Assembly: GCF_002260845.1 (NCBI RefSeq)
Contig: NZ_BEDT01000005.1
Span: 124,001-188,000, forward strand
Length of the DNA: 64,000 nucleotides
Direction: 5' to 3'
Source of the DNA: Pseudolactococcus reticulitermitis
Lineage (GTDB): Bacteria; Bacillota; Bacilli; Lactobacillales; Streptococcaceae
This document shows positions 1-64,000 of the stretch, one piece after another. The translations under genes were made by a program, and so were the position numbers. Under the pieces are notes generated by a model. That model did no database searches and was not told the origin of the DNA. It worked only from the letters and a program-made list of their open reading frames with translations. The stretch's first letter is position 1. Every line of letters begins with the position of its first letter.

Positions 1-309
1 ATCATCGGTGGTGCAGTTAAGCCAACGACAGAAGCTGTTACAGGTAATTTCGCCGTTCAGCAGTTGGTGACTTTTAACTTTAACAAGGCCTTCATCGGGG
101 CGAATGGCGTTTCACGTGATGGTGGGATCACAACGGCAGATGAAGAAGAAGCAATGATTAAGCGTTTAGTTTTACAGCAAGCCAAAGAGAAATATATCTT
201 AGCTGACAGCTCGAAACTCGGTCAAATCTATTTTGCAAAAATCGCAGAATTTGATGATAAGATTAACATGATTACGGAGGAAATTCATGATATACACAGT
301 AACACTTAA
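1..309 (+). CDS. fruR: DeoR-family fructose operon repressor, C-terminal part (5' truncated by window)
   Basis: The window opens inside a reading frame that ends at 307-309. It begins with a GGAVKP-T-EAVTG stretch and carries the sugar-phosphate sensor fold (FIGANGVSRDGGITT, then ADSSKLGQ) typical of the C-terminal effector domain of DeoR-family repressors. The DNA-binding half lies outside the window. It overlaps the start of the 1-phosphofructokinase gene by 23 bp, so the two are cotranscribed and translationally coupled. In this family the regulator of fruK-fruA responds to fructose 1-phosphate; that role is inferred from family and context. Confidence 0.85.
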   Translation: MIGGAVKPTTEAVTGNFAVQQLVTFNFNKAFIGANGVSRDGGITTADEEEAMIKRLVLQQAKEKYILADSSKLGQIYFAKIAEFDDKINMITEEIHDIHSNT

Positions 310-1198
310 CCCCTCTATCGACTTTTTGGTGCGACTGCCGGAATTCAAGGTTGGTGAAGTGAATCGCATGACTAGCGACGATAAATTCCCAGGTGGTAAA
401 GGCATCAATGTCTCCCGCATCTTAGCTCGCCTTGGCTCACACTCGACTGCTCTCGGGTTTCTTGGTGGTTTCACTGGTGCTTTTATCAAAGAAAAATTAG
501 AAGCAGAAGCAATTCAAACAGATTTTGTCAAGATTGCATCAGACACGCGGATCAATGTCAAAATTAAATCAAGTATCGAAAGCGAGATCAATGGTGCAGG
601 GCCGACAATCTCAGCAGCAGAACAGGATAGTTTCTTTGCTAAACTCGATGTTTTGACCGCTGAAGATATCGTTGTTCTAGCCGGTTCAGCACCTGCAAGT
701 CTAGGGCAAGATTTCTACCTGGAGGTCATTAACAAAATCAAAGCGCAAGGGGCTGAGTTTGTCATTGACATTGAAGGGGATGTCTTGGTTAAATCTTTGG
801 CAAACCGCCCCTTGGTTGTCAAACCTAATAACCATGAGCTAGGTGCTATCTACGGTGTCGAGTTCGACGGTGTAGATGATTTAATCCCATACGGGCATAA
901 GCTTTTGGCTGATGGCGCCCAATACGCCATGATTTCGATGGCTGGCGACGGTGCGCTGTTATTTGCAGATGGTAAAACTTACTTTGCCAAGGCGATTAAA
1001 GGCACGGTTAAAAATTCTGTTGGCGCAGGCGACTCGATGATTGCTGGGTTTGTTGGAGAATTTGCCAAGTCACATGATGCGGTCAAAGCGTTCCGTCAAG
1101 GCGTTGCCTGTGGCACGGCGACAGCTTTCTCAGATGACTTGGCAGCAGCAGATTTTATCCAAGCAATCGCTGAGCAAGTGGTTATTGAAGAACTTTAA
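287..1198 (+). CDS. fruK: 1-phosphofructokinase
   Basis: Converts fructose 1-phosphate plus ATP to fructose 1,6-bisphosphate in the cytoplasm, feeding PTS-imported fructose into glycolysis. The protein is 303 residues, normal for the PfkB/ribokinase family. Visible motifs are GGKGINVSR near residue 37 (sugar binding) and SVGAGDSMIAGF near residue 245 (PfkB signature 2, with the catalytic Asp in GAGD). The start is the ATG behind ACGGAGGAAATTC, inside the end of the regulator gene. It lies between the regulator and the fructose PTS gene in the classic fruRKA order. Confidence 0.95.
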   Translation: MIYTVTLNPSIDFLVRLPEFKVGEVNRMTSDDKFPGGKGINVSRILARLGSHSTALGFLGGFTGAFIKEKLEAEAIQTDFVKIASDTRINVKIKSSIESEINGAGPTISAAEQDSFFAKLDVLTAEDIVVLAGSAPASLGQDFYLEVINKIKAQGAEFVIDIEGDVLVKSLANRPLVVKPNNHELGAIYGVEFDGVDDLIPYGHKLLADGAQYAMISMAGDGALLFADGKTYFAKAIKGTVKNSVGAGDSMIAGFVGEFAKSHDAVKAFRQGVACGTATAFSDDLAAADFIQAIAEQVVIEEL

Positions 1199-1231
1199 TT
1201 CAGTTTATTTTATATTTAGAAAGGTTTTCTT

Positions 1232-3181
1232 ATGAAAATTCAGGACTTATTGCAAAAAAATGCGATGATCTTATCGCTCAAGGCAACCAATAAAGCAGAC
1301 GCCATTTCAGAAATGGTCCAAAAACTCGTTGACACAGGCTATGTCACTGACTTTGAAACGTTTAAATCCGGTATCTTGGCGCGTGAAGCATTGACGACGA
1401 CTGGTCTTGGCGAGGGTATCGCCATGCCGCATAGCAAAAATGCGGCAGTTAAAGAAGCCGTCGTGTTATTTGCTAAGAAAGATGGTGGATTAGACTATGA
1501 ATCATTAGATGGTCAACCGACTGATTTATTCTTTATGATTGCAGCACCGGATGGGGCGAACGACACGCATTTAGCGGCGCTTGCGGAGTTGTCTAAATAT
1601 CTGATGAAAGATAGCTTTGCCGATTTGCTCCGCGCGACAACAACGCCTGAGCAAGTCTTGGCAACATTCGACGAAGCTGAAGCAGCAACAGTCGAAGCAG
1701 CGGTTACAGCGATTAACACTGGTGAAGATTTCGTCGTTGCGGTCACAGCTTGTACGACAGGGATTGCCCACACTTACATGGCTGAAGAAGCCCTTAAAAA
1801 ACAAGCCAAAGTGCTTGGTGTGGCGATTAAGGTCGAAACAAATGGCGCGTCTGGTGTCGGTAACAAATTGACAGCAGACGATATCAAACAAGCCAAAGGT
1901 GTGATTATCGCAGCGGATAAGGCTGTCGAAATGGACCGTTTTGATGGCAAACCCTTGATTTTGAAACCCGTTGCGGCGGGCATTCGTGAACCAGAAAACT
2001 TGATTAAAGAAGCGCTTTCAGGCAACCTACCAACTTATAAAGCAACAGGTCAAGCCCAAGAAAACGCGACTGAGGAAAAACTCAGCATCGGGAAAGCTTT
2101 CTACAAACACTTGATGAGTGGGGTGTCAAGCATGCTCCCATTCGTTATCGGTGGCGGGATTGCGATCGCCATCGCCTTCCTCATCGACAACGCCATGGGT
2201 GTGCCCAAAGATCAGCTCAGCAACCTCGGTAGTTACCATGAGTTAGCGGCGATCTTCAAGCAACTCGGTGGCGCAGCTTTCGGCTTCATGCTCCCTATCC
2301 TCGCCGGTTATATCGCCTACTCCATCGCTGAAAAACCAGGTTTGGTGGCAGGTTTCGTTGCAGGTGCGATTGCGTCAAATGGTCTTGCCTTCGGTAAAGT
2401 CCCATTTGCCAGTGGTGGTGAGCAGACCTTAGCTCTGTCTGGTGTACCGTCTGGTTTTCTAGGCGCGCTTGTCGGCGGTTTTCTTGCCGGTGGTGTCATC
2501 ATCGTTCTTAAAAAAGGCTTCGCCAATGTCCCACGGTCATTGAGTGGTATTGTTTCCATCTTAGTTTACCCAGTTTTGGGTGTGTTAATCACTGGTTTTC
2601 TCATGCTCTTTGTCAATATTCCAATGGCAGCTATCAACAGCGGTCTAACTGGCTTCTTGAACAGCTTATCAGGTGCCAATGCCATCTTGCTTGGTGCACT
2701 ACTTGGTGGTATGATGGCTATTGATATGGGTGGTCCATTTAACAAAACAGCTTATGTTTTCGGGACAGGCACACTTGCAGCGACTGTCGCATCTGGTGGC
2801 TCAGTCGTCATGGCAGCAGTGATGGCAGGTGGGATGGTGCCACCACTCGCAGTCTTTGTGGCAACACTTCTATTTAAAGACAAATTTACCAAAGAAGAAC
2901 AAAACTCAGGTTTGACAAATATCGTCATGGGACTCTCCTTCATCACCGAAGGGGCGATTCCATTCGGTGCCGCTGACCCCGCTCGTGCGATTCCATCATT
3001 TATCCTCGGTTCTGCTGTCACAGGTGGTCTCGTTGGCGCGCTCGGTATCAAACTCATGGCGCCACACGGTGGTATCTTCGTGATTGCCTTGACAAGCAAT
3101 CCTGTGATGTATCTAGTAGCAGTTGCTATTGGTGCAGTGATTTCAGGTCTTGTCTTTGGTGCCTTGCGTAAAGCGAAATAA
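1232..3181 (+). CDS. fruA: PTS fructose transporter, EIIABC
   Basis: Imports fructose and phosphorylates it to fructose 1-phosphate. The 649-residue fusion has EIIA at about 1-145 (phosphorylated His67 in GEGIAMPHS), EIIB at about 167-265 (active Cys174 in TACTTGIAHTYMA) and a membrane EIIC from about 285 to the end with several hydrophobic segments. Its product is the substrate of the upstream kinase. The gap to fruK is 33 bp with AGAAAGG as ribosome site, and a terminator follows, so the operon ends here. Confidence 0.95.
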   Translation: MKIQDLLQKNAMILSLKATNKADAISEMVQKLVDTGYVTDFETFKSGILAREALTTTGLGEGIAMPHSKNAAVKEAVVLFAKKDGGLDYESLDGQPTDLFFMIAAPDGANDTHLAALAELSKYLMKDSFADLLRATTTPEQVLATFDEAEAATVEAAVTAINTGEDFVVAVTACTTGIAHTYMAEEALKKQAKVLGVAIKVETNGASGVGNKLTADDIKQAKGVIIAADKAVEMDRFDGKPLILKPVAAGIREPENLIKEALSGNLPTYKATGQAQENATEEKLSIGKAFYKHLMSGVSSMLPFVIGGGIAIAIAFLIDNAMGVPKDQLSNLGSYHELAAIFKQLGGAAFGFMLPILAGYIAYSIAEKPGLVAGFVAGAIASNGLAFGKVPFASGGEQTLALSGVPSGFLGALVGGFLAGGVIIVLKKGFANVPRSLSGIVSILVYPVLGVLITGFLMLFVNIPMAAINSGLTGFLNSLSGANAILLGALLGGMMAIDMGGPFNKTAYVFGTGTLAATVASGGSVVMAAVMAGGMVPPLAVFVATLLFKDKFTKEEQNSGLTNIVMGLSFITEGAIPFGAADPARAIPSFILGSAVTGGLVGALGIKLMAPHGGIFVIALTSNPVMYLVAVAIGAVISGLVFGALRKAK

Positions 3182-3211
3182 GTTTCAAACTCATCTAAGT
3201 TTTTATCACGA

Positions 3212-3245
3212 AAAGAACGTCTGTTGTAGGCGTTCTTTTTGTTTA
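3212..3245 (+). terminator. Intrinsic terminator of the fruRKA operon
   Basis: The arm AAAGAACG at 3212-3219 pairs with CGTTCTTT at 3231-3238 and is followed by a T-rich tail. It lies 30 bp after the fruA stop. Confidence 0.85.
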
Positions 3246-3372
3246 AAATTTAAAATGCCCAAACATAAGAAATGATTAGATTTTAATTAACGAATGAATT
3301 GTTTTTAAATGAATAATATGGTAAAATTTAAACATAGAATAAGTTTATTTATATAAATTGATAACTAAACTA

Positions 3373-3378
3373 TATAAT
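3373..3378 (+). promoter_or_regulatory. Candidate -10 box for the structured leader and adhesin
   Basis: A perfect TATAAT lies about 30 bp upstream of the first leader ribosome site. The nearest -35-like sequence (TTGATA, 3358-3363) is only 9 bp away, too close, so the promoter would depend on an activator or on a weak -35 around 3350. Confidence 0.4.
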
Positions 3379-3405
3379 AAAAAAAGTTATATAAGATGCG
3401 CTAGA

Positions 3406-3458
3406 AGGAGAAAAAACACATGCTAATTTCAAACAACAAAACAAATGTTTTTTCTCCT
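3406..3458 (+). promoter_or_regulatory. RNA hairpin that would hide a strong ribosome site
   Basis: AGGAGAAAAAACA at 3406-3418 is perfectly complementary to TGTTTTTTCTCCT at 3446-3458 (13 bp, 27-nt loop). The left arm contains the whole Shine-Dalgarno of a small ORF whose ATG (3420) is in the loop. When folded, the ribosome site would be blocked. This looks like a translation switch in the leader of the adhesin gene; function is inferred. Confidence 0.6.
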
Positions 3459-3557
3459 ATGCTTTCAGTTATCACTAGATCGCTGTTGGCGTTTATTTGT
3501 GATGCGCAAGCGGAACAAATAAATGTCAACAGTCAACAGTCAACAGTGAAAATGTAG
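3420..3557 (+). CDS. Possible 45-residue leader ORF
   Basis: An ATG at 3420 follows AGAAGGAG with 9-nt spacing and opens 45 codons to a TAG at 3555-3557. The peptide is polar with a short hydrophobic stretch (SLLAFIC) and has no recognisable family. Both of its ends lie in inverted repeats, so the DNA may matter more as RNA structure than as protein. It ends 79 bp before the adhesin start. Either a regulatory leader peptide or a chance ORF. Confidence 0.35.
   Translation: MLISNNKTNVFSPMLSVITRSLLAFICDAQAEQINVNSQQSTVKM
3482..3546 (+). repeat. Second leader hairpin with three TCAACAG direct repeats
   Basis: Bases 3482-3500 pair with 3515-3533 (about 19 bp including G-U pairs, 14-nt loop). The right arm runs into three tandem TCAACAG units at 3526-3532, 3533-3539 and 3540-3546. 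A further small stem (TAGCTG/CAGCTA, from 3555) follows. None has a T tract, so this is not a plain terminator. Confidence 0.6.
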
Positions 3558-3636
3558 CTGTTGTTCTTTCAGCTACGCTGAATCATTTTGATTCGTCTTA
3601 AAAACAATTCAAAATTATATAGAAAGAGTGACGATT

Positions 3637-6600
3637 ATGTCTTATAAAAACAGGTCTAAAATTAGACAAAAATTAGTCTCTATCTTCCTTGGTTTAAGCT
3701 TGGTGTTTAATGTCTTTGCGCCATTAACAGCAGTTTTTGCAGAAGATATTGCACCTCCGACAGTCCCAGTGAGTAGCTGGCACCTCTTGAATTCAAAAAA
3801 TGAAGTGGTTTCTGAAGAAAATCCTGTCAAAGTCGAGGAAGCTTATGCGCTACAAGCAGAAGTTCATTTACAGGCTTTAGAAGGGTTAAAACTCACAGCA
3901 GGTGATTTGTATCAACTTGCTCTGCCTGAAAATTCTGAGATAGGTACTTGGTCAGGTCAACAAGAAACACCAAAAGACTTAGTGAACAAGCTCGGTAAAG
4001 TTGTCGGAAGTTTCACGATTCAAAATCAAGTCATTTTGTTGAGTTTAAATGAAACAGTGACTGGTCTTGATGAAGTTGATGTCGTCATTCAAACTGATGC
4101 CGTTTTAACAACGGATGTTGAAAAAAATCTGACCCAGGCGGTTCAAGTAGGCGATAGTTCACAAAATATTGCTTTTATTGCGGCGACGTCGTACCCAGAA
4201 CCAACGCCAGAACTTAAACCAGCAACCAAAGCCAAACTAATGCCTCGGGCATTATCAATTGATTATTCGAGTCAAGTCGTCGTTAACGATTGGGAAATTT
4301 TAGATAGTTCAGGTATTCCTCTTTCTATAACGAACCAAGGGACAAGAGGTCAAGTCTATCAGCTGAAATTTAACTGGACCTTAACACCATTAAGTGGTAC
4401 TTTGAACGAAGGGGACACATTTTCGTTTAATCGTCCCGTTAGTACACCGGGTGGTAATTGGGGTGCTACGAATTATGCTTGGACGAACTTTACCGATTCT
4501 TTAGGGACAGTTTTAGGTCAATGGCGAATTCAAAGTAATAAAATCGAAGTAGTCATAGGTGTTAACGTGACAGGACAACAGAGTATTTCTGCTGAATTCA
4601 TCTCTGGTGCGAATGCCTTTTCAGCAGCTTGTGCCCCCCAAGGTGGTGACACGATTGTGTCCTTTGGTGGGATAGATAAAGTAATTAATTTCAAGAATAG
4701 TTCATCGTTATCAGCTTTAGGTGCCAGTGATGGAAAATACTTGAGGTCAACTTCAAATACGACGGCAACCTGGAATTTTAGTATTGGTAATAAAGAGTTA
4801 AGGCGATTAGGGGAAAGCTTTGGTACGGCATATGATATTCAAAGCAGTGTTTATATTGAAGATGTTCTCAATGGAATTCCGACTGAGTTTTCATTAGAGA
4901 ATAGGGTATATCTTCCAACTGATTTGTCTACAGGTGTTCTATCTGGTGCAGCTGGTGCTCTTCATACGATACCTACGACTAAAATAACTCAGAACTCAGG
5001 GGAATCTTACGCGGATTTTAAGAATAGGTTAGGTGTTTATCAATACGGTTTTTATAAAGATGCTTTTGACCAATACACTTTAGTAGTTTATCTAGGGGAT
5101 ATGGGAAGTGATGGTATAAGATATTCTGATTTGGATGCCAATTTCTTGAACACAGCAGTTAACAATGCGATTAACAATGGCTCTTATCTTGAGTCAGACC
5201 GCGATACGTTGAAAGATTTCATGACGAAGACCTATGGTAATGAAAATGTCATTGGAGGGAAAGTAGCTTTCTATATGGGGTTTGTTACTGAAACCTATCC
5301 CCAAGTTGCTACAACTACAACCATCAAAAACACCGCTAAAATCACCAAGAGTGGTATTTCAAAGGATTATTCAGCTACTGGGCAACTTCAAGTTCCGTCA
5401 GGTTCAGGAGAGACTATTTCTTCAGGTTCAGTGGGTGTTTATCTAGCTGATACCGACACCAATTTACCACTTGCTGGCACCTTTAAACTCCAAAAACAAG
5501 ACGGTGCTAATTGGGTAGATTATAATGGCAATGGCAGTGGTCCATGGACAACTGATGCTGCTAATTATGGTTTTGTTAATGCGGGTTCAGTGGGCGACGG
5601 TACTTACCGCTTCGTCCAAATTGCTGCCCCAAGTACTGAATATGACTTAGAACATTCACCAGGCTATGTTGCTGGTGTTGGGGTTTTATCGGCTCCATTT
5701 ACTATTACCTCTGAAGATACAGCAGGCAAGACGGTGAATGTCCAGAACACCAAATATAAATTCAATGTCATCTATGCCCCAGGCACACAAGGCGATTTCA
5801 CGGCTAACACGCACACTAGCCGTGTTATTAACAGTATGACACCAGCTTTCTCTGGCGCTATGGGTACGGATGGCATGACACCAAAAGGTAAAACGGGCTA
5901 TACTTTCACAGGTTGGGATCCAGTTGTTACCGATTATGTCACTGAGACTGTGACTTATACTGCTCAGTGGGCACCAATCGTTTATGCCATTAACTATGAA
6001 CCAGACGGTGGTGCAAATCCTATAAGTAATCCAATAAACTATACGTACGGCGTCGGTGTGACCAGCTTTGCGCCTGCGACAGGTAAAATAGGCTATACCT
6101 TTGCAGGTTGGTACGATGTGCCAACAGGTGGAAATCCAGTCACAGAAATCTCAAAAACAGCGACAGGCAATAAAACGCTCTACGCGCGTTGGACAGCTAA
6201 CAAGTATGACATCATCTACCATTTAGCTGGAGGCGACAATGCCAATGCTAACCCTGAAAACTATACTTACGATGTCGGTGTAGCAAGCTTTGAAGCTGCG
6301 ACGAAGACAGGATACCACTTCCTTGGCTGGTATGATGCCGCTGAAGGTGGTAATCTGATTACTAATATCCCATCAACAGCGACAGGCACGAAATACCTTT
6401 ATGCCCATTGGAATTACACCATCACCTATGAACTAGATGGTGGTGTAAATGGGACGAACCCAACCCATTATGAGTTTGGTACAGGTGTCACAAGCTTTGA
6501 AAATGCGACGAAGACAGGTCATACTTTCTTAGGTTGGTATGATAAAGCAAGTGGTGGCAACAAAGTCGCAAGTATTTCAGCGACTGAAAAAGAGGATAAA

Positions 6601-7566
6601 ATCCTCTATGCCCACTGGCGTGTTGATGATTATGCGATTAACTATGAGTTAGATGGCGGTGAAAACGATCCTGCAAATCCAGATCAGTACACTTACGGTA
6701 TTGGTGTCTCTAACCTTGAACCAGCAATGAAAGACGGCTATATCTTCCTCGGCTGGTTTGATGAAAATGACCAAGAAGTGACGGCTATTTCCGATACAGC
6801 GATGGGCACCCAAACGTTGTATGCACATTTCAAAGGAGACCAAGCACGCATTGAAGCGCATTCGATTGAGCGGACGATCAAAGCCAACACGACTTACACT
6901 TGGAATCACACCCATCATGCGCCAGTGCTTTATGATGAAGATGGTGGTGTAGTCGAATACGCAGAGCTTTGGGCGATTATCGACGGTAAAGTTTACAGTG
7001 AGACTGACTTTGAAGAATTGCCGGTAGGTGTCTACAAGGTCACCTTCACGAATAGGAATCCAAACCTGAGATTTAATCGTTATAGCCGTTTATTGAGCGC
7101 ATTGGATAAAGAAGTGACGACAGAAACAACTGTGACGATTCTTGAAGCACCTGAAGTACCAGCACCAGTCACAGTTCGTTATGTAGACCAAAATGGTAAA
7201 GAGATTAAAACTGCAACAGTTTACACGGGTAAAAATGGTGACGTGATTTCAAGCTCTGCGCCAATGATTGACGGGTACGAGTTGATTTCCCTTAGTGATA
7301 AAATCAATGCGGTTATCACCGATCAAGCCCAAACTTTCAGCTTTGTCTATAAACGAACTAATGCTACGCAGCCAGACCAACAAGGCAAAACTGGTCAACA
7401 GTTGCCAGCAACAGGTCAAACCTTACCAACGACAGGTCAACAGTTGCCTAAAACAGGTGACACACAAAATGTGTTTAATCTCATGCTTGGGTTCATTTTA
7501 GTTGCCTTGGTCAGTTTCCTATCTTGGTTAAAACTTGGCAAGAGATTTGCGAAAGAAATAGACTAG
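3637..7566 (+). CDS. Large LPXTG-anchored surface adhesin with Listeria-Bacteroides repeats
   Basis: A 1,309-residue predicted cell-wall protein. The start is the ATG at 3637 behind AGAAAG; the GTG at 3628 lacks a site. A signal peptide with a hydrophobic core (LVSIFLGLSLVFNVFAPL) ends near AVFAED. The N-terminal half (about 40-560) reads as adhesin-type beta-sandwich sequence. A prealbumin-like domain follows (about 600-700), then about five Listeria-Bacteroides repeats (707-1066, each ending in GW...LYAHW-type motifs) and a MucBP-like domain (1176-1240). The tail has three heptad-spaced motifs, LPATG (1256), LPTTG (1263) and LPKTG (1270), then a hydrophobic segment and a basic tail. Sortase would link it to peptidoglycan. 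Ligand unknown; an adhesion role is inferred. Confidence 0.85.
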   Translation: MSYKNRSKIRQKLVSIFLGLSLVFNVFAPLTAVFAEDIAPPTVPVSSWHLLNSKNEVVSEENPVKVEEAYALQAEVHLQALEGLKLTAGDLYQLALPENSEIGTWSGQQETPKDLVNKLGKVVGSFTIQNQVILLSLNETVTGLDEVDVVIQTDAVLTTDVEKNLTQAVQVGDSSQNIAFIAATSYPEPTPELKPATKAKLMPRALSIDYSSQVVVNDWEILDSSGIPLSITNQGTRGQVYQLKFNWTLTPLSGTLNEGDTFSFNRPVSTPGGNWGATNYAWTNFTDSLGTVLGQWRIQSNKIEVVIGVNVTGQQSISAEFISGANAFSAACAPQGGDTIVSFGGIDKVINFKNSSSLSALGASDGKYLRSTSNTTATWNFSIGNKELRRLGESFGTAYDIQSSVYIEDVLNGIPTEFSLENRVYLPTDLSTGVLSGAAGALHTIPTTKITQNSGESYADFKNRLGVYQYGFYKDAFDQYTLVVYLGDMGSDGIRYSDLDANFLNTAVNNAINNGSYLESDRDTLKDFMTKTYGNENVIGGKVAFYMGFVTETYPQVATTTTIKNTAKITKSGISKDYSATGQLQVPSGSGETISSGSVGVYLADTDTNLPLAGTFKLQKQDGANWVDYNGNGSGPWTTDAANYGFVNAGSVGDGTYRFVQIAAPSTEYDLEHSPGYVAGVGVLSAPFTITSEDTAGKTVNVQNTKYKFNVIYAPGTQGDFTANTHTSRVINSMTPAFSGAMGTDGMTPKGKTGYTFTGWDPVVTDYVTETVTYTAQWAPIVYAINYEPDGGANPISNPINYTYGVGVTSFAPATGKIGYTFAGWYDVPTGGNPVTEISKTATGNKTLYARWTANKYDIIYHLAGGDNANANPENYTYDVGVASFEAATKTGYHFLGWYDAAEGGNLITNIPSTATGTKYLYAHWNYTITYELDGGVNGTNPTHYEFGTGVTSFENATKTGHTFLGWYDKASGGNKVASISATEKEDKILYAHWRVDDYAINYELDGGENDPANPDQYTYGIGVSNLEPAMKDGYIFLGWFDENDQEVTAISDTAMGTQTLYAHFKGDQARIEAHSIERTIKANTTYTWNHTHHAPVLYDEDGGVVEYAELWAIIDGKVYSETDFEELPVGVYKVTFTNRNPNLRFNRYSRLLSALDKEVTTETTVTILEAPEVPAPVTVRYVDQNGKEIKTATVYTGKNGDVISSSAPMIDGYELISLSDKINAVITDQAQTFSFVYKRTNATQPDQQGKTGQQLPATGQTLPTTGQQLPKTGDTQNVFNLMLGFILVALVSFLSWLKLGKRFAKEID

Positions 7567-7588
7567 CAAGTGAAATTGTCTCAAATCT

Positions 7589-7624
7589 CAAAGACAGCTT
7601 TTCAAACTTGAAAGGCTGTTTTTT
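7589..7624 (+). terminator. Intrinsic terminator of the adhesin gene
   Basis: An inverted repeat around AAAGACAGC...GGCTGTTTTTT with an inner TCAA/TTGA pairing and a T tail, just after the adhesin stop. Confidence 0.8.
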
Positions 7625-7635
7625 CATGTGGTTGA

Positions 7636-7789
7636 TTGTAGGAGCAGTAAAAAAGTTTTACACAATCTGTAAAAAATAATTGCACGAGCAGTAAAAAGTA
7701 ATTACAGGAGCTGTAGCAAAACATTACACTAGCAGTAGCGAAAAATTGTATTAGCTACAGTAGAAATTTGTATGAGCTACAGCAAAAAC
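7636..7789 (+). repeat. Seven tandem copies of a degenerate 22-bp repeat
   Basis: Copies start at 7636, 7658, 7680, 7702, 7724, 7746 and 7768 with exact 22-bp spacing. Each begins TTRYA, usually has GAGC or TAGC in the middle, then WGTA or TACAG and an A-rich end. Several units contain a TACA...TGTA dyad (for example copy 4). The array lies between the convergent adhesin and lysS genes. There are no spacers, so it is not CRISPR. No rep gene is nearby, so an iteron origin is not supported. Confidence 0.8.
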
Positions 7790-7819
7790 CTGAGGACAAA
7801 TAACTTGTCCTCAGGTTTT
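7785..7819. terminator. Bidirectional terminator between adhesin and lysS
   Basis: A perfect 15-bp stem, AAAACCTGAGGACAA (7785-7799) with TTGTCCTCAGGTTTT (7805-7819), and a 5-nt loop. It lies directly after lysS on the minus strand and has A/T tracts at both ends. Confidence 0.85.
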
Positions 7820-7823
7820 CATT

Positions 7824-9332
<1,509 letters not shown>

Positions 9333-9408
9333 TCATTGCTTTTATTTTATCATATTATAGTAGATTTGTGTAGTTGGTGGTGCGAAACAACATGATTTTT
9401 AATCCTAA

Positions 9409-9443
9409 AAAGATAGATAGCGCTTAGTGTTCTATCTATCTTT
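9409..9443 (-). terminator. Intrinsic terminator of the alpha/beta hydrolase gene
   Basis: A 12-bp stem, AAAGATAGATAG (9409-9420) with CTATCTATCTTT (9432-9443). The minus-strand read ends in TTTTTA. It lies 20 bp beyond the stop of the minus-strand hydrolase. Confidence 0.8.
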
Positions 9444-9463
9444 AGTTTTTGGCTGGGTTCAGC

Positions 9464-10393
9464 CTAATATTTCTCCAAAAAGGCGCCGACTTTAGCATAG
9501 TAGCCAGCCTTATCCGTCTCAAGCGCTTCAGCATGTTTAGCGCCCTTGACGATGAATTTTTCGCGGGGGCCTTTTGTTGCCGCATAGTTTTGATTCACCA
9601 TTGCCGTCGGCACAAAATCATCGGCAGCGCCGTGGATAAAGAGGACGGGCAGTTTGTTGTGGGCGAGCGCCTTGACAGAACTTGCGGCATCCTCGCCATA
9701 GGCAAAGCCTGCGCGGATTTTAGAGAGTGCCGACACCTCATAAAGCAGCGGGAAGGCTGGCAGGTTATACATGTCTTTGGCTTGGAAGGTCAGCTCGTCC
9801 CAGACTGAACTGTAGCCACAGTCCTCGATGATGTTGACGACGTTTTTGGGCAAATCTTGACCCGACGCCATCATCACAGTGGCTGCGCCCATAGAAAGGC
9901 CAAAGTAGGTAATCTCAGACTTAGGGTTAGTCTTAATCAGCTGATTTGTCCATTTGATGAGGTCGTACTTGTCCGTCACCCCATAGCCAATCAAGGTGCC
10001 GTCAGATGCCCCATGTGCGCGGTTGTCAGGCATGAGGATGTTATAGCCAAGCTTGTGAAAAAGCATGCCATAGGCTGTCATTTCTTCCTTTTTACTGTTG
10101 AAGCCATGCACGACGATAACTGTTTTATCGGTTGGTTTTTCAGCAGGGACATACCAAGCCTTGAGCGTCAGACCGTCATTTTTCAAAGACAAAGTTTCTT
10201 TATCTAATTTCAGAAAATCTTGTTCATCCTGATAAACGGGAGACGATTTGGGTGTTGGCGCATTGCTAAGGAAGGGTTTATCCCCCCGAACCTGTGCGAC
10301 ATGGAAGAAGTAGAAGCTAGCCCCGATTGAAGCGATGGCTAGGAAAGCGATGAGACCTGCGATTATTTTAAAGCCTGTTTTTAATTTTATCAT
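9464..10393 (-). CDS. Membrane-anchored alpha/beta hydrolase
   Basis: A 309-residue serine hydrolase of unknown substrate. An N-terminal hydrophobic helix (about residues 8-31, KIIAGLIAFLAIASIGASFYFF) should anchor it with the catalytic domain outside the membrane. Visible are the oxyanion region VVHGFNSKKEE, the nucleophile elbow GLSMGA, an Asp in HGAADDFVP and a His in KGAKHAE, so the triad is complete. It resembles YqkD/FrsA-type Bacillota hydrolases. It is alone between lysS and the accessory island on the minus strand. Lipase or peptidase activity cannot be told from sequence. Confidence 0.85.
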   Translation of the reverse strand: MIKLKTGFKIIAGLIAFLAIASIGASFYFFHVAQVRGDKPFLSNAPTPKSSPVYQDEQDFLKLDKETLSLKNDGLTLKAWYVPAEKPTDKTVIVVHGFNSKKEEMTAYGMLFHKLGYNILMPDNRAHGASDGTLIGYGVTDKYDLIKWTNQLIKTNPKSEITYFGLSMGAATVMMASGQDLPKNVVNIIEDCGYSSVWDELTFQAKDMYNLPAFPLLYEVSALSKIRAGFAYGEDAASSVKALAHNKLPVLFIHGAADDFVPTAMVNQNYAATKGPREKFIVKGAKHAEALETDKAGYYAKVGAFLEKY

Positions 10394-10475
10394 GCTTATA
10401 TTGTAACAAAAAGTGGGATACTCGTCTTGTTTCTAGACTGGTTTGTGATTGGGAAAACGTGCTTGTAGTTGTTTT

Positions 10476-10555
10476 TAGATGTTATCCATGGTATATTTTG
10501 GACACTCATGCAAACTTTTGGTCATTCGTGGTATATTTTGGGTCGTTTATGACAT
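10476..10555 (+). repeat. Four 20-bp direct repeats upstream of the peptide operon
   Basis: Three close copies start at 10496, 10516 and 10536, each TTTTGG followed by a CAYTCRTG-like core. A diverged fourth at 10476 shares the GGTATA end with copy 2. Exact 20-bp spacing, about two helical turns, upstream of a weak promoter is what is seen at activator sites such as LytTR response regulators. The core is not a clean match to a known LytTR box, so the binding protein is unknown. Confidence 0.65.
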
Positions 10556-10695
10556 CTGGAAATTTTTTTAAAAAATTTGATGTATACTATAAGTAGTGAT
10601 AACCATCATGTAGGATAGATTTAGAATTCTAAATTTGATAAGCGCTTTTTAGGTGACAGAAAACAGAAGATTGAAAATTCCGAACCCTTAAAATA

Positions 10696-10724
10696 TTGAG
10701 GGTTAAAAGTGGAAAAATTATGAT
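10696..10724 (+). promoter_or_regulatory. Promoter of the peptide operon
   Basis: TTGAGG (10696-10701), 17-bp spacer, TATGAT (10719-10724), about 70 bp upstream of the first ORF. A second possible -10 (TATACT, 10583) lies nearer the direct repeats. Confidence 0.5.
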
Positions 10725-10794
10725 AGAATTTAGCTATGAAGATAAGACGTTATCTTTAACAAGTAGCGAATGCTAAATATTTAGGAGACATGCC

Positions 10795-11064
10795 ATGTAT
10801 TTTGTAACAGAAATCGATAGTGATTTGTATCTAGGACGTGAACTACTTTTTTCAAAAGAAAAACAAGTTTACTTTGAAAGAGTTGAAGCTAAACTCAATC
10901 AAGAGTTTACTCATGTAAAGGCAGTAAAGCTGTCTGAATTGTATGAAGATTTGAAAGATGAAAACACTACTGAGAAAATTATCCTTTCAAAATATGCAAA
11001 AGCTTATCAACATGCTATTCAAACAAGATATCCCAACGCGGATGTAAAAAATTATGAGGAGTGA
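10795..11064 (+). CDS. Unknown 89-residue protein, first gene of the peptide operon
   Basis: The start ATG follows TAGGAGACATGCC. The product is a soluble, charged protein with no signal peptide or membrane segment, probably largely helical (for example YFERVEAKLNQEF and EKIILSKYAKAYQHAI). No family is recognised. Its stop is 4 bp before the peptide ATG, and the peptide's ribosome site lies inside its last codons, so the two are translationally coupled. It could be an immunity protein, a leader-binding protein or a chaperone for the peptide; nothing in the sequence decides between these. Confidence 0.7.
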   Translation: MYFVTEIDSDLYLGRELLFSKEKQVYFERVEAKLNQEFTHVKAVKLSELYEDLKDENTTEKIILSKYAKAYQHAIQTRYPNADVKNYEE

Positions 11065-11068
11065 ACCT

Positions 11069-11221
11069 ATGGACAAAATTTTTGCACAATATGAAGAACT
11101 GAACGATGCTGAACTTTCTGCTGTAAAAGGTGGCGGCTATCGCTATGATGCAGTTGGTCGAATTTTAGCACCGTTGGTCAACTTTGCAGGTCAAGTGTTT
11201 AACGCTGCAACAGGAAATTAA
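11069..11221 (+). CDS. Double-glycine leader peptide (bacteriocin or pheromone precursor)
   Basis: A 50-residue ORF behind AGGAG with 7-nt spacing. Residues 1-22 form a typical double-glycine leader ending LNDAELSAVKGG, the site cut by C39-peptidase ABC exporters. The remaining 28 residues are amphipathic and Gly/Ala-rich, begin GYRYD and end in NAATGN. They have no Cys or Ser, one Thr (Thr48), two Tyr and one Pro. The class is either an unmodified class II bacteriocin, a signalling peptide, or a substrate of the glycosyltransferase encoded next. No exporter gene is adjacent. Confidence 0.85.
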   Translation: MDKIFAQYEELNDAELSAVKGGGYRYDAVGRILAPLVNFAGQVFNAATGN

Positions 11222-11222
11222 A

Positions 11223-11255
11223 AAATAGAGAGAGGCTACTTGCTCTCTTATTTTT
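11223..11255 (+). terminator. Attenuating terminator between the peptide and glycosyltransferase genes
   Basis: AAATAGAGAG pairs with CTCTCTTATTT (one bulge), followed by TTTTT at 11251-11255. It starts right after the peptide stop and before the next gene's ribosome site. Partial termination here would give far more peptide mRNA than enzyme mRNA, a common arrangement in RiPP and bacteriocin operons. Confidence 0.65.
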
Positions 11256-11271
11256 ATTATGAGAGGTTTTT

Positions 11272-12792
11272 ATGTATAAAAATTGGTTAACTGAAGATAT
11301 TGAATCTATGGCATCATCTATCAATTATTTAGAGATACTAGAAATTGCTAAAAAAATTGACTTGAAAAATGCTTTTAAAGAGAGTTATGAAACACTCTCA
11401 AAGAGAGAATATTTTGAGAAGTTAAATTTAAGATATCAAGATTTTTTAGCAAATAATACAATCGGAATTGCAATGCTTGTTAAAAATCAGGAAAAGCGAA
11501 TATATTCTGCTATATCCAATCTTTTAGAGTTGTGTGATGAGTTTGTCATTGTTGACACTGGTTCAACAGATAAAACAGTTGAGCAAATCAAGAAAATAGA
11601 ATCAGATAAATTGCAGCTTTTTTCAAAAGAGTGGGTTGAAGATTTTTCGGTGATGAGAAATTTTGTTATTTCTAAGGTAAAAACTGACTGGATTTTTTTT
11701 GTAGATTCTGATGAAATATTGTTTGAAAATGTTGATAAAAATAGATTAAGAAATACAGCTGCTTTACTAGCGTCTCTCAGTGATGAAAGTGTTGCAATTC
11801 AGTTTAAAATAAAAAGACCAAATCAAAGTAGCTTTACACTTGCAGAAAGAGGGCTTCGAAAAGGCACAACGCATTATGTTAATAAAATCCATGAGGAGTT
11901 GTATGATACTAAAATAATGAAAGTTAGAATTGACTTTCTTCTTGAAAATCAAGGTGCGCTCACTGAAGAAATCGAAAAATTTAATAAAACTGAACGTTAC
12001 AATAACTTAGTTAATGAAGAACTAGAGAAATCCACTAGTAATATAAAGATGTTGCTAAATTTTCCTTTTCCTCAGGGAGATGAAATCGAGAGTGAGCGAT
12101 ATTTTAAACTTGTAAATCGCGTCATATTAAAAAAAGAAAAGCAAGGTTGGAAAAAACATAATTTTCAGTTAACTGATGATTTTCATACACTGACTCAGAA
12201 ATATATCATGCTGCTTTTAAGTCTTGGTCGAATAGATGAACTGATTGATAAAACAGCGATATTATTGAGGTTATTTTCTGATAATTATTTCATGCTTTCG
12301 ATGAATAATTTAGGGAAAATTTTAAAGCAACATCAAAAGCAACAAAAGCAATTTGAACTATTTTTAGAACAGTATGCTGAGATTAACAACGAAACATCCT
12401 TTGAAACAACGCTGATGTCTAAAGACTATGCGTCTGCCATCACGGTTAAATATTTGTTTAGCTTAGGCGATTATAAAAATGCCGCTCAGTTATCTTTAGA
12501 AATAACGGATCAAGCGGCATTGGAATTGATTCAAAACGAGTCTAAATTTCTTAAAATGATTGATTTAAGTGATGAAGAATTATGTAAAATAAAAGGGGGC
12601 AATATTTCAAAAAAAATAAAACTGGAGCGCCAAGCGTTGAATCTCACCCAAGAGTGTCTAGCTCAAAAATTATTTGTTTCGCCACCTGTCATAGCAAATT
12701 GGGAGCATGAACGAAGTTATCCTAATATTCAACAAATTTTAGCACTGTCAGAATGTTTTGGCAAATCAACAGATTATCTGTTAAAGGATTGA
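11272..12792 (+). CDS. SunS-like family 2 glycosyltransferase fused to a leader-like motif and an XRE helix-turn-helix
   Basis: A 506-residue protein. Residues 62-150 are a GT-A/GT2 domain: AMLVKN (68-72), VDTGSTD (94-100), EDFSVMRN and the metal-binding DSDE (145-148), closest by eye to SunS-type peptide glycosyltransferases. A helical region follows to about 430. Residues 432-443 read LSDEELCKIKGG, a double-glycine leader motif very like the one ending the upstream peptide's leader. Residues 446-504 are an XRE-type helix-turn-helix (LNLTQECLAQKLFVSPPVIANWEHERSYPN). No frameshift is visible; one continuous ORF. It probably glycosylates the upstream peptide; the tail suggests built-in regulation. 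The combination is not one I recognise. Confidence 0.75.
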   Translation: MYKNWLTEDIESMASSINYLEILEIAKKIDLKNAFKESYETLSKREYFEKLNLRYQDFLANNTIGIAMLVKNQEKRIYSAISNLLELCDEFVIVDTGSTDKTVEQIKKIESDKLQLFSKEWVEDFSVMRNFVISKVKTDWIFFVDSDEILFENVDKNRLRNTAALLASLSDESVAIQFKIKRPNQSSFTLAERGLRKGTTHYVNKIHEELYDTKIMKVRIDFLLENQGALTEEIEKFNKTERYNNLVNEELEKSTSNIKMLLNFPFPQGDEIESERYFKLVNRVILKKEKQGWKKHNFQLTDDFHTLTQKYIMLLLSLGRIDELIDKTAILLRLFSDNYFMLSMNNLGKILKQHQKQQKQFELFLEQYAEINNETSFETTLMSKDYASAITVKYLFSLGDYKNAAQLSLEITDQAALELIQNESKFLKMIDLSDEELCKIKGGNISKKIKLERQALNLTQECLAQKLFVSPPVIANWEHERSYPNIQQILALSECFGKSTDYLLKD

Positions 12793-12853
12793 GATATCAA
12801 TTTTAAATGATATAAATAGTTGTTTAGTATTTGCCAATAAATTGCTTAGTTGT

Positions 12854-12876
12854 ATACCCTTTTGGGTATTTTTTTT
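12854..12876 (+). terminator. Intrinsic terminator of the peptide/glycosyltransferase operon
   Basis: ATACCC (12854-12859), a TTTT loop, GGGTAT (12864-12869), then a run of eight T. Confidence 0.85.
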
Positions 12877-12879
12877 GAA

Positions 12880-13026
12880 GTGGCGCTCGATAAGACAAAG
12901 TTGACAAGCAGTGAGGAAACAATTTTAGCCAAAGTTGCTATGCTGACAGTTGCCAGCGTTGTTTACGAAAAGGAAAATGATATGGCATGGTTGTTGGAAC
13001 AACTGAATTTTAGGAAAGAAAAGTAA
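12880..13026 (+). pseudogene. Fragment of a gene end (about 48 codons, no start signals)
   Basis: An open frame runs to a TAA at 13024-13026 and reads like a real protein end (ETILAKVAMLTVASVVYEKE...). There is no ribosome site at the only early start (GTG, 12880), and the frame begins in the terminator of the previous operon. It is best read as a remnant left by a deletion or insertion at the edge of the accessory island. Parent family not recognised. Confidence 0.35.
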
Positions 13027-13086
13027 CGAATAGCACTTAAATTTGGTATGATTATCAACTAAAGTGCAAAAATATACAGAAAACCA

Positions 13087-13115
13087 CTTGACAATCGTAT
13101 TTTTATTCAGTAAAA
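13087..13115 (+). promoter_or_regulatory. argG promoter with overlapping ARG-box-like sequence
   Basis: TTGACA (13087-13092), 17 bp, TAAAAT (13110-13115). The spacer sequence GTATTTTTATTCAG resembles half of the lactococcal ArgR/AhrC operator (WWATTCA type), fitting arginine repression. A second -10-like TATAAT lies at 13121. Confidence 0.6.
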
Positions 13116-13159
13116 TGTATATATAATCAAAAAACAAAGAAAATTGAGGATTGATAAAC

Positions 13160-14368
13160 ATGGCAAAAGAAAAAATTGTGCTCGCTTATTCAGGCGGTTT
13201 AGATACGTCAGTTGCCATCAAATGGCTCGTTGACGAGGGCTATGATGTCGTCGCGGCTTGTTTGGACGTTGGCGAAGGCAAAGACCTTGATTTCATCAAA
13301 GAAAAAGCCTTGACCGTTGGGGCTAGCGAGTCCTACGTGATCAATGCCAAAGAAGATTTCACCCATAACTATGTCGGTTACGCCATCAAAGGTAACCTCA
13401 TGTATGAGCAAAAATATCCCCTCGTTTCAGCCTTGTCTCGTCCATTGATCTCAAAAGCCTTGGTTGACGTGGCGCGGGAAACAGGTGCAGCCGGCATTGC
13501 TCACGGCTGTACGGGTAAAGGAAACGACCAAGTTCGTTTTGAAGTGGCGATTCATTCGCTTGCGCCTGACTTGAAAGTGTTAGCGCCTGTTCGGGAATGG
13601 AAGTGGTCGCGTGAGGCTGAAATCGAATATGCTAAAAAGAATGGCATTCCAGTACCTGCGGATCTTGACAATCCGTATTCGATTGACATGAACCTCTGGG
13701 GCCGTGCGATTGAAGCGGGGATTCTCGAAAATCCATGGAACGAATGTCCAGAAGACGCCTTCTTTATGACAACGTCTATCGAAAATGCACCAGATGCAGC
13801 TGAATTCATCGAACTGACCTTTGAAAAAGGCATTCCAGTTGCGCTCAATGGGCAAGCATTACCCTTGTACCAACTCATCAATGATGTCAATGTGATTGCC
13901 GGCAAACACGGCATCGGTCGGATTGACCACGTAGAAAATCGTCTGGTCGGGATTAAATCACGTGAAATCTATGAGTGTCCAGGGGCGACAGTCATTCTGA
14001 AAGCGCATAAAGACATCGAAGATATTACTTTTGTTCGTGAAGTGTCGCATTTCAAACCAGTTATCGAAAACGAACTTTCAAACACGATTTACAATGGGCT
14101 CTGGTTCAATCCAGCAACGGATGCGCTTAAAGCCTACATCGACAGTACACAAGAAGTTGTCAATGGGACCGTGAAAGTGAAACTTTACAAAGGCAATGCC
14201 ATCTGTATCGGCCGGAAGTCACCTAACTCACTTTATGATGAGAACTTGGCGACTTACACATCAGCTGACGAATTTGATCAAGATGCAGCGGTTGGTTTCA
14301 TCAAACTTTGGGGTCTGCCATCACAAGTCAACGCCCAAGTTTGGGATAAAATCGAACAAGAAAAATAA
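13160..14368 (+). CDS. argG: Argininosuccinate synthase
   Basis: Joins citrulline and aspartate with ATP to form argininosuccinate in arginine synthesis. The protein is 402 residues. The N-terminal [16 protein letters not shown] is the PP-loop ATP pyrophosphatase signature, and [13 protein letters not shown] is the second family signature. The start is the ATG at 13160 behind TTGAGGA; an upstream in-frame TTG (13151) would sit on the ribosome site. argH follows after 329 bp. Confidence 0.97.
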
Positions 14369-14697
14369 ATAATAGTCATCAAATAAACCAAGTCAGAGAA
14401 CTGGATTTGAGACACTCAAGGCAATCATCTTTATAAAGATGTCGCTTGGTCTGGTTAAGAAATGCCGTGAGATTTTACCAGATAGTTAAATAGAAATTAA
14501 AAGTAATCAGAGAGTTACCATTTCGCTTAAAGGCGCTAGATTAGGCGCTTTTTTGATAGAATGAACCTAACCGCTGTAAATCAAGCACCTCATATTAGTT
14601 TCGGTGGTTACTAACCACTTAAAGTCAAGCACCGTAACTAAAATCATTAAAAATTATCTAATTAACAGCGAACAATTATAGCACAAAGGAGAACAAC
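14369..14697. other. argG-argH intergenic region with terminator and dyads
   Basis: No gene. It contains ATCTTTATAAAGAT (a palindrome), a terminator at 14529-14555, GTGGTT/AACCAC as a 6-bp stem within a larger CGGTG...CACCG pairing, and TCAAGCACC twice. argH therefore likely has its own regulated promoter. Confidence 0.5.
14529..14555 (+). terminator. Intrinsic terminator after argG
   Basis: AAAGGCGC (14529-14536) pairs with GCGCTTTT (14545-14552) with one G-U pair, followed by a T run. Confidence 0.7.
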
Positions 14698-16092
14698 ATG
14701 GCAAAACTATGGGGCGGTAGATTTGAAGAAAGTCTAGATAAAAAAACAGAAGCCTTCGGCGCATCGATTACCTTTGATCAAAAAATGGCACGCCAAGACT
14801 TAAAAGGGAGTCTTGCACATGTGACCATGCTGGCAACAACGGGAATTTTAACAACTGAGGAAGCGGAACAAATCAAGGCAGGCATCCAAAAAGTTGAAGC
14901 CAAATACGAGGCGGGCGAGATTGACTTCAAAATCGAAAACGAAGATATTCATATGAATATGGAGACTTACCTGCACGCTGAAATCGGATCAGTCGCAGGC
15001 AAGCTCCACACCGCTCGCTCGCGCAATGACCAAGTGGCAACAGACATGCACCTCTGGATGAAAGATACCTTATCAGAAACCATGGCTAAATTGGAAAACT
15101 TGCGTGAGGTCATTGTCAACCTAGCTTCAAATCACGTCGAGACAATCATGCCTGGGTATACACACTTGCAGCATGCCCAGCCGATTTCATTTGGTCACCA
15201 TCTTATGGCTTACTACAGTATGTTGACCCGCGATTTTGAGCGTTTTGGCTCTAATATGCAACACGCTGATATTTCGCCGCTAGGAGCGGCGGCACTTGCT
15301 GGCACGACTTTCCCCATTGACCGGAAAGAAACTGCTGAGCTTATGGGCTTTAGCGATGTTTATGTGAATTCGATGGATGCGGTCAGTGACCGTGATTTTA
15401 TCCTCGAATTTCTCAGTAATGCCAGTATCCTCATGATGCATTTGTCACGTTTTTGTGAGGAGATTATCCTTTGGTGTAGCCATGAGTTTCAGTTTGTGAC
15501 CTTATCGGATGCTTTCTCAACAGGCTCGTCAATCATGCCACAGAAGAAAAATCCGGATATGGCTGAGCTGATTCGGGGTAAGTCTGGACGCGTTTATGGC
15601 AATCTTTTCGGCCTGCTCACGGTCATGAAATCTCTGCCCTTGGCCTACAACAAGGACTTGCAGGAAGACAAGGAAGGCATGTTTGACACGGCAGAGACGA
15701 TTTTGACTAGCCTTGATGTTATGGCAGGCATGCTCTCAACCTTGTCGGTCAACGAAACGGTCATGGCTGAGGCGACTGAGCAAGATTTCTCGAACGCCAC
15801 AGAGCTGGCGGACTATCTGGCTGCCAAGGGGTTGCCTTTCCGCCAAGCGCACGAAATCGTCGGGGAAATGGTGCTAGCATGCACGAAAGCGGGCTATTAT
15901 TTGCAAGATGTGCCATTAGCGCGCTACCAAGAAGTTTCGCCACTCATCGAAGCGGACATCTATGAGACTTTGAAGTCACGGACTGCTGTTCAACGCCGTA
16001 ATTCCTATGGTGGGACAGGCTTTGAGCAAGTCAAGATGCAAATTGCTTTGGCGCAGGCAGCTTTGAAAAAAGAGAACTCTGAAAAGGCATGA
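14698..16092 (+). CDS. argH: Argininosuccinate lyase
   Basis: Splits argininosuccinate into arginine and fumarate, the last step of arginine synthesis. The protein is 464 residues, normal for the fumarase/aspartase superfamily. The signature [12 protein letters not shown] starts at residue 276 and carries the catalytic serine loop. [12 protein letters not shown] and the His of the [11 protein letters not shown] loop are also present. The start ATG follows AAAGGAGAACAAC. It is paired functionally with argG upstream. Confidence 0.97.
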
Positions 16093-16119
16093 CGTGTCAT
16101 TTTCAGTCGAATAAATCAG

Positions 16120-16148
16120 AAATGTACCTTTGACAGGGTGCATTTTTT
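16120..16148 (+). terminator. Intrinsic terminator of argH
   Basis: AAATGTACC (16120-16128) pairs with GGTGCATTT (16137-16145, one G-U pair), followed by a T run. Confidence 0.75.
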
Positions 16149-16198
16149 GCATATTTATGGTAGAATTGGGTAGATAAATTACTGTAGGAGAATCTATT

Positions 16199-16549
16199 TT
16201 GGCAATCAAAAAAGCTTTACGAATTAAGAAAAAGATTGACTTTGATAACATTTTTTCTGCCAGAAAATCAACGGCTAACAAGAAATTTGTGGTCTACCAA
16301 TTACCTTCTCAAACACCCCATTTTAGAGTAGCGATTTCAGTCAGCAAGAAATTAGGCAATGCGGTCACTCGAAATCGTGTCAAACGGCTTGTCAGACACG
16401 CCTTAATGCCACTTTCAGCTAATTTATCACAGACAGATTTTGTGATTGTCTGCCGAAAAGGCGTTGAAACCTTGACCTTTGCTGAGGTGCAAAAAAATTT
16501 GATGCATGTTTTGAAAGTCGCAAAAATTTATCACAAAACAGAAGCATAA
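16199..16549 (+). CDS. rnpA: Ribonuclease P protein component
   Basis: Protein subunit of RNase P, which matures tRNA 5' ends. The protein is 116 residues. The RNR signature (AVTRNRVKRLVRHAL) and the basic N-terminus (LRIKKKIDFDNIF) are typical. I choose the TTG at 16199 because GTAGGAG ends 8 bp upstream and the N-terminus MAIKKA matches the family. It is the first gene of rnpA-yidC-jag, then rpmH, the usual streptococcal order. Confidence 0.95.
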   Translation: MAIKKALRIKKKIDFDNIFSARKSTANKKFVVYQLPSQTPHFRVAISVSKKLGNAVTRNRVKRLVRHALMPLSANLSQTDFVIVCRKGVETLTFAEVQKNLMHVLKVAKIYHKTEA

Positions 16550-16593
16550 TCAGTACCAATTTTTAGAAATATCGTGAATAGAAAAGGAAAATT

Positions 16594-17406
16594 GTGAAGA
16601 AAAAACTTAAATTAGTCGGCCTATCAGGACTAGCCATCCTTATTTTAACAGGCTGTGGTCGCACAGATATTACAGGACACACAAGTGGTATTTGGGAGCA
16701 ATTTGTCTACGGCTTTGCCCAAATTATCCGCTTCCTCTCATTTGGTGGTGTTGTCGGTCTAGGTATTATTTTATTCACCCTCGTCATCAGAACGCTCTTG
16801 TTGCCGTTGATGCACATTCAAACAAAATCAACGCGCAAAATGCAGGAAGTGCAGCCTGAATTGAAAAAAATTCAAGCGCAGTACCCAGGTAAAGACGCTG
16901 AAAGCAAACGCATCGTTGCTGAAAAAACACAGGAACTTTATGCAGAACATGGTGTCAATCCGTATATGGGCTGTTTACCACTGCTTGTTCAGATGCCGAT
17001 TCTTTGGGCTTTGTACCAAGCCATTACCCGTGTTGGTTTTCTGCGGGATGGGCACTTCCTCTGGTTTGATATTTCGGGTCATGACCCTTACTTTATCTTG
17101 CCCATCCTTGCCGCACTTTTTACCTTTGCCAGCTCATGGTTGACCATGAAAGCAGCACCTGAAAAGAATGGCATGACAACTGCCATGACTTATGTGATGC
17201 CAGTGCTTATCTTCTTGATGGGGATAAGCGTTGCAGCCGGTGTCGCGCTTTATTGGACGGTTTCAAATGCCTACCAAGTCTTCCAAACTCTGCTTTTGAA
17301 CAATCCGTTCAAGCTTCAAGAAGAACGTGCCGCCAAGGCAAATGCTGAAAAAAATAAAGAAAAAGCCCGTCAAAAAGCATTGGCAAAAGCTAAGAAGAAA
17401 AAATAA
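16594..17406 (+). CDS. yidC: Membrane protein insertase YidC (lipoprotein)
   Basis: Inserts and folds membrane proteins, alone or with Sec. The protein is 270 residues. The signal peptide ends in the lipobox LTGC, so the mature protein starts with a lipid-modified Cys. Five membrane segments of the YidC/Oxa1 core follow ([35 protein letters not shown] and others), and the C-terminus is Lys/Ala-rich and cytoplasmic. The start is the GTG at 16594 behind AAAAGGAAA. It lies 44 bp after rnpA and before jag. Confidence 0.95.
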
Positions 17407-17476
17407 TCATTAGGCACTTGTCCCAGGCAAGTCAATGAATATCAAAGCAATACCTCATAAAGGAGTAGTTAACGAA

Positions 17477-18373
17477 ATGGCTATTTTTACAGGAAATACA
17501 GTAGATGAAGCGATTGAGCGCGGGTTGAAAAAACTCGGCGCCAAACGTGAAAATGTCCATATTCAAATCGAACAAAAAGATAAGAAAGGCTTTCTGGGCA
17601 TCGGTAAAAAGCGTGCGCGGGTTAATATTGATGCGATTCATGAAGAAACTGTTCGTCAGGCAGATAGACTTGCGACACGTGGTTTAGATGCCGATTTCGT
17701 CGCCGAATCACCAAAGGTTCAGTCTGCCATGGAAGCAACGCTTGAATTGTCACAAGTGGTGAAAGCCGTCAAAGCAGCTGAAAAAGCTAGCACAGGTGAT
17801 TTGAGCCAAGAAGACAAAGAAGCGATTATCGAAGAAGCTAAAAATGAAATCGCAGTCAGAAAGTTATTTGAACTTCAGAGTGTTCCGGAATCCCTAGTAG
17901 AAGAAGACGCGCTGACACAAAATCAAAATAAAGTGATTAAGGAAGTCTCCAAATATTTGACTTTGATTACACAAGATATGGGCGTGCCAGCAACGGTTTC
18001 AGCCCAAAATGATGGTAATCTGATTATTTTTAATCTGAAATCATCACAAGATGGTTTGTTAATCGGTAAGCATGGTAAAATTCTACAAGCTTTGCAAGTT
18101 TTGGCTAAGGCTTACGCCAATAGTTTGACGGAAGAGCGTGTTATCTTGGCGATTAACGTTGGCGATTATCACGAAAAACGCAAAGTCTATATCACAAGTT
18201 TAGCCCACCATGCAGCGAAACGTGCGCGTCATGGTGAAACAGTCTATATCAACGATTTACAAAGTAATGAACGTAAAATCGTCCATGCGATTATCTCGCT
18301 TGAATCAGGCGTTACCAGCCGTTCTGTCGGACGTGACAGCGGTCGCTATATCGTTGTGACAAAAGAAAATTAA
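17477..18373 (+). CDS. jag: RNA-binding protein Jag (KhpB/EloR)
   Basis: A regulator of cell elongation and envelope synthesis in cocci, acting as an RNA-binding protein with KhpA. The protein is 298 residues. The Jag-N domain carries KGFLGIGKKRA, a linker follows, then a KH domain (GLLIGKHGKILQALQVL) and a C-terminal R3H domain (ERKIVHAIISLESGVTSRSVGRDSGR). The start is the ATG at 17477 behind AAAGGAG; an upstream in-frame ATG at 17435 has no site. It is cotranscribed with yidC. Confidence 0.93.
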   Translation: MAIFTGNTVDEAIERGLKKLGAKRENVHIQIEQKDKKGFLGIGKKRARVNIDAIHEETVRQADRLATRGLDADFVAESPKVQSAMEATLELSQVVKAVKAAEKASTGDLSQEDKEAIIEEAKNEIAVRKLFELQSVPESLVEEDALTQNQNKVIKEVSKYLTLITQDMGVPATVSAQNDGNLIIFNLKSSQDGLLIGKHGKILQALQVLAKAYANSLTEERVILAINVGDYHEKRKVYITSLAHHAAKRARHGETVYINDLQSNERKIVHAIISLESGVTSRSVGRDSGRYIVVTKEN

Positions 18374-18392
18374 GATAAAAATTTAGAATACC

Positions 18393-18421
18393 TTGACAAT
18401 TATCGGTAAAAACGATAGAAT
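18393..18421 (+). promoter_or_regulatory. rpmH promoter
   Basis: TTGACA (18393-18398), exactly 17 bp, TAGAAT (18416-18421), about 100 bp before the rpmH start. Confidence 0.75.
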
Positions 18422-18518
18422 ATTAGGGTATGTTTAGTAACTGATCAAAAGCCTAGGCTAGACATAAGATTGTTGGTTTACCGACAATCAAAAATTCTGT
18501 ACAGGAGGAAGAAACATT

Positions 18519-18653
18519 ATGAAACGCACTTTTCAACCAAGTAAACGTAAACGTCAAAAAACACACGGTTTCCGTAAACGTATGTCTACTAAAAACGGCC
18601 GTCGCGTCGTTGCTAGCCGTCGTCGTAAAGGACGCGCAGTTTTGACTGCATAA
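18519..18653 (+). CDS. rpmH: Ribosomal protein bL34
   Basis: A 44-residue, very basic ribosomal protein of the large subunit: [19 protein letters not shown], then the conserved [19 protein letters not shown]. The start follows the strong site ACAGGAGGAAG. It has its own promoter and terminator, fitting its high expression. Confidence 0.98.
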
Positions 18654-18666
18654 AAACGCTAAAAAG

Positions 18667-18698
18667 AACATAGATACTCGAGCCTATGTTTTTTTTTG
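18667..18698 (+). terminator. Intrinsic terminator of rpmH
   Basis: AACATAG (18667-18673) pairs with CTATGTT (18684-18690), followed by about nine T. Confidence 0.85.
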
Positions 18699-18808
18699 TT
18701 GTCTTTTTAATAATGATGAAAGCAATATTTCCAAAAATAAACTGAATAGAACTTAAAATATATATAGTTTTTACAGACATCTTTGCCCAATTTTTGATAC
18801 AATGGTAA

Positions 18809-18822
18809 TGGAAACGATTACA
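18809..18822 (+). promoter_or_regulatory. CcpA cre site upstream of the aldo/keto reductase
   Basis: TGGAAACGATTACA differs from the consensus TGWAANCGNTNWCA at one position. It lies 6 bp downstream of a TACAAT -10 box (18798-18803), a position expected for catabolite repression. Confidence 0.65.
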
Positions 18823-18842
18823 AATCAAGAAAGGCACTTACC

Positions 18843-19763
18843 ATGAAAAAAATTCAAATTGCTAATACGGACATGACAGCTAGCCAACTTATTTTAGGCT
18901 GTATGCGCATTAACGAAGCAGGAAAAAATCCTGTTGAGGTAATCCAAACAGCTTATGATAACGGGATTAATTTCTTTGATCATGCAGACATCTATGGTCG
19001 TGGCGAGTGCGAAACGATTTTCGCGCAAGCCTTGAAAGAAACGAGTATCTCACGTTCAGATATTTATCTCCAATCTAAAGTTGGCATCCGACCAGGCATT
19101 GCTTTTGACTTTTCAAAAGCCCATATCATCGAGGCTGTTGAAGGCTCTTTGAAACGCTTAGACACAGACTATCTGGATGCCCTGCTTTTGCACCGTCCAG
19201 ATACCTTGGTTGAACCTGAAGAAGTTGCAGAAGCCTTTTCTCAACTTGAAAAAGCTGGTAAAGTTCGTGCCTTCGGGGTATCCAATCAAAACCCTAGTCA
19301 AATCGAACTCTTGAAAACAGCTGTTAAACAGCCAATGAATATCAATCAACTGCAATTTGGTCTCAAACACACTGGCATGATTGACGCGGGCATTAATGTC
19401 AATATGGAAAATCAAGCAGGTCTGGTTCGTGATGGTGGTATTCTGGAATATTCACGCATTCAAGAGATGACGATTCAAGCTTGGTCGCCTTTCCAATACG
19501 GCTTCTTCGAGGGTGTCTTTGTTGGCGATACTGAAAAATTCCCTGAGCTCAATGCTAGATTGCAAGAACTTGCAGACCAATACAAGGTGACACCGTCTGG
19601 TATTGCGGTCGCCTTCATCAACCGCCATCCTGCTAAGATTCAAACGATTCTGGGTACGATGACGCCATCCCGCATTATCGAAGCGACAGAAGCAGCCGAT
19701 ATTGTGCTGACACGTGAAGAATGGTACAGCTTATATATGGCAGCCGGCAATATCTTGCCATAA
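18843..19763 (+). CDS. Aldo/keto reductase (YcsN-like)
   Basis: An NADPH-dependent oxidoreductase of unknown substrate, 306 residues. Family features: FFDHADIYGRGECE (catalytic Asp and Tyr), the Lys in LQSKVGI and the His in LLHRPD complete the D-Y-K-H tetrad; GVSNQNPSQIE and the C-terminal QTILGTMTPSRI are cofactor-site elements. It is monocistronic, with a cre site at its promoter and its own terminator, so it is probably tied to carbon status. Confidence 0.88.
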   Translation: MKKIQIANTDMTASQLILGCMRINEAGKNPVEVIQTAYDNGINFFDHADIYGRGECETIFAQALKETSISRSDIYLQSKVGIRPGIAFDFSKAHIIEAVEGSLKRLDTDYLDALLLHRPDTLVEPEEVAEAFSQLEKAGKVRAFGVSNQNPSQIELLKTAVKQPMNINQLQFGLKHTGMIDAGINVNMENQAGLVRDGGILEYSRIQEMTIQAWSPFQYGFFEGVFVGDTEKFPELNARLQELADQYKVTPSGIAVAFINRHPAKIQTILGTMTPSRIIEATEAADIVLTREEWYSLYMAAGNILP

Positions 19764-19768
19764 GCGTA

Positions 19769-19817
19769 AAAAATGCTGGCTATTTCCTAATATAAAGGAA
19801 AAGTCAGCATTTTTTTG
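19769..19817 (+). terminator. Intrinsic terminator of the aldo/keto reductase
   Basis: AAAAATGCTG and inner pairing match CAGCATTTTTTT across a loop containing TTTCCT/AAGGAAA. Confidence 0.8.
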
Positions 19818-19921
19818 TTTTAAATGACATCAATCTCGAAAACGAAGACTATTGTTTGAATTTTTTGTAAAAATACCTTATAATGAAATTAACTCAAAAA
19901 CTACAGAAGTGAGGTGAAGAT

Positions 19922-20188
19922 ATGAGTTTTACAGATGAAACAGTTCGTTTCGAGTTTGATGACTCGAGCAAAAAAGAAATTGGCGAAACACTCGTCAGTG
20001 TCTACAAGTCTCTCGGCGAAAAAGGCTACAATCCGATTAACCAAATGGTCGGTTATGTCTTATCAGGTGACCCGGCTTATATCCCGCGCCACAACGATGC
20101 TAGAAACAAAATCCGTCGTTTTGACCGAGATGACATCGTTGAAGAATTGATTAAAAATTACCTCAAGGATCAAGGTGTCGCACTTTGA
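19922..20188 (+). CDS. ireB: IreB family regulatory phosphoprotein
   Basis: An 88-residue UPF0297/YrzL protein. IreB of enterococci is a substrate of the PASTA kinase IreK and affects cell-wall stress tolerance. The conserved [35 protein letters not shown] and [13 protein letters not shown] are all present. The start ATG follows GTGAGGTGAAGAT. Its TGA overlaps the ruvX ATG, so the genes are coupled. Confidence 0.93.
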
Positions 20189-20610
20189 TGCAACGGTTAA
20201 TGGGGTTAGACGTCGGTAGCGTGACTGTCGGCGTAGCCGTCAGCGACTTGTTAGGCTATACAGCTCAGCCTGTTGAGACGATTCGGATTAATGAAGCAAA
20301 AGCAGATTATGGGTTTGAGCGTTTGGCAGAGCTTGTCACAGAGTACAAGCCTGCTAAATTTGTCTTAGGCTTGCCGAAACACATGAATAACGACGAAGGG
20401 ATTCGGGCGCAAGCCAGTCGTCATTATGGTGATTTGTTGTTGGAAAAATTTGGGATTCCTGTCGATTATCAAGATGAACGGCTCACGACAGCTCAGGCAG
20501 AGAAAATATTAATTCAAGGCCACACACGTCGTGAAAATCGCAAAAAATATATTGATAAATTGGCGGCTGTGCTGATTTTACAGAACTACCTTGATAGCCA
20601 TACCTTATAA
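20188..20610 (+). CDS. ruvX: Holliday junction resolvase-like protein RuvX/YqgF
   Basis: A 140-residue RNase H-fold nuclease linked to pre-16S rRNA processing and recombination. LGLDVGS-like start ([16 protein letters not shown]), VLGLPKHMN and [10 protein letters not shown] carry the acidic metal ligands. The start is taken as the ATG at 20188, overlapping the ireB stop; a TTG just before is less likely. ireB-ruvX-yrzB is a conserved Bacillota cluster. Confidence 0.94.
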
Positions 20611-20630
20611 ACTAGATTACGGAGTAAAAA

Positions 20631-20954
20631 ATGACTGAACAGACACATCATCATGATCACAACCATGAACATGAGCAAGAATTTATCACGTTGATCGATG
20701 ACAACGGCAATGAAACCTTATTTGAAATTCTTTTGACAATCGATGGTCAAGAAGAATTTGGCAAAAACTATGTCCTCGTTGTGCCAGCCGGTGCGGAAGA
20801 AGATGAAAATGGTGAAGTTGAAATCCAAGCCTATGCTTACACACAAAGTGAAGACGGCACTGAAGGAGACCTTTTGCCAATCCCAGAAGATGCAAATGAA
20901 GAATGGGATATGATTGAAGAAGTCTTTAATACCTTTGTAGAAGAACAAGACTAA
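20631..20954 (+). CDS. yrzB: DUF1292 (UPF0473) protein
   Basis: A 107-residue acidic protein of unknown function. It begins with a His-rich stretch ([12 protein letters not shown]), then the DUF1292 core [19 protein letters not shown] and a C-terminal [17 protein letters not shown]. It lies 20 bp after ruvX behind ACGGAG, completing the conserved cluster. The His-rich start could bind metal; that is only suggested by composition. Confidence 0.9.
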
Positions 20955-21063
20955 CCTGACTAAAATAAAACTCTGGAAGATGCTGAGACAAAAGTCCCCA
21001 GTTACTGAAAGAAAAAACAAACTAGTCCAATCAATTTTGATTGTGATGTGACCCCAAGACTAT

Positions 21064-21089
21064 AGACTTTCCCAAAAGGAAGGTCTTTT
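21064..21089 (+). terminator. Terminator-like hairpin 110 bp after yrzB
   Basis: AGACTTTCC (21064-21072) pairs with GGAAGGTCT (21078-21086, one G-U pair), followed by TTTT. Confidence 0.55.
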
Positions 21090-21092
21090 CTG

Positions 21093-21242
21093 ATGTCGAA
21101 ATATTCGTTTGAGTTGTTAGATACCGATTTTTTGAAAGTGGCACTCTTCAGCGTAAACGCCAAAATACAGCGTACTCAAGACAATTTGAGAGATAAGCCA
21201 TCCCTGAGATTTATGAATATTTGGCGAAAGATCCTGAACTAG
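21093..21242 (+). pseudogene. Decayed transposase-like fragment
   Basis: A 49-codon ORF begins MSKYSFEL behind AAGGAAGG. That start is like the OrfA N-terminus of IS3/IS150-type elements, but the sequence after residue 8 does not continue the transposase helix-turn-helix. Another frame over the same bases reads EIYEYLAKDPELETLY, so several frames look gene-like. I read this as remnants of more than one former gene. Weak call. Confidence 0.3.
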
Positions 21243-21573
21243 AGACACTCTATATCCCACTTTTTTGATGACAATATAAAAAGCTGTCTTTCTACCCATA
21301 GATGATGCTTGCAATAGAGGAAATGTTGAGAAATTGTATCAGAAAAGTTTCAGTGTATTTAGAATCACTTTAAACATGTGAAAAAAACGAGATAATAGCA
21401 ATGTAAACTTAAAAAAGTTTTCGTTATAAAAAAATATAATCAATAGTTGATAAAACATGCTAAATATATTAAAATAAAGTATAGTATTTTTATGGTATAA
21501 GTAAAGATTGGTTAAGAAGATTAGAAAATAAATCATAAAAATGAAACATTTGACAGCAAAGGAGGCGTTGATT

Positions 21574-21618
21574 ATGATTGGCAGAGCAGGCTTTAATCTT
21601 TTTTACAATACGTCATAA
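21574..21618 (+). CDS. Possible 14-residue ORF with a perfect ribosome site
   Basis: AAAGGAGG (21558-21565) stands 8 bp before an ATG that opens only 14 codons (MIGRAGFNLFYNTS). It lies 130 bp before a surface protein gene. It may be a leader peptide, a tiny peptide, or the start of a broken gene. Confidence 0.3.
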   Translation: MIGRAGFNLFYNTS

Positions 21619-21747
21619 ACTTAGCTTTGAATCCAATGTCGGACATGATGTCTTGCTTTGATTTTGTGTTCAGTTTTTTTGTATCGTAAGTTGTTTTAGG
21701 ATTTAAGTACAGTTTAAAAACTATATTTCTAAGAATAGAGGGGAAAT

Positions 21748-23805
21748 ATGATGAAACAGACGCACTTTAGAAATTTGAAATCAGGGAAACACTGGTTATT
21801 TGCAGCATCACTCTTAGCGGTTCTTACGGGCAGTGCTTTGCAGACACCCGTATATGCAGCTGAAACGACAGCCACAACGACGCAAAGCGCAGCCGAATCA
21901 ACCTTGCCTGTTCACCATGTTGATTATGATTCACTGACAGCTGCTGAAAAGGCGGCGATTGTCAAAACAGTGCCGACCGCTAAAAAGTCAGCAGACAAGG
22001 GGCATTATAAACTCGTCTATCAAAAAATAGGCGGCCAGTTGCCAACCACTTACAATACGACACCCATCACGACAGGAAATACCGCAAACACGACAAAATT
22101 ACCGACAACTGGTGAAAAGAGTCAAGCACTTGGTTTGTATGCGGGTGTCGGCTTAACGCTTGCTGTTCTTGGATTGGCAGCCGCTAGTAAGAGTAAAAAA
22201 CGCACGCAAATTTTGATGCTAGTTGCCTTAATTTCGGCTTCTGGGACAGCTAGTGTGACCGCTTATGCGGCGACTGAAATTGCACCACGTGCGACAGTTG
22301 TGCTTGGTGAACAAGTGAAGGTACCTGAAATCGCAGGTTATACTTATGTTGGACATCTTTATGTGGCTGATGAGGCAAAACTACCTGGAACAGGTGATAA
22401 TGACAGCAAGGGCGATAAAGGAGCCCAAGGTGACAAGGGAGCTCAAGGTGACAAGGGCGACAAAGGTGAACAAGGCGACAAAGGTGAGCCTGGAGGACCA
22501 AGTGTTACTGATAACTACACGATTACCTACTATGTAGATGGTCAACTCGTCACAACTCTCGATCCTGATGGCTATCGTTCAGGCGTTAAAACAGTTCACT
22601 TACCAACGCCAAAATTAGCCGAAACGCTGGCCTTCTCAGGTTGGTATGACAATGCAAAATGCACAGGAACACCGATCACAACGATCGGAAAAACTGAAAC
22701 AGGCGACAAAGTCTTTTATGGCAAAACAAGTGTCGCAAAATACACAGTTACCTTTGATACAAAGGGAGGGACAGCTATCGCGCCACAGCTCATCGGTCTT
22801 GCGCAAACGGCGACCAAACCTCTAGATCCTAAGAAAAACGATATGATTAAAAATGTCGTTAAAAAAGGTGTTGCACCAGATAGTGATTTTGCGCTAGAAG
22901 GTTGGTATACTGATGCTGCCTGCACCAACAAATTTGATTTTAAGACCATCATCACAAGTGACCTGACACTCCATGCAAAATGGCAGCTACTGATAACTGA
23001 TGCAGGTGAGAACAATCTAATAGGTGACCGATTCGCTAATCGCCTATTGGGAGACAGAGGGGATACCGTTTGGTTGGCAAATGCTTGGTGGCGAATTGTT
23101 AATGCAGATATCGATAGTATTGTTGTAGGAAAACAAGCCTTGCTCGTAAAAGAGGAGGCCTTAACCAATAAAGAATTAGGCATTTTTGATACCTACACCG
23201 AGTTCCGACAAAATGAAGCCGGTAGGGTTTCTTTTCATGAGGTAACAGAACCGTATACTGGACACTCGAGTACTAATTACTTTATAAATGACACTTCAAC
23301 GGGTTATGAGGACTCCCTCCTAAAACAAAAGATTGATGCCTACTACACCAACACAATTGCTAATTCGGAACAGGAAGCTTTGGTCTTGCCTGTCAGTCTG
23401 AATAACCCAACCTTCTCGCAATGGCAGACCAAACAGGCAGATCTTCTTTGGAGCCGGTATGGAGAGGTTCTACCTAGTGGTACCTATGATGAGTATCAAT
23501 ACAGTTTATCGAATCAAGTTGATGTCATGTGGGATACTAGTGCGCCAACGACACTTGGCGGGCAAAAGCTTGCTTTTGCCTTAGGGATGGGTGATCTTAG
23601 GCGCTATCAGTTAGAAGAGTATAATTTATATCCCGTCCTTTCTATTTTAGGCGGCTATCTTGATGAGACAAATGGTGGTTGGTCACGTTCTCCATATATG
23701 ACTGATTATCATGGCGCTACCTTCTCATACGATGGGGTACTTTCCTATTATGAGTTAGATAGTCCCAACTATGTTCGTCCGGCAATCGTTGTCCAAATTG
23801 ACTAA
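21748..23805 (+). CDS. Surface protein with an internal LPXTG sorting signal, collagen-like repeats and a C-terminal domain
   Basis: A 685-residue protein; the ATG at 21748 or 21751 follows AGGGGAAAT. A signal peptide (LFAASLLAVLTGSAL...VYAA) opens it. LPTTG at residue 118 is followed by a hydrophobic stretch and SKSKKR, a complete sorting signal, yet the protein continues. A second hydrophobic segment (ILMLVALISASGTASVTAYAA, about 154-175) follows, then LPGTG (212), about nine Gly-X-Y triplets (222-251, GDKGAQ/GEQ), two repeats of the Listeria-Bacteroides type, and a 250-residue C-terminal domain beginning AWWRIVN that recalls DUF6273. It could be a fusion of two exported proteins or a protein split by sortase. 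Role unknown. Confidence 0.75.
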   Translation: MMKQTHFRNLKSGKHWLFAASLLAVLTGSALQTPVYAAETTATTTQSAAESTLPVHHVDYDSLTAAEKAAIVKTVPTAKKSADKGHYKLVYQKIGGQLPTTYNTTPITTGNTANTTKLPTTGEKSQALGLYAGVGLTLAVLGLAAASKSKKRTQILMLVALISASGTASVTAYAATEIAPRATVVLGEQVKVPEIAGYTYVGHLYVADEAKLPGTGDNDSKGDKGAQGDKGAQGDKGDKGEQGDKGEPGGPSVTDNYTITYYVDGQLVTTLDPDGYRSGVKTVHLPTPKLAETLAFSGWYDNAKCTGTPITTIGKTETGDKVFYGKTSVAKYTVTFDTKGGTAIAPQLIGLAQTATKPLDPKKNDMIKNVVKKGVAPDSDFALEGWYTDAACTNKFDFKTIITSDLTLHAKWQLLITDAGENNLIGDRFANRLLGDRGDTVWLANAWWRIVNADIDSIVVGKQALLVKEEALTNKELGIFDTYTEFRQNEAGRVSFHEVTEPYTGHSSTNYFINDTSTGYEDSLLKQKIDAYYTNTIANSEQEALVLPVSLNNPTFSQWQTKQADLLWSRYGEVLPSGTYDEYQYSLSNQVDVMWDTSAPTTLGGQKLAFALGMGDLRRYQLEEYNLYPVLSILGGYLDETNGGWSRSPYMTDYHGATFSYDGVLSYYELDSPNYVRPAIVVQID

Positions 23806-23847
23806 TCTATCTGGTAAATCTTAACTTAGCTTATTTTAGTTAATTAT

Positions 23848-23910
23848 AAAAGAGACAAACCGCATGAAATTAACGTTTAAAAAACGAATTTCATGCGGTT
23901 TGTCTCTTTT
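23848..23910. terminator. Perfect 24-bp terminator stem between convergent genes
   Basis: Bases 23848-23871 are the exact reverse complement of 23887-23910 (15-nt loop), with A and T tracts at the ends. It can stop transcription from both the surface protein gene and the minus-strand MFS remnant. Confidence 0.8.
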
Positions 23911-23981
23911 AAGCCTTTTGCCCCAGCCGCTTTCAGAGTTTTTTAGTCGGATGGGAACACTTGTGTGTAGCCCCTGACAAG

Positions 23982-24308
23982 TTAAGTTAGGGGCTCATCA
24001 TCAGTCCTTATCAAATCTTCATCTATTGCATCAGTCATAATCACCATATGATCAAGTTTCTTGACATCTGGCAAGAGTAGGCTTGGGATATTACCGATAA
24101 AAATACTACCACCTGCAAGGACTAGGAGTGGTGGCATGCCTATACCGGGCATAAGGGCGATAAGCATATACATGGCAAGTAAAGTCGGACTTTTAGAGCG
24201 GTCAGTCAAATACCAAATCAAAGCATACTGAGCAATCATACTCGTAAAAAAGGACAGCTGTTGCCCGACAAAGAGGGTAAAGAAATTAGGTTTCCAATTC
24301 GTTTTCAT
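23982..24308 (-). pseudogene. MFS efflux transporter remnant with internal deletion (Mef-like)
   Basis: A 108-codon frame begins like an MFS drug transporter (MKTNWKPNFFTLFVGQQLSFFTSMIAQYALIWYL, first membrane segment). After LIALMPG it jumps to hydrophobic sequence and a soluble tail (DVKKLDHMVIMTDAIDEDLI) normally found far apart or at the C-terminus. About three quarters of a 400-residue transporter is missing, so it cannot work. The start resembles macrolide-efflux-type proteins. A remnant of an in-frame deletion. Confidence 0.6.
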
Positions 24309-24351
24309 ATACTTTAAATTTTATCAAAATATTGACAAGTCTGAAATACCT

Positions 24352-24380
24352 TTGATTATTTAAATTGAAAAGTTTATAAT
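24352..24380 (+). promoter_or_regulatory. Promoter of the aminotransferase gene
   Basis: TTGATT (24352-24357), 17 bp, TATAAT (24375-24380). Confidence 0.65.
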
Positions 24381-24467
24381 AGATGAAACGAGGTAAAAAA
24401 GACTCAGATGTATCATCTGCTTGCTTTATTTTACGGCCATCGTTCTGCAATCGCTAAAGGAGTAGCC

Positions 24468-25682
24468 ATGAAATTTTTTGAAAAATCCGATAAACTTGAT
24501 GATGTTGCCTATGATATTCGTGGTCCAGTCTTGGATGAAGCGAATCGCATGCGCGCCAATGGCGAGAAGATTTTGCGCCTCAATACAGGCAATCCAGCCG
24601 AATTTGGTTTTACAGCGCCCGATGAGGTCATCCGTGATTTAATCATGAATGCGCGTGATAGTGAGGGCTATTCAGACAGTAAAGGCATCTTTAGCGCGCG
24701 TAAAGCGATTATGCAGTACTGCCAAGTGCTAGGGTTTCCAAATGTTGACGTTGACGATATTTACCTCGGCAATGGTGTCAGTGAATTGATTTCTATGTCC
24801 ATGAATGGCTTGCTAAATACAGGCGATGAAGTCTTAGTTCCCATGCCAGACTATCCCCTTTGGACGGCGTCGATTAGTTTGGCGGGCGGTCATGCGGTGC
24901 ATTATCTCTGCGATGAATCAGCAGAATGGTATCCAGATATTGATGACATCAAGTCGAAAATCACGTCAAATACCAAGGCGATTGTCATCATCAATCCGAA
25001 TAATCCAACGGGTGCAGTTTACCCACGTGACATTTTGTTAGATATCGTTGAAATCGCGCGTCAGAATGATTTAATCATCTTCTCAGATGAGATTTATGAT
25101 CGGATTATTATGGATGGCATCAAGCACGTGCCCATCGCGACTTTGGCACCAGACTTATTTGTCGTGACCATGAATGGCTTGTCAAAATCACACCGTGTGG
25201 CTGGTTTCCGTGTCGGCTGGATGGTGCTGTCAGGCGATAAAAGCCACGTACAAGGCTATATCGAAGGCTTAAATATGCTAGCCAACATGCGGCTTTGTTC
25301 CAATGTTTTGGCGCAACAGGTCGTCCAAACGTCGTTAGGTGGCACGCAGTCTGTGGATGAATTGCTCCTGCCGGGTGGCCGTATCTATGAGCAACGCGAA
25401 TTTATCTATAAGGCCATGAATGAAATTCCAGGGATTTCAGCGGTGAAACCCAAAGCCGCTTTTTATATCTTCCCTAAAATCGACACCGCTAGGTATAATA
25501 TTCATGACGATGAACAATTTGTTTTAGATTTCCTCAAACAAGAAAAAGTCATGTTGGTACATGGTCGTGGCTTTAACTGGAAAGATCCAGATCATTTCCG
25601 GATTGTTTACATGCCACGTGTTGATGAATTAGCACAAATCCAAGAGAAAATGACACGATTCTTGTCTAAATATCGTCAGTAG
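24468..25682 (+). CDS. alaA: Alanine-type aminotransferase (AlaA/AlaT-like)
   Basis: A 404-residue class I/II PLP aminotransferase. The N-terminus (EKSDKLDDVAYDIRGPVL, LNTGNPAEFGF) and SDEIYDRII, with the PLP lysine K240 in NGLSKSHRVAGFR, closely follow E. coli AlaA, which interconverts alanine and glutamate via pyruvate. The start is the ATG at 24468 behind AAAGGAG; an in-frame ATG at 24408 has no site. It is followed by codY, as in other lactococci, linking amino-acid supply with its regulator. Confidence 0.9.
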   Translation: MKFFEKSDKLDDVAYDIRGPVLDEANRMRANGEKILRLNTGNPAEFGFTAPDEVIRDLIMNARDSEGYSDSKGIFSARKAIMQYCQVLGFPNVDVDDIYLGNGVSELISMSMNGLLNTGDEVLVPMPDYPLWTASISLAGGHAVHYLCDESAEWYPDIDDIKSKITSNTKAIVIINPNNPTGAVYPRDILLDIVEIARQNDLIIFSDEIYDRIIMDGIKHVPIATLAPDLFVVTMNGLSKSHRVAGFRVGWMVLSGDKSHVQGYIEGLNMLANMRLCSNVLAQQVVQTSLGGTQSVDELLLPGGRIYEQREFIYKAMNEIPGISAVKPKAAFYIFPKIDTARYNIHDDEQFVLDFLKQEKVMLVHGRGFNWKDPDHFRIVYMPRVDELAQIQEKMTRFLSKYRQ

Positions 25683-25708
25683 CTGTCTTAATATAGAAAA
25701 CAATAAAT

Positions 25709-25753
25709 AATTTTCTGAATATTGTTGTATTTCTGATTTGTTCTTGTTATAAT
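25709..25753 (+). promoter_or_regulatory. codY promoter with a CodY box
   Basis: TTGTAT (25725-25730), 17 bp, TATAAT (25748-25753). Directly upstream, AATTTTCTGAATATT (25709-25723) matches the CodY box AATTTTCWGAAAATT at 14 of 15 positions, pointing to autoregulation. Confidence 0.75.
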
Positions 25754-25788
25754 GAAAGTATAGAATCTTTTTTGAAAATAGGAGAAGT

Positions 25789-26577
25789 ATGACTACTTTA
25801 TTAGAAAAAACAAGAAGAATTACGGCGATTTTGCAAGAGGGACTTAACAATTCTAGCGAAGAATTACCGTATAATGGCTTATCAGAACGCTTGTCAGCGG
25901 TGATTGATTGTAACTCTGTTGTTATCGATGGCAAGGGTGTCGTCCTTGGCTATGCCATGCCTTACAAGACAAACAACGACCGTGTTGAAGCGATGTTTGA
26001 TGAACGCAAATTATCAGATGAGTATGTGCAAGTGGCCTCACGGACTTACGATACGGAGGCTAACTTGCCTGCTGATGCCATGCTGTCACTCTACCCACAA
26101 GAAGTTGTCAAAGACCATCCAAATGGTAAAACAACGGTTGCACCGATTTATGGGAGTGGCCTGCGTTTAGGGACATTTATCATCTGGCGCAATGAAGAAG
26201 CGTTCAGCGATGATGATTTGGTCCTGGTTGAACTCGCAACGACAGTTATTGGCATTCAGTTGTCAAATCTTCAAATCGAGAAGATGGAAGAAAATATCCG
26301 TAAGTCAGCAGCTGTCAATATGGCAGTTAGCACCCTGTCTTATTCTGAAATGAAAGCTGTTAAAGCGATTCTTGAAGAATTAGGTGGCGATGAAGGCCGT
26401 TTGACAGCCTCAGTGATTGCTGATAAAATTGGGATTACACGTTCCGTCATCGTCAATGCCCTTCGTAAACTGGAGTCAGCAGGGATTATTGAATCTCGCT
26501 CACTTGGCATGAAGGGAACTTACCTTAAAGTTGTCAATGAAGGCATTTATGAAAAACTTGAAGGTCGCAACTTTTAA
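25789..26577 (+). CDS. codY: Global nutritional regulator CodY
   Basis: Represses amino-acid and peptide-use genes when branched-chain amino acids are plentiful. The protein is 262 residues. An N-terminal GAF-type effector domain (about 1-155) binds Ile/Leu/Val; in lactococci GTP is not needed (family knowledge). The C-terminal winged helix-turn-helix [41 protein letters not shown] is diagnostic. The start ATG follows ATAGGAGAAGT. Confidence 0.97.
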
Positions 26578-26594
26578 GAAATAGGAGTAGTCAT

Positions 26595-26768
26595 CCTCAA
26601 ATCAGTTAAGAGAGCGCTTGTTGCTGGGAATAGCGCCTGATGAGGCTGACGAAGAACACTATTTTAAATCAATTCAATAAAGCATAATAAGGTTGTCTCT
26701 TGACAACGAATTAAGGTGGCACCACGAATTTCGTCCTTTTCCGACGATATTTGGGTGCTATTTTTGTT
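26595..26768 (+). promoter_or_regulatory. T-box riboswitch controlling aspS
   Basis: The leader has AGAGAG at its 5' side, a stem I region with a likely GAC (Asp) specifier at 26648-26650, and the T-box AAGGTGGCACCACG (26713-26726). The T-box overlaps a terminator: GGCACC and CGTC on the left pair with GACG and GGGTGC on the right, then TATTTTT. Uncharged tRNA-Asp should favour read-through. The specifier is inferred from position and from the downstream gene. Confidence 0.85.
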
Positions 26769-26902
26769 AAATTTGACTAGGTAAACTGCAAAAACAGTGG
26801 TCTGGTATCTAACAGTGATGATAAAAACACCGTTGTGCTAGGGTCATCCACCATTGGCACAAGCCAATCAATCAGTCTAAATTTAAAGAAGCAGAGGAAA
26901 AC

Positions 26903-28666
26903 ATGAGAACAAAAACGATTGAGACAATTTCAAAGCAGGGCGAAACCGTGACGGTAAAGGGGTGGGTCAACTCACGTCGTGACCATGGTGGTGTCATTTT
27001 TATTGATTTGCGTGACTTTTCTGGTCTTTTGCAAGTCGTGATTCAACCTGAAAAAGTCGCGAATTTTTCGGCGGCGGAACACTTGCGTGATGAGTATGCG
27101 ATTTCAGTCACGGGGATGATTCGCCCGCGTGGTGAAGGTCTTGCCAATCCTAATTTGGCGACGGGTGAGATTGAGTTGGTGGCAGATGAGCTGGCGATTT
27201 TAAATGCGTCGCAACCTTTGCCGATTTCACTCAATGAAAGCAATCAATCAAGCGAAGATTTGCGTTTGAAATACCGTTATTTGGATTTGCGTCGGCCTAA
27301 AATGCAAGAAACCTTGAAACAACGTGCCAAATACCTCTCATTTATCCGTCGTTTCATGGAAGACCAAGACTTTTTGGAAGTGCAAACGCCGATTTTGGCG
27401 AATTCGTCACCAGAGGGTGCGCGTGATTTCTTGATTCCGAGTCGGATTCATGCCGGTAAATTCTATGCCTTACCGCAAGCACCGCAACAGTTCAAACAGT
27501 TGCTCATGGTCGGAGGGATTGATAAATACTATCAAATCGCGCCGTGTTTCCGTGATGAAGACCCACGTGCCGACAGACTTTATGGCGATTTCTACCAGCT
27601 TGATTTGGAGCGCGCTTTCGTCGAAGATGGTGAAGAGATTCGTTCAGAGATGGAAGTCTTAATCCAAAATCTGGTGAAAAATTTTGCTGGTAAAGAGCTT
27701 GTCTCAGAAGACGTTCCACGTATTGCTTATGAAGATGCCATGAACATTTATGGTAGCGATAAGCCTGACTTGCGTTTTGGTATGACTTTGGTTGACTTAG
27801 ATGAAACGCTTGCGACGACAGACTTTGCTGTCTTTAAGAACGCTAAAAAAGTCAAAGCGATTTGTGTTAAAGGTGCGGCTAGCTTGTCTCGCTCGCAAAT
27901 TGATGCTTTCACTGAAATCGCTAAAAAAGAAGGTGCTGGCGGTTTGGCTTACTTGACTTACGTCGATGGCGGTATCAAATCTCCGATTGCGAAATTCTTG
28001 ACTGAGGCAGAGTTGGCTGACATTACAGTCAAAACGGGTGCTGAAGATGGCGACATTGTCTTCTTTGGTGCGGGTAAACCTGCCATCGTCAACCGTGTCC
28101 TCGGTCGGATGCGAAATGAATTTGCCGATTTCTATGATCTCAAAGATAAAAATAAAGTCGCACTTTGCTGGGTGGTTGATTTTCCATTTTACGAATACGA
28201 CGAACAAAATCGCAAAGTTGACTTTGGTCATAACCCATTCTCCTTACCAAAAGGTGGCGTTCAAACGCTTGAGGCGGCGAAATCTGATGCGGATAAGTTG
28301 GCGATTAAGGCAGACCAGTACGACATGGTCATGAATGGTTATGAAATTTGTTCAGGTGCTGTGCGTAACTATAATCCAGAAGTGATGTATAAAGCTTTTG
28401 AAGTGATTGGCTATGACAAATATTTTGTAGAACAAAAATTTGGGGCCATGCTAGAAGCCTTCAAATTTGGTGCGCCACCACACGCTGGTTGTGCCTTTGG
28501 TCTTGAGCGTATCTTTATGGTCTTGACGGGTGAAGAGAACATCCGCGAAGTTGTTGCCTTTCCGAAAAGTGCAGCTGGTGTTGATTTGATGATGGATTCG
28601 CCGAGCGATGTTGACCCGAAACAATTAAACGAATTGAAGTTAGTTTTGGATATTGATTTTGACTAA
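26903..28666 (+). CDS. aspS: Aspartyl-tRNA synthetase
   Basis: A 587-residue class IIb synthetase. The N-terminal OB-fold (VKGWVNSRRDHGGVIFIDLRDFSG) binds the anticodon. The motif 2 region (PCFRDEDPRADRLYGDFYQLD), the bacterial GAD insertion (about 290-410) and motif 3 (GCAFGLERIFMVLTG) are all present. The start ATG follows AGAGGAAAAC. It sits 134 bp after the T-box terminator. It may also charge tRNA-Asn for the GatCAB route encoded just downstream. Confidence 0.96.
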   Translation: MRTKTIETISKQGETVTVKGWVNSRRDHGGVIFIDLRDFSGLLQVVIQPEKVANFSAAEHLRDEYAISVTGMIRPRGEGLANPNLATGEIELVADELAILNASQPLPISLNESNQSSEDLRLKYRYLDLRRPKMQETLKQRAKYLSFIRRFMEDQDFLEVQTPILANSSPEGARDFLIPSRIHAGKFYALPQAPQQFKQLLMVGGIDKYYQIAPCFRDEDPRADRLYGDFYQLDLERAFVEDGEEIRSEMEVLIQNLVKNFAGKELVSEDVPRIAYEDAMNIYGSDKPDLRFGMTLVDLDETLATTDFAVFKNAKKVKAICVKGAASLSRSQIDAFTEIAKKEGAGGLAYLTYVDGGIKSPIAKFLTEAELADITVKTGAEDGDIVFFGAGKPAIVNRVLGRMRNEFADFYDLKDKNKVALCWVVDFPFYEYDEQNRKVDFGHNPFSLPKGGVQTLEAAKSDADKLAIKADQYDMVMNGYEICSGAVRNYNPEVMYKAFEVIGYDKYFVEQKFGAMLEAFKFGAPPHAGCAFGLERIFMVLTGEENIREVVAFPKSAAGVDLMMDSPSDVDPKQLNELKLVLDIDFD

Positions 28667-28688
28667 AAGTGTCAAAACCTGATATAAT
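28659..28688 (+). promoter_or_regulatory. gatCAB promoter
   Basis: TTGACT (28659-28664), 18 bp, TATAAT (28683-28688). It overlaps the aspS stop. Confidence 0.6.
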
Positions 28689-28710
28689 GAAACATGAAAT
28701 TATACTCGTC

Positions 28711-28752
28711 TAACGATAAAAATAGTTCGAAAGTCTTAGCTTTTTATCGTTA
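28711..28752 (+). promoter_or_regulatory. 12-bp perfect hairpin in the gatC leader
   Basis: TAACGATAAAAA (28711-28722) pairs perfectly with TTTTTATCGTTA (28741-28752), 18-nt loop, with extra ACTC/GAGT pairing outside. It lies between the promoter and gatC and lacks a T tail. It could be a weak terminator for aspS or a control element of gatC. Confidence 0.5.
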
Positions 28753-28798
28753 AATGAGTCTAGCGGTTTGATTCCCGAAAAAAACAGAGGAGAAATCA

Positions 28799-29092
28799 AT
28801 GGAAATCACAAAAGATGACGTGAAACACGTTGCGAATTTGTCAAAATTAGCCTTTGATGAGGCAGAAACTGCTGAATTTGCAGGCACATTGACAAAAATC
28901 GTCGATATGTTTATGAAATTAGAAGAAGTCGACACAACAGGTGTGCCATTTACATCAAATGTGGCAGATAATATCAATGCTTGGCGTGAAGACGTTGCGG
29001 TGGCAGGTTGGAACCGTGATGAGTTGTTCCAAAATGTGCCAGAAGCTGAAGATGGCTTTATTAAAGTACCCGCAATTATGGAGGATAACTAA
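28799..29092 (+). CDS. gatC: Asp/Glu-tRNA amidotransferase subunit C
   Basis: A 97-residue stabilising subunit of GatCAB, which converts Glu-tRNA-Gln and Asp-tRNA-Asn to the amidated forms. The family starts with [16 protein letters not shown] and ends with an F.KVPAI motif, both seen. The start ATG follows AGAGGAGAAATCA. gatA begins 2 bp after its stop. Confidence 0.95.
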
Positions 29093-29094
29093 GC

Positions 29095-30543
29095 ATGACA
29101 ACGATTAAAGCACTCCATGACAAATTGGTCAATAAAGAAATTTCAGCGGTTGAGCTTACCCAAGCAACGCTGAAAGCTATTAAAGATCGTGAAGGTAAAG
29201 TCGATAGTTTTATCACGATTACAGAAGAAGCCGCACTCGCACAGGCTGCTGCCATTGACGAGCGTGGCATTGACGCAAGCAATCCTGTGTCTGGTATTCC
29301 GATTGCCGTTAAGGACAATATTTCAACTAAAGGGATTTTGACGACGGCGGCATCGAAAATGCTCTATAACTATGAGCCAGTTTTTGATGCGACTTCTGTC
29401 GAAAAATTATATGCCAACGACATGATTATCGTCGGTAAAACCAACATGGACGAGTTTGCCATGGGTGGTTCAACTGAAAATTCAGCCTTCAAACCAACCA
29501 AAAATGCTTGGGATGAAACAAAAGTTCCCGGTGGCTCATCTGGTGGCTCTGCGACGGCGGTTGCGGCTAACCAAGTCTTGCTCTCGCTCGGTTCTGATAC
29601 AGGCGGTTCAATCCGTCAACCCGCATCATTTAACGGTGTCGTGGGTCTCAAACCAACTTATGGTCGCATTTCGCGTTTTGGTCTGATTGCTTTTGGCTCA
29701 TCGCTCGACCAAATCGGGCCATTTTCACAAAATGTCGCAGATAACGCCCTCTTGCTCAATGCAGTTTCAGGTTTCGATCCAAAAGATTCGACATCATCAA
29801 AAGTTGCAGTGCCTGACTTCACGTCTAAAATCGGGCAAGATGTGACAGGCTTGAAGATTGCCTTGCCAAAAGAATATTTAGGCGAAGGGATTGATCCTCA
29901 GGTAAAAGAACAAGTCTTGGCTGCAGCCCAACACTTTGAAAAATTAGGGGCGACTGTTGAAGAAGTGAGCTTGCCACACAGCAAATATGGCGTGGCGGTT
30001 TACTATATCATCGCGTCATCTGAAGCCAGCTCAAACTTGCAACGTTTTGACGGCATTCGCTACGGTTTCCGGGCAGAAGATGCGGTTGACTTAGAAGACA
30101 TTTATGTCAAAACACGCTCGCAAGGTTTTGGTGAAGAAGTCAAACGTCGGATTATGTTGGGCACCTTTAGTTTGTCATCTGGTTACTACGATGCTTACTT
30201 CAAGAAAGCGGGACAAGTTCGGACTTTGATTATGCAAGACTTCCAAAAAGTCTTTGAAAATTATGATCTGATTATTGGCCCAACAGCGCCGACTGTTGCC
30301 TATGACTTGGATACGCAAGGTCATGATCCTCTTGCCATGTACTTGGCTGACTTGTTGACCATTCCAGTTAATTTGGCAGGCTTACCGGGGATTTCAATTC
30401 CTGCTGGACAAGTTGATGGTTTACCAGTAGGTTTGCAAATCATTGGGAAAGCCTTCGACGAAGCAACGATTTATCAAGCGGCAGCAGCGTTTGAAGCGAC
30501 GACTGATTTCCATAAAAATAAGCCAGTCATTTTTGGTGCCTAA
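29095..30543 (+). CDS. gatA: Asp/Glu-tRNA amidotransferase subunit A
   Basis: The glutaminase/amidase subunit of GatCAB, 482 residues. The amidase-signature triad is visible: K73 (AVKDNIS), S148 (PGGSSGGSA) and the nucleophile S172 (DTGGSIRQP). It releases ammonia from glutamine and passes it to GatB. It is coupled to gatC (2-bp gap). A NUDIX gene, not gatB, starts just after its stop. Confidence 0.97.
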
Positions 30544-30544
30544 T

Positions 30545-31150
30545 ATGTCAGTTGACCAATTGATTAAGCGGTTAAATGCCATTGCTGATGCAGGATTGAC
30601 CTATGGCAAGGATACTTTTGACCTCGAACGCTATCAAGACATCAAAACTGTCTTGCGTGATTTAACAGGTCATGTGTCAGATTTAACGCCAGCAGAACTT
30701 AGTGATTTATTTCTGCCGACTAGCCAGTATCCAACACCGATGATTGATGTGCGTGCCTTTGTGAAAAATGATGCTGGCGATGTGTTACTTGTTCGGGATC
30801 AAGCAAAAGGTGAGTGGACTTTGCCAGGTGGTTATGGTGAAATTGGTTTTTCGCCCAGCGAAAATGTCCTCAAGGAGTTAGTTGAGGAAGCAGGAGTCAC
30901 AGGCGAAGTTGTGCGTTTATTAGCTGTTTTTGACACGAATAAGTGGCAACCACAAGGGCGACAGTATTATAAGTTTGTCTTTGACTGTCGCGCTTTAAGC
31001 GAAGCGTTTCAGGTCAATAGTGAAACGTCAGAAATCGGCTATTTTCCCTTGCAGACTTTAAAGCTTCCCTTGTCGGAAAAGCGCGTGACCCGCGCACAGC
31101 TTGACTTGCTAGAGGACTTATGGCAGACTGGTAAGCAATATATCGATTAG
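30545..31150 (+). CDS. NUDIX hydrolase
   Basis: A 201-residue protein. An N-terminal helical part (about 1-60) precedes a NUDIX domain with the box GGYGEIGFSPSENVLKELVEEAGV; the usual REVxEE reads KELVEE, so Arg is replaced by Lys. The N-terminal extension is like that of ADP-ribose or nucleotide-sugar pyrophosphatases of Bacillota. Substrate unknown. The start is the ATG at 30545, 1 bp after the gatA stop, so it is inserted into the gatCAB operon and cotranscribed. Confidence 0.88.
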   Translation: MSVDQLIKRLNAIADAGLTYGKDTFDLERYQDIKTVLRDLTGHVSDLTPAELSDLFLPTSQYPTPMIDVRAFVKNDAGDVLLVRDQAKGEWTLPGGYGEIGFSPSENVLKELVEEAGVTGEVVRLLAVFDTNKWQPQGRQYYKFVFDCRALSEAFQVNSETSEIGYFPLQTLKLPLSEKRVTRAQLDLLEDLWQTGKQYID

Positions 31151-31196
31151 GCTTTGATTGAACCAAATAATAATCAGCATAAATGGAGAAAAATAA

Positions 31197-32627
31197 ATGA
31201 ATTTTGAAACAGTCATTGGACTTGAAGTCCATGTCGAGTTGAATACCAACTCGAAAATTTTCTCACCTGCGCCTGCGCATTTTGGTGCAGGACCAAATGA
31301 GAATACCAATATTGTCGATTGGAGTTTTCCAGGTGTTTTACCTGTCATGAATAAAGGTGTCATCGAGTCTGGTATCAAGGCGGCACTTGCCTTGAATATG
31401 GATATTCACCAAAATATGCACTTCGACCGTAAGAACTATTTCTACCCGGACAATCCTAAAGCCTATCAAATTTCGCAATTTGATGAGCCGATTGGTTATA
31501 ACGGATCGATTGAAATTGAGTTGGAAGACGGGACTAAAAAGACACTTCGGATTGAACGTGCCCACTTAGAAGAAGATGCAGGGAAAAATACGCACGGCAC
31601 AGACGGCTATTCTTACGTTGACCTGAACCGCCAAGGCGTGCCTTTGATTGAAATCGTGTCAGAAGCTGACATGCGTTCGCCTGAGGAAGCCTATGCTTAC
31701 CTGACTGCGATTAAGGAAATCATCCAGTACACTGGCATTTCTGATGTCAAGATGGAAGAAGGCTCGATGCGTTGTGATGCCAACATTTCTTTACGTCCTT
31801 ACGGTCAGGAAGAGTTTGGCGTGAAAACGGAGCTGAAAAATCTGAATTCCTTTAACTTTGTCCGCAAAGGTTTGGAGTATGAAGTGGCGCGCCAAGCTAA
31901 AGTTTTGCGTTCTGGCGGTGTGATTCAGCAGGAAACGCGTCGTTACGATGAAAAAACGGGCGAAACGACCTTGATGCGTGTCAAGGAAGGGTCGTCAGAT
32001 TACCGTTACTTCCCAGAACCTGATCTGCCGCGTTTTGAGATTTCAGATGCGTGGATTGACGAAGTTCGGGCGACTTTGCCAGAATTTCCGAAAGCACGTC
32101 GTGCGAAATATGTGGCTGAGCTCGGACTTTCTGACTATGATGCAGCACAAATTACCGCAGCTAAAGATACGGCTGATTTCTTCGAAGCGGCGGTAAATGC
32201 GGGTGCGGATGCGAAATTGGCATCAAACTGGTTGCAAGGTGAGGTGGCACAATATCTGAACGCTGAAGGTAAAAAACTTTCAGAAATTGGTTTGACACCA
32301 GAAAACTTGACTGAAATGCTCAAACTCATCACTGATGGCACGATTTCATCAAAAATTGCCAAGAAAGTTTTCGTTGAATTGGCGAAAAATGGCGGTTCTG
32401 CTGAAGCCTTCGTTAAGAAAGCTGGCTTGATTCAAATTTCAGACCCGGCTGTTTTGTTACCAATCATTACAGAAGTTCTGGCTAAGAATGAAAAAGCTGT
32501 CAACGACTATCAAGGTGGCAACAAAAATTCTGCTAAAGCCTTGATTGGTCAACTGATGAAAGCGACTAAAGGACAAGCCAATCCACAAGTTGTGCAAGAA
32601 TTGTTGTACGCTGAGTTGGATAAATAA
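31197..32627 (+). CDS. gatB: Asp/Glu-tRNA amidotransferase subunit B
   Basis: A 476-residue kinase/transamidase subunit that binds the mischarged tRNA and activates the acyl group. Hallmarks: [35 protein letters not shown] and [13 protein letters not shown] in the cradle domain, and a C-terminal YqeY-like tail (about 330-476). The start ATG follows ATGGAGAAAAATA. It is separated from gatA by the NUDIX gene. Confidence 0.97.
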
Positions 32628-32641
32628 TAGATAGCTAATAT

Positions 32642-32676
32642 AAGAAAAACTGATTGATTAAAATCGGTTTTTCTTT
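32642..32676 (+). terminator. Intrinsic terminator of the gatCAB operon
   Basis: AAGAAAAAC (32642-32650) and GATT pair with AATC and GTTTTTCTT (32667-32675), T-rich tail. Confidence 0.8.
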
Positions 32677-32788
32677 ATAAAAAAGTTTGAATGTGGTATG
32701 ATGAGAAGATGGGTTTTAAATAGTCTGCTTGTTTCATGAAGCAAGTGGCTATCATGCTAATGAAAAAGAAGGTTTAAAAAGAGATATC

Positions 32789-34198
32789 ATGACAGAACAG
32801 ACAAACGATAAAATCTCACCCAAATTAATTGCAGCGATTTTAGCAACAGGTATTCTGAATTTTGCAGGCATTACAGTTGAAACGGCAATGAATATCACCT
32901 TTCCGATTTTGATTGAACAATTTCATATCGACATTTCAACCGTTCAGTGGATGACGACGCTTTACCTATTGGTTGTAGCGGCGACTGTACCGATTTCATC
33001 ATTTTTGAAACGGCGTTTTACGCTTAAAAGACTATTTATCGTTGCCAATCTCTGTTTTATTGCAGGGGTTGTACTAGATAGTCTGGCACCGACGTTTTCG
33101 ATTTTGCTATTAGGGCGTTTTGCTCAAGGTATCGGAACGGGGATTGCCCTGCCTTTGATGTTTAATATCATCTTGGAACAGGTACCGCGTCAAAAATTAG
33201 GCACGATGATTGGTCTGGGGACTTTGATTACTGCTGTTGCGCCAACTGTTGGGCCAACCTTTGGTGGGGTCATGGCAAGTTCGCTTGGCTGGCGCTATAT
33301 TTTCATTTGTTTGCTCCCGATTTTGCTTGTCTCTTTTGTTCTAGGCATTATGACCATTGAGCAAAAAACAGAACCGCAGAAGCTTAAACTAGATGTGATC
33401 AGTTTTGTCGCGATTGCTGTGACCTTGGTTGGGTTTATTTACAGTCTGAGTCATCTCAGTAGCATGCCTTTGATGAGCCCGCAGGTTTTAGGGGCATTTA
33501 TCATGGGTGCGTTTGGTCTTGGCATTTTCATTTATCGGTCGAATCGGCAAGCAAGTCCTTTGATTAACTTGGCGGTTTTCAAAAACGTGTCTTTTGACGG
33601 TCATGCCATTAGTTCTTTTATTTTGCTTGGCTCTTTGTTAGGTCTGAACCTCGTCTTGCCTAACTATATCCAGCTAGTGAACGGCGATTCAGCCGTTGCA
33701 GCAGGGTTAGCAGTCTTGCCCGGAACGATTTTAAATGCTGTTTTCGTTTCCTTTAGTGGTCGCATTTATGATGCGATTGGTGCAGCTAAGCCGATTTTAT
33801 TTGGGACAGCGCTGTCGATGCTTGCTTTAGCTTGCTTCTGCTTCATGAGTGGCAATTTGACGAACTTGACCATTTCAATCCTCTTTGGTATTTATTGTAT
33901 TGGCTTTGGCTTGACCTCAGGAAATGTCTTGACCAATGGTCTAGCGCAGTTGCCCAAAGACTTGCAGACAGATGGCAATGCCGCCATTATGACCCTGCAA
34001 CAATTTGCGGGCGCTTTTGGCACATCCATCACGGCGATTATCATCGCTTTCAGCCAAAAATCAGCCCTTTCTAAAGCCATCGGGACGCAACAAGGCTCAC
34101 GCAATGCTTTGATATTATTCTTAATCATGGCGGGTCTAGAATTTGTGATGTTGTACGTTGTGATTAAGGTTTATCGGCAGGAACAAACTGTTTCCTAA
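32789..34198 (+). CDS. MFS transporter, DHA2 (EmrB/QacA) family
   Basis: A 469-residue proton-driven drug exporter with 14 predicted membrane segments. Typical are the early QWMTTLYLLVVAATVP stretch, RFAQGIGTGIALPLMFNIIL, and motif C-like GPTFGGVM. The start is taken as the ATG at 32789 (MTEQTNDK); the ribosome site (AAAAGAG) is weak. The in-frame ATG at 32735 would add a polar stretch not usual in the family. Substrate unknown. It stands alone between two terminators. Confidence 0.88.
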   Translation: MTEQTNDKISPKLIAAILATGILNFAGITVETAMNITFPILIEQFHIDISTVQWMTTLYLLVVAATVPISSFLKRRFTLKRLFIVANLCFIAGVVLDSLAPTFSILLLGRFAQGIGTGIALPLMFNIILEQVPRQKLGTMIGLGTLITAVAPTVGPTFGGVMASSLGWRYIFICLLPILLVSFVLGIMTIEQKTEPQKLKLDVISFVAIAVTLVGFIYSLSHLSSMPLMSPQVLGAFIMGAFGLGIFIYRSNRQASPLINLAVFKNVSFDGHAISSFILLGSLLGLNLVLPNYIQLVNGDSAVAAGLAVLPGTILNAVFVSFSGRIYDAIGAAKPILFGTALSMLALACFCFMSGNLTNLTISILFGIYCIGFGLTSGNVLTNGLAQLPKDLQTDGNAAIMTLQQFAGAFGTSITAIIIAFSQKSALSKAIGTQQGSRNALILFLIMAGLEFVMLYVVIKVYRQEQTVS

Positions 34199-34222
34199 GC
34201 TTGTGTTGTATTTCGAATGATT

Positions 34223-34256
34223 AAAAAAGAATCCTTGTTCTAAGGGTTCTTTTTAT
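34223..34256 (+). terminator. Intrinsic terminator of the MFS exporter
   Basis: AGAATCCTT pairs with AAGGGTTCT (one G-U pair), followed by TTTTT. Confidence 0.8.
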
Positions 34257-34376
34257 AGACAAATGGTTTCTAAAGTGTCAAAATTTAAATATAGCAGTGA
34301 GCATCAAAATGGCAATAACACAATTAAAACAATATATTATTTTAAAAAAAATAAAAATGTGACTTAATTAATCAAT

Positions 34377-34390
34377 TGAAAGCGATTACA
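34377..34390 (+). promoter_or_regulatory. CcpA cre site of the sorbitol operon
   Basis: TGAAAGCGATTACA fits the consensus TGWAANCGNTNWCA at every position, 32 bp upstream of the gutF start. It implies repression when glucose is present. Confidence 0.85.
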
Positions 34391-34421
34391 ATTTAATTGT
34401 AAAGAAAAGGAGGCATATCAA

Positions 34422-35222
34422 ATGTCAGATTGGTTAAATATCGCAGGAAAAGTGTATGTTGTGACAGGTGGTTCATCGGGTATTGGTCAAGCAATTGTTG
34501 ATGAGTTACTTGAAAGTGGTGCTCATGTTGCAAATTTAGACTTGAAGGAAAATGATACCAAAAATGAACATTATCTGTTGATTAAAACAGATGTGACAAG
34601 TCATGTGTCAGTTGCGGCAGCGGTGTCAGAAATTGTTGCTAAATTTGGAACGATTGATGGATTGGTAAATAACGCAGGTATCAATATACCACGTTTACTT
34701 GTAGATATCGACCATCCTGATGGTGAGTACGAATTATCAGAAAGCGCATTTGATAAAATTTTCTCAATTAATGTCAAAGGTGCTTATATTGTTGCCCAAT
34801 GTGTTTCACGGGTGATGGCGACGCATGATGGTGGTGTTATCGTTAATATGTCATCTGAAGCGGGTCTTGAAGGGTCAGAGGGTCAATCACCTTACGCTGC
34901 TTCAAAAGCTGCCATTAATGGCTTTACACGTTCATGGTCCAAGGAATTAGCCCGCCATGATATTCGTGTGGTCGGTGTTTCACCGGGGATTATGGAAGAA
35001 ACTGGTTTACGTACCCTTGCTTATGAGAAAGCTCTGGCTTACACGCGTGGAAAAACGGTTGATGAATTACGAGCAGGTTACAGTAATACAAGTGCAACGC
35101 CGCTTGGACGTAGCGGTAAATTATCTGAGGTTGCGGATTTGGTAGCTTACTTTTTGAGTGATCGTGCAAGTTATATTACAGGTGTGACGACAAATGTTGC
35201 GGGTGGTAAATCACGAGGATAA
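34422..35222 (+). CDS. gutF: Sorbitol-6-phosphate 2-dehydrogenase
   Basis: Oxidises sorbitol 6-phosphate to fructose 6-phosphate with NAD. The protein is a 266-residue short-chain dehydrogenase: TGGSSGIG near residue 15 binds cofactor, NNAGINIPR and the catalytic Ser/Tyr/Lys (NMSSEAG, PYAASKAA) follow. SVNPG is SPGIMEETGLR here, as in sorbitol-6-P dehydrogenases. The start ATG follows AAAGGAGGCATATCA. It is the first gene of gutFRMCBA, the order known from Lactobacillus casei. Confidence 0.93.
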   Translation: MSDWLNIAGKVYVVTGGSSGIGQAIVDELLESGAHVANLDLKENDTKNEHYLLIKTDVTSHVSVAAAVSEIVAKFGTIDGLVNNAGINIPRLLVDIDHPDGEYELSESAFDKIFSINVKGAYIVAQCVSRVMATHDGGVIVNMSSEAGLEGSEGQSPYAASKAAINGFTRSWSKELARHDIRVVGVSPGIMEETGLRTLAYEKALAYTRGKTVDELRAGYSNTSATPLGRSGKLSEVADLVAYFLSDRASYITGVTTNVAGGKSRG

Positions 35223-35246
35223 TCAGGAATTAGATTGAGGTAGAAA

Positions 35247-37082
35247 GTGGCATTAGTCGTAAGATTGACACAAATTTTAGAATTTTTGGTGGCTAAGGGT
35301 CAAGCGACAGAAATGCAGCTTTCTCATTTGATAAAAGTGAGTGAACAGACGGTTAGGTCTGTGATGACCCAATTAAATCAAGCGTTGGAAGATGTAGCGG
35401 TCATCACGCGTGATAAAAAAATGTACCGGCTAGTCGTTAAGGACTATGATGAATTAGTTTTGCTACTAGGTGGAGGGATGAAGGCGTTAGCTGATTTTAA
35501 TTCGTCGGATAAGCGAATAGCCTATATTTGTAAGGCGATGATTGAGCAGGGTGATTATCTTCTAATTGATGATATTGCAGATGATTTGGTGGTGTCACGA
35601 GGGACGATTCAAAAAGATTTGAAAAAATTAGGGCAGTTGGTCACCATTTATGATGGAAAATTGGAGAGCAAACCAAATCGTGGTGTTAGATTGCTTGCGA
35701 GTGAGTTTGCCAAACGGTTAATTTTCCTCAATCATGTGTATGATTATTATCAATATGAACTGGAATTTGACACAGATTTCTTTGATTTATTAGATGATCT
35801 GTATGATCAGCTGAAACTCAATCAAATTCAGGTGACAACATTGGAGCGAGCATTATTGTTGTCAATGAATCGGATTCAAAAAGGTCATATCATTGAAGAT
35901 GAGATTAGTAATTATTATAATCTTGTTGTTCATAACGCATCTTTAAACGATTTCTTTATCAAAATAGAGAAAAAGCTCAATCGAAATTTGACACAATATG
36001 AGCAAGATTTTATGGCGTATCCCTTGAATATGACTAATAATTTTCCATTTGATGCTAGGTTGATTGATTTGGTATTTATCAATCAATTAATTCGTCAAAT
36101 TGTTATGGATATTGATGAAGAATATCCGATTCAGATGAGTCAAACAGCCTTATTTGAAGCTCTGAAATTTCATGTGACTTTCTTACTCAATCGGACAAGG
36201 TTTCAATATCAGGAGAAGAATATTTTCTTCAAATCAATTCAAAATCGGTATCCCTTTGCTTATCAACTCGCAGAAATCGCTAAGGAGAGTATTAAAAAAG
36301 TAACGGGTTTTGTCATTTCTGACATTGAACTCAATACACTAGCCATTTATTTTGAGCTTTCACTTAGCGAGGTTCGGGTTGATAGTACAAAAAAAGTTGC
36401 TTTGATTGCCAATGTTGGTAGCGCAGCCAAGCAAATGTTATATTTACAAATTCGTGCTATTTTGGGTGACGATATTGTGATAACAGAGTTGACTGAAGAA
36501 GCGGCTAATCATGATTTTGCAGAGTTCATGGTGGTTTTTACGACGGTGCCTTTAAAAGTCCTTTCGTCAAATGTGATGGAAATTCAAGTCGCCAATTTAC
36601 TGGATGATGATTTGATTTCCGCACGACTGAGAACGCTAAAAAATAGTATTTTGCTTGATAAATCAAAAGTCAAGATGACAATGACGCATTTGAATCAGAC
36701 CTATTCAAAAAATTTAGCACAAATGATGAGTGATTTAGAACAGCAAGGTAAGGTAGACGCTCAATTTGCAGCTCGAATTTTAGCTCGTAATCAGACTGCT
36801 TCAACGATTTTCGAAAATACCCTTGCTTTTCCCCACACGATTAATGTTGGGTCAAGCGATATTGTCCTGAGTATTGGTTTGGCACCGCAAGATGAGATTA
36901 GTTTGATTTTTATGCTCGCTGTGCCTGAAAATTTGTTGCCTAATTGGGAAAGTGATCTGGTTAAAGTTTATGATATGATTTTTGAAATTGTTGGTAAGCC
37001 AGAACTTCAGCATGAAATTTTGCAAATGGAAACTTTAGAGCAACTACAAGGCTTGCTAAAAAGAAAGGGATTAATCATATGA
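35247..37082 (+). CDS. gutR: PRD-containing transcriptional activator of the sorbitol operon
   Basis: A 611-residue regulator with N-terminal helix-turn-helix sequences (ATEMQLSHLIKVSEQTVRSVM and a second around VVSRGTIQKDLKKL), two PTS regulation domains (about 180-390), an EIIB-like region, and a C-terminal EIIA-like domain with His530 in AFPHTIN. PTS phosphorylation of such domains sets activity by sorbitol and sugar status. The start is the GTG at 35247 behind GAGGTAGAAA. It overlaps gutM by 4 bp. Confidence 0.9.
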   Translation: MALVVRLTQILEFLVAKGQATEMQLSHLIKVSEQTVRSVMTQLNQALEDVAVITRDKKMYRLVVKDYDELVLLLGGGMKALADFNSSDKRIAYICKAMIEQGDYLLIDDIADDLVVSRGTIQKDLKKLGQLVTIYDGKLESKPNRGVRLLASEFAKRLIFLNHVYDYYQYELEFDTDFFDLLDDLYDQLKLNQIQVTTLERALLLSMNRIQKGHIIEDEISNYYNLVVHNASLNDFFIKIEKKLNRNLTQYEQDFMAYPLNMTNNFPFDARLIDLVFINQLIRQIVMDIDEEYPIQMSQTALFEALKFHVTFLLNRTRFQYQEKNIFFKSIQNRYPFAYQLAEIAKESIKKVTGFVISDIELNTLAIYFELSLSEVRVDSTKKVALIANVGSAAKQMLYLQIRAILGDDIVITELTEEAANHDFAEFMVVFTTVPLKVLSSNVMEIQVANLLDDDLISARLRTLKNSILLDKSKVKMTMTHLNQTYSKNLAQMMSDLEQQGKVDAQFAARILARNQTASTIFENTLAFPHTINVGSSDIVLSIGLAPQDEISLIFMLAVPENLLPNWESDLVKVYDMIFEIVGKPELQHEILQMETLEQLQGLLKRKGLII

Positions 37083-37546
37083 ATAATTGGCTACTCGTTG
37101 GGATTATTGCTGTTATTGCTTATGTCATACAAATTATCTTTGGTTTGCGTCAAATTAAGCATTTTAACCAAGTTTATCAAAAATTGAGACAACAAGGTCG
37201 TGTTGCAATTGGTCGCAGACCAGGTCGGATTAAATCAGGAACGATTATGCTGTTTGGGCTTGATGCCCATGGGGTCATCATTGCCACGCAAAAAATGCAA
37301 GGCATTAGTGTCCTTTCAAAGTTTAAATCCCTGAATCAATTTAATGGGATTGAATTGCAAGCTTTGACAGCCTATCACCCTTTGGTGTCAAAAGAATTGA
37401 AAATAACACGCCAGACGATTGAAAATGCACGTGAGCTCTATCTACGTGTTCAGTCAGGTGACTATCAGGAATCGTCACCCCTATCACTGGTTGATAAGTT
37501 AAAAATGCAAGCAATGGTTGTGAGAAAACAAGTATTGCACAAATAA
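37079..37546 (+). CDS. gutM: Glucitol operon activator protein GutM
   Basis: A 155-residue protein with an N-terminal membrane segment (LLVGIIAVIAYVIQIIFGL) and a basic cytoplasmic part including GRVAIGRRPGRIKSG, as in GutM/SrlM. It helps activate the sorbitol operon by an unclear mechanism. The start ATG overlaps the gutR stop (ATGA), so the pair is coupled. Confidence 0.9.
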   Translation: MNNWLLVGIIAVIAYVIQIIFGLRQIKHFNQVYQKLRQQGRVAIGRRPGRIKSGTIMLFGLDAHGVIIATQKMQGISVLSKFKSLNQFNGIELQALTAYHPLVSKELKITRQTIENARELYLRVQSGDYQESSPLSLVDKLKMQAMVVRKQVLHK

Positions 37547-37588
37547 AACACGGTTACTACACATGTAAAACACAGTTATTACACATGT
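37545..37588 (+). repeat. Two tandem 22-bp repeats upstream of gutC
   Basis: Copies at 37545-37566 and 37567-37588 differ at two positions. Each ends in the palindrome ACATGT. They lie between gutM and gutC, 58 bp before gutC. The spacing equals two helical turns, suiting a regulator site. Confidence 0.7.
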
Positions 37589-37646
37589 CAATTATGAGTT
37601 TGAAGTCGTAAATGAAAACAAAAAAGACATATAGAGGAGAAAAAAG

Positions 37647-38210
37647 ATGAATTTCATTATTAAATTTGCGGATGGCTTTATGAGCCTCTTTAAAACTGGT
37701 GGGGAGACCTTTATTAGCTGGATGACTGGTATTGTTCCAGTGGTCTTAATGTTACTTGTCGCCATGAATGCACTAATCGCCTTAATTGGTGAAGATAAGA
37801 TTCAAAGGATTGCACAAGCATCAACTAAAAATCCTATTGCGCGTTACTTAGCCCTACCATTTTTATCTGCCTTTATGCTAGGTAATCCAATGAGTCACAC
37901 TATGGGGCGCTTTTTACCAGAATATTACAAGCCAAGCTATTCAGCGGCAGTCATGCAATTTTGTCATACAAGTAATGGTATTTTTCCTCATATCAATCCA
38001 GGTGAATTATTTGTTTGGATGGGGATTGCACAAGGTATTCAAAAATTAGGTTTGAATCAAACCGAACTTGCCATTCGTTATCTCTTGGTTGGGTTAGTGA
38101 TGAACTTCATTGGTGGTTGGGTAACAGATTTGACAACTGCTTTTGTTTCTAAACAACAAGGGATTACACTAAGCAAGACAGTTGCTGTTAATCCGGATTT
38201 GGCATCGTGA
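37647..38210 (+). CDS. gutC: PTS glucitol/sorbitol EIIC (EIIC2) subunit
   Basis: A 187-residue membrane subunit of the sorbitol PTS. LGNPMSHTMGRFLPEYYKPSY and SNGIFPHINPGELFVWMG are conserved in SrlA/GutC. About four membrane segments. The start ATG follows AGAGGAGAAAAA. It forms the channel with the EIIBC subunit encoded next. Confidence 0.94.
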   Translation: MNFIIKFADGFMSLFKTGGETFISWMTGIVPVVLMLLVAMNALIALIGEDKIQRIAQASTKNPIARYLALPFLSAFMLGNPMSHTMGRFLPEYYKPSYSAAVMQFCHTSNGIFPHINPGELFVWMGIAQGIQKLGLNQTELAIRYLLVGLVMNFIGGWVTDLTTAFVSKQQGITLSKTVAVNPDLAS

Positions 38211-38234
38211 TTGTATTTTGAGAGGAAAAAAGAA

Positions 38235-39233
38235 ATGACTGAATATAAAAGTATTGTAGTAACTAAAGGTGCTGGTGGATATGGTGGACCTTTGACCATC
38301 ACACCAACGGTAGAAAAGCATAAATTCATCTATATCACAGGTGGTGGGGAACGGCCTGCTATTGTTGATAAAATAGAAGAGCTGACAGGGATGGTATCGG
38401 TAAACGGTTTTAAAACATCTATCCCAGATAGTGAAATTGCATTAGCTATTGTTGATTGCGGTGGAACACTTCGCTGTGGTATTTATCCACAAAAGGGAAT
38501 TCCAACGATTAACATTGTGGCAACTGGGAAAAGTGGTCCCTTGGCACAATATATTAACGAAACAATCTATGTCTCAGCAGTTAAAGCGGAAAATATCCAG
38601 CCAACGGATGCCAATGGCGTCGTATCACACAAACAAGATGCGGCGCCAAAAGATGCGTCAGCATTTGATACATCTAAAAAAATCACGGAACAGCGCGCAG
38701 AGGGTGGTAGTTTTATCGCTAAAATAGGAATGGGCGCCGGTAAAGTTGTTGCGATTTTTAACCAGGCAGCGCGTGAAGCGATTCAAACATTAATTCAAAC
38801 GGTTTTGCCATTTATGGCGTTTGTATCACTTTTAATCGGGATTATTCAAGGCTCAGGTGTTGGGGATTTGTTCGCTAAAGCGATGATTCCATTAGCGGGT
38901 AATACAGTTGGTCTATTTGTGATTGGTTTCATCTGTTCTTTGCCATTTCTATCACCGCTCTTAGGACCGGGTGCTGTCATTTCTCAAATTATCGGAACAT
39001 TGATTGGGGTGGAAATTGGTAAAGGAAACATTTCGCCACATCTTGCTTTGCCAGCCTTGTTTGCAATCAACACACAAAATGGTTGTGATTTCATTCCGGT
39101 CAGTCTTGGTTTGATGGAAGCCGAATCTGAAACAGTTGAAGTTGGTGTTCCAAGTGTACTTTATTCACGTTTCTTGAATGGTTTACCGCGTGTTGTTGTT
39201 GCTTGGTTAGCAAGCTTTGGATTATATAGATAA
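38235..39233 (+). CDS. gutB: PTS glucitol/sorbitol EIIBC subunit
   Basis: A 332-residue fusion. The N-terminal EIIB (about 1-160) has the active Cys in [12 protein letters not shown] membrane EIIC part follows from about 185 ([33 protein letters not shown]). The start is the ATG at 38235 behind AGAGGAAA; the TTG-type start at 38211 would lie too close to the gutC stop. Confidence 0.93.
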
Positions 39234-39243
39234 GGAAGAAAAG

Positions 39244-39600
39244 ATGCCAGTTTTTACAACTCAAATTAAAGCGATTGGTCCTGAGGCACAAAGCTTGAGA
39301 GAAAGTCAAATGATGATTTTATTTGGCGAAGAGGCACCCGCAATGTTAGCTGAATTTTGTTATACGATTGAAGTCAAGGCGATTCATGATACTATCAAAG
39401 TCGGGCAAAATATCATTTTTGATGATGTCCCCTACTTTATCACGGCAGTTGGTGATGTGGTTAAACAAAATTTAACATCGCTTGGTCATATTACGATTAA
39501 ATTTGATGGGGCGCGTGAAGCTGAATTACCAGGTACGCTTTATGTTGAGGGTAAAAGCTTACCAAATATAAAGGTTGGGTCAAGGATTGAGATTATCTGA
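39244..39600 (+). CDS. gutA: PTS glucitol/sorbitol EIIA subunit
   Basis: A 118-residue cytosolic phosphocarrier. LILF-like GEEAPAMLAEFCYTIE and the phosphorylation region LTSLGHITIKFDG are typical of SrlB/GutA. The start is the ATG at 39244, behind AAGGAAGAAAAG. Last gene of the operon. Confidence 0.92.
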   Translation: MPVFTTQIKAIGPEAQSLRESQMMILFGEEAPAMLAEFCYTIEVKAIHDTIKVGQNIIFDDVPYFITAVGDVVKQNLTSLGHITIKFDGAREAELPGTLYVEGKSLPNIKVGSRIEII

Positions 39601-40058
39601 ATGAATTCAGGGTTTTAAAAGTATTGCTAGGTAAAGAGATAATATATTTCATTAATTGAAATCAGCGGAACTGCACATTAATGAACAGCTTGCTGTGGTT
39701 GTTTATTTTAGAAGGAAAATGATATAAGGGCTTTGGAGTAGATTTTCAAAGCCTTTTTTGTGCGCTATGTGCTGAAAAACATCTAGTACTGCGCTTTTAT
39801 CTTATGCGACTAAAGGTTATAAGTTGTTAAAAATCAACAGTTACATAATTATCGTTTACACTATATTTTCATAACATTTACTATATTTTTACATCAGGTT
39901 AATCTCTATCATGCTAGAATGAACTTATAGGGACTAGACGTGTTACTATGAGCTATCAGTTGTGTGTGAAATGACAAGTCATCGCAAATATTTGGTAGAC
40001 ATATTTCTTTCAGCTAAAATTTGGATGTATTTAAATTAATAGAAAGTAAAAAGAACTT
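39601..40058. other. Intergenic region between the sorbitol and phosphonate operons
   Basis: 458 bp without a gene. It holds the sorbitol operon terminator (39729-39759), an imperfect direct repeat around TTTACACTATATTTT and TTTACTATATTTT (39853-39896), a TAGAAT -10-like box near 39913, and a small palindrome ATGACAAGTCAT. No clear Pho-type box was seen. Confidence 0.5.
39729..39759 (+). terminator. Intrinsic terminator of the sorbitol operon
   Basis: GGCTTTG (39729-39735) pairs with CAAAGCC (39747-39753), followed by six T. Confidence 0.85.
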
Positions 40059-40814
40059 ATGATTGAGTTACAGCATGTTTCAAAATCGTTTAACGGTAGT
40101 CTCGTTTTAGATGATATTTCCTTGAGTGTTCAAAAAGGGAAGACGATTGCGATTTTAGGCTCGTCTGGTAGTGGGAAAACGACCCTACTGAATATTATTT
40201 TAGGATTGTTGCAACCTGACAGCGGTAAAATCATCTGTGAAGGTCGCGAGATTACACAGGAAAGTATGAAGAAACGGGCATTTAATATTGTCTTTCAAGA
40301 TTATGCTTTATTTCCGAATTTATCGGTCGAAAAAAATATCGTTTATGGTTTGCGTAATAAAAAAGGACTGTCAACAGCTCAAGAAGTCGCTGATTTGATT
40401 AACTTGTTGGACTTAAGCAAACACTTGACTAAGTCCATCCATCAACTTTCTGGTGGACAGAAGCAGCGGGTAGCCTTGGCAAGAACGCTTGTCATGAAGC
40501 CTAAAATTTTGCTTTTAGATGAGCCGTTATCAGCCTTGGATGGTGTCATCAAAGAAAACATTAAAAATCGTATCAAGGAGATTGTCCAACAGTTTCAATT
40601 AACGACGTTTATCGTGACGCACGATCCGGAGGAAGCCTTGACTATGAGTGATAAGATTCTCGTGCTGGATCAAGGGCACATCGTCCAGTTTGATACGCCG
40701 GAAAATATTATTCATCAGCCGAGTTCAGCTTTTGTAGAGCGTTTTATCCTCCAACAACTCCTGATAAAGAAACACAATATTTTCCAACTGTTTGGAGAAA
40801 ATGATGCGGGATAA
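40059..40814 (+). CDS. ABC transporter ATPase, putative 2-aminoethylphosphonate importer
   Basis: A 251-residue ATPase: Walker A GSSGSGKTTLL (about 33-43), signature LSGGQKQR, Walker B ILLLDEPLSALDG, and His in the switch (VTHDPEEA). It resembles the Fe/polyamine/phosphonate (PhnT-like) class. Its end overlaps the permease start. Substrate is inferred from the phnW and phnX genes in the same operon. Confidence 0.85.
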   Translation: MIELQHVSKSFNGSLVLDDISLSVQKGKTIAILGSSGSGKTTLLNIILGLLQPDSGKIICEGREITQESMKKRAFNIVFQDYALFPNLSVEKNIVYGLRNKKGLSTAQEVADLINLLDLSKHLTKSIHQLSGGQKQRVALARTLVMKPKILLLDEPLSALDGVIKENIKNRIKEIVQQFQLTTFIVTHDPEEALTMSDKILVLDQGHIVQFDTPENIIHQPSSAFVERFILQQLLIKKHNIFQLFGENDAG

Positions 40815-42483
40815 TCGAAAATTTGTGATGGCAACCTTTAGTTTGGTGGGGATCTTTTTCTTAGTCTTTCTGATTTTTCCCCTTCTGACGATTTTTTATC
40901 AGGCGTTTGTAGCAGATTCGACCCTTAATTTGACGAATTTTAAGCAGTTAATCGGTAATTCAACGATTCAAGCCTCTTTTATTGACAGCTTGACGATTTC
41001 TTTTCAGACGAGTTTGCTTGCGACCGTCATCGGCTTTGTCTTTGCCTACTGTGTCAATTTCACAAATGTCTTGAAAGCTTATAAACGTTTAATTAACACC
41101 TTAATCGTTTTGCCTATGCTTGTGCCAACGATTGTCTATGGCTTTGCCATCATTTATAGTTTTGGCAAACAGGGCATTATCACCCGCCTTTTAGGCTTTC
41201 AGCTCTTTGACATTTACAGCACGCAAGGCTTGATATTAGGTTTTCTCATCTATACAGTGCCCATCGCTTATCTGCTTTTCAATAATGCCATGGGCTATCT
41301 TGACCATCAATATTTCATCGTCAGTGACATCATGGGCGACTCGAAATTACGCCGTTTTTGGGTTACGATTATCAGTCCTCTGATTACAACGATTGCGATT
41401 AGTATCGTGCAAACTTTCTTTTTAACCTTTACTGATTTTGGGATTCCAGCCTCATTAGCTGGCAGCAAAAATCTGATGGCAACGGCGCTTTACAATCAAA
41501 TGATTGGGAGTGTCCCAGATTTTGCCAATGGGTCAATTCTTGCTTTGATGATGTTGCTACCCGCTATACTGAGTGCCTTACTGCTCTTTCGTTTGAAACG
41601 GTTTGAAATTCGCTATGATAAGCGCAGAACTTTCCTCATTTCACGAAATAGAATAAGAGATAGCGTCAACTTCCTATTAACAGCGGGGTATTTACTGATA
41701 ACCGTCGCCACCTTTTGCTCATTTCTCATCGTGCCGTTTGTGACGAATTATCCGTATAACCTCACGCTAACTTTTGAGCATGTTAAATCCGTTTTAACCA
41801 ATTCTGATTTGATAGCGACCTATCTGAATACGCTTGAAATGTCGATGCTGACGAGTATTTTGGGAATGATCTTGGCCTACACTTGTGCCTTGCTTGTCAA
41901 ACGAAGTATCCTGCATCCGCTATTGCGCAGGTCTATCGAAGGCTTGTCACAATTGACGATTGCCATCCCCGGTATGGTATTAGGCTTGGCCTTTATCTTT
42001 GCTTTTTCGCAAACAGCTTTGCATTATACGCTGACGATTTTGATTATTGTGAACCTCGTTCACTTTTTCGCCACACCTTTCAATCTTGCTAGTCAGGCTT
42101 TGGAAAAAATGTCGGATCACTATGAACAAACAGCCAGCCTTTTAGGAGATAGCTACTTCAAACTGCTGGTTAGGGTCATTATTCCCAATAGTAAGCAGAC
42201 CTTGGTCGATATGTTCAGCTATTTGTTCACAAATGCCATGGTTACCATTTCGGCCATTATCTTCTTGGTGGGGACGCACACCTCAACCATGACAACTAAA
42301 ATCAAAGAATTGCAACATTTTAATAAATTCGATGATATTTTTATCTTAGCACTCTTGTTATTAGGGACGAATCTCATCGTCAAATATCTGCTTTATCTGA
42401 TATTTAGTCGACATAAGCTGACGTTTAAACAAGTCTTGAAAATTCGGAAACCAGCCACTTTACAGGTAAAAAAAGGAGCCTAG
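40804..42483 (+). CDS. ABC transporter permease (two fused domains), putative 2-aminoethylphosphonate importer
   Basis: About 560 residues with about 12 membrane segments in two homologous halves, as in FbpB/PhnU-PhnV-type importers. EAA-type loops are visible (DIMGDSKLRRFWVTIISPLI and ASLLGDSYFKLLVRVIIPN). GGAG at 40794-40797 best fits the ATG at 40804; the ATG at 40801 is the alternative. It overlaps the ATPase gene by 11 bp, and the binding protein gene starts 1 bp after its stop. Confidence 0.85.
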   Translation: MRDNRKFVMATFSLVGIFFLVFLIFPLLTIFYQAFVADSTLNLTNFKQLIGNSTIQASFIDSLTISFQTSLLATVIGFVFAYCVNFTNVLKAYKRLINTLIVLPMLVPTIVYGFAIIYSFGKQGIITRLLGFQLFDIYSTQGLILGFLIYTVPIAYLLFNNAMGYLDHQYFIVSDIMGDSKLRRFWVTIISPLITTIAISIVQTFFLTFTDFGIPASLAGSKNLMATALYNQMIGSVPDFANGSILALMMLLPAILSALLLFRLKRFEIRYDKRRTFLISRNRIRDSVNFLLTAGYLLITVATFCSFLIVPFVTNYPYNLTLTFEHVKSVLTNSDLIATYLNTLEMSMLTSILGMILAYTCALLVKRSILHPLLRRSIEGLSQLTIAIPGMVLGLAFIFAFSQTALHYTLTILIIVNLVHFFATPFNLASQALEKMSDHYEQTASLLGDSYFKLLVRVIIPNSKQTLVDMFSYLFTNAMVTISAIIFLVGTHTSTMTTKIKELQHFNKFDDIFILALLLLGTNLIVKYLLYLIFSRHKLTFKQVLKIRKPATLQVKKGA

Positions 42484-42484
42484 T

Positions 42485-43474
42485 ATGAAACATAAAAAAT
42501 TAGTGAAAAATATCTTGCTTGTGTGTCTCACTTTATTTGCGGCAGTTGCGGTTGCAGCGTGCGGTAAGAAAGCAACGGGGGAAGCAGCTAAGCCAGTCGT
42601 CATTTATTCAAATGCTGATGATGAAGCCATTGAAGTCATGAAGAAAACCTTAGATGCGACAGACATGAAGGGGAAATACAAGGTTCAAATTTTTGGGACA
42701 ACGGAGCTGGGTGGCAAATTACTGTCAGAAAAGGATAATCTGGAAGCAGATGTCATGACTTTGTCGACTTACTATCTAGATGCTGCAAAATCTAGCTTAA
42801 CAGATTTCAAAGTCAAAGCAGATGGGATTGACAAGACAGAAAAATTCCAAAGTCCAATTTTAGGTTTGGAGGGCGGTTTAATCGTCAATACGGCAGCCTT
42901 GAAGGAAGCAAAACTACCGACGCCGACATCTCTCAAAGAATTAGCAAACCCAGTTTATAAAAACACGCTTGCCATCCCTAATATCAATTCTTCTTCGACA
43001 GCTTGGTTAATGATTCAGGCCTTGATTGATACCTATGGCGAGTCAGAAGCCAAAACCATTTTCGCTAAAATTCTTGCCAATGTTGGCCCCAATCTCGAGG
43101 ACTCGGGTTCTGGTCCAATCAAAAAATTGCGGACAGGTGAAGTCGCGATCGGCTTTGGTTTGCGTCAGCAAGGCATTGTAGATGAACAAGCAGGTCTGCC
43201 GATTAAGGTGGTAGAGGTTGCTGAAGGGAATTATTTGCTAACAGAATCTGTTGCGCTTGTGAAACACAAAACGATGAATCCCAATGCTGCAAAAATCGCT
43301 GAAATTCTTGCCAATGAGACGCGAAAAGAGTTACAAGCATATTATCCAGCAGCGCTTTATCAGGGGGAAGCAACCACAAAAGCCAAACGTTTCCCGAAAG
43401 CTTTAACGCTTGAGTTATTAAAATCGCATCAATTATTTGCAGAAGAAGCAATGAAAGCAGCGAAAGGAAATTAA
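42485..43474 (+). CDS. Substrate-binding lipoprotein, putative 2-aminoethylphosphonate-binding
   Basis: A 329-residue lipoprotein. The signal peptide ends in a lipobox (VAVAACGKK). The mature protein is of the iron/phosphonate periplasmic-binding fold (PVVIYSNADDEAIEVMKK, SDLEADVMTLSTYYLD-like region, NINSSSTAWLMIQALID). Outside the membrane it should hand ligand to the fused permease. The ligand is inferred from operon partners. Confidence 0.85.
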   Translation: MKHKKLVKNILLVCLTLFAAVAVAACGKKATGEAAKPVVIYSNADDEAIEVMKKTLDATDMKGKYKVQIFGTTELGGKLLSEKDNLEADVMTLSTYYLDAAKSSLTDFKVKADGIDKTEKFQSPILGLEGGLIVNTAALKEAKLPTPTSLKELANPVYKNTLAIPNINSSSTAWLMIQALIDTYGESEAKTIFAKILANVGPNLEDSGSGPIKKLRTGEVAIGFGLRQQGIVDEQAGLPIKVVEVAEGNYLLTESVALVKHKTMNPNAAKIAEILANETRKELQAYYPAALYQGEATTKAKRFPKALTLELLKSHQLFAEEAMKAAKGN

Positions 43475-43476
43475 GC

Positions 43477-44583
43477 ATGACGACGATTCATTACAAATTA
43501 TTGACACCGGGACCACTCACGACAACGGACACAGTTAAGGCAGCGATGCTCGTAGACCATTGCACATGGGATGATGACTACAAAGTCATTACGACAGGCA
43601 TTATCAAAAACTTGTTGCAGTTGGCAAATGTGTCTGAAGCAGCTTACACGGCTGTTTTGATGCAAGGGTCGGGAACATTTGGTGTGGAGAGCGTGTTGAC
43701 GAGTTCCGTCGGACAGGCTGATCATCTCTTGATTTTGGCAAATGGTGTTTACGGTTTAAGGATGGCAGAAATTGCGCAGCACGCACAGCTTTCCTATGAT
43801 GTTTTAGAATTTCCTTACAACCAAGTACCAGATGCGCAAGTTGTCGCAGAATTTTTAGACAGCCATCCAGAGATCACACATCTTGCCATGGTGCATTGTG
43901 AAACGACGACAGGTATTTTAAATGATATTCAAGCTATCAGCCAAGTTGTTAAAAATCGTCAATTAACCTTTATCGTTGATGCCATGAGTAGTTTTGGTGG
44001 CATACCGATTGATGTGACCGGCTTAAACATTGATTTCTTGATTTCTAGTGCCAATAAATGTATTCAAGGGGTACCAGGGTTTTCATTTATCATTGCTAAA
44101 AAAGAGGCGATGCTGGCAACTAAAGGCAAGGCGATTTCTTTATCTTTAGACCTTTATGAACAATGGGAAACCATGTCCAAAGATGGGAAATGGCGTTTTA
44201 CAAGTCCGACCCATGTTGTCATTGCTTTTGAACAGGCCCTGCAAGAATTGGCAAAAGAAGGTGGCGTAGCGGCAAGACATGCCCGCTATCAAGCCAATAT
44301 GACACGATTGCGAGCGCTTTTTAGAGCCAATGGCTTGCTTGCGTATGCTCCTGAAGAAAACCAGTCGCCGATTATTGCGACGTTTCACTTACCGAGTCAG
44401 GAGATTGACTTTAAAGAAATGTATGACTTCATCAAGGCGGAAGGCTATGCCATTTATCCGGGGAAATTGCTTGATTTGAATACCTTTAGGGTAGGGGTGA
44501 TTGGTGAGATTTATCAGGCGGATATTGCGCGTGTCTCAGATATTTTTGAGGCCTATTTAGCAGATAAGAAAATTGAAGGGTAG
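43477..44583 (+). CDS. phnW: 2-aminoethylphosphonate-pyruvate transaminase
   Basis: Transfers the amino group of 2-aminoethylphosphonate to pyruvate, giving phosphonoacetaldehyde and alanine. 368 residues, PLP fold-type I. LTPGPLTTTDTVKAAM, MQGSGTFGVESVL and the PLP lysine K194 in SSANKCIQGVPGFSF are diagnostic of PhnW. It lies 2 bp after the binding protein gene and directly before phnX. Confidence 0.94.
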   Translation: MTTIHYKLLTPGPLTTTDTVKAAMLVDHCTWDDDYKVITTGIIKNLLQLANVSEAAYTAVLMQGSGTFGVESVLTSSVGQADHLLILANGVYGLRMAEIAQHAQLSYDVLEFPYNQVPDAQVVAEFLDSHPEITHLAMVHCETTTGILNDIQAISQVVKNRQLTFIVDAMSSFGGIPIDVTGLNIDFLISSANKCIQGVPGFSFIIAKKEAMLATKGKAISLSLDLYEQWETMSKDGKWRFTSPTHVVIAFEQALQELAKEGGVAARHARYQANMTRLRALFRANGLLAYAPEENQSPIIATFHLPSQEIDFKEMYDFIKAEGYAIYPGKLLDLNTFRVGVIGEIYQADIARVSDIFEAYLADKKIEG

Positions 44584-45378
44584 ATGATGATTGAAGCAGT
44601 GATTTTTGATTGGGCAGGGACAACGGTTGATTATGGGTGTTTTGCGCCTGTGCAAGCCTTTATTGAAACATTTCAGAACGAAGGTATTGAAGTAATGCCT
44701 GATGAAGTTCGGCAACCAATGGGGGCGCTGAAGCGAGATCATATTAAAATCTTGCTAGAAATGCCACGGATTCGTACTGTATTTGAGACAGTACATCACA
44801 GACCTTTTAGTGAAGCGGATATTGACGACATGTTAGCCATTTTCACTGAAAAATTAATGGCAGAAATTTCTGATCATACCGTATTAAAACCCGATATTTT
44901 AGAAACGGTTGCTTATCTAAGAGACAAGCAGATAAAAATCGGAACAACGACAGGCTACACAAGGACAATGCTTGCGCCAGTTGCTATGGCAGCAAAAGTG
45001 CAAGGCTATGAGCCAGATGTTTTGATGACACCAGATGATGTCAATGGCGTAGGACGTCCAGCGCCTGATATGATCCATCAAAATTTAGCAGAATTGGCTA
45101 TCCAAAATCGGCAATCAGTCCTCAAAGTCGGTGATACAGTCGCCGATATCGTCGAGGGCAAAAATGCCCATGTTTTATCTGTCGGGGTGATTGAAGGCAG
45201 CTCTGTTATGGGTTTGACGGAAACAGAATATGCCCAACTATCGCCAGAGCAAAGACAATCAGAAATCAACCGAGTGCGACAAGTTTTTGAAGCAGCGGGA
45301 GCAGATGCCGTTATTCTGAATTTGAGCGAATTACCAGCTTTGATTGAGAAGATAAATCAAAGCTGGTACAAATTATAA
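44584..45378 (+). CDS. phnX: Phosphonoacetaldehyde hydrolase
   Basis: Breaks the C-P bond of phosphonoacetaldehyde to acetaldehyde and phosphate. 264 residues, HAD family. The nucleophile Asp is in VIFDWAGTTVDYG, with the Schiff-base Lys in MGALKRDHIK, GTTTGYTR and KVGDTVADI following. The ATG at 44584 or 44587 abuts the phnW stop. With PhnW and the transporter it makes a complete scavenging route for phosphate, carbon and nitrogen. Confidence 0.94.
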   Translation: MMIEAVIFDWAGTTVDYGCFAPVQAFIETFQNEGIEVMPDEVRQPMGALKRDHIKILLEMPRIRTVFETVHHRPFSEADIDDMLAIFTEKLMAEISDHTVLKPDILETVAYLRDKQIKIGTTTGYTRTMLAPVAMAAKVQGYEPDVLMTPDDVNGVGRPAPDMIHQNLAELAIQNRQSVLKVGDTVADIVEGKNAHVLSVGVIEGSSVMGLTETEYAQLSPEQRQSEINRVRQVFEAAGADAVILNLSELPALIEKINQSWYKL

Positions 45379-45416
45379 AGCGAACATCGATGTGATGACC
45401 GCTTTTACAAGAAATA

Positions 45417-45470
45417 AAAAATCTCCAGCTGATAGCATATAAAAGTCTATCAACCAGAGATTTTTATTTT
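45417..45470. terminator. Bidirectional terminator after phnX and the lipoprotein gene
   Basis: AAAAATCTC (45417-45425) pairs with GAGATTTTT (45457-45465), with inner TGATAG/CTATCA pairing, T and A tracts on both sides. Confidence 0.8.
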
Positions 45471-45497
45471 GGTTTAAACTGAAATCGGGTTAAGCAA

Positions 45498-46307
45498 TCA
45501 AACATTGCCATTGTTACTAGATTCAGCGATGTCAGAATTATCGTCACTATCACTATCACCATCTGCATAAACTTGCGCACGAGACTCCTTAGCCAATTGG
45601 AGCATTGTATCTTTATCAGCTATAAAATGGCTACCTTCTTTTTTAAGCGTAAAGGTAATATCGACTGGTTTATCAGCTTTAGCGGCGGTTTTCCCCATTT
45701 GACCGTAATAAAGACCATAGAGTTTTAAAGTAATTAATTTTTGGATTGTTTTCACGTCTTTATTGCCAGATTCACGAACAATTGTGTCATTGTCAATGCC
45801 ACCGAGTAGCTCAGTACGCGCGCTACCGATTGGATTGGCTTCTGACAACGCAGCAATAGGTGTTAAAGTAGCGGTTATCTTGGCACTGTCTCCAGAAAGG
45901 CTGACAGATTTTACAGTCGCATCTGAGATGCTTGCAATTTGTTTATAATAGGCCTCAGCATAGTCGCTAACAATTTCTTGTGCGCTATAATCAGAACCAT
46001 CCACGACCAATTTATAAGTATCAATATTGCCATTTGCCAGCATGGCGTCAATTTGTTTCTTTTCTAAATGGTCGAGAAGATAACTTTTCACGCTACTTGC
46101 TGAGTCAGAAGAGACATCAGAAAAACCGGAAATATTACCTTTATACATGAAGTCAAGGACAGTTTGTGCATCCGTTTTCGCGACGGATTGACTAGATGTT
46201 GCACTATTTTTAGTGTCATTTTTGCTCGTGCTATCGCTAGAAGTAGAGCAGGCAGTCAACATGGTCGTGCATAAAATAATGGCAAAGCCATAAAATACTT
46301 TTTTCAT
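45498..46307 (-). CDS. Lipoprotein of unknown function
   Basis: 269 residues. The start is the ATG at 46307 behind AGGAGACTT; an upstream in-frame ATG (46337) adds only a short basic stretch before it. A signal peptide ends in the lipobox LTAC. A Ser/Thr/Asn/Lys-rich linker (about 22-50) is followed by a soluble alpha/beta domain (TVLDFMYKGNISGF..., TVKSVSLSGDSAKITATLTP) that recalls DUF5105-type lipoproteins of Bacillota. The end is acidic (DGDSDSDDNSD). Exposed at the outer face of the membrane; function unknown. Confidence 0.8.
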   Translation of the reverse strand: MKKVFYGFAIILCTTMLTACSTSSDSTSKNDTKNSATSSQSVAKTDAQTVLDFMYKGNISGFSDVSSDSASSVKSYLLDHLEKKQIDAMLANGNIDTYKLVVDGSDYSAQEIVSDYAEAYYKQIASISDATVKSVSLSGDSAKITATLTPIAALSEANPIGSARTELLGGIDNDTIVRESGNKDVKTIQKLITLKLYGLYYGQMGKTAAKADKPVDITFTLKKEGSHFIADKDTMLQLAKESRAQVYADGDSDSDDNSDIAESSNNGNV

Positions 46308-46463
46308 AAGTCTCCTTTTTTGTGCAGAATTCTCCAATACAAGATTTATTATCCCATAAATATTTTTTTAAGTGATGAAAAAAATGAAAACGTTTTTATT
46401 GAAAATATCAAGAGATGGCGATAATACCTTTTGAGGGAGAACCTCAAGTCATCAATAGATTTG

Positions 46464-46472
46464 TGTTATAAT
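46464..46472 (+). promoter_or_regulatory. Extended -10 promoter of polA, placing the start of transcription at the ATG
   Basis: TGT followed by TATAAT (46467-46472) is a perfect extended -10. The polA ATG is at 46479, 7 bp beyond the box, where transcription normally begins. There is no ribosome site, so the mRNA may be leaderless. Confidence 0.6.
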
Positions 46473-46478
46473 AAAAGC

Positions 46479-49094
46479 ATGACAACTACAGAAAAAAAAC
46501 TTCTTTTAATAGACGGCTCATCCATTGCTTTCCGGGCCTTTTTTGCGCTTTACACGCAGATTGACCGCTTTGTTGCGCCATCTGGCTTGCACACCAACGC
46601 GATTTTTGCCTTCCATACTATGTTGCGCAATGTTTTGGATGCAGTCCAACCGACTCACGTACTCGTCGCTTTTGATGCTGGCAAAACGACCTTTCGGACG
46701 GCAATGTACGCTGACTATAAGGGTGGGCGTGCGAAGACGCCTGATGAATTTAGAGAGCAGCTCCCATTTATCAAAGAAATGCTGGAGGCGCAAGGCATCA
46801 AGCACTATGAGCTGGCCAATTATGAGGCGGACGACATCATCGGCACCTTGGCGACGCAGGCGGAAAATGGTGGCTTTGATGCGGTAACGGTTGTTTCAGG
46901 CGATCGAGATTTGACCCAGCTGACGACAGACAAAACGACGGTAGAAATCACGATTAAGGGTGTGGCAGAACTTGAAACTTACACACCGGCTTATCTGAAA
47001 GAAAAATTAGGCTTAACGACCGCGCAATTTATCGACTTGAAGGCACTCATGGGCGACAAATCCGATAATATCCCCGGCGTGACCAAAATCGGTGAGAAAA
47101 CTGGTATCAAATTACTGTTAGAATACGGCTCGCTCCAAGGCATCTATGACCATGTCGACGGCATGAAAACCTCTAAAATGAAAGAAAACCTGATCAATGA
47201 CCGCGATCAAGCTTTCTTGTCAAAAGAACTTGCGACGATTGATTTGGACTCGCCGATTGAAATCAAACTCGACGATACGATTTTCCAAGGCGCTGACTAT
47301 GATAGGCTTAAAAAATTCTATCAAGAGATGGGCTTTCAGAAGTTTCTAGAAGACCTCGAAGGTGTGACCGAAAAAGTCATCGAAGCGCTAGACTTTACTG
47401 TCGTTGAAGACGTTGTAACGCCTGACATGTTTCATGACGATCAATTTTTCTATCTAGAAATTCTAGGCGAAGATTACCAACGTGAACCGATTATCGGCTT
47501 TGCTTGGGGGGATGACAAGACCATTTATGTCTCGAAAAATGTTGACCTGCTTAAAGATTTCCAATTCCCTAAAAACACCTATGATTTCAAGAAAAACAAG
47601 GTCTTGCTAGGTCGCCACGGCATCGACTATCCGTTGGTTGATTTTGATACCATGCTCGCCAAATACCTCTATTCGACGATTGAAAATAATAAAATTTCGA
47701 CAATTGCTGATTTATTTGGGCTGAATTTGCCTGATGATGATGTGGTCTATGGTAAAGGCGCCAAGCGTGCGGTGCCATTTGATGACGTCCTTTACGACCA
47801 TCTCGCTCGAAAGGTAGATGTCCTTGTTAAAACGCATGTTGCCTTGCTTGACAAGCTACGGGAAAACGACCAAGAAAAACTCCTATCAGAGATGGAGTTA
47901 CCACTTGCCAATGTCCTTGCCAAAATGGAAATCGCAGGCATTAAAGTATCAGGTGGCGTCCTCAGTGAAATCGGTCTGGAAAATGAAAAAGTTATCGCTG
48001 ATTTGACAGCAGAAATTTATGCGCTTGCGGGTGAGACCTTTAATATCAACTCACCGAAACAACTGGGTGTCATTTTATTTGAAAAAATGCAGTTACCTGT
48101 GATTAAGAAAACGAAAACAGGCTATTCAACGGCTGTTGATGTCTTGGAACAGTTAGCGCCACAAGCGCCCATCGTGGATAAGATTTTGAAATTCCGTCAG
48201 ATTTCTAAAATTCAGTCGACTTATGTCACGGGTTTGCTCGGTGAGATTATGGCAGACGGTAAAATTCACACGCGTTATATTCAAGATTTGACCCAAACAG
48301 GTCGCTTGTCGAGTGTGCAACCCAATCTGCAAAATATTCCAGTTCGTCTGGCGGAAGGTCGCAAGATTCGCAAGGCTTTCTTGCCTGACAAATCAGACTC
48401 AGTCTTACTATCAAGTGACTATTCTCAGATTGAGTTACGGGTGCTTGCCCACATTTCAGGAGATGAACACTTGATTGCAGCCTTTAATGAGGGTGCAGAT
48501 ATTCATACAGCAACAGCCATGCGCGTGTTTGGGATTGAAAAACCAGAAGATGTCACACCAAATGACCGTCGTAACGCTAAAGCGGTCAACTTTGGTGTCG
48601 TTTATGGGATCTCTGATTTTGGCTTGTCTAATAATCTAGGTATTTCCAGAAAAGCTGCCAAAACTTATATTGACACCTATTTTGAGCGCTATCCTGACAT
48701 TAAAAAATACATGGAAGACATCGTTAGAAGTGCCAAGGATAAAGGCTTTGTCGAAACCCTCTATCATAGAAGACGTAATTTACCAGAAATTAATGCTAGG
48801 AATTTTTCAGTGCGCTCATTTGCCGAGCGGACAGCGATTAATAGCCCAATCCAAGGCTCAGCAGCAGACATCTTGAAAGTCGCCATGATTAATCTCGATC
48901 AGGCCTTAACAGTAGGTGGCTATCAAGCCAAAATGCTGCTCCAAGTTCACGATGAAATCGTGCTGGATGTCCCACATGATGAGCTAGATGAGATTAAAAA
49001 ATTAGTCAAAACGACCATGGAAGATGCGATTGCGCTTAAAGTGCCGTTATTAGTGGATGAAAATAGTGGCAAGACTTGGTATGAAGCCAAGTAA
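46479..49094 (+). CDS. polA: DNA polymerase I
   Basis: Repair and Okazaki-fragment polymerase, 871 residues. The 5'-3' exonuclease is at about 1-290 (LLLIDGSSIAFRAFFA, FDAGKTTFR, DKSDNIPGV). The middle 3'-5' exonuclease-like domain (about 300-470) lacks the Asp/Glu metal ligands (its first strand reads FFYLEILGED), as usual for Gram-positive Pol I. The polymerase domain (about 490-871) has motif A (SSDYSQIELRVLAH), motif B (RRNAKAVNFGVVYG) and motif C (LQVHDEIVLD). The start is the ATG at 46479. Confidence 0.96.
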   Translation: MTTTEKKLLLIDGSSIAFRAFFALYTQIDRFVAPSGLHTNAIFAFHTMLRNVLDAVQPTHVLVAFDAGKTTFRTAMYADYKGGRAKTPDEFREQLPFIKEMLEAQGIKHYELANYEADDIIGTLATQAENGGFDAVTVVSGDRDLTQLTTDKTTVEITIKGVAELETYTPAYLKEKLGLTTAQFIDLKALMGDKSDNIPGVTKIGEKTGIKLLLEYGSLQGIYDHVDGMKTSKMKENLINDRDQAFLSKELATIDLDSPIEIKLDDTIFQGADYDRLKKFYQEMGFQKFLEDLEGVTEKVIEALDFTVVEDVVTPDMFHDDQFFYLEILGEDYQREPIIGFAWGDDKTIYVSKNVDLLKDFQFPKNTYDFKKNKVLLGRHGIDYPLVDFDTMLAKYLYSTIENNKISTIADLFGLNLPDDDVVYGKGAKRAVPFDDVLYDHLARKVDVLVKTHVALLDKLRENDQEKLLSEMELPLANVLAKMEIAGIKVSGGVLSEIGLENEKVIADLTAEIYALAGETFNINSPKQLGVILFEKMQLPVIKKTKTGYSTAVDVLEQLAPQAPIVDKILKFRQISKIQSTYVTGLLGEIMADGKIHTRYIQDLTQTGRLSSVQPNLQNIPVRLAEGRKIRKAFLPDKSDSVLLSSDYSQIELRVLAHISGDEHLIAAFNEGADIHTATAMRVFGIEKPEDVTPNDRRNAKAVNFGVVYGISDFGLSNNLGISRKAAKTYIDTYFERYPDIKKYMEDIVRSAKDKGFVETLYHRRRNLPEINARNFSVRSFAERTAINSPIQGSAADILKVAMINLDQALTVGGYQAKMLLQVHDEIVLDVPHDELDEIKKLVKTTMEDAIALKVPLLVDENSGKTWYEAK

Positions 49095-49205
49095 AAATGA
49101 CGATAGCGCTAAGATTGTCCGTGTGACATCTAGGTTCAGGGGAAATGGTTTGGAATGCTTGAAAATCAAGCGATTTCAGACCATTTTTTATCTGTGATTT
49201 TATGT

Positions 49206-49280
49206 TTGACAAACAAAAATATTAGCAGTATAATTGTTATCGAGCTAATAGTTAGTTAGATAACAATTATTTGGCTAATA
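49206..49280 (+). promoter_or_regulatory. Consensus promoter overlapped by a long operator dyad (MarR-ABC operon)
   Basis: TTGACA (49206-49211), 17 bp, TATAAT (49229-49234). Over and after the -10 lies a perfect inverted repeat: ATAATTGTTATC (49230-49241) with GATAACAATTAT (49259-49270), flanked by TATTAGC (49220-49226) and GCTAATA (49274-49280). This is the likely autorepression site of the MarR protein encoded next. Confidence 0.8.
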
Positions 49281-49309
49281 AAAAAAGAAAGGTCTCAAAG
49301 GGATAAGTC

Positions 49310-49759
49310 ATGGCAGAAAATATTGGGATTGAGTTACGTTCGTTGAATATCTCTCTCTTGCGGTATATCGCGCATCATCGCTCTGAAATTGGAAAAACGC
49401 CCAATGGTGAGTTGACGGGCGTACAGGTCTGGGTGATTGAGTACTTGCTCAAGCGTCAAGATGAAGATGTTTTCCAAAAAGATTTGGAAAAAGAATTTAT
49501 GATGCGGCGACCAACGGCGACTAATTTTATCAAGAAATTAGAGCAGGCAGAGTTGATTAAGCGTGAACCTGTTGCCTATGATGCGAGACTTAAAAAAATT
49601 ATCTTGACACAAAAAGCTGTTGAGATGCAGCAGGCAATGGATGAAAAAATGAAGAAATTTGAAAAATTGCTGCGTGGTGATTTAACACAAGACGAAATTG
49701 ATACTTTCATTGCAACCATTGACAAAATTAAAAAAAATATAGGAGTTGAAAATGCTTAA
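49310..49759 (+). CDS. MarR-family transcriptional regulator
   Basis: A 149-residue winged-helix dimer. The recognition region is VFQKDLEKEFMMRRPTATNFIKKLEQAELI and the wing is REPVAYDARLKKIILT. It is the first gene of an operon with two ABC exporter genes and overlaps the next start by 8 bp. It probably represses the operon through the dyad at its promoter until a drug or metabolite binds; the ligand is unknown. Confidence 0.9.
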   Translation: MAENIGIELRSLNISLLRYIAHHRSEIGKTPNGELTGVQVWVIEYLLKRQDEDVFQKDLEKEFMMRRPTATNFIKKLEQAELIKREPVAYDARLKKIILTQKAVEMQQAMDEKMKKFEKLLRGDLTQDEIDTFIATIDKIKKNIGVENA

Positions 49760-51524
49760 AATTTTAAAAAAACTCACTAAAAAAGAGCTGCGCTATATCG
49801 GTATCAGCTTGATTTTTATTGTGACACAGGTGTATTTAGACCTTAAATTGCCTGATTACATGAGTAAAGTGACGAAACTCATTCAAGAAAAAGGCACAAC
49901 CGTGTCGCAAATTTTCGATGAAGGACGCTGGATGGTACTGTGTGCCTTTGGCTCTCTCGTTGCAGCTGTGATTGTGGGTTATTTTGCGGCAAAAGTTGCG
50001 GCAGGTTTGTCACGTACGTTACGTCATGAAGTTTACCACCAAGTCTCAGAGTATTCAATGGCTGAAATTAATCAATTCTCAACAGCGAGCTTGATTACCC
50101 GTTCGACCAATGATATTACCCAAGTTCAAATGATTGTTGCGATGGGACTGCAACTCGTCATCAAAGCGCCAATCACGGCGGTTTGGGCAATCATGAAAAT
50201 TGCCAATAAATCATGGGAATGGACAACAGTTTTAGGTGTTGCTGTGTTATTTATTCTGGTAATGATTGGTATTATCGTGACGCTTGCCATGCCACGATTT
50301 AAGATTATCCAAAAATTAACGGATAAACTCAACTCCGTTACCCGTGAAAATTTGACAGGGATTCGTGTTGTTCGTGCCTATAATGCCCAAAAATATCAAA
50401 CTGATAAATTTGAAAAAGCCAACGACGACATTACGGCAACCAATCTCTTCATCCAACGCGCCATGGCCTTTATGATGCCCATGATGTCAATGGTCTCATC
50501 TGGCTTATCAGTCGCGGTTTATTTGATTGGTGCCAATATCATCAAGGCAGCAGATCTCGGGACGCCTGCCAATTCACCACGTATCAATCTCTTTTCAGAC
50601 ATGGTCGTGTTCACGTCTTACGGCATGCAAGTTGTCATGGCCTTTATGATGTTGACCATGATTTTCATCATGTTCCCACGTGCCAATGTTTCTGCTGGAC
50701 GGATCAACGAAGTCATTGACACCGCATCGTCTATCAAAGACGGCACCAAAGATGGGTCAGCTGCTAAAGAAGTCGGCACGGTTGAATTTAAAAATGTGTA
50801 TTTCCAATATGCAGACGCCTCAGAACATGTCATCGAAGGTGTATCCTTTAAAGCCAACAAAGGCGAAACAGTTGCCTTTATCGGTTCAACTGGTTCTGGA
50901 AAATCAACTTTAATCAACTTAATTCCACGTTATTATGATGTGACAGCAGGTCAAGTATTAGTTGACGGTGTCAATGTCAAAGAATACACAGAACAAGCCT
51001 TGCATGATAAAATGGGCTTCATTCCGCAAAAACCAGTCATGTTTAATGGGACAATTCGCTCAAACTTAGCCTTTGGGACCAATGGGCATGGTGACTTGAC
51101 AGACGAAGACTTGATGTCAGCAGCCCGCATTGCCCAAGCTGAAGAATTTATTTCGAAAAAAGAAGATGGCTTAGATTCAGAAATTTCTCAGGGTGGTTTA
51201 AACCTCTCTGGTGGTCAAAAACAACGGTTGGCGATTGCCCGTGCGATTGCGCGTCGACCGGAAATTCTCGTTTTTGATGATAGTTTCTCTGCCTTGGACT
51301 ATAAGACTGACCGCGTTTTACGTGATACTTTGAAACGCGAAACAGCCGACACAACGAAACTCATCGTGGCGCAACGGATTGGCACGATTATCGATGCAGA
51401 TCAAATTATCGTATTGGATAAAGGTAAGGTTGTGGGTCATGGGACGCATGACGACTTGATGGCAAGCAATGAAGTTTACCAAGAAATTGCCTATTCACAA
51501 CTGTCTAAGGAGGAATTAGCCTAA
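49752..51524 (+). CDS. Heterodimeric ABC exporter, subunit with degenerate catalytic site
   Basis: 590 residues: membrane domain (about 1-310) then ATPase. Walker A is GSTGSGKST and the signature is LSGGQKQR, but Walker B ends ILVFDDSFSALD, with Asp in place of the catalytic Glu. That pattern marks the non-hydrolysing site of heterodimeric multidrug exporters such as LmrCD. The start is the ATG at 49752 behind AGGAG; it abuts its partner gene (ATG overlaps the stop). Confidence 0.9.
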   Translation: MLKILKKLTKKELRYIGISLIFIVTQVYLDLKLPDYMSKVTKLIQEKGTTVSQIFDEGRWMVLCAFGSLVAAVIVGYFAAKVAAGLSRTLRHEVYHQVSEYSMAEINQFSTASLITRSTNDITQVQMIVAMGLQLVIKAPITAVWAIMKIANKSWEWTTVLGVAVLFILVMIGIIVTLAMPRFKIIQKLTDKLNSVTRENLTGIRVVRAYNAQKYQTDKFEKANDDITATNLFIQRAMAFMMPMMSMVSSGLSVAVYLIGANIIKAADLGTPANSPRINLFSDMVVFTSYGMQVVMAFMMLTMIFIMFPRANVSAGRINEVIDTASSIKDGTKDGSAAKEVGTVEFKNVYFQYADASEHVIEGVSFKANKGETVAFIGSTGSGKSTLINLIPRYYDVTAGQVLVDGVNVKEYTEQALHDKMGFIPQKPVMFNGTIRSNLAFGTNGHGDLTDEDLMSAARIAQAEEFISKKEDGLDSEISQGGLNLSGGQKQRLAIARAIARRPEILVFDDSFSALDYKTDRVLRDTLKRETADTTKLIVAQRIGTIIDADQIIVLDKGKVVGHGTHDDLMASNEVYQEIAYSQLSKEELA

Positions 51525-53389
51525 TGCCGACAACAAAAAATACACCTAAAAAATCTCATGGCGGTGGCTTTGGGCCAGGCCGTGGCATGCGTGGCGGTGG
51601 TGAAAAACCAAAAGATGTCAAAAAAGCCTTAGGAGATTTAGCGAAATACGTTAAACCTTGGTATCCGGGAATTTTCGTTGCAGCCATTGCAGCTTGTGGT
51701 GGTGCCTATCTGACGATTATCGGGCCTGACCGCTTATCTGATATTACCAATAAAATCATGGCAGGTTTGAAAGCCAGCTTTATTCCAGCTGGCATGCCGG
51801 GTCATGGCGATATTGATCTGAAAGCTATCACGTCAATTGGTGTGACCTTGATTGCTTTCTATCTTGGCTCTGCGCTGTTGAGTTATCTGCAAGGTTTCAT
51901 CATGGCAACCGTGACACAACGGACGTCTAAAAAATTACGTCAAGATATTTCGACTAAAATTAATAAATTACCGTTGCGCTATTTTGATAGCCATCCTTAT
52001 GGGGATACCTTATCACGTGTGACCAATGACGTGGATGCCATTAGCCAAGCGCTGAACCAATCCGTTGGGAGCTTGGTATCAGCTTTGACCCTGTTCTTTG
52101 GCTCTATCATCATGATGTTCAAAACCAACGTTGAAATGAGCTTGACAGCCATTGCCACAACAGCTGTCGGCTTTGGTCTGATGATGCTGATTATGACTAA
52201 ATCACAAAAATTCTTTAACGCCCAACAAAATGGTCTCGGCGAGGTCAATGGGTTTGTGGAAGAAGTCTACACTGGTCATAACATCGTTAAAGTGTCGAAT
52301 GCAGACAAAGCCAAACAAGACGAGTTCGATGAAATTAACGAACGACTTTATAACTCCGTTTGGAAATCACAATTTTTGTCTGGCTTGATGATGCCACTCA
52401 TGCAATTCATCGGTAACTTTGGCTACGGTGCGGTCTGTTTAGTTGGTGCGATTTTAGCCATCGATGGCAAGATTGAATTTGGTGTCATCGTTGCCTTCAT
52501 GATTTACATTCGCCTGTTTACGCAACCCTTGACACAAATCGCGCAAGCTGTCACGTCAATGCAATCAGCAGGCGCTGCATCTGAACGGATTTTCACTTTC
52601 TTTGCAGAACCTGAATTAGAAGACGAAACGGGCAAAGCAACGACATTGCCAAATCCTAAAGGCGCTGTTGAGTTTAAAAACGTTCACTTTGGTTACAATG
52701 AAGACCGTGTCATCATCAATGATTTCTCTGCTAAGGCGGAGCCTGGTCAAAAAATTGCGATTGTCGGCCCAACAGGAGCTGGTAAATCAACCATGGTCAA
52801 CCTTCTCATGCGTTTCTATGACACAAATTCTGGTCAGATTATCATTGACGGCACGCCGATTAAAGATATCACGCGTGAGGCCGTTCATGATCAATTTTCA
52901 ATGGTCTTGCAGGATACATGGCTGTTTGAAGGCACCGTGAAAGAAAACTTGATTTACAATCAATGTGATATCACAGACGAGCAAGTCGTTGCGGCTGCTA
53001 AAGCGGTCGGTGTCGATCATTTCATCCATACCTTGCCAAATGGTTATGACTCAGTCTTGAAAGACGCTGATGAATTATCAGTCGGCGAACGTCAGCTCTT
53101 AACCATTGCCCGTGCGCTCTTGAAAGATGCGCCGATGTTGATTCTCGATGAGGCGACGTCATCTGTTGATACGCGGACAGAAGAATTGATTCAAAAAGCC
53201 ATGGATAAACTCATGGAAGGTCGGACAAGCTTTGTCATCGCACATCGATTGTCAACGATTAAAAACGCTGATTTGATTCTCGTTATGAAAGACGGCGATA
53301 TTATCGAAAGCGGTAATCATGACGCCTTGCTTGCGGCAGGCGGCTTCTACGCTGATCTGTATAATTCACAGTTTGAAAGTGTCGCTTAA
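51524..53389 (+). CDS. Heterodimeric ABC exporter, catalytic subunit
   Basis: 621 residues. A Gly/Arg-rich N-terminal extension (HGGGFGPGRGMRGGGEKPKD) precedes the membrane domain. The ATPase has Walker A GPTGAGKST, an altered signature LSVGERQ and a canonical Walker B MLILDEATSSVD. Together with the preceding subunit it would form one consensus and one degenerate ATP site. Likely exports drugs or lipids; substrate unknown. It overlaps the previous stop by 1 bp. Confidence 0.9.
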   Translation: MPTTKNTPKKSHGGGFGPGRGMRGGGEKPKDVKKALGDLAKYVKPWYPGIFVAAIAACGGAYLTIIGPDRLSDITNKIMAGLKASFIPAGMPGHGDIDLKAITSIGVTLIAFYLGSALLSYLQGFIMATVTQRTSKKLRQDISTKINKLPLRYFDSHPYGDTLSRVTNDVDAISQALNQSVGSLVSALTLFFGSIIMMFKTNVEMSLTAIATTAVGFGLMMLIMTKSQKFFNAQQNGLGEVNGFVEEVYTGHNIVKVSNADKAKQDEFDEINERLYNSVWKSQFLSGLMMPLMQFIGNFGYGAVCLVGAILAIDGKIEFGVIVAFMIYIRLFTQPLTQIAQAVTSMQSAGAASERIFTFFAEPELEDETGKATTLPNPKGAVEFKNVHFGYNEDRVIINDFSAKAEPGQKIAIVGPTGAGKSTMVNLLMRFYDTNSGQIIIDGTPIKDITREAVHDQFSMVLQDTWLFEGTVKENLIYNQCDITDEQVVAAAKAVGVDHFIHTLPNGYDSVLKDADELSVGERQLLTIARALLKDAPMLILDEATSSVDTRTEELIQKAMDKLMEGRTSFVIAHRLSTIKNADLILVMKDGDIIESGNHDALLAAGGFYADLYNSQFESVA

Positions 53390-53400
53390 ATTTAAAAATG

Positions 53401-53438
53401 AAAACATTAGTTTGGACACCGGTCTAGGCTAATGTTTT
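53401..53438 (+). terminator. Intrinsic terminator of the MarR-ABC operon
   Basis: AAAACATTAG (53401-53410) pairs with CTAATGTTTT (53429-53438), T-rich tail. Confidence 0.8.
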
Positions 53439-53540
53439 TGATAGACTCATTTAAGTAAATAACCGAAAATGTTTGCTTTATTTGCTTAATTGAGTATATA
53501 ATAAAGTCACGAATGCAAATCAGAAAGTGTGGGATCAGTG

Positions 53541-54299
53541 ATGGAAAAACTCGTCAATTTCAGAGATTTAGGTGGCTATCAGACCTTAGATAGCAAAAAA
53601 GTGAGGGCTGGTAAAGTGTTAAGGTCTGCCCAACCCGTTGGACTGGCAGATGCAGATAAAAACACTTTATTAAAAAATTACCAGCTCAAGAAAATCATTG
53701 ATTTTCGCTCTCAAAAAGAAGTCGCCGAAAAGCCTATTGACACTTTAACAGGTGTGAGCTACCTCAACATTGATCTGATGAAAGACATCCCATCAGGCAC
53801 AGCCAGCCTAGAAGATTTGCTGAAAAATCCGACGATTGCAGAAGTTGACCATGCCTTAGAGAACGTTTATGGTGAGTTGGTCATGGATAAAACCAGCCAA
53901 AAAGGCTATGCCAACTTTCTGAATCAGATTATCGCGCAAGAAAATGGTGCCGTGCTCTTTCACTGTTTTGCCGGAAAAGATCGCACGGGCATTGGCGCAG
54001 CGCTTGTCCTGAGTCTTTTAGGCGTTTGCAAAGCCGATATCGTCCATGATTATCTGTTGACAAACAGGCAAAGGCAAGTAGAAAATCAAAAAATGAAAAC
54101 CGTCGCAGCGGCACAGGGGATGACTGATGAGCAGCTTTTAGCCTTGGATAGGCTCCTGTCGGTTGATGAGATTTATCTCAACCATGTTTTTGCTAACATC
54201 AGCGAGCACTATGGAACGGTTCAAGCTTATGCGACTGAGGCGCTGAATTTTGAGAGAGAGAAGCGGGACTATCTGCGTGAGCTATTATTGACAGATTAA
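53541..54299 (+). CDS. Tyrosine/serine protein phosphatase
   Basis: 252 residues, DSP-like. NFRDLGGY at the start and the P-loop HCFAGKDRTG (Cys142) are the signature of the Y_phosphatase3 family (LipA/IphP-like). Some relatives act on phosphoinositides as well as phosphotyrosine. The start is taken as the ATG at 53541 (MEKLVNFRD); a GTG at 53529 is possible. No signal peptide, so cytoplasmic. It is monocistronic. Confidence 0.85.
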   Translation: MEKLVNFRDLGGYQTLDSKKVRAGKVLRSAQPVGLADADKNTLLKNYQLKKIIDFRSQKEVAEKPIDTLTGVSYLNIDLMKDIPSGTASLEDLLKNPTIAEVDHALENVYGELVMDKTSQKGYANFLNQIIAQENGAVLFHCFAGKDRTGIGAALVLSLLGVCKADIVHDYLLTNRQRQVENQKMKTVAAAQGMTDEQLLALDRLLSVDEIYLNHVFANISEHYGTVQAYATEALNFEREKRDYLRELLLTD

Positions 54300-54364
54300 A
54301 ATGTTCAAAGTTGACTTGAAATAAATGAAATGAAAAAATAATGCAAAAAAAAACGTAAACCCAC

Positions 54365-54393
54365 TTTACAACCCATCACTTTTGCGCTACAAT
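54365..54393 (+). promoter_or_regulatory. Promoter of the candidate small RNA
   Basis: TTTACA (54365-54370), exactly 17 bp, TACAAT (54388-54393). Confidence 0.5.
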
Positions 54394-54399
54394 AAATCT

Positions 54400-54523
54400 G
54401 TAATAAAAATAACAAAATAAAATCATTGTTAGAAATAATCATAGCGAAAATGATACAAAATTTTGAACTGAAAACCATATAAATAAAGGGGACTTCTCGT
54501 GATTGTGATTGAGAAGTCTTTTT
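54400..54523 (+). ncRNA. Candidate small RNA of about 125 nt
   Basis: A good promoter lies directly upstream and an intrinsic terminator (GACTTCTC 54491-54498 with GAGAAGTC 54511-54518, then five T) ends it. Only a 10-codon ORF without a ribosome site occurs inside. It is not the leader of the next gene unless the terminator is read through. Confidence 0.35.
54490..54523 (+). terminator. Intrinsic terminator with no gene upstream
   Basis: GGACTTCTC pairs with GAGAAGTC across a 12-nt loop, followed by TTTTT. The nearest gene ends 190 bp upstream. Confidence 0.75.
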
Positions 54524-54887
54524 GTTTTATTCTTGTCGTGTTTTGCAAGAATCAGAGTTAAGTAGTTTTTTCAAAAGGTGGAAACTATAACCCCCTTGGA
54601 AAAATTTAACCCCTCTTTAAAAAAACGTAATCAAAGAAAAACAACATTAAGTCGTATGGCTTGATAATGTTCCAGATTTACTGTAATGTATGTGGTGTAA
54701 CACGATGTTTTGGAAAGAAGGCGATTAGATGAAAATATAAATGAAAGCGCTTTATTTTTAAGCCGTAGTATGTCATGTACTTTGGTAGAAAATAGCGGAC
54801 TTCCCAAACAGTGAGAGCGGTTTGCTCTTTGAAATCATTCCTACCAGCAAAAAGCAATCTAATTAGATGCTTTAAAAGGAGAAATAC

Positions 54888-55307
54888 ATGGATAAGAAAA
54901 AATTGGCGCTCATTTCAGTAGCGACTTTGCTGTCGTTTGGTGTGACAGGATTTGCATCATCTGATGAAACAGTTAGGGAGCCAAATCAGTCACAGCAAGT
55001 TTCAACTGTTCAGAAAGATTTTGATACCAGTAATATTGTGAGTGTATTTTACGATGGTAAGGATACACACGTAGCACTCACAAATGGTGAGAAGTGGACA
55101 CTTGAGGATTATGAAGGAAAGCTTGGCGAGTTTGAATTTTCATCTCAGATTGAACCTGTAAGAACTCGTGGGATTCCAACAAGTTGGTATTTTACGAGTT
55201 CATGGTCTGGATACGGAAACGGTATGCCGTCTCGTGTCTATATAGACAAGACACTATTGTTTTATTATGGTGATCATGTACCTAGAGTGGCTGCGAGTCC
55301 AGCATGA
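54888..55307 (+). CDS. Unknown secreted small protein
   Basis: 139 residues with a clear signal peptide (KKKLALISVATLLSFGVTGFA, cut near FAS-SD). The mature part is about 115 residues, rich in aromatic and Gly/Ser residues near the end (TSWYFTSSWSGYGNG, LLFYYGD), without Cys. The start ATG follows AAAAGGAG. No family is recognised; size and composition are compatible with a bacteriocin-like or enzyme-inhibitor protein, but nothing proves it. It is followed after 19 bp by a small membrane protein that may be its partner. Confidence 0.7.
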   Translation: MDKKKLALISVATLLSFGVTGFASSDETVREPNQSQQVSTVQKDFDTSNIVSVFYDGKDTHVALTNGEKWTLEDYEGKLGEFEFSSQIEPVRTRGIPTSWYFTSSWSGYGNGMPSRVYIDKTLLFYYGDHVPRVAASPA

Positions 55308-55326
55308 CAATTGAAAGGTCTACACT

Positions 55327-55647
55327 ATGAAGAATAAACGCAAAACAAAGGGCTGGTATATTTTAATTGCGACAATGTCGATTCTATTTATTGCCTGTGT
55401 CGTCATGCAGATGCGTCCAATAACAAGAGCATCCATAAGGCTTTATGGTGTTAAAGATATCAAAGTTCACAAACTTACAGATGATGGAGAAGTGAATGAT
55501 TTTAAGGTTGCTAGGTTGGTATTGATGAATGGGGAGGTTATTAATAATCCGACAAAAGCAGATATTGTTGAGAGAAGGTTAGGAACTTATCGAACTGGAG
55601 AAGAGTTTACTAGAATCACTGAGTTTGAAGAAGGAATGTTGAACTAA
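55327..55647 (+). CDS. Unknown small membrane-anchored protein
   Basis: 106 residues. A basic start (KNKRKTKG) and one hydrophobic helix (WYILIATMSILFIACVVMQM, about 9-29) anchor it; the rest (about 75 residues) should lie outside. A short stretch, VLMNGEVINNPTKADIVERRLG, recalls ALTNGEKWTLEDYEGKLG of the preceding protein, so the two may share a fold. Plausibly cotranscribed with it. Immunity or receptor role is only a guess. Confidence 0.65.
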   Translation: MKNKRKTKGWYILIATMSILFIACVVMQMRPITRASIRLYGVKDIKVHKLTDDGEVNDFKVARLVLMNGEVINNPTKADIVERRLGTYRTGEEFTRITEFEEGMLN

Positions 55648-55705
55648 GAGTAATTAATTGAAAAAGTATACAAAGGGTAACGAACGGTTAAATTACAGCT
55701 TATAG

Positions 55706-55740
55706 ACGAACTCTCAATTAGCATTGAAGGTTCGTTTTTT
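55706..55740 (+). terminator. Intrinsic terminator of the small secreted/membrane protein pair
   Basis: ACGAAC (55706-55711) pairs with GTTCGT (55730-55735), with inner CAAT/ATTG pairing, followed by six T. Confidence 0.75.
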
Positions 55741-55918
55741 GATACATCCGAATTTGTCGTTGAATAATATGAAAAGTTAAACAATATAGTCATAAGAAAT
55801 AAGGAGTTGAAGGAACTAAAAAAATAAACTGTATAAGAGTGTATACTTGATGCATTATTATTTTTTAGAGATATAAATTTACGAGTTAATTTGTTTGTGA
55901 TTTTTATTTATAACCACA

Positions 55919-55934
55919 TTTTTTTTTTTTTTTT
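55919..55934 (+). repeat. Run of 16 T upstream of the T7SS promoter
   Basis: A homopolymer of 16 T ends 32 bp before the -35 box. Runs of this length slip during replication and can change expression between cells. Confidence 0.7.
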
Positions 55935-55966
55935 ATCGAAATTTAAGAAAGAAATATATAATTTTT

Positions 55967-55996
55967 TTGACAAAATGTCTTGTACAGACATATAAA
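55967..55996 (+). promoter_or_regulatory. T7SS operon promoter with palindromic spacer
   Basis: TTGACA (55967-55972), 18 bp, TATAAA (55991-55996). The spacer contains TGTCT-TGTAC-AGACA (55976-55990), a dyad well placed for a repressor. Confidence 0.65.
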
Positions 55997-56070
55997 TTTT
56001 GTTAAAATAAAGACAAGAGTAATTGATAGCGTTTTAATTACCAATAAATAAAGTTTAGGAGACCATCATA

Positions 56071-56361
56071 ATGGCAAAAATTAGTCTAACACCAGAACAA
56101 CTCAAATCTCAAGCTAAAATTTACACAACAGCAAAAAATGAGATTGAGTCTGCAATCCAAAAAGTAGAACGTACGAATAAAGAAATTGAAAGTCAGTGGC
56201 AAGGTGCTGCTTTTCAAGCATACCTACAACAATATCAACAGTTGAAAAAGAATGTCGTACAATTTGAAAACCTGCTTGTAGATATTAACAAACAGTTGGA
56301 TAAATATGCTCAAACGATTGAACAACGTGATGCAGAAGATGCAAAAAGTTTTGGTTTCTAA
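56071..56361 (+). CDS. esxA: WXG100 protein EsxA
   Basis: A 96-residue helical hairpin secreted by the type VII system and needed for its function. The turn motif is WQG (SQWQGAAFQAYLQQY, about residues 45-48). It begins ISLTPEQLKSQAKIY like firmicute EsxA. The start ATG follows TAGGAGACCATCATA. A terminator-like hairpin after it should raise its level relative to downstream genes. Confidence 0.95.
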   Translation: MAKISLTPEQLKSQAKIYTTAKNEIESAIQKVERTNKEIESQWQGAAFQAYLQQYQQLKKNVVQFENLLVDINKQLDKYAQTIEQRDAEDAKSFGF

Positions 56362-56866
56362 AATCCAGCGCCTTTTAGGGCGCTTTTTTGCGTTAAAATG
56401 TTCAGGTATTTTTATCCTAGTGATAGTTTCTCTCTTTTCTTTGTATGTTCAAGCAGATAGTAATGGTAGCCTAAAGATAAATACGGATATCCTTACAAAT
56501 AATCATATACTTTCAGGTGGTGTTGGAGAATTTCCAATTCGAGGTGAATTATTTTCGACCGATTTAACTAAGGTATCTGAACAAAATAGAGAGGAAGAGA
56601 AAAGTATCATTCATCAGGCGGAAAGAATAGATTTTTCAAACCAAACAAAAGACATTTCAGAGGATAAGCAAAGCAAAAAATTGCTTTTTAAAGACTATCA
56701 ACCGCAAGTCATCACGAAAAATAGTCAAGAAGATGTCCAACAAACGAACATGGTATTTTGGTTTGCTGTACCTTTGCTGTTCTTTCTATTATTACTAGGG
56801 ATTTTTGCTGGAAGATGGCGAGTGCAATATAAAAGAAAAAAATCAAGAAGTGAGAATATACGATAA
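56330..56866 (+). CDS. essA: Type VII secretion protein EssA
   Basis: About 178 residues. A signal-like hydrophobic segment near the start (CSGIFILVIVSLFSLYVQA) and a second one near the end (MVFWFAVPLLFFLLLLGIFAGRW) frame an extracytoplasmic middle part, as in EssA. The exact start is uncertain: in-frame ATGs at 56330 and 56339 both lie inside esxA, without a ribosome site, so initiation would rely on coupling. The esxA hairpin lies in its first codons. It overlaps esaB by 1 bp. Confidence 0.75.
   Translation: MQKMQKVLVSKIQRLLGRFFALKCSGIFILVIVSLFSLYVQADSNGSLKINTDILTNNHILSGGVGEFPIRGELFSTDLTKVSEQNREEEKSIIHQAERIDFSNQTKDISEDKQSKKLLFKDYQPQVITKNSQEDVQQTNMVFWFAVPLLFFLLLLGIFAGRWRVQYKRKKSRSENIR
56367..56389 (+). 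terminator. Attenuating terminator between esxA and the rest of the T7SS operon
   Basis: AGCGCC (56367-56372) pairs with GGCGCT (56379-56384), followed by six T. It lies 6 bp after the esxA stop and inside the essA reading frame. Confidence 0.75.
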
Positions 56867-57135
56867 TGATTGAAGTGACATTTGTATTAAATGGGCAGAA
56901 ATTAGATGTACTAATACCGAGTAAAATTACTTTTCAGAGATTACATGAATTATTAAGAGAAGCTTTGATGCAGAATGGTTTTATGCTACCTGAGAATTAT
57001 CATCTGAGACTTGTTGATAAAACTTTTCAGATAGGAGATTCAGATGTCTTGCGTGATTTTGGTATCTCAAATGGTGATCGCATAGAAATTTTGGTCGGGA
57101 CTGAATTAGGAGAAAAAGAAAGTGAAACTATTTAA
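56866..57135 (+). CDS. esaB: Ubiquitin-like T7SS protein EsaB (YukD family)
   Basis: 89 residues with the YukD ubiquitin-like fold: VTFVLNGQKLDVLIPSKITFQRL and YHLRLVDK, then GDRIEILVG. A cytoplasmic component needed for secretion in several T7SSb systems. It overlaps essA by 1 bp and essB by 14 bp. Confidence 0.88.
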   Translation: MIEVTFVLNGQKLDVLIPSKITFQRLHELLREALMQNGFMLPENYHLRLVDKTFQIGDSDVLRDFGISNGDRIEILVGTELGEKESETI

Positions 57136-58237
57136 CGGAAAAGAGTATTTAGAGTTCATCAAAGAGAATAATCAAATCCAAGTTATACTGAATAAAAAAC
57201 AGTATGATAAGGATGCAACGGCGGTGATTCAAGCGTATTTCAAAGCAGAAAATGTAGAGGATACTCTAATAGTTACTTATGATTTACCTGAGGATGCAAT
57301 TTCTTTTACCCAAAATGCTAAGAATGCTAAAACTAGAATAGAAAAATTACAACTGGCAGATAAAGTAAGTCAATTAGTTACCTTGGCGAATCATTATCAA
57401 ATTCCTTTTATTCATCCTGAGAACTTATATTTTTCTGGAGAACATCTTTTTGTAGTTCATTTTGGATTGGATGGCATACTATCCCCTAGCCATTATGATA
57501 ATACCTTTTTTTTACGAAACCTTAAAGCTCTTATTTTACCTCTTTTTAGTTCCAAGCTTAATTATGAAAAATTTTTGGAAGGTTCTTCTGCATTGACTGA
57601 TAAGTTTTTACAGATGATTACTCAAGCTGAAGATTGTGAAACTCTCTTTTCTATTATTCGTCAAGAACTTATGACAACAGAGAGTGAAATCAAAGCAACT
57701 AAACGTTTAGTTTCTAAAAATATTTATCGGTTTTATCGTACTGTGGGTATAATTGGTTTGCTTGTTGCGATTGGTGTGGGAGTATTAGGTTATCAAACAT
57801 CCAATACAAATAAAAAACAAGCTGCGATTATCGAAGCTCAAACAAGTTTCATGACAAATAATTATGCTAAAACACAGTCAGACCTAGAAAAATATGCACC
57901 AAAAGATTTGACCAAGTCTGCCAAATATATTCTTGCTGTATCAAGTATCAACTTAGCTGATTTAACTGCTACTCAAAAACAAGCAGTTCTCAATAATATT
58001 TCAATCAAGTCAGATGACAATACGCTGAATTATTGGCTTTATGTGGGGCGTGGAGAGTTTGAAAAAGCCCTCAACTTGGCACAGAATCTTGGGGATGAAC
58101 AGCTGACTCTCCTAGCCTATACTGATTTGTATCAAACGACTAAGCTTAATGACAAAATGGATGGGGCGAAGAAACAAAAACTCTTGGCAGATTACAGTAA
58201 ACAAATTGAAGAATTGACGAAGAAATTAGGAAAATAG
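57122..58237 (+). CDS. essB: Type VII secretion protein EssB (YukC)
   Basis: 371 residues. A cytoplasmic pseudokinase domain (about 1-205; no full set of catalytic kinase residues), one membrane helix (about 208-227, GIIGLLVAIGVGVLGYQ) and an extracytoplasmic helical domain match EssB/YukC. It bridges EsaB and EssC in the membrane complex. The start is the GTG at 57122 behind TTAGGAGAAAAAG. Confidence 0.92.
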   Translation: MKLFNGKEYLEFIKENNQIQVILNKKQYDKDATAVIQAYFKAENVEDTLIVTYDLPEDAISFTQNAKNAKTRIEKLQLADKVSQLVTLANHYQIPFIHPENLYFSGEHLFVVHFGLDGILSPSHYDNTFFLRNLKALILPLFSSKLNYEKFLEGSSALTDKFLQMITQAEDCETLFSIIRQELMTTESEIKATKRLVSKNIYRFYRTVGIIGLLVAIGVGVLGYQTSNTNKKQAAIIEAQTSFMTNNYAKTQSDLEKYAPKDLTKSAKYILAVSSINLADLTATQKQAVLNNISIKSDDNTLNYWLYVGRGEFEKALNLAQNLGDEQLTLLAYTDLYQTTKLNDKMDGAKKQKLLADYSKQIEELTKKLGK

Positions 58238-58238
58238 A

Positions 58239-61200
58239 ATGACGATTTTTGGATCAAGCGAGATAGAAAAAATAGAAAAATTTTTCATTGATGAACGGGT
58301 AAATCCGAGTGACTTGTTATTTGTGGTGTATATTTTAACAGATAAGTTAGTCAAGATAACACTTACTGAAAGTTTACCTTTTACAAATTTTCAAAATTAT
58401 GAGTTCAGTGTTGTCAATGAAAATCTTTATATTAACGGAGATTCTGATAATCTGTATATTGATGGCGATATAAAAAGTTCGGGTTTTTATGAATTTGAAG
58501 GCCTAAACTTTTTGGTTCTTTCAAAAGAAGGAGCGGTAACTAAGTTTTTCGATTTTAATGAAGATACTGACCTTGTCATCAGTTCAGACGATTTTTCAGG
58601 AATCAAAACACCTAGTACTAGCCGTCTTGTTTTACATAGTAAGAGCTTACTTATTGATGTTGAAGATGAGTGGCTTTATCATAATGACGAAAAAGTCATT
58701 GGTAAGCAAACATTTGAATTAACTGACGGTACAAATATTTTAACGCCTTATTATCTTTTAGAAAAAAGACCAAAGCAGTATAAATTAACGTTTTGGTCTG
58801 ATGAGATAAAATTTGATCGTCGTCAAGTTCTTTTACAGAATAGAAAACCTGAATTTCCAAAAGGCTTTCCAGATTATCGTAGAAGTCCAAGATTAAATCT
58901 TGAACTGCCTAAAGACAGCTTTAACTTACAAGGACTAGAGCCTGAACAAAATAATAAGCGTGATGGTCTTTTGAAAACCATTTTACCACCTCTGGGTATG
59001 ATTGTGATGACGGGGATAATGACAATTGTAAGTGGTCAAAATCCTGTGATGTTGCTTGTTATGGTTGGTGCAAGTATCATGACAACATCTTTTACAGTGA
59101 CACAATATTTTGAGGAGAAAAAGACTGCAAAACTTGAATTACTTAAAGCTAAAGAAGATTATGAATTTTACCTTGTTAGTGAAGTAGGAAAAATATCTAC
59201 TGCTTACAGTCGCGAGAAAGAGATTTTAGCTTTTCAACAACCAAGTCCTGAACAGTTGGTTGAGCTAATTTCTACCTATGACTCAAGGATTTATGAACGT
59301 CAAAATTACAATAAAGATTTTTTGACAATTTCTCTTGGGTTAAGTGATAGTCCTTCAAATTTAAAAATTGAAACAGATGTTGATGCGAAGAACCTAAGTG
59401 ATAATGCTGAGCATTTGAGAAAACTCAAAGAGCAGTTTGAGACACAAAGGCAAGTTCCGACACCAATTAGCCTATTGGAACAAACTTTAGGGCTTGTTGG
59501 CACACAAGATGTGCTGACAACGACACTTGAAAATATTCTTTTTCAGACTGCCTTTTTCCATTCTTATCGTGATGTTAATTTTATTAGTATTTTTCCTCGT
59601 AAAGTTTATCAGGATACTTGGTCGAAATGGGGTCTTTTACCACATTATAAATTGCAAGATTTAAATATGCGAGGCTTGATTTATAATGAAAAACTTCGTG
59701 ATATTGTTCTTAATTCTTTTTTGCAAATCTTAAATAAGCGTAAGCAAGTTGTTGCTGAAGCAGGGAGAGAAAAAGTTCAATTTTCACCACACTATATTTT
59801 CACAATCGTAGATGATGAGTTGCTTGCTGGTCATGGCATTAATGAGCTTTTAGCAGAAGATATGAGTAATCTTGGTGTGACTGTGATTTGGTGCAAGGAA
59901 GATGTGACTCAACTGCCTGAAACGGTTGTATCTGTCGTAGAATTACCTAGTGCAACGAATGGTCAGCTTATTTCAGATCATGGTATTTATGTTGCCAAGG
60001 ATTTTGTACCATACGCTACTTTACCAGAATTGGAAACAAGCCTTCGTAAACTTACGAATTTGAATCACTTAGAGGTTGAGAAGAACGCAGTTCCTGAAAG
60101 TTTGTCTTTGCTTGAACAATATGAAGTCCAAACGATTGAAGAATTAGAAATTTCAGAACGCTGGCTGAAAGCTGAACCAAATAAGTCAATTAAATCTCTT
60201 ATTGGTTGGCGAGGCAAGTCTGACTATGCTTATTGGGATTTGCATGAACGTGGACATGGTCCACATGGTTTAGTTGGTGGTACAACTGGTTCAGGTAAGT
60301 CAGAATTTTTGACAACTTATCTAATTGGACTTGCAATCAATTACTCACCAGAAGATATTGGGATGCTTATTATCGACTGGAAGGGTGGTGGGATTGCTAA
60401 TACCCTTGATAAGTTACCGCATTTTATGGGGGCAATCACAAACCTTGATGGTGCAGGAACAGCGAGGGCATTGGCAAGTATTAAAGCAGAGCTTGATAAA
60501 CGTCAACGTGAATTTGCCAAGTTTGGTGTCAATAATATCAATGATTATATGGCACTTTATAAACAGCGCCACGAACAAAAAACAGGTGTTAATTATCCAA
60601 CAAAACCACTACCTCATTTGATTTTAGTATCGGATGAATTTGCGGAGTTGAAAGCTAATGTGCCAGAATTCCTAGATGAATTAACATCAGTTGCTCGTAT
60701 TGGGCGTTCGCTCGGTGTCCATCTTATTCTTGCGACTCAAAAACCGAGTGGTGTCGTCAATGATCAGATTGAAGCTAATTCCAAATCTAAGATTGCCTTG
60801 AAAATGGCGGGTGTGGAAGATTCAAACGAACTTTTGAAAACACCTGATGCAGCACATATCACAAACCCAGGTCGTGGTTATCTGAAAGTCGGAGAAAATG
60901 AAGTTTATGAACTTTTCCAAAGTGGTTATGCAGGTGTCGTTTATGATCCAGAAGCAACTTCTGAAGAAAAGATTGACGAACGTTTTTCAAAAATCAATGA
61001 TTTAGGTCAGTATGAATTGATGTATGACCCTACTGAGGAAGTTATCCAAGGCAAGGATAAAAGCGATTTGCCAACCCAACTTGAAGCAGTGATCGAAGAA
61101 GTTGGGAAAATATTTGATACAGAAGGTTATGCGTTGCCAGATAAGCCATGGTTACCGAACTTGTCTGAGATGATTCCAACTTCAATTAACACAGCTACTG

Positions 61201-62696
61201 AAAATCGTGACTTAAAAATTCCGCTTGGTTTACTTGATATTCCAAGTAAACAAGCGCAAGAAGTTTATGAGTTTGACCTTGAAAAACAGGGGCATACAGC
61301 AATCTTTGGTAGCCCGGGTTATGGTAAGAGTACAGTACTTCAAACGCTTGTTATGAACCTTGCAAGAGTTAATACGCCTGAACAAGTCTATTTCAACCTC
61401 CTTGATTTTGGGACAAATGGACTTTTACCACTTAAAGATTTACCTCATGTAGCGGATATTGTGACATTTGAAGAAACAGAAAAGTGTCAAAAGATGTTAG
61501 CAAGCATCTCAGGCGTTCTTTCCGAACGAAAAAAACTTTTCAAAGAAGTTGGTGTTGCAACTCTCATCCAGTATGAAAATAAAACCAAGCAAAAATTACC
61601 TATCATCCTTAACATTTTAGATAGTTATGATGGGATCGATCCAGATGATAATTTCAAAGATGTACTTGACAGTATTTTGATGCCATTGTTGCGAGATGGC
61701 GCAGGTTTAGGTATTTATTTAATCATGACAGCAGGTCGTGAAGGTGCGGTTCGTATGAATATGATGAGCGGTATCACGACGAAAGTAGCCCTTTTTCTTA
61801 ATGACGAGGCAGATGTTGAAGCGCTTATGGGACGTGAAAAAGTCATGCAAGTTCCGATTATTGGCAGAGGTCAGGTTATGTGTGATGTGCCGACAGCTAT
61901 TCAGTTCCATCTGCCAGTTTCGGGTGGAAATAGTACGGAAGTTTTGAATAACCTCGAATTGGAAGTAGAAACAGCTGATAAGGCTTGGACAGGCGAACGA
62001 CCTAAACAGATTCCAATGGTACCGGAGAAATTGAGTTTTGAAGAATTTGAAAGCTATATTGAATCAGAAAATAGCCTCTATCTTGGTTTAAATAAGATGA
62101 CTGCAACTGCCACTAAAATCAAGCTTTTCATTGGAGAACCAATAGGAATTTTCCCTGCTAACAAAAAACAAGCGATATTCCTCTCAGACTTACTAGAGAC
62201 TCAAGTTTCAGAGGTTGATGGAGAAGTTATTGTTGTTGATATGGTAGGTAATTTGTCAAATCTATCAAGCTCCATCATGGTACAGAAATCCGTAATGAAT
62301 GAGCAAGGTTTTGATATATTTGAGTCGCTTCAAGCTGCTGTGGGTAAAAAAGATAAAAATTATTTGATCATTTTGAATGGTTTAGAACAAATTATTGAAA
62401 AAATGGCGATTTCTGATAGCGAAATGATTGAGCTAATTGAGGAATCAGGTAGTCATGTTCAATATATTTTGATAGACTTAATCGCAAATGTGGGGAATAA
62501 TTATAGTGCGCTGACCAAGACAGTTAAAGATAATGTCCCACATCTTTTATTCAGTGGAGACATAGATGATCAAAATTTCATAGAAGTGACACAGGAGTTG
62601 CGTAAGAAAAAATTAAAACTTTCTGAAATGTTATATGTCAGAGATGAAGAAATTTCAACAATAGTTTTACCAAGAAAGGAGACACAGGATGAGTGA
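58239..62696 (+). CDS. essC: FtsK/SpoIIIE ATPase EssC, T7SS motor
   Basis: 1,485 residues. An N-terminal beta-rich region (about 1-220, FHA-like position) precedes two membrane helices (about 248-285). Three FtsK/SpoIIIE ATPase domains follow. D1 has Walker A GGTTGSGKS (680-688) and LIIDWKGGG. D2 has Walker A GSPGYGKS (1024-1031). D3 (about 1290-1485) has a degenerate P-loop (GEPIGIFPANKK). It powers export of EsxA and LXG proteins; its last domains select substrates (family knowledge). It lies 1 bp after essB. Confidence 0.95.
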   Translation: MTIFGSSEIEKIEKFFIDERVNPSDLLFVVYILTDKLVKITLTESLPFTNFQNYEFSVVNENLYINGDSDNLYIDGDIKSSGFYEFEGLNFLVLSKEGAVTKFFDFNEDTDLVISSDDFSGIKTPSTSRLVLHSKSLLIDVEDEWLYHNDEKVIGKQTFELTDGTNILTPYYLLEKRPKQYKLTFWSDEIKFDRRQVLLQNRKPEFPKGFPDYRRSPRLNLELPKDSFNLQGLEPEQNNKRDGLLKTILPPLGMIVMTGIMTIVSGQNPVMLLVMVGASIMTTSFTVTQYFEEKKTAKLELLKAKEDYEFYLVSEVGKISTAYSREKEILAFQQPSPEQLVELISTYDSRIYERQNYNKDFLTISLGLSDSPSNLKIETDVDAKNLSDNAEHLRKLKEQFETQRQVPTPISLLEQTLGLVGTQDVLTTTLENILFQTAFFHSYRDVNFISIFPRKVYQDTWSKWGLLPHYKLQDLNMRGLIYNEKLRDIVLNSFLQILNKRKQVVAEAGREKVQFSPHYIFTIVDDELLAGHGINELLAEDMSNLGVTVIWCKEDVTQLPETVVSVVELPSATNGQLISDHGIYVAKDFVPYATLPELETSLRKLTNLNHLEVEKNAVPESLSLLEQYEVQTIEELEISERWLKAEPNKSIKSLIGWRGKSDYAYWDLHERGHGPHGLVGGTTGSGKSEFLTTYLIGLAINYSPEDIGMLIIDWKGGGIANTLDKLPHFMGAITNLDGAGTARALASIKAELDKRQREFAKFGVNNINDYMALYKQRHEQKTGVNYPTKPLPHLILVSDEFAELKANVPEFLDELTSVARIGRSLGVHLILATQKPSGVVNDQIEANSKSKIALKMAGVEDSNELLKTPDAAHITNPGRGYLKVGENEVYELFQSGYAGVVYDPEATSEEKIDERFSKINDLGQYELMYDPTEEVIQGKDKSDLPTQLEAVIEEVGKIFDTEGYALPDKPWLPNLSEMIPTSINTATENRDLKIPLGLLDIPSKQAQEVYEFDLEKQGHTAIFGSPGYGKSTVLQTLVMNLARVNTPEQVYFNLLDFGTNGLLPLKDLPHVADIVTFEETEKCQKMLASISGVLSERKKLFKEVGVATLIQYENKTKQKLPIILNILDSYDGIDPDDNFKDVLDSILMPLLRDGAGLGIYLIMTAGREGAVRMNMMSGITTKVALFLNDEADVEALMGREKVMQVPIIGRGQVMCDVPTAIQFHLPVSGGNSTEVLNNLELEVETADKAWTGERPKQIPMVPEKLSFEEFESYIESENSLYLGLNKMTATATKIKLFIGEPIGIFPANKKQAIFLSDLLETQVSEVDGEVIVVDMVGNLSNLSSSIMVQKSVMNEQGFDIFESLQAAVGKKDKNYLIILNGLEQIIEKMAISDSEMIELIEESGSHVQYILIDLIANVGNNYSALTKTVKDNVPHLLFSGDIDDQNFIEVTQELRKKKLKLSEMLYVRDEEISTIVLPRKETQDE

Positions 62697-63087
62697 TAAA
62701 CATTCATTTTTACCCTTAGGAGCAGCAGTAAAAGTACAGGATGATGATGATGTTTATGTTCTTATCTCTCGAGCTTTTATGCAGTCAGCGGAAGGGGAAA
62801 TTCTTACAGGGTATCAAGCGGTTATATACCCAATCGGACATGGCAGTCAAATTCCTTTACAGGTCGTTTATGGATCAGAAATCACAGAAGTGCTAAGTAC
62901 AGGATACTCAGATAATAGAGAAGAAGGCTTCGTAGAACAAAGACTTCAAGAATTGAGAGAGCGTATCGAATTAGCAGATGAAGAGGATGATGCACCTGAA
63001 GAAACGGATGTGCAAGACGAATATGGTGATGTTCTAACGCATGAAGCACGTCTTGCGGAAGACCCCTTTTATAAATTTAGAAAGTAG
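62689..63087 (+). CDS. DUF4176 protein, T7SS-associated
   Basis: 132 residues. The core FLPLGAAVKVQDDDDVYVLISRAF, then GYQAVIYPIGHG, is typical of DUF4176 proteins found behind essC in streptococcal and lactococcal T7SS loci. The C-terminal third is very acidic (LADEEDDAPEETDVQDEYGD). Cytoplasmic; role unknown, perhaps a secretion chaperone. It overlaps essC by 8 bp. Confidence 0.85.
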   Translation: MSDKHSFLPLGAAVKVQDDDDVYVLISRAFMQSAEGEILTGYQAVIYPIGHGSQIPLQVVYGSEITEVLSTGYSDNREEGFVEQRLQELRERIELADEEDDAPEETDVQDEYGDVLTHEARLAEDPFYKFRK

Positions 63088-63093
63088 AAAAAT

Positions 63094-63369
63094 ATGGCTA
63101 TCGTATCAGATATTAACAAAGCTAATCAAGCTGTATCGAAATTTAAAACAACAAGTACGTCATCAGCTACTACAGTTAATGTGTCTATTAGTGATGCAAC
63201 ATCTATGCAAAATGGCATGAAGTTTGCGAATAATATCGTATCAAGAACAAATAGTTTGAATCAAAAGATTTATCAAGATTCAAAAGCCTTGCCTGCTTAT
63301 GCGGAGAAGTTGAAACTAGCAGATGCCCAAGGAGAAAAGTTGTTTAAGACTATTCTCCCTAAATTCTAG
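63094..63369 (+). CDS. LXG-associated helical protein 1 (DUF3130/TIGR04197)
   Basis: 91 residues, helical, no signal peptide. It begins MAIVSDINKANQAVSKFK and has a Ser/Thr-rich low-complexity segment (about 20-35). Size, start and place just before an LXG gene match the DUF3130 Lap1 proteins, WXG100-like factors that target a specific LXG toxin to the T7SS in Streptococcus. That function is taken from the family. Confidence 0.8.
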   Translation: MAIVSDINKANQAVSKFKTTSTSSATTVNVSISDATSMQNGMKFANNIVSRTNSLNQKIYQDSKALPAYAEKLKLADAQGEKLFKTILPKF

Positions 63370-63378
63370 GAGTAGAAG

Positions 63379-63732
63379 ATGGCTGATATTTCAAGACAAA
63401 TCAAGCAAAATGAAGCAAAGTTACTTGATATTAAAAAAGAGCAATCAAGTGTGACAGAGGGAATTTTTAATTTCAGTCAAACCTTGAAAAAGGCGCAACA
63501 ACGATTGGAAGAGAATGCTCGAGTTTCCAATAATTCAAGTGATCGTATCAATAAAAAAGATTTAGCAGATGACCAATCCTTTGCGCATGAAGTCGCTTCT
63601 AAATTAAGAGGGTATGAAGCAGAAATCACATCAGCTTTCACTAGAGAACGTCGCTTACTCAAAACCGAAAATGATGAACTGAGACGGCAAAAAATTGAAT
63701 CTGAAAATGAGGAGATAACAGATGGTGACTAA
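63379..63732 (+). CDS. LXG-associated helical protein 2 (DUF3958)
   Basis: 117 residues, almost wholly helical and charged (KKAQQRLEENARV, RRLLKTENDELRRQK), matching DUF3958 Lap2 proteins. With Lap1 it binds the LXG domain and forms the signal for export. It lies 9 bp after Lap1 behind AGGAG and overlaps the LXG gene by 11 bp, so all three are coupled. Confidence 0.78.
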   Translation: MADISRQIKQNEAKLLDIKKEQSSVTEGIFNFSQTLKKAQQRLEENARVSNNSSDRINKKDLADDQSFAHEVASKLRGYEAEITSAFTRERRLLKTENDELRRQKIESENEEITDGD

Positions 63733-64000
63733 ATACAATGTTAGTGAGTCCAATCAGCTTGTTTCAGGACTCCAAGCTAATTTATCGAATTCAAGAGAAG
63801 TATATAATAATCTAAGCCAAGCCATGGGGAACTTTTTTTCAGCTCTCCTGAGTAATCAGCTTCAAGGTGCAACTTATGCTAGTGCGAATAGATATTTTTC
63901 ACAAGTTTTGAATCCACTTGTAACCAAAGGTAAACAAATCGTATCCGATGGTGAGGGAGATTTAAAAACTTTCACACGTGAGGCTGGAAAAATCAATCAC
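63722..64000 (+). CDS. LXG-domain T7SS toxin (3' truncated by window)
   Basis: The first 93 residues are visible. They form the LXG targeting domain: helical, with SQLQGATYASANRYF-type sequence (reads SNQLQGATYASANRYF), where LQG is the LXG motif. The C-terminal toxin domain and the immunity gene lie beyond the window. The start ATG overlaps the Lap2 stop region. By family it should be an antibacterial toxin exported by EssC; the activity cannot be told here. Confidence 0.85.
   Translation, partial: MVTKYNVSESNQLVSGLQANLSNSREVYNNLSQAMGNFFSALLSNQLQGATYASANRYFSQVLNPLVTKGKQIVSDGEGDLKTFTREAGKINH

Follow-up and report, generated by a model that had tools for sequence, protein, structure and literature searches.

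A double-glycine-leader-like element joined to a helix-turn-helix domain in lactococcal peptide loci and, in two genomes, to a SunS-like glycosyltransferase

Introduction

Loci for bacteriocins and quorum sensing have to keep peptide synthesis in step with export capacity, and we know of no answer to the question of how a cell senses its peptide exporter. Export-coupled regulators are known from other secretion systems, where FlgM and ExsE couple transcription to the state of the secretion machine. Precursors of bacteriocins and pheromones that are processed by C39 peptidases carry leaders with the hallmarks L...(E/D)L..(I/V).GG, and the Gly-Gly of C39 substrates is a hallmark of cutting rather than docking. 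The glycocin glycosyltransferases SunS and ThuS combine a GT2 domain with a helical C-terminal part and are found beside a double-glycine peptide. BlpS of Streptococcus gallolyticus is a small additional DNA-binding protein in a quorum-sensing bacteriocin locus; in the accessible portion of its description, it consists of a LytTR domain alone and competes with BlpR at the BlpR site (PMC8545106). GmaR of Listeria joins a GT2 part to a C-terminal part that acts in transcription, an antirepressor domain that binds the repressor MogR, as given in the available part of the account (PMC9638930).

Titles and abstract openings of mainly open-access papers, preprints excepted, yielded no description of a DNA-binding domain under a double-glycine leader. 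The sources consulted more closely were PMC10986499, PMC11798529, PMC9638930, PMC2766830, PMC8545106 and PMC5311971. Three leads from the literature came to nothing: HetC as a precedent, its substrate being unknown; the Neisseria nap island; and the microcin PDI study, in which the XRE protein served just as a gel-shift control. Here we describe what appears to be an exporter tag on small DNA-binding proteins of Lactococcus-type bacteria, which suggests that the exporter may help to control gene switching.

A glycosyltransferase joined to a leader-like element and a helix-turn-helix

We analysed a stretch of 64,000 nucleotides from Pseudolactococcus reticulitermitis (the window; its genome is G000). 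The features on which the analysis turns are the following.

10482..10561, plus strand: about four 20-bp direct repeats, most distinct at 10482 and 10522 (spacing 40 bp); probable sites of a LytTR regulator
10795..11064, plus strand: 89-aa protein with no credible family match, kept in Lactococcus laudensis
11069..11221, plus strand: 50-aa double-glycine peptide with its leader at 11069-11134 and a Cys-free core, GYRYDAVGRILAPLVNFAGQVFNAATGN; kept in L. laudensis
11272..12792, plus strand: fusion open reading frame of 506 aa, glycosyltransferase plus GG-HTH module, from Pfam and motif positions
11272..12531, plus strand: SunS/ThuS-like glycosyltransferase part, residues 1-420, from TIGR04195, Foldseek and the ends of related glycosyltransferases
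12532..12600, plus strand: leader-like junction, residues 421-443, ending in LSDEELCKIKGG, from alignments and of low confidence in the structure model
12601..12789, plus strand: Cro/C1-type helix-turn-helix (HTH), residues 444-506, from HTH_3, PDB matches and pLDDT

A preliminary description of this DNA had claimed a single 506-codon frame holding glycosyltransferase motifs, a leader-like motif and an XRE HTH. The frame at 11272-12792 is indeed unbroken, with VDTGSTD at residues 94-100, DSDE at 145-148 and LSDEELCKIKGG at 432-443 (nt 12565-12600), and the HTH is borne out by HTH_3 at 449-503, above its Pfam cut-off (E 3e-9, 37.2 bits against 23). Glycos_transf_2 also exceeds its Pfam cut-off, at 67-153 (E 1.7e-13). 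The NCBIfam SunS model TIGR04195 aligns with residues 36-420 at 64.4 bits, far short of its equivalog cut-off of 350, and ranks 1-6 of a Foldseek search with the glycosyltransferase model are ThuS (7msk) and SunS (7msn, 7msp); by Foldseek and Pfam the protein has a GT2 fold with SunS/ThuS architecture. The top PDB sequence match of the whole frame is a GmaR chain (PDB 22ao), and the P22 C2 repressor is among the matches for the HTH part. The structure models, which rest on shallow alignments (12 rows for the fusion, 8 for a separate protein encoded at G000:C7), place the GG in an unstructured stretch ahead of a confident HTH in both proteins. In the fusion, mean pLDDT is 74.8, with 89-94 in HTH residues 451-480 and 49-59 in junction residues 421-440; in the separate protein a short leader helix (14-19) is followed by GG in a coil and an HTH mostly above 90. 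The module sits fused at the natural C-terminus of a predicted SunS-like peptide glycosyltransferase in the window and in L. laudensis.

A scan of species-representative genomes found a sole full-length homologue, in L. laudensis DSM 28961 (G005; locus L022, contig G005:C1), 90% identical over 506 residues. It keeps the glycosyltransferase, the motif, the HTH, the adjacent peptide, the 89-aa neighbour and the flanking genes. The preliminary description had asked whether glycosyltransferase, GG motif and HTH stay together beside double-glycine peptides, and had named homologues with the domains but without the LxxEL...GG pattern as a refutation; in this one homologue they do stay together, and the motif is kept as LSDEELCKVKGG. 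No plasmid or phage record searched covers 80% of the fusion query. Between the two species dN/dS is 0.137 over residues 61-300 and 0.132 overall, and the values of 0.068 (421-443) and 0.060 (444-506), from short stretches with 3 and 2 non-synonymous differences, indicate that the C-terminus is not decaying and nothing beyond that. We considered an internal start that would give an HTH apart from the glycosyltransferase and rejected it: at the position of Met429 in the window protein L. laudensis has Ile, which makes a separate internal product conserved in both species unlikely.

The 50-aa peptide scores 16.0 bits with TIGR01847 (cut-off 15.7) and falls below the cut-off of Bacteriocin_IIc. 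Its core GYRYDAVGRILAPLVNFAGQVFNAATGN lacks the Cys acceptor expected of a SunS/ThuS peptide, so sublancin-type S-glycosylation is not expected. As a lead only, the single Thr of this core, in AATGN, recalls the S-G/S-A stretches of some double-glycine peptides near other SunS-like glycosyltransferases. Homology of the 89-aa protein to the 94- and 96-aa proteins of locus L024 was discarded, there being no BLASTP hit and just a loose alignment. Behind the fusion gene a short open reading frame with a TTG start (12850-13026, plus strand) has a similar stretch (VASIVYEKENYMAWLMEQLNF) equally placed in L. laudensis; our guess is that it is possibly the remnant of an immunity-type gene. Elsewhere in the window, 3628-7566 and 21748-23805 (both plus strand) encode large surface-type proteins with, by eye, repeats such as GYTFAGWYD and an LPxTG-like motif.

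Leader and domain form a module

The preliminary description had likened LSDEELCKIKGG to LNDAELSAVKGG, the end of the adjacent peptide's leader, and the two are identical at 7 of 12 positions. Of the window's 70 non-overlapping frames, two contain the pattern [LIVM]x3[EDQ][LIVM]x2[LIVM]xGG, the fusion and this peptide, and the likeness is more than chance. The motif is not a property of the glycosyltransferase, as four intact SunS-like relatives, when aligned, end near residue 415-430 of the fusion frame without it. What stands of the leader interpretation is a double-glycine-leader-like element, kept in the homologue and in six separate genes; its tie to the glycosyltransferase falls, as the element accompanies the HTH. 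The alternative role that had been offered for it, to keep the enzyme docked at the exporter, therefore cannot be general.

The C-terminal ~85 residues of the fusion are, as judged from alignments, a clade-specific module in which a putative double-glycine leader is directly joined to a Cro/C1 HTH (GG-HTH). Eight intact modules lie in five lactococcal genomes (alignment A2). Two are fused (window and L. laudensis) and six are separate genes, at G000:C7, G005:C68, G017:C85 and G051:C7 and twice in G010. The copy at L013, found by tblastn, is a small protein encoded on its own that aligns with residues 425-501 through both leader and HTH; that at L024 came from a frame scan of fetched loci. Profile A1, built from these two and the two fusions, was run on 335 family genomes with at most 15 candidates scored per genome, and its top non-seed matches, G005:C68, G000:C7 and two G010 loci (one of them lower down), are leader-plus-HTH genes. 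Separate modules are 27-39% identical to that of the window. At L065 and L031, HTH_3 scores 46.2 and 56.4 bits (cut-off 23), and neither protein has a LytTR hit.

Wider searches gave no further leader-bearing copy among the matches listed, whether with profile A3 in a 59-genome family sample, in 295 order genomes (up to 22 candidates scored per genome) and in 398 phylum genomes (up to 16), or, outside G000, with profile A2 in 395 order genomes (up to 13); the order, phylum and family sets overlap. Since candidates per genome were limited and the listed matches alone were considered, diverged GG-HTH proteins may be missed, and among the matches listed the module appears in three lactococcal genera only. 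None of 20 further XRE matches that we fetched, the majority of which extend into the leader region, has a leader, and the 80 viral-contig loci kept of 121 contain no GG-HTH. On plasmids, searched by tblastn (best 40 of 1161 and best 30 of 267 records), the leader-extended matches H52, H102 and H107 turned out to be ordinary XRE proteins whose alignment ran on beyond the start. A decayed copy of such a locus is seen in L136 (G008:C3:20000-36000), where a frame-broken GG-HTH and remnants of a C39 exporter (~8400-9000, minus strand) lie behind an intact box array.

When an HTH-only model was used to mark the start of the domain, GG directly preceded it in 8 of the 81 rows that the fetched loci gave, exactly the eight modules, and in none of the 73 other rows, in a set that is enriched because the modules came from leader-containing searches and the model was built from modules, and that includes several second stretches of proteins already counted. 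Viral contigs provide a cleaner control, albeit one also fetched by HTH similarity, and GG directly precedes the HTH in 0 of their 96 rows. Within three residues of the HTH, GG occurs in 6 more locus rows and 9 more viral rows, in many cases before the start Met. It lies at the boundary in three of the 20 extra XRE rows (G045, G057 and G043), there directly ahead of a start Met and lacking Ile/Val at -4; GG at this place can thus arise by chance and proves nothing by itself.

The leader hallmarks themselves are retained. Leu, Gly and Gly are invariant over the eight modules, and no gap falls across the GG/HTH junction (A3 alignment). Six modules, the window's included, match the leader pattern given above; at L064 and L065 the acidic place is taken by Ala. 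The bacteriocin_sig model (TIGR01847, cut-off 15.7), built without knowledge of the HTH, scores 22.0 bits at L024, 15.0 at L063 and 12.4 at L064, which puts one of the seven modules tested over the cut-off, and it has no listed match in four of the seven, including the window's. Between the orthologues G000:C7 and G005:C68 the leader has diverged (dN 0.366, dS saturated) yet L, L, I, G and G are kept; dN of the HTH is 0.043.

Peptide and exporter genes around the modules

A motif scan places a double-glycine peptide gene within 2 kb of seven of the eight modules (the exception is L063), and three of the six separate GG-HTH genes lie 12, 26 and 34 bp from genes of a C39-exporter operon. In L024 the order is a C39 ABC exporter (716 aa), HlyD, GG-HTH after 12 bp and another double-glycine peptide, with a SunS-like glycosyltransferase and three more such peptides upstream on the opposite strand. 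GG-HTH lies 26 and 34 bp upstream of the C39 exporter gene in L063 and L065, and in L031, L064 and L062 the modules adjoin one or two double-glycine peptides. By eye, ribosome-binding-like sequences precede the modules of L031, L063 and L024. Two small proteins of ~62 and ~100 aa recur between the double-glycine peptides and GG-HTH in L031 and L064 (G000 and G010).

Both C39 exporter genes that adjoin modules of G005 and G010 are broken. At L063 the exporter falls into frames of 601 and 110 aa; at L065 its frame stops at 570 aa, and the frame after it holds the end of an HlyD-like protein. A C39-ABC exporter is encoded in G000, G005, G010 and G017. G051, a draft genome, has GG-HTH and a double-glycine peptide, yet the one protein in it that matches C39 begins with a signal-like stretch and lacks the ABC part; G006 has the same exporter type and a box, with no GG-HTH detected. 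A C39 match is present in nine of 12 genomes of the genus. G000 has exactly one, an intact exporter open over 714 aa on contig C3, which also encodes HlyD, a GHKL kinase and a LytTR response regulator. With this single intact exporter on contig C3, action in trans is possible.

Near this exporter and a double-glycine peptide, L025 (G000:C3:45000-62000) holds a second SunS-like glycosyltransferase with one in-frame TGA (7935-9155, minus strand). In L026 (G034:C149), at least five double-glycine peptide frames surround one SunS-like glycosyltransferase within 7.2 kb.

Upstream repeats

The preliminary description had put forward 10476-10560 as a stretch to test for binding by the fusion's own HTH. 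The boxes there have relatives at the C3 exporter and at a peptide/glycosyltransferase operon, which fits a quorum-sensing LytTR regulator better. Searched over the whole G000 genome with up to three mismatches, YCATTCRTGGYATATTTTSG gave 11 matches against none for the reversed pattern, although this 20-bp pattern was written from arrays already seen and an earlier, shorter one had given 7 against 3 in the control. Six of the 11 were placed: two at the fusion operon, one at the C7 GG-HTH, one at the C3 exporter and two in an array at C5:46534. A repeat array lies upstream of all six modules of the window's genus and of the G008 remnant, and a weaker one precedes the exporter gene and the peptide/glycosyltransferase operon on G000 contig C3; locus scans of L024 and L062 found none. 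We saw no palindrome common to all modules in the promoter alignment, inspected by eye. For comparison, the LytTR regulator SilA acts on a pair of 10-bp direct repeats separated by 11 bp, as reported in the accessible part of PMC2766830. Given the LytTR regulator near the exporter, we take the array to be its site and the modules to be candidate members of its regulon; the repeats at 10482-10561 are more likely LytTR-regulator sites than an operator of the HTH itself. The C5 array (L133, G000:C5:40000-54000; 6535-6600, plus strand) has two clear boxes at a spacing of 40 bp, is followed by no recognised gene for a peptide or regulator, and is possibly the promoter of a lost peptide gene.

Discussion

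The motif stays with the HTH, and three separate genes lie beside C39-exporter genes; the natural reading is that a C39 peptidase would recognise the leader, which would most economically account for a GG that never varies and always lies equally far from the first helix of the HTH. From this we infer a mode of action, extending to cleavage, the DNA target, the sign of regulation and the fate of the HTH. A C39 peptidase would bind the leader and perhaps cut it after Gly-Gly, as for peptides, tying the regulator to export. The cut would part the HTH from its leader (in the fusion, from the enzyme), freeing it or sending it out, and every form would yield the same product, an HTH whose first helix is preceded by very few residues. 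Peptide precursors would compete for the same peptidase, so that the amount of intact regulator would report a busy or absent exporter, and that level would adjust expression of the peptide regulon. We regard this explanation as a whole, a leader-tagged HTH module through which C39 cutting couples the peptide regulon to the state of the exporter, as evenly poised between right and wrong. Against it stand G051, whose draft genome has GG-HTH without a C39-ABC exporter, and the ~430 residues that precede the leader in the fusion, which a C39 peptidase may not accept. The broken exporters of G005 and G010, the exporter of G006 in a genome with no GG-HTH detected, the single bacteriocin_sig score over the cut-off and the three extra XRE rows with GG at the boundary count against it too. 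The broader proposal that Cro/C1 domains under a double-glycine leader make up an undescribed class switched by C39 proteolysis or export, one branch of it fused to a peptide-glycosylating enzyme, falls just short of an even chance in our estimation.

One special case of C39-coupled regulation takes the HTH as true cargo, cut and expelled, so that an active exporter would drain the repressor, much as the export-coupled anti-regulators FlgM and ExsE behave in other secretion systems. The cargo behind the leader is small (~62 residues) and its gene adjoins exporter genes at three of the six separate loci; folded HTH domains are nonetheless an unusual cargo, and we think this version unlikely. 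Alternatively the leader might act uncut as an anchor or competitor that keeps the HTH or the enzyme bound to the peptidase domain, away from DNA, or throttles export. That would be improbable given an invariant Gly-Gly, which marks cutting rather than docking, even if the leader hallmarks are kept and peptidase domains are needed for substrate contact with or without cutting, according to the available part of PMC10986499. It is also conceivable that leader ends are recombination points of peptide cassettes, and that an HTH once landed behind a leader that has had no role since. The loci are fluid and partly decayed, as the G008 remnant and the broken exporters attest, and the module is confined to three lactococcal genera among the matches listed; the hallmarks, however, persist among modules only 27-39% identical to the window's and are kept where the remaining leader has diverged (G000:C7/G005:C68), which makes such a relic quite improbable. 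That the motif arose by chance at the end of a glycosyltransferase is scarcely credible: it is short and its loose form appears in 246 of 200,000 shuffles of the fusion protein, but six separate leader-plus-HTH genes share an identical boundary at which none of the 96 viral rows has GG.

If the preferred reading of C39 recognition and cutting holds, a regulator under the tag that the exporter itself recognises would sense the exporter directly, and modification, export and transcription would be read out through one peptide tag. The leader tag is also a handle with which to search for other leader-tagged intracellular proteins, easily overlooked as odd fusions.

The arrangement differs from each of the systems it resembles. 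FlgM and ExsE share with the proposed role of GG-HTH a coupling of transcription to a secretion machine, but belong to other secretion systems and have no C39 leader; for GG-HTH, export is a proposal. BlpS is, like GG-HTH, a small DNA-binding protein in a peptide locus, but the proteins of L065 and L031 are HTH_3 proteins rather than a LytTR domain alone, and the accessible part of PMC8545106 mentions neither HTH_3 nor a leader for BlpS. GmaR resembles the fusion in its two-part layout, whereas its C-terminal domain is not described as DNA-binding or leader-bearing in the available part of PMC9638930. The window shares with SunS and ThuS a GT2 domain, a helical C-terminal part and a neighbouring double-glycine peptide, and departs from them in its model score (64.4 against 350 bits), in a peptide core without Cys and in the additional C-terminal GG-HTH. 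With C39-processed precursors GG-HTH has in common the leader hallmarks, a place in double-glycine-peptide loci and, in part, adjacent C39 exporters; unlike them, it carries a folded Cro/C1 HTH after the GG, and two copies have the leader inside a longer protein, following a glycosyltransferase.
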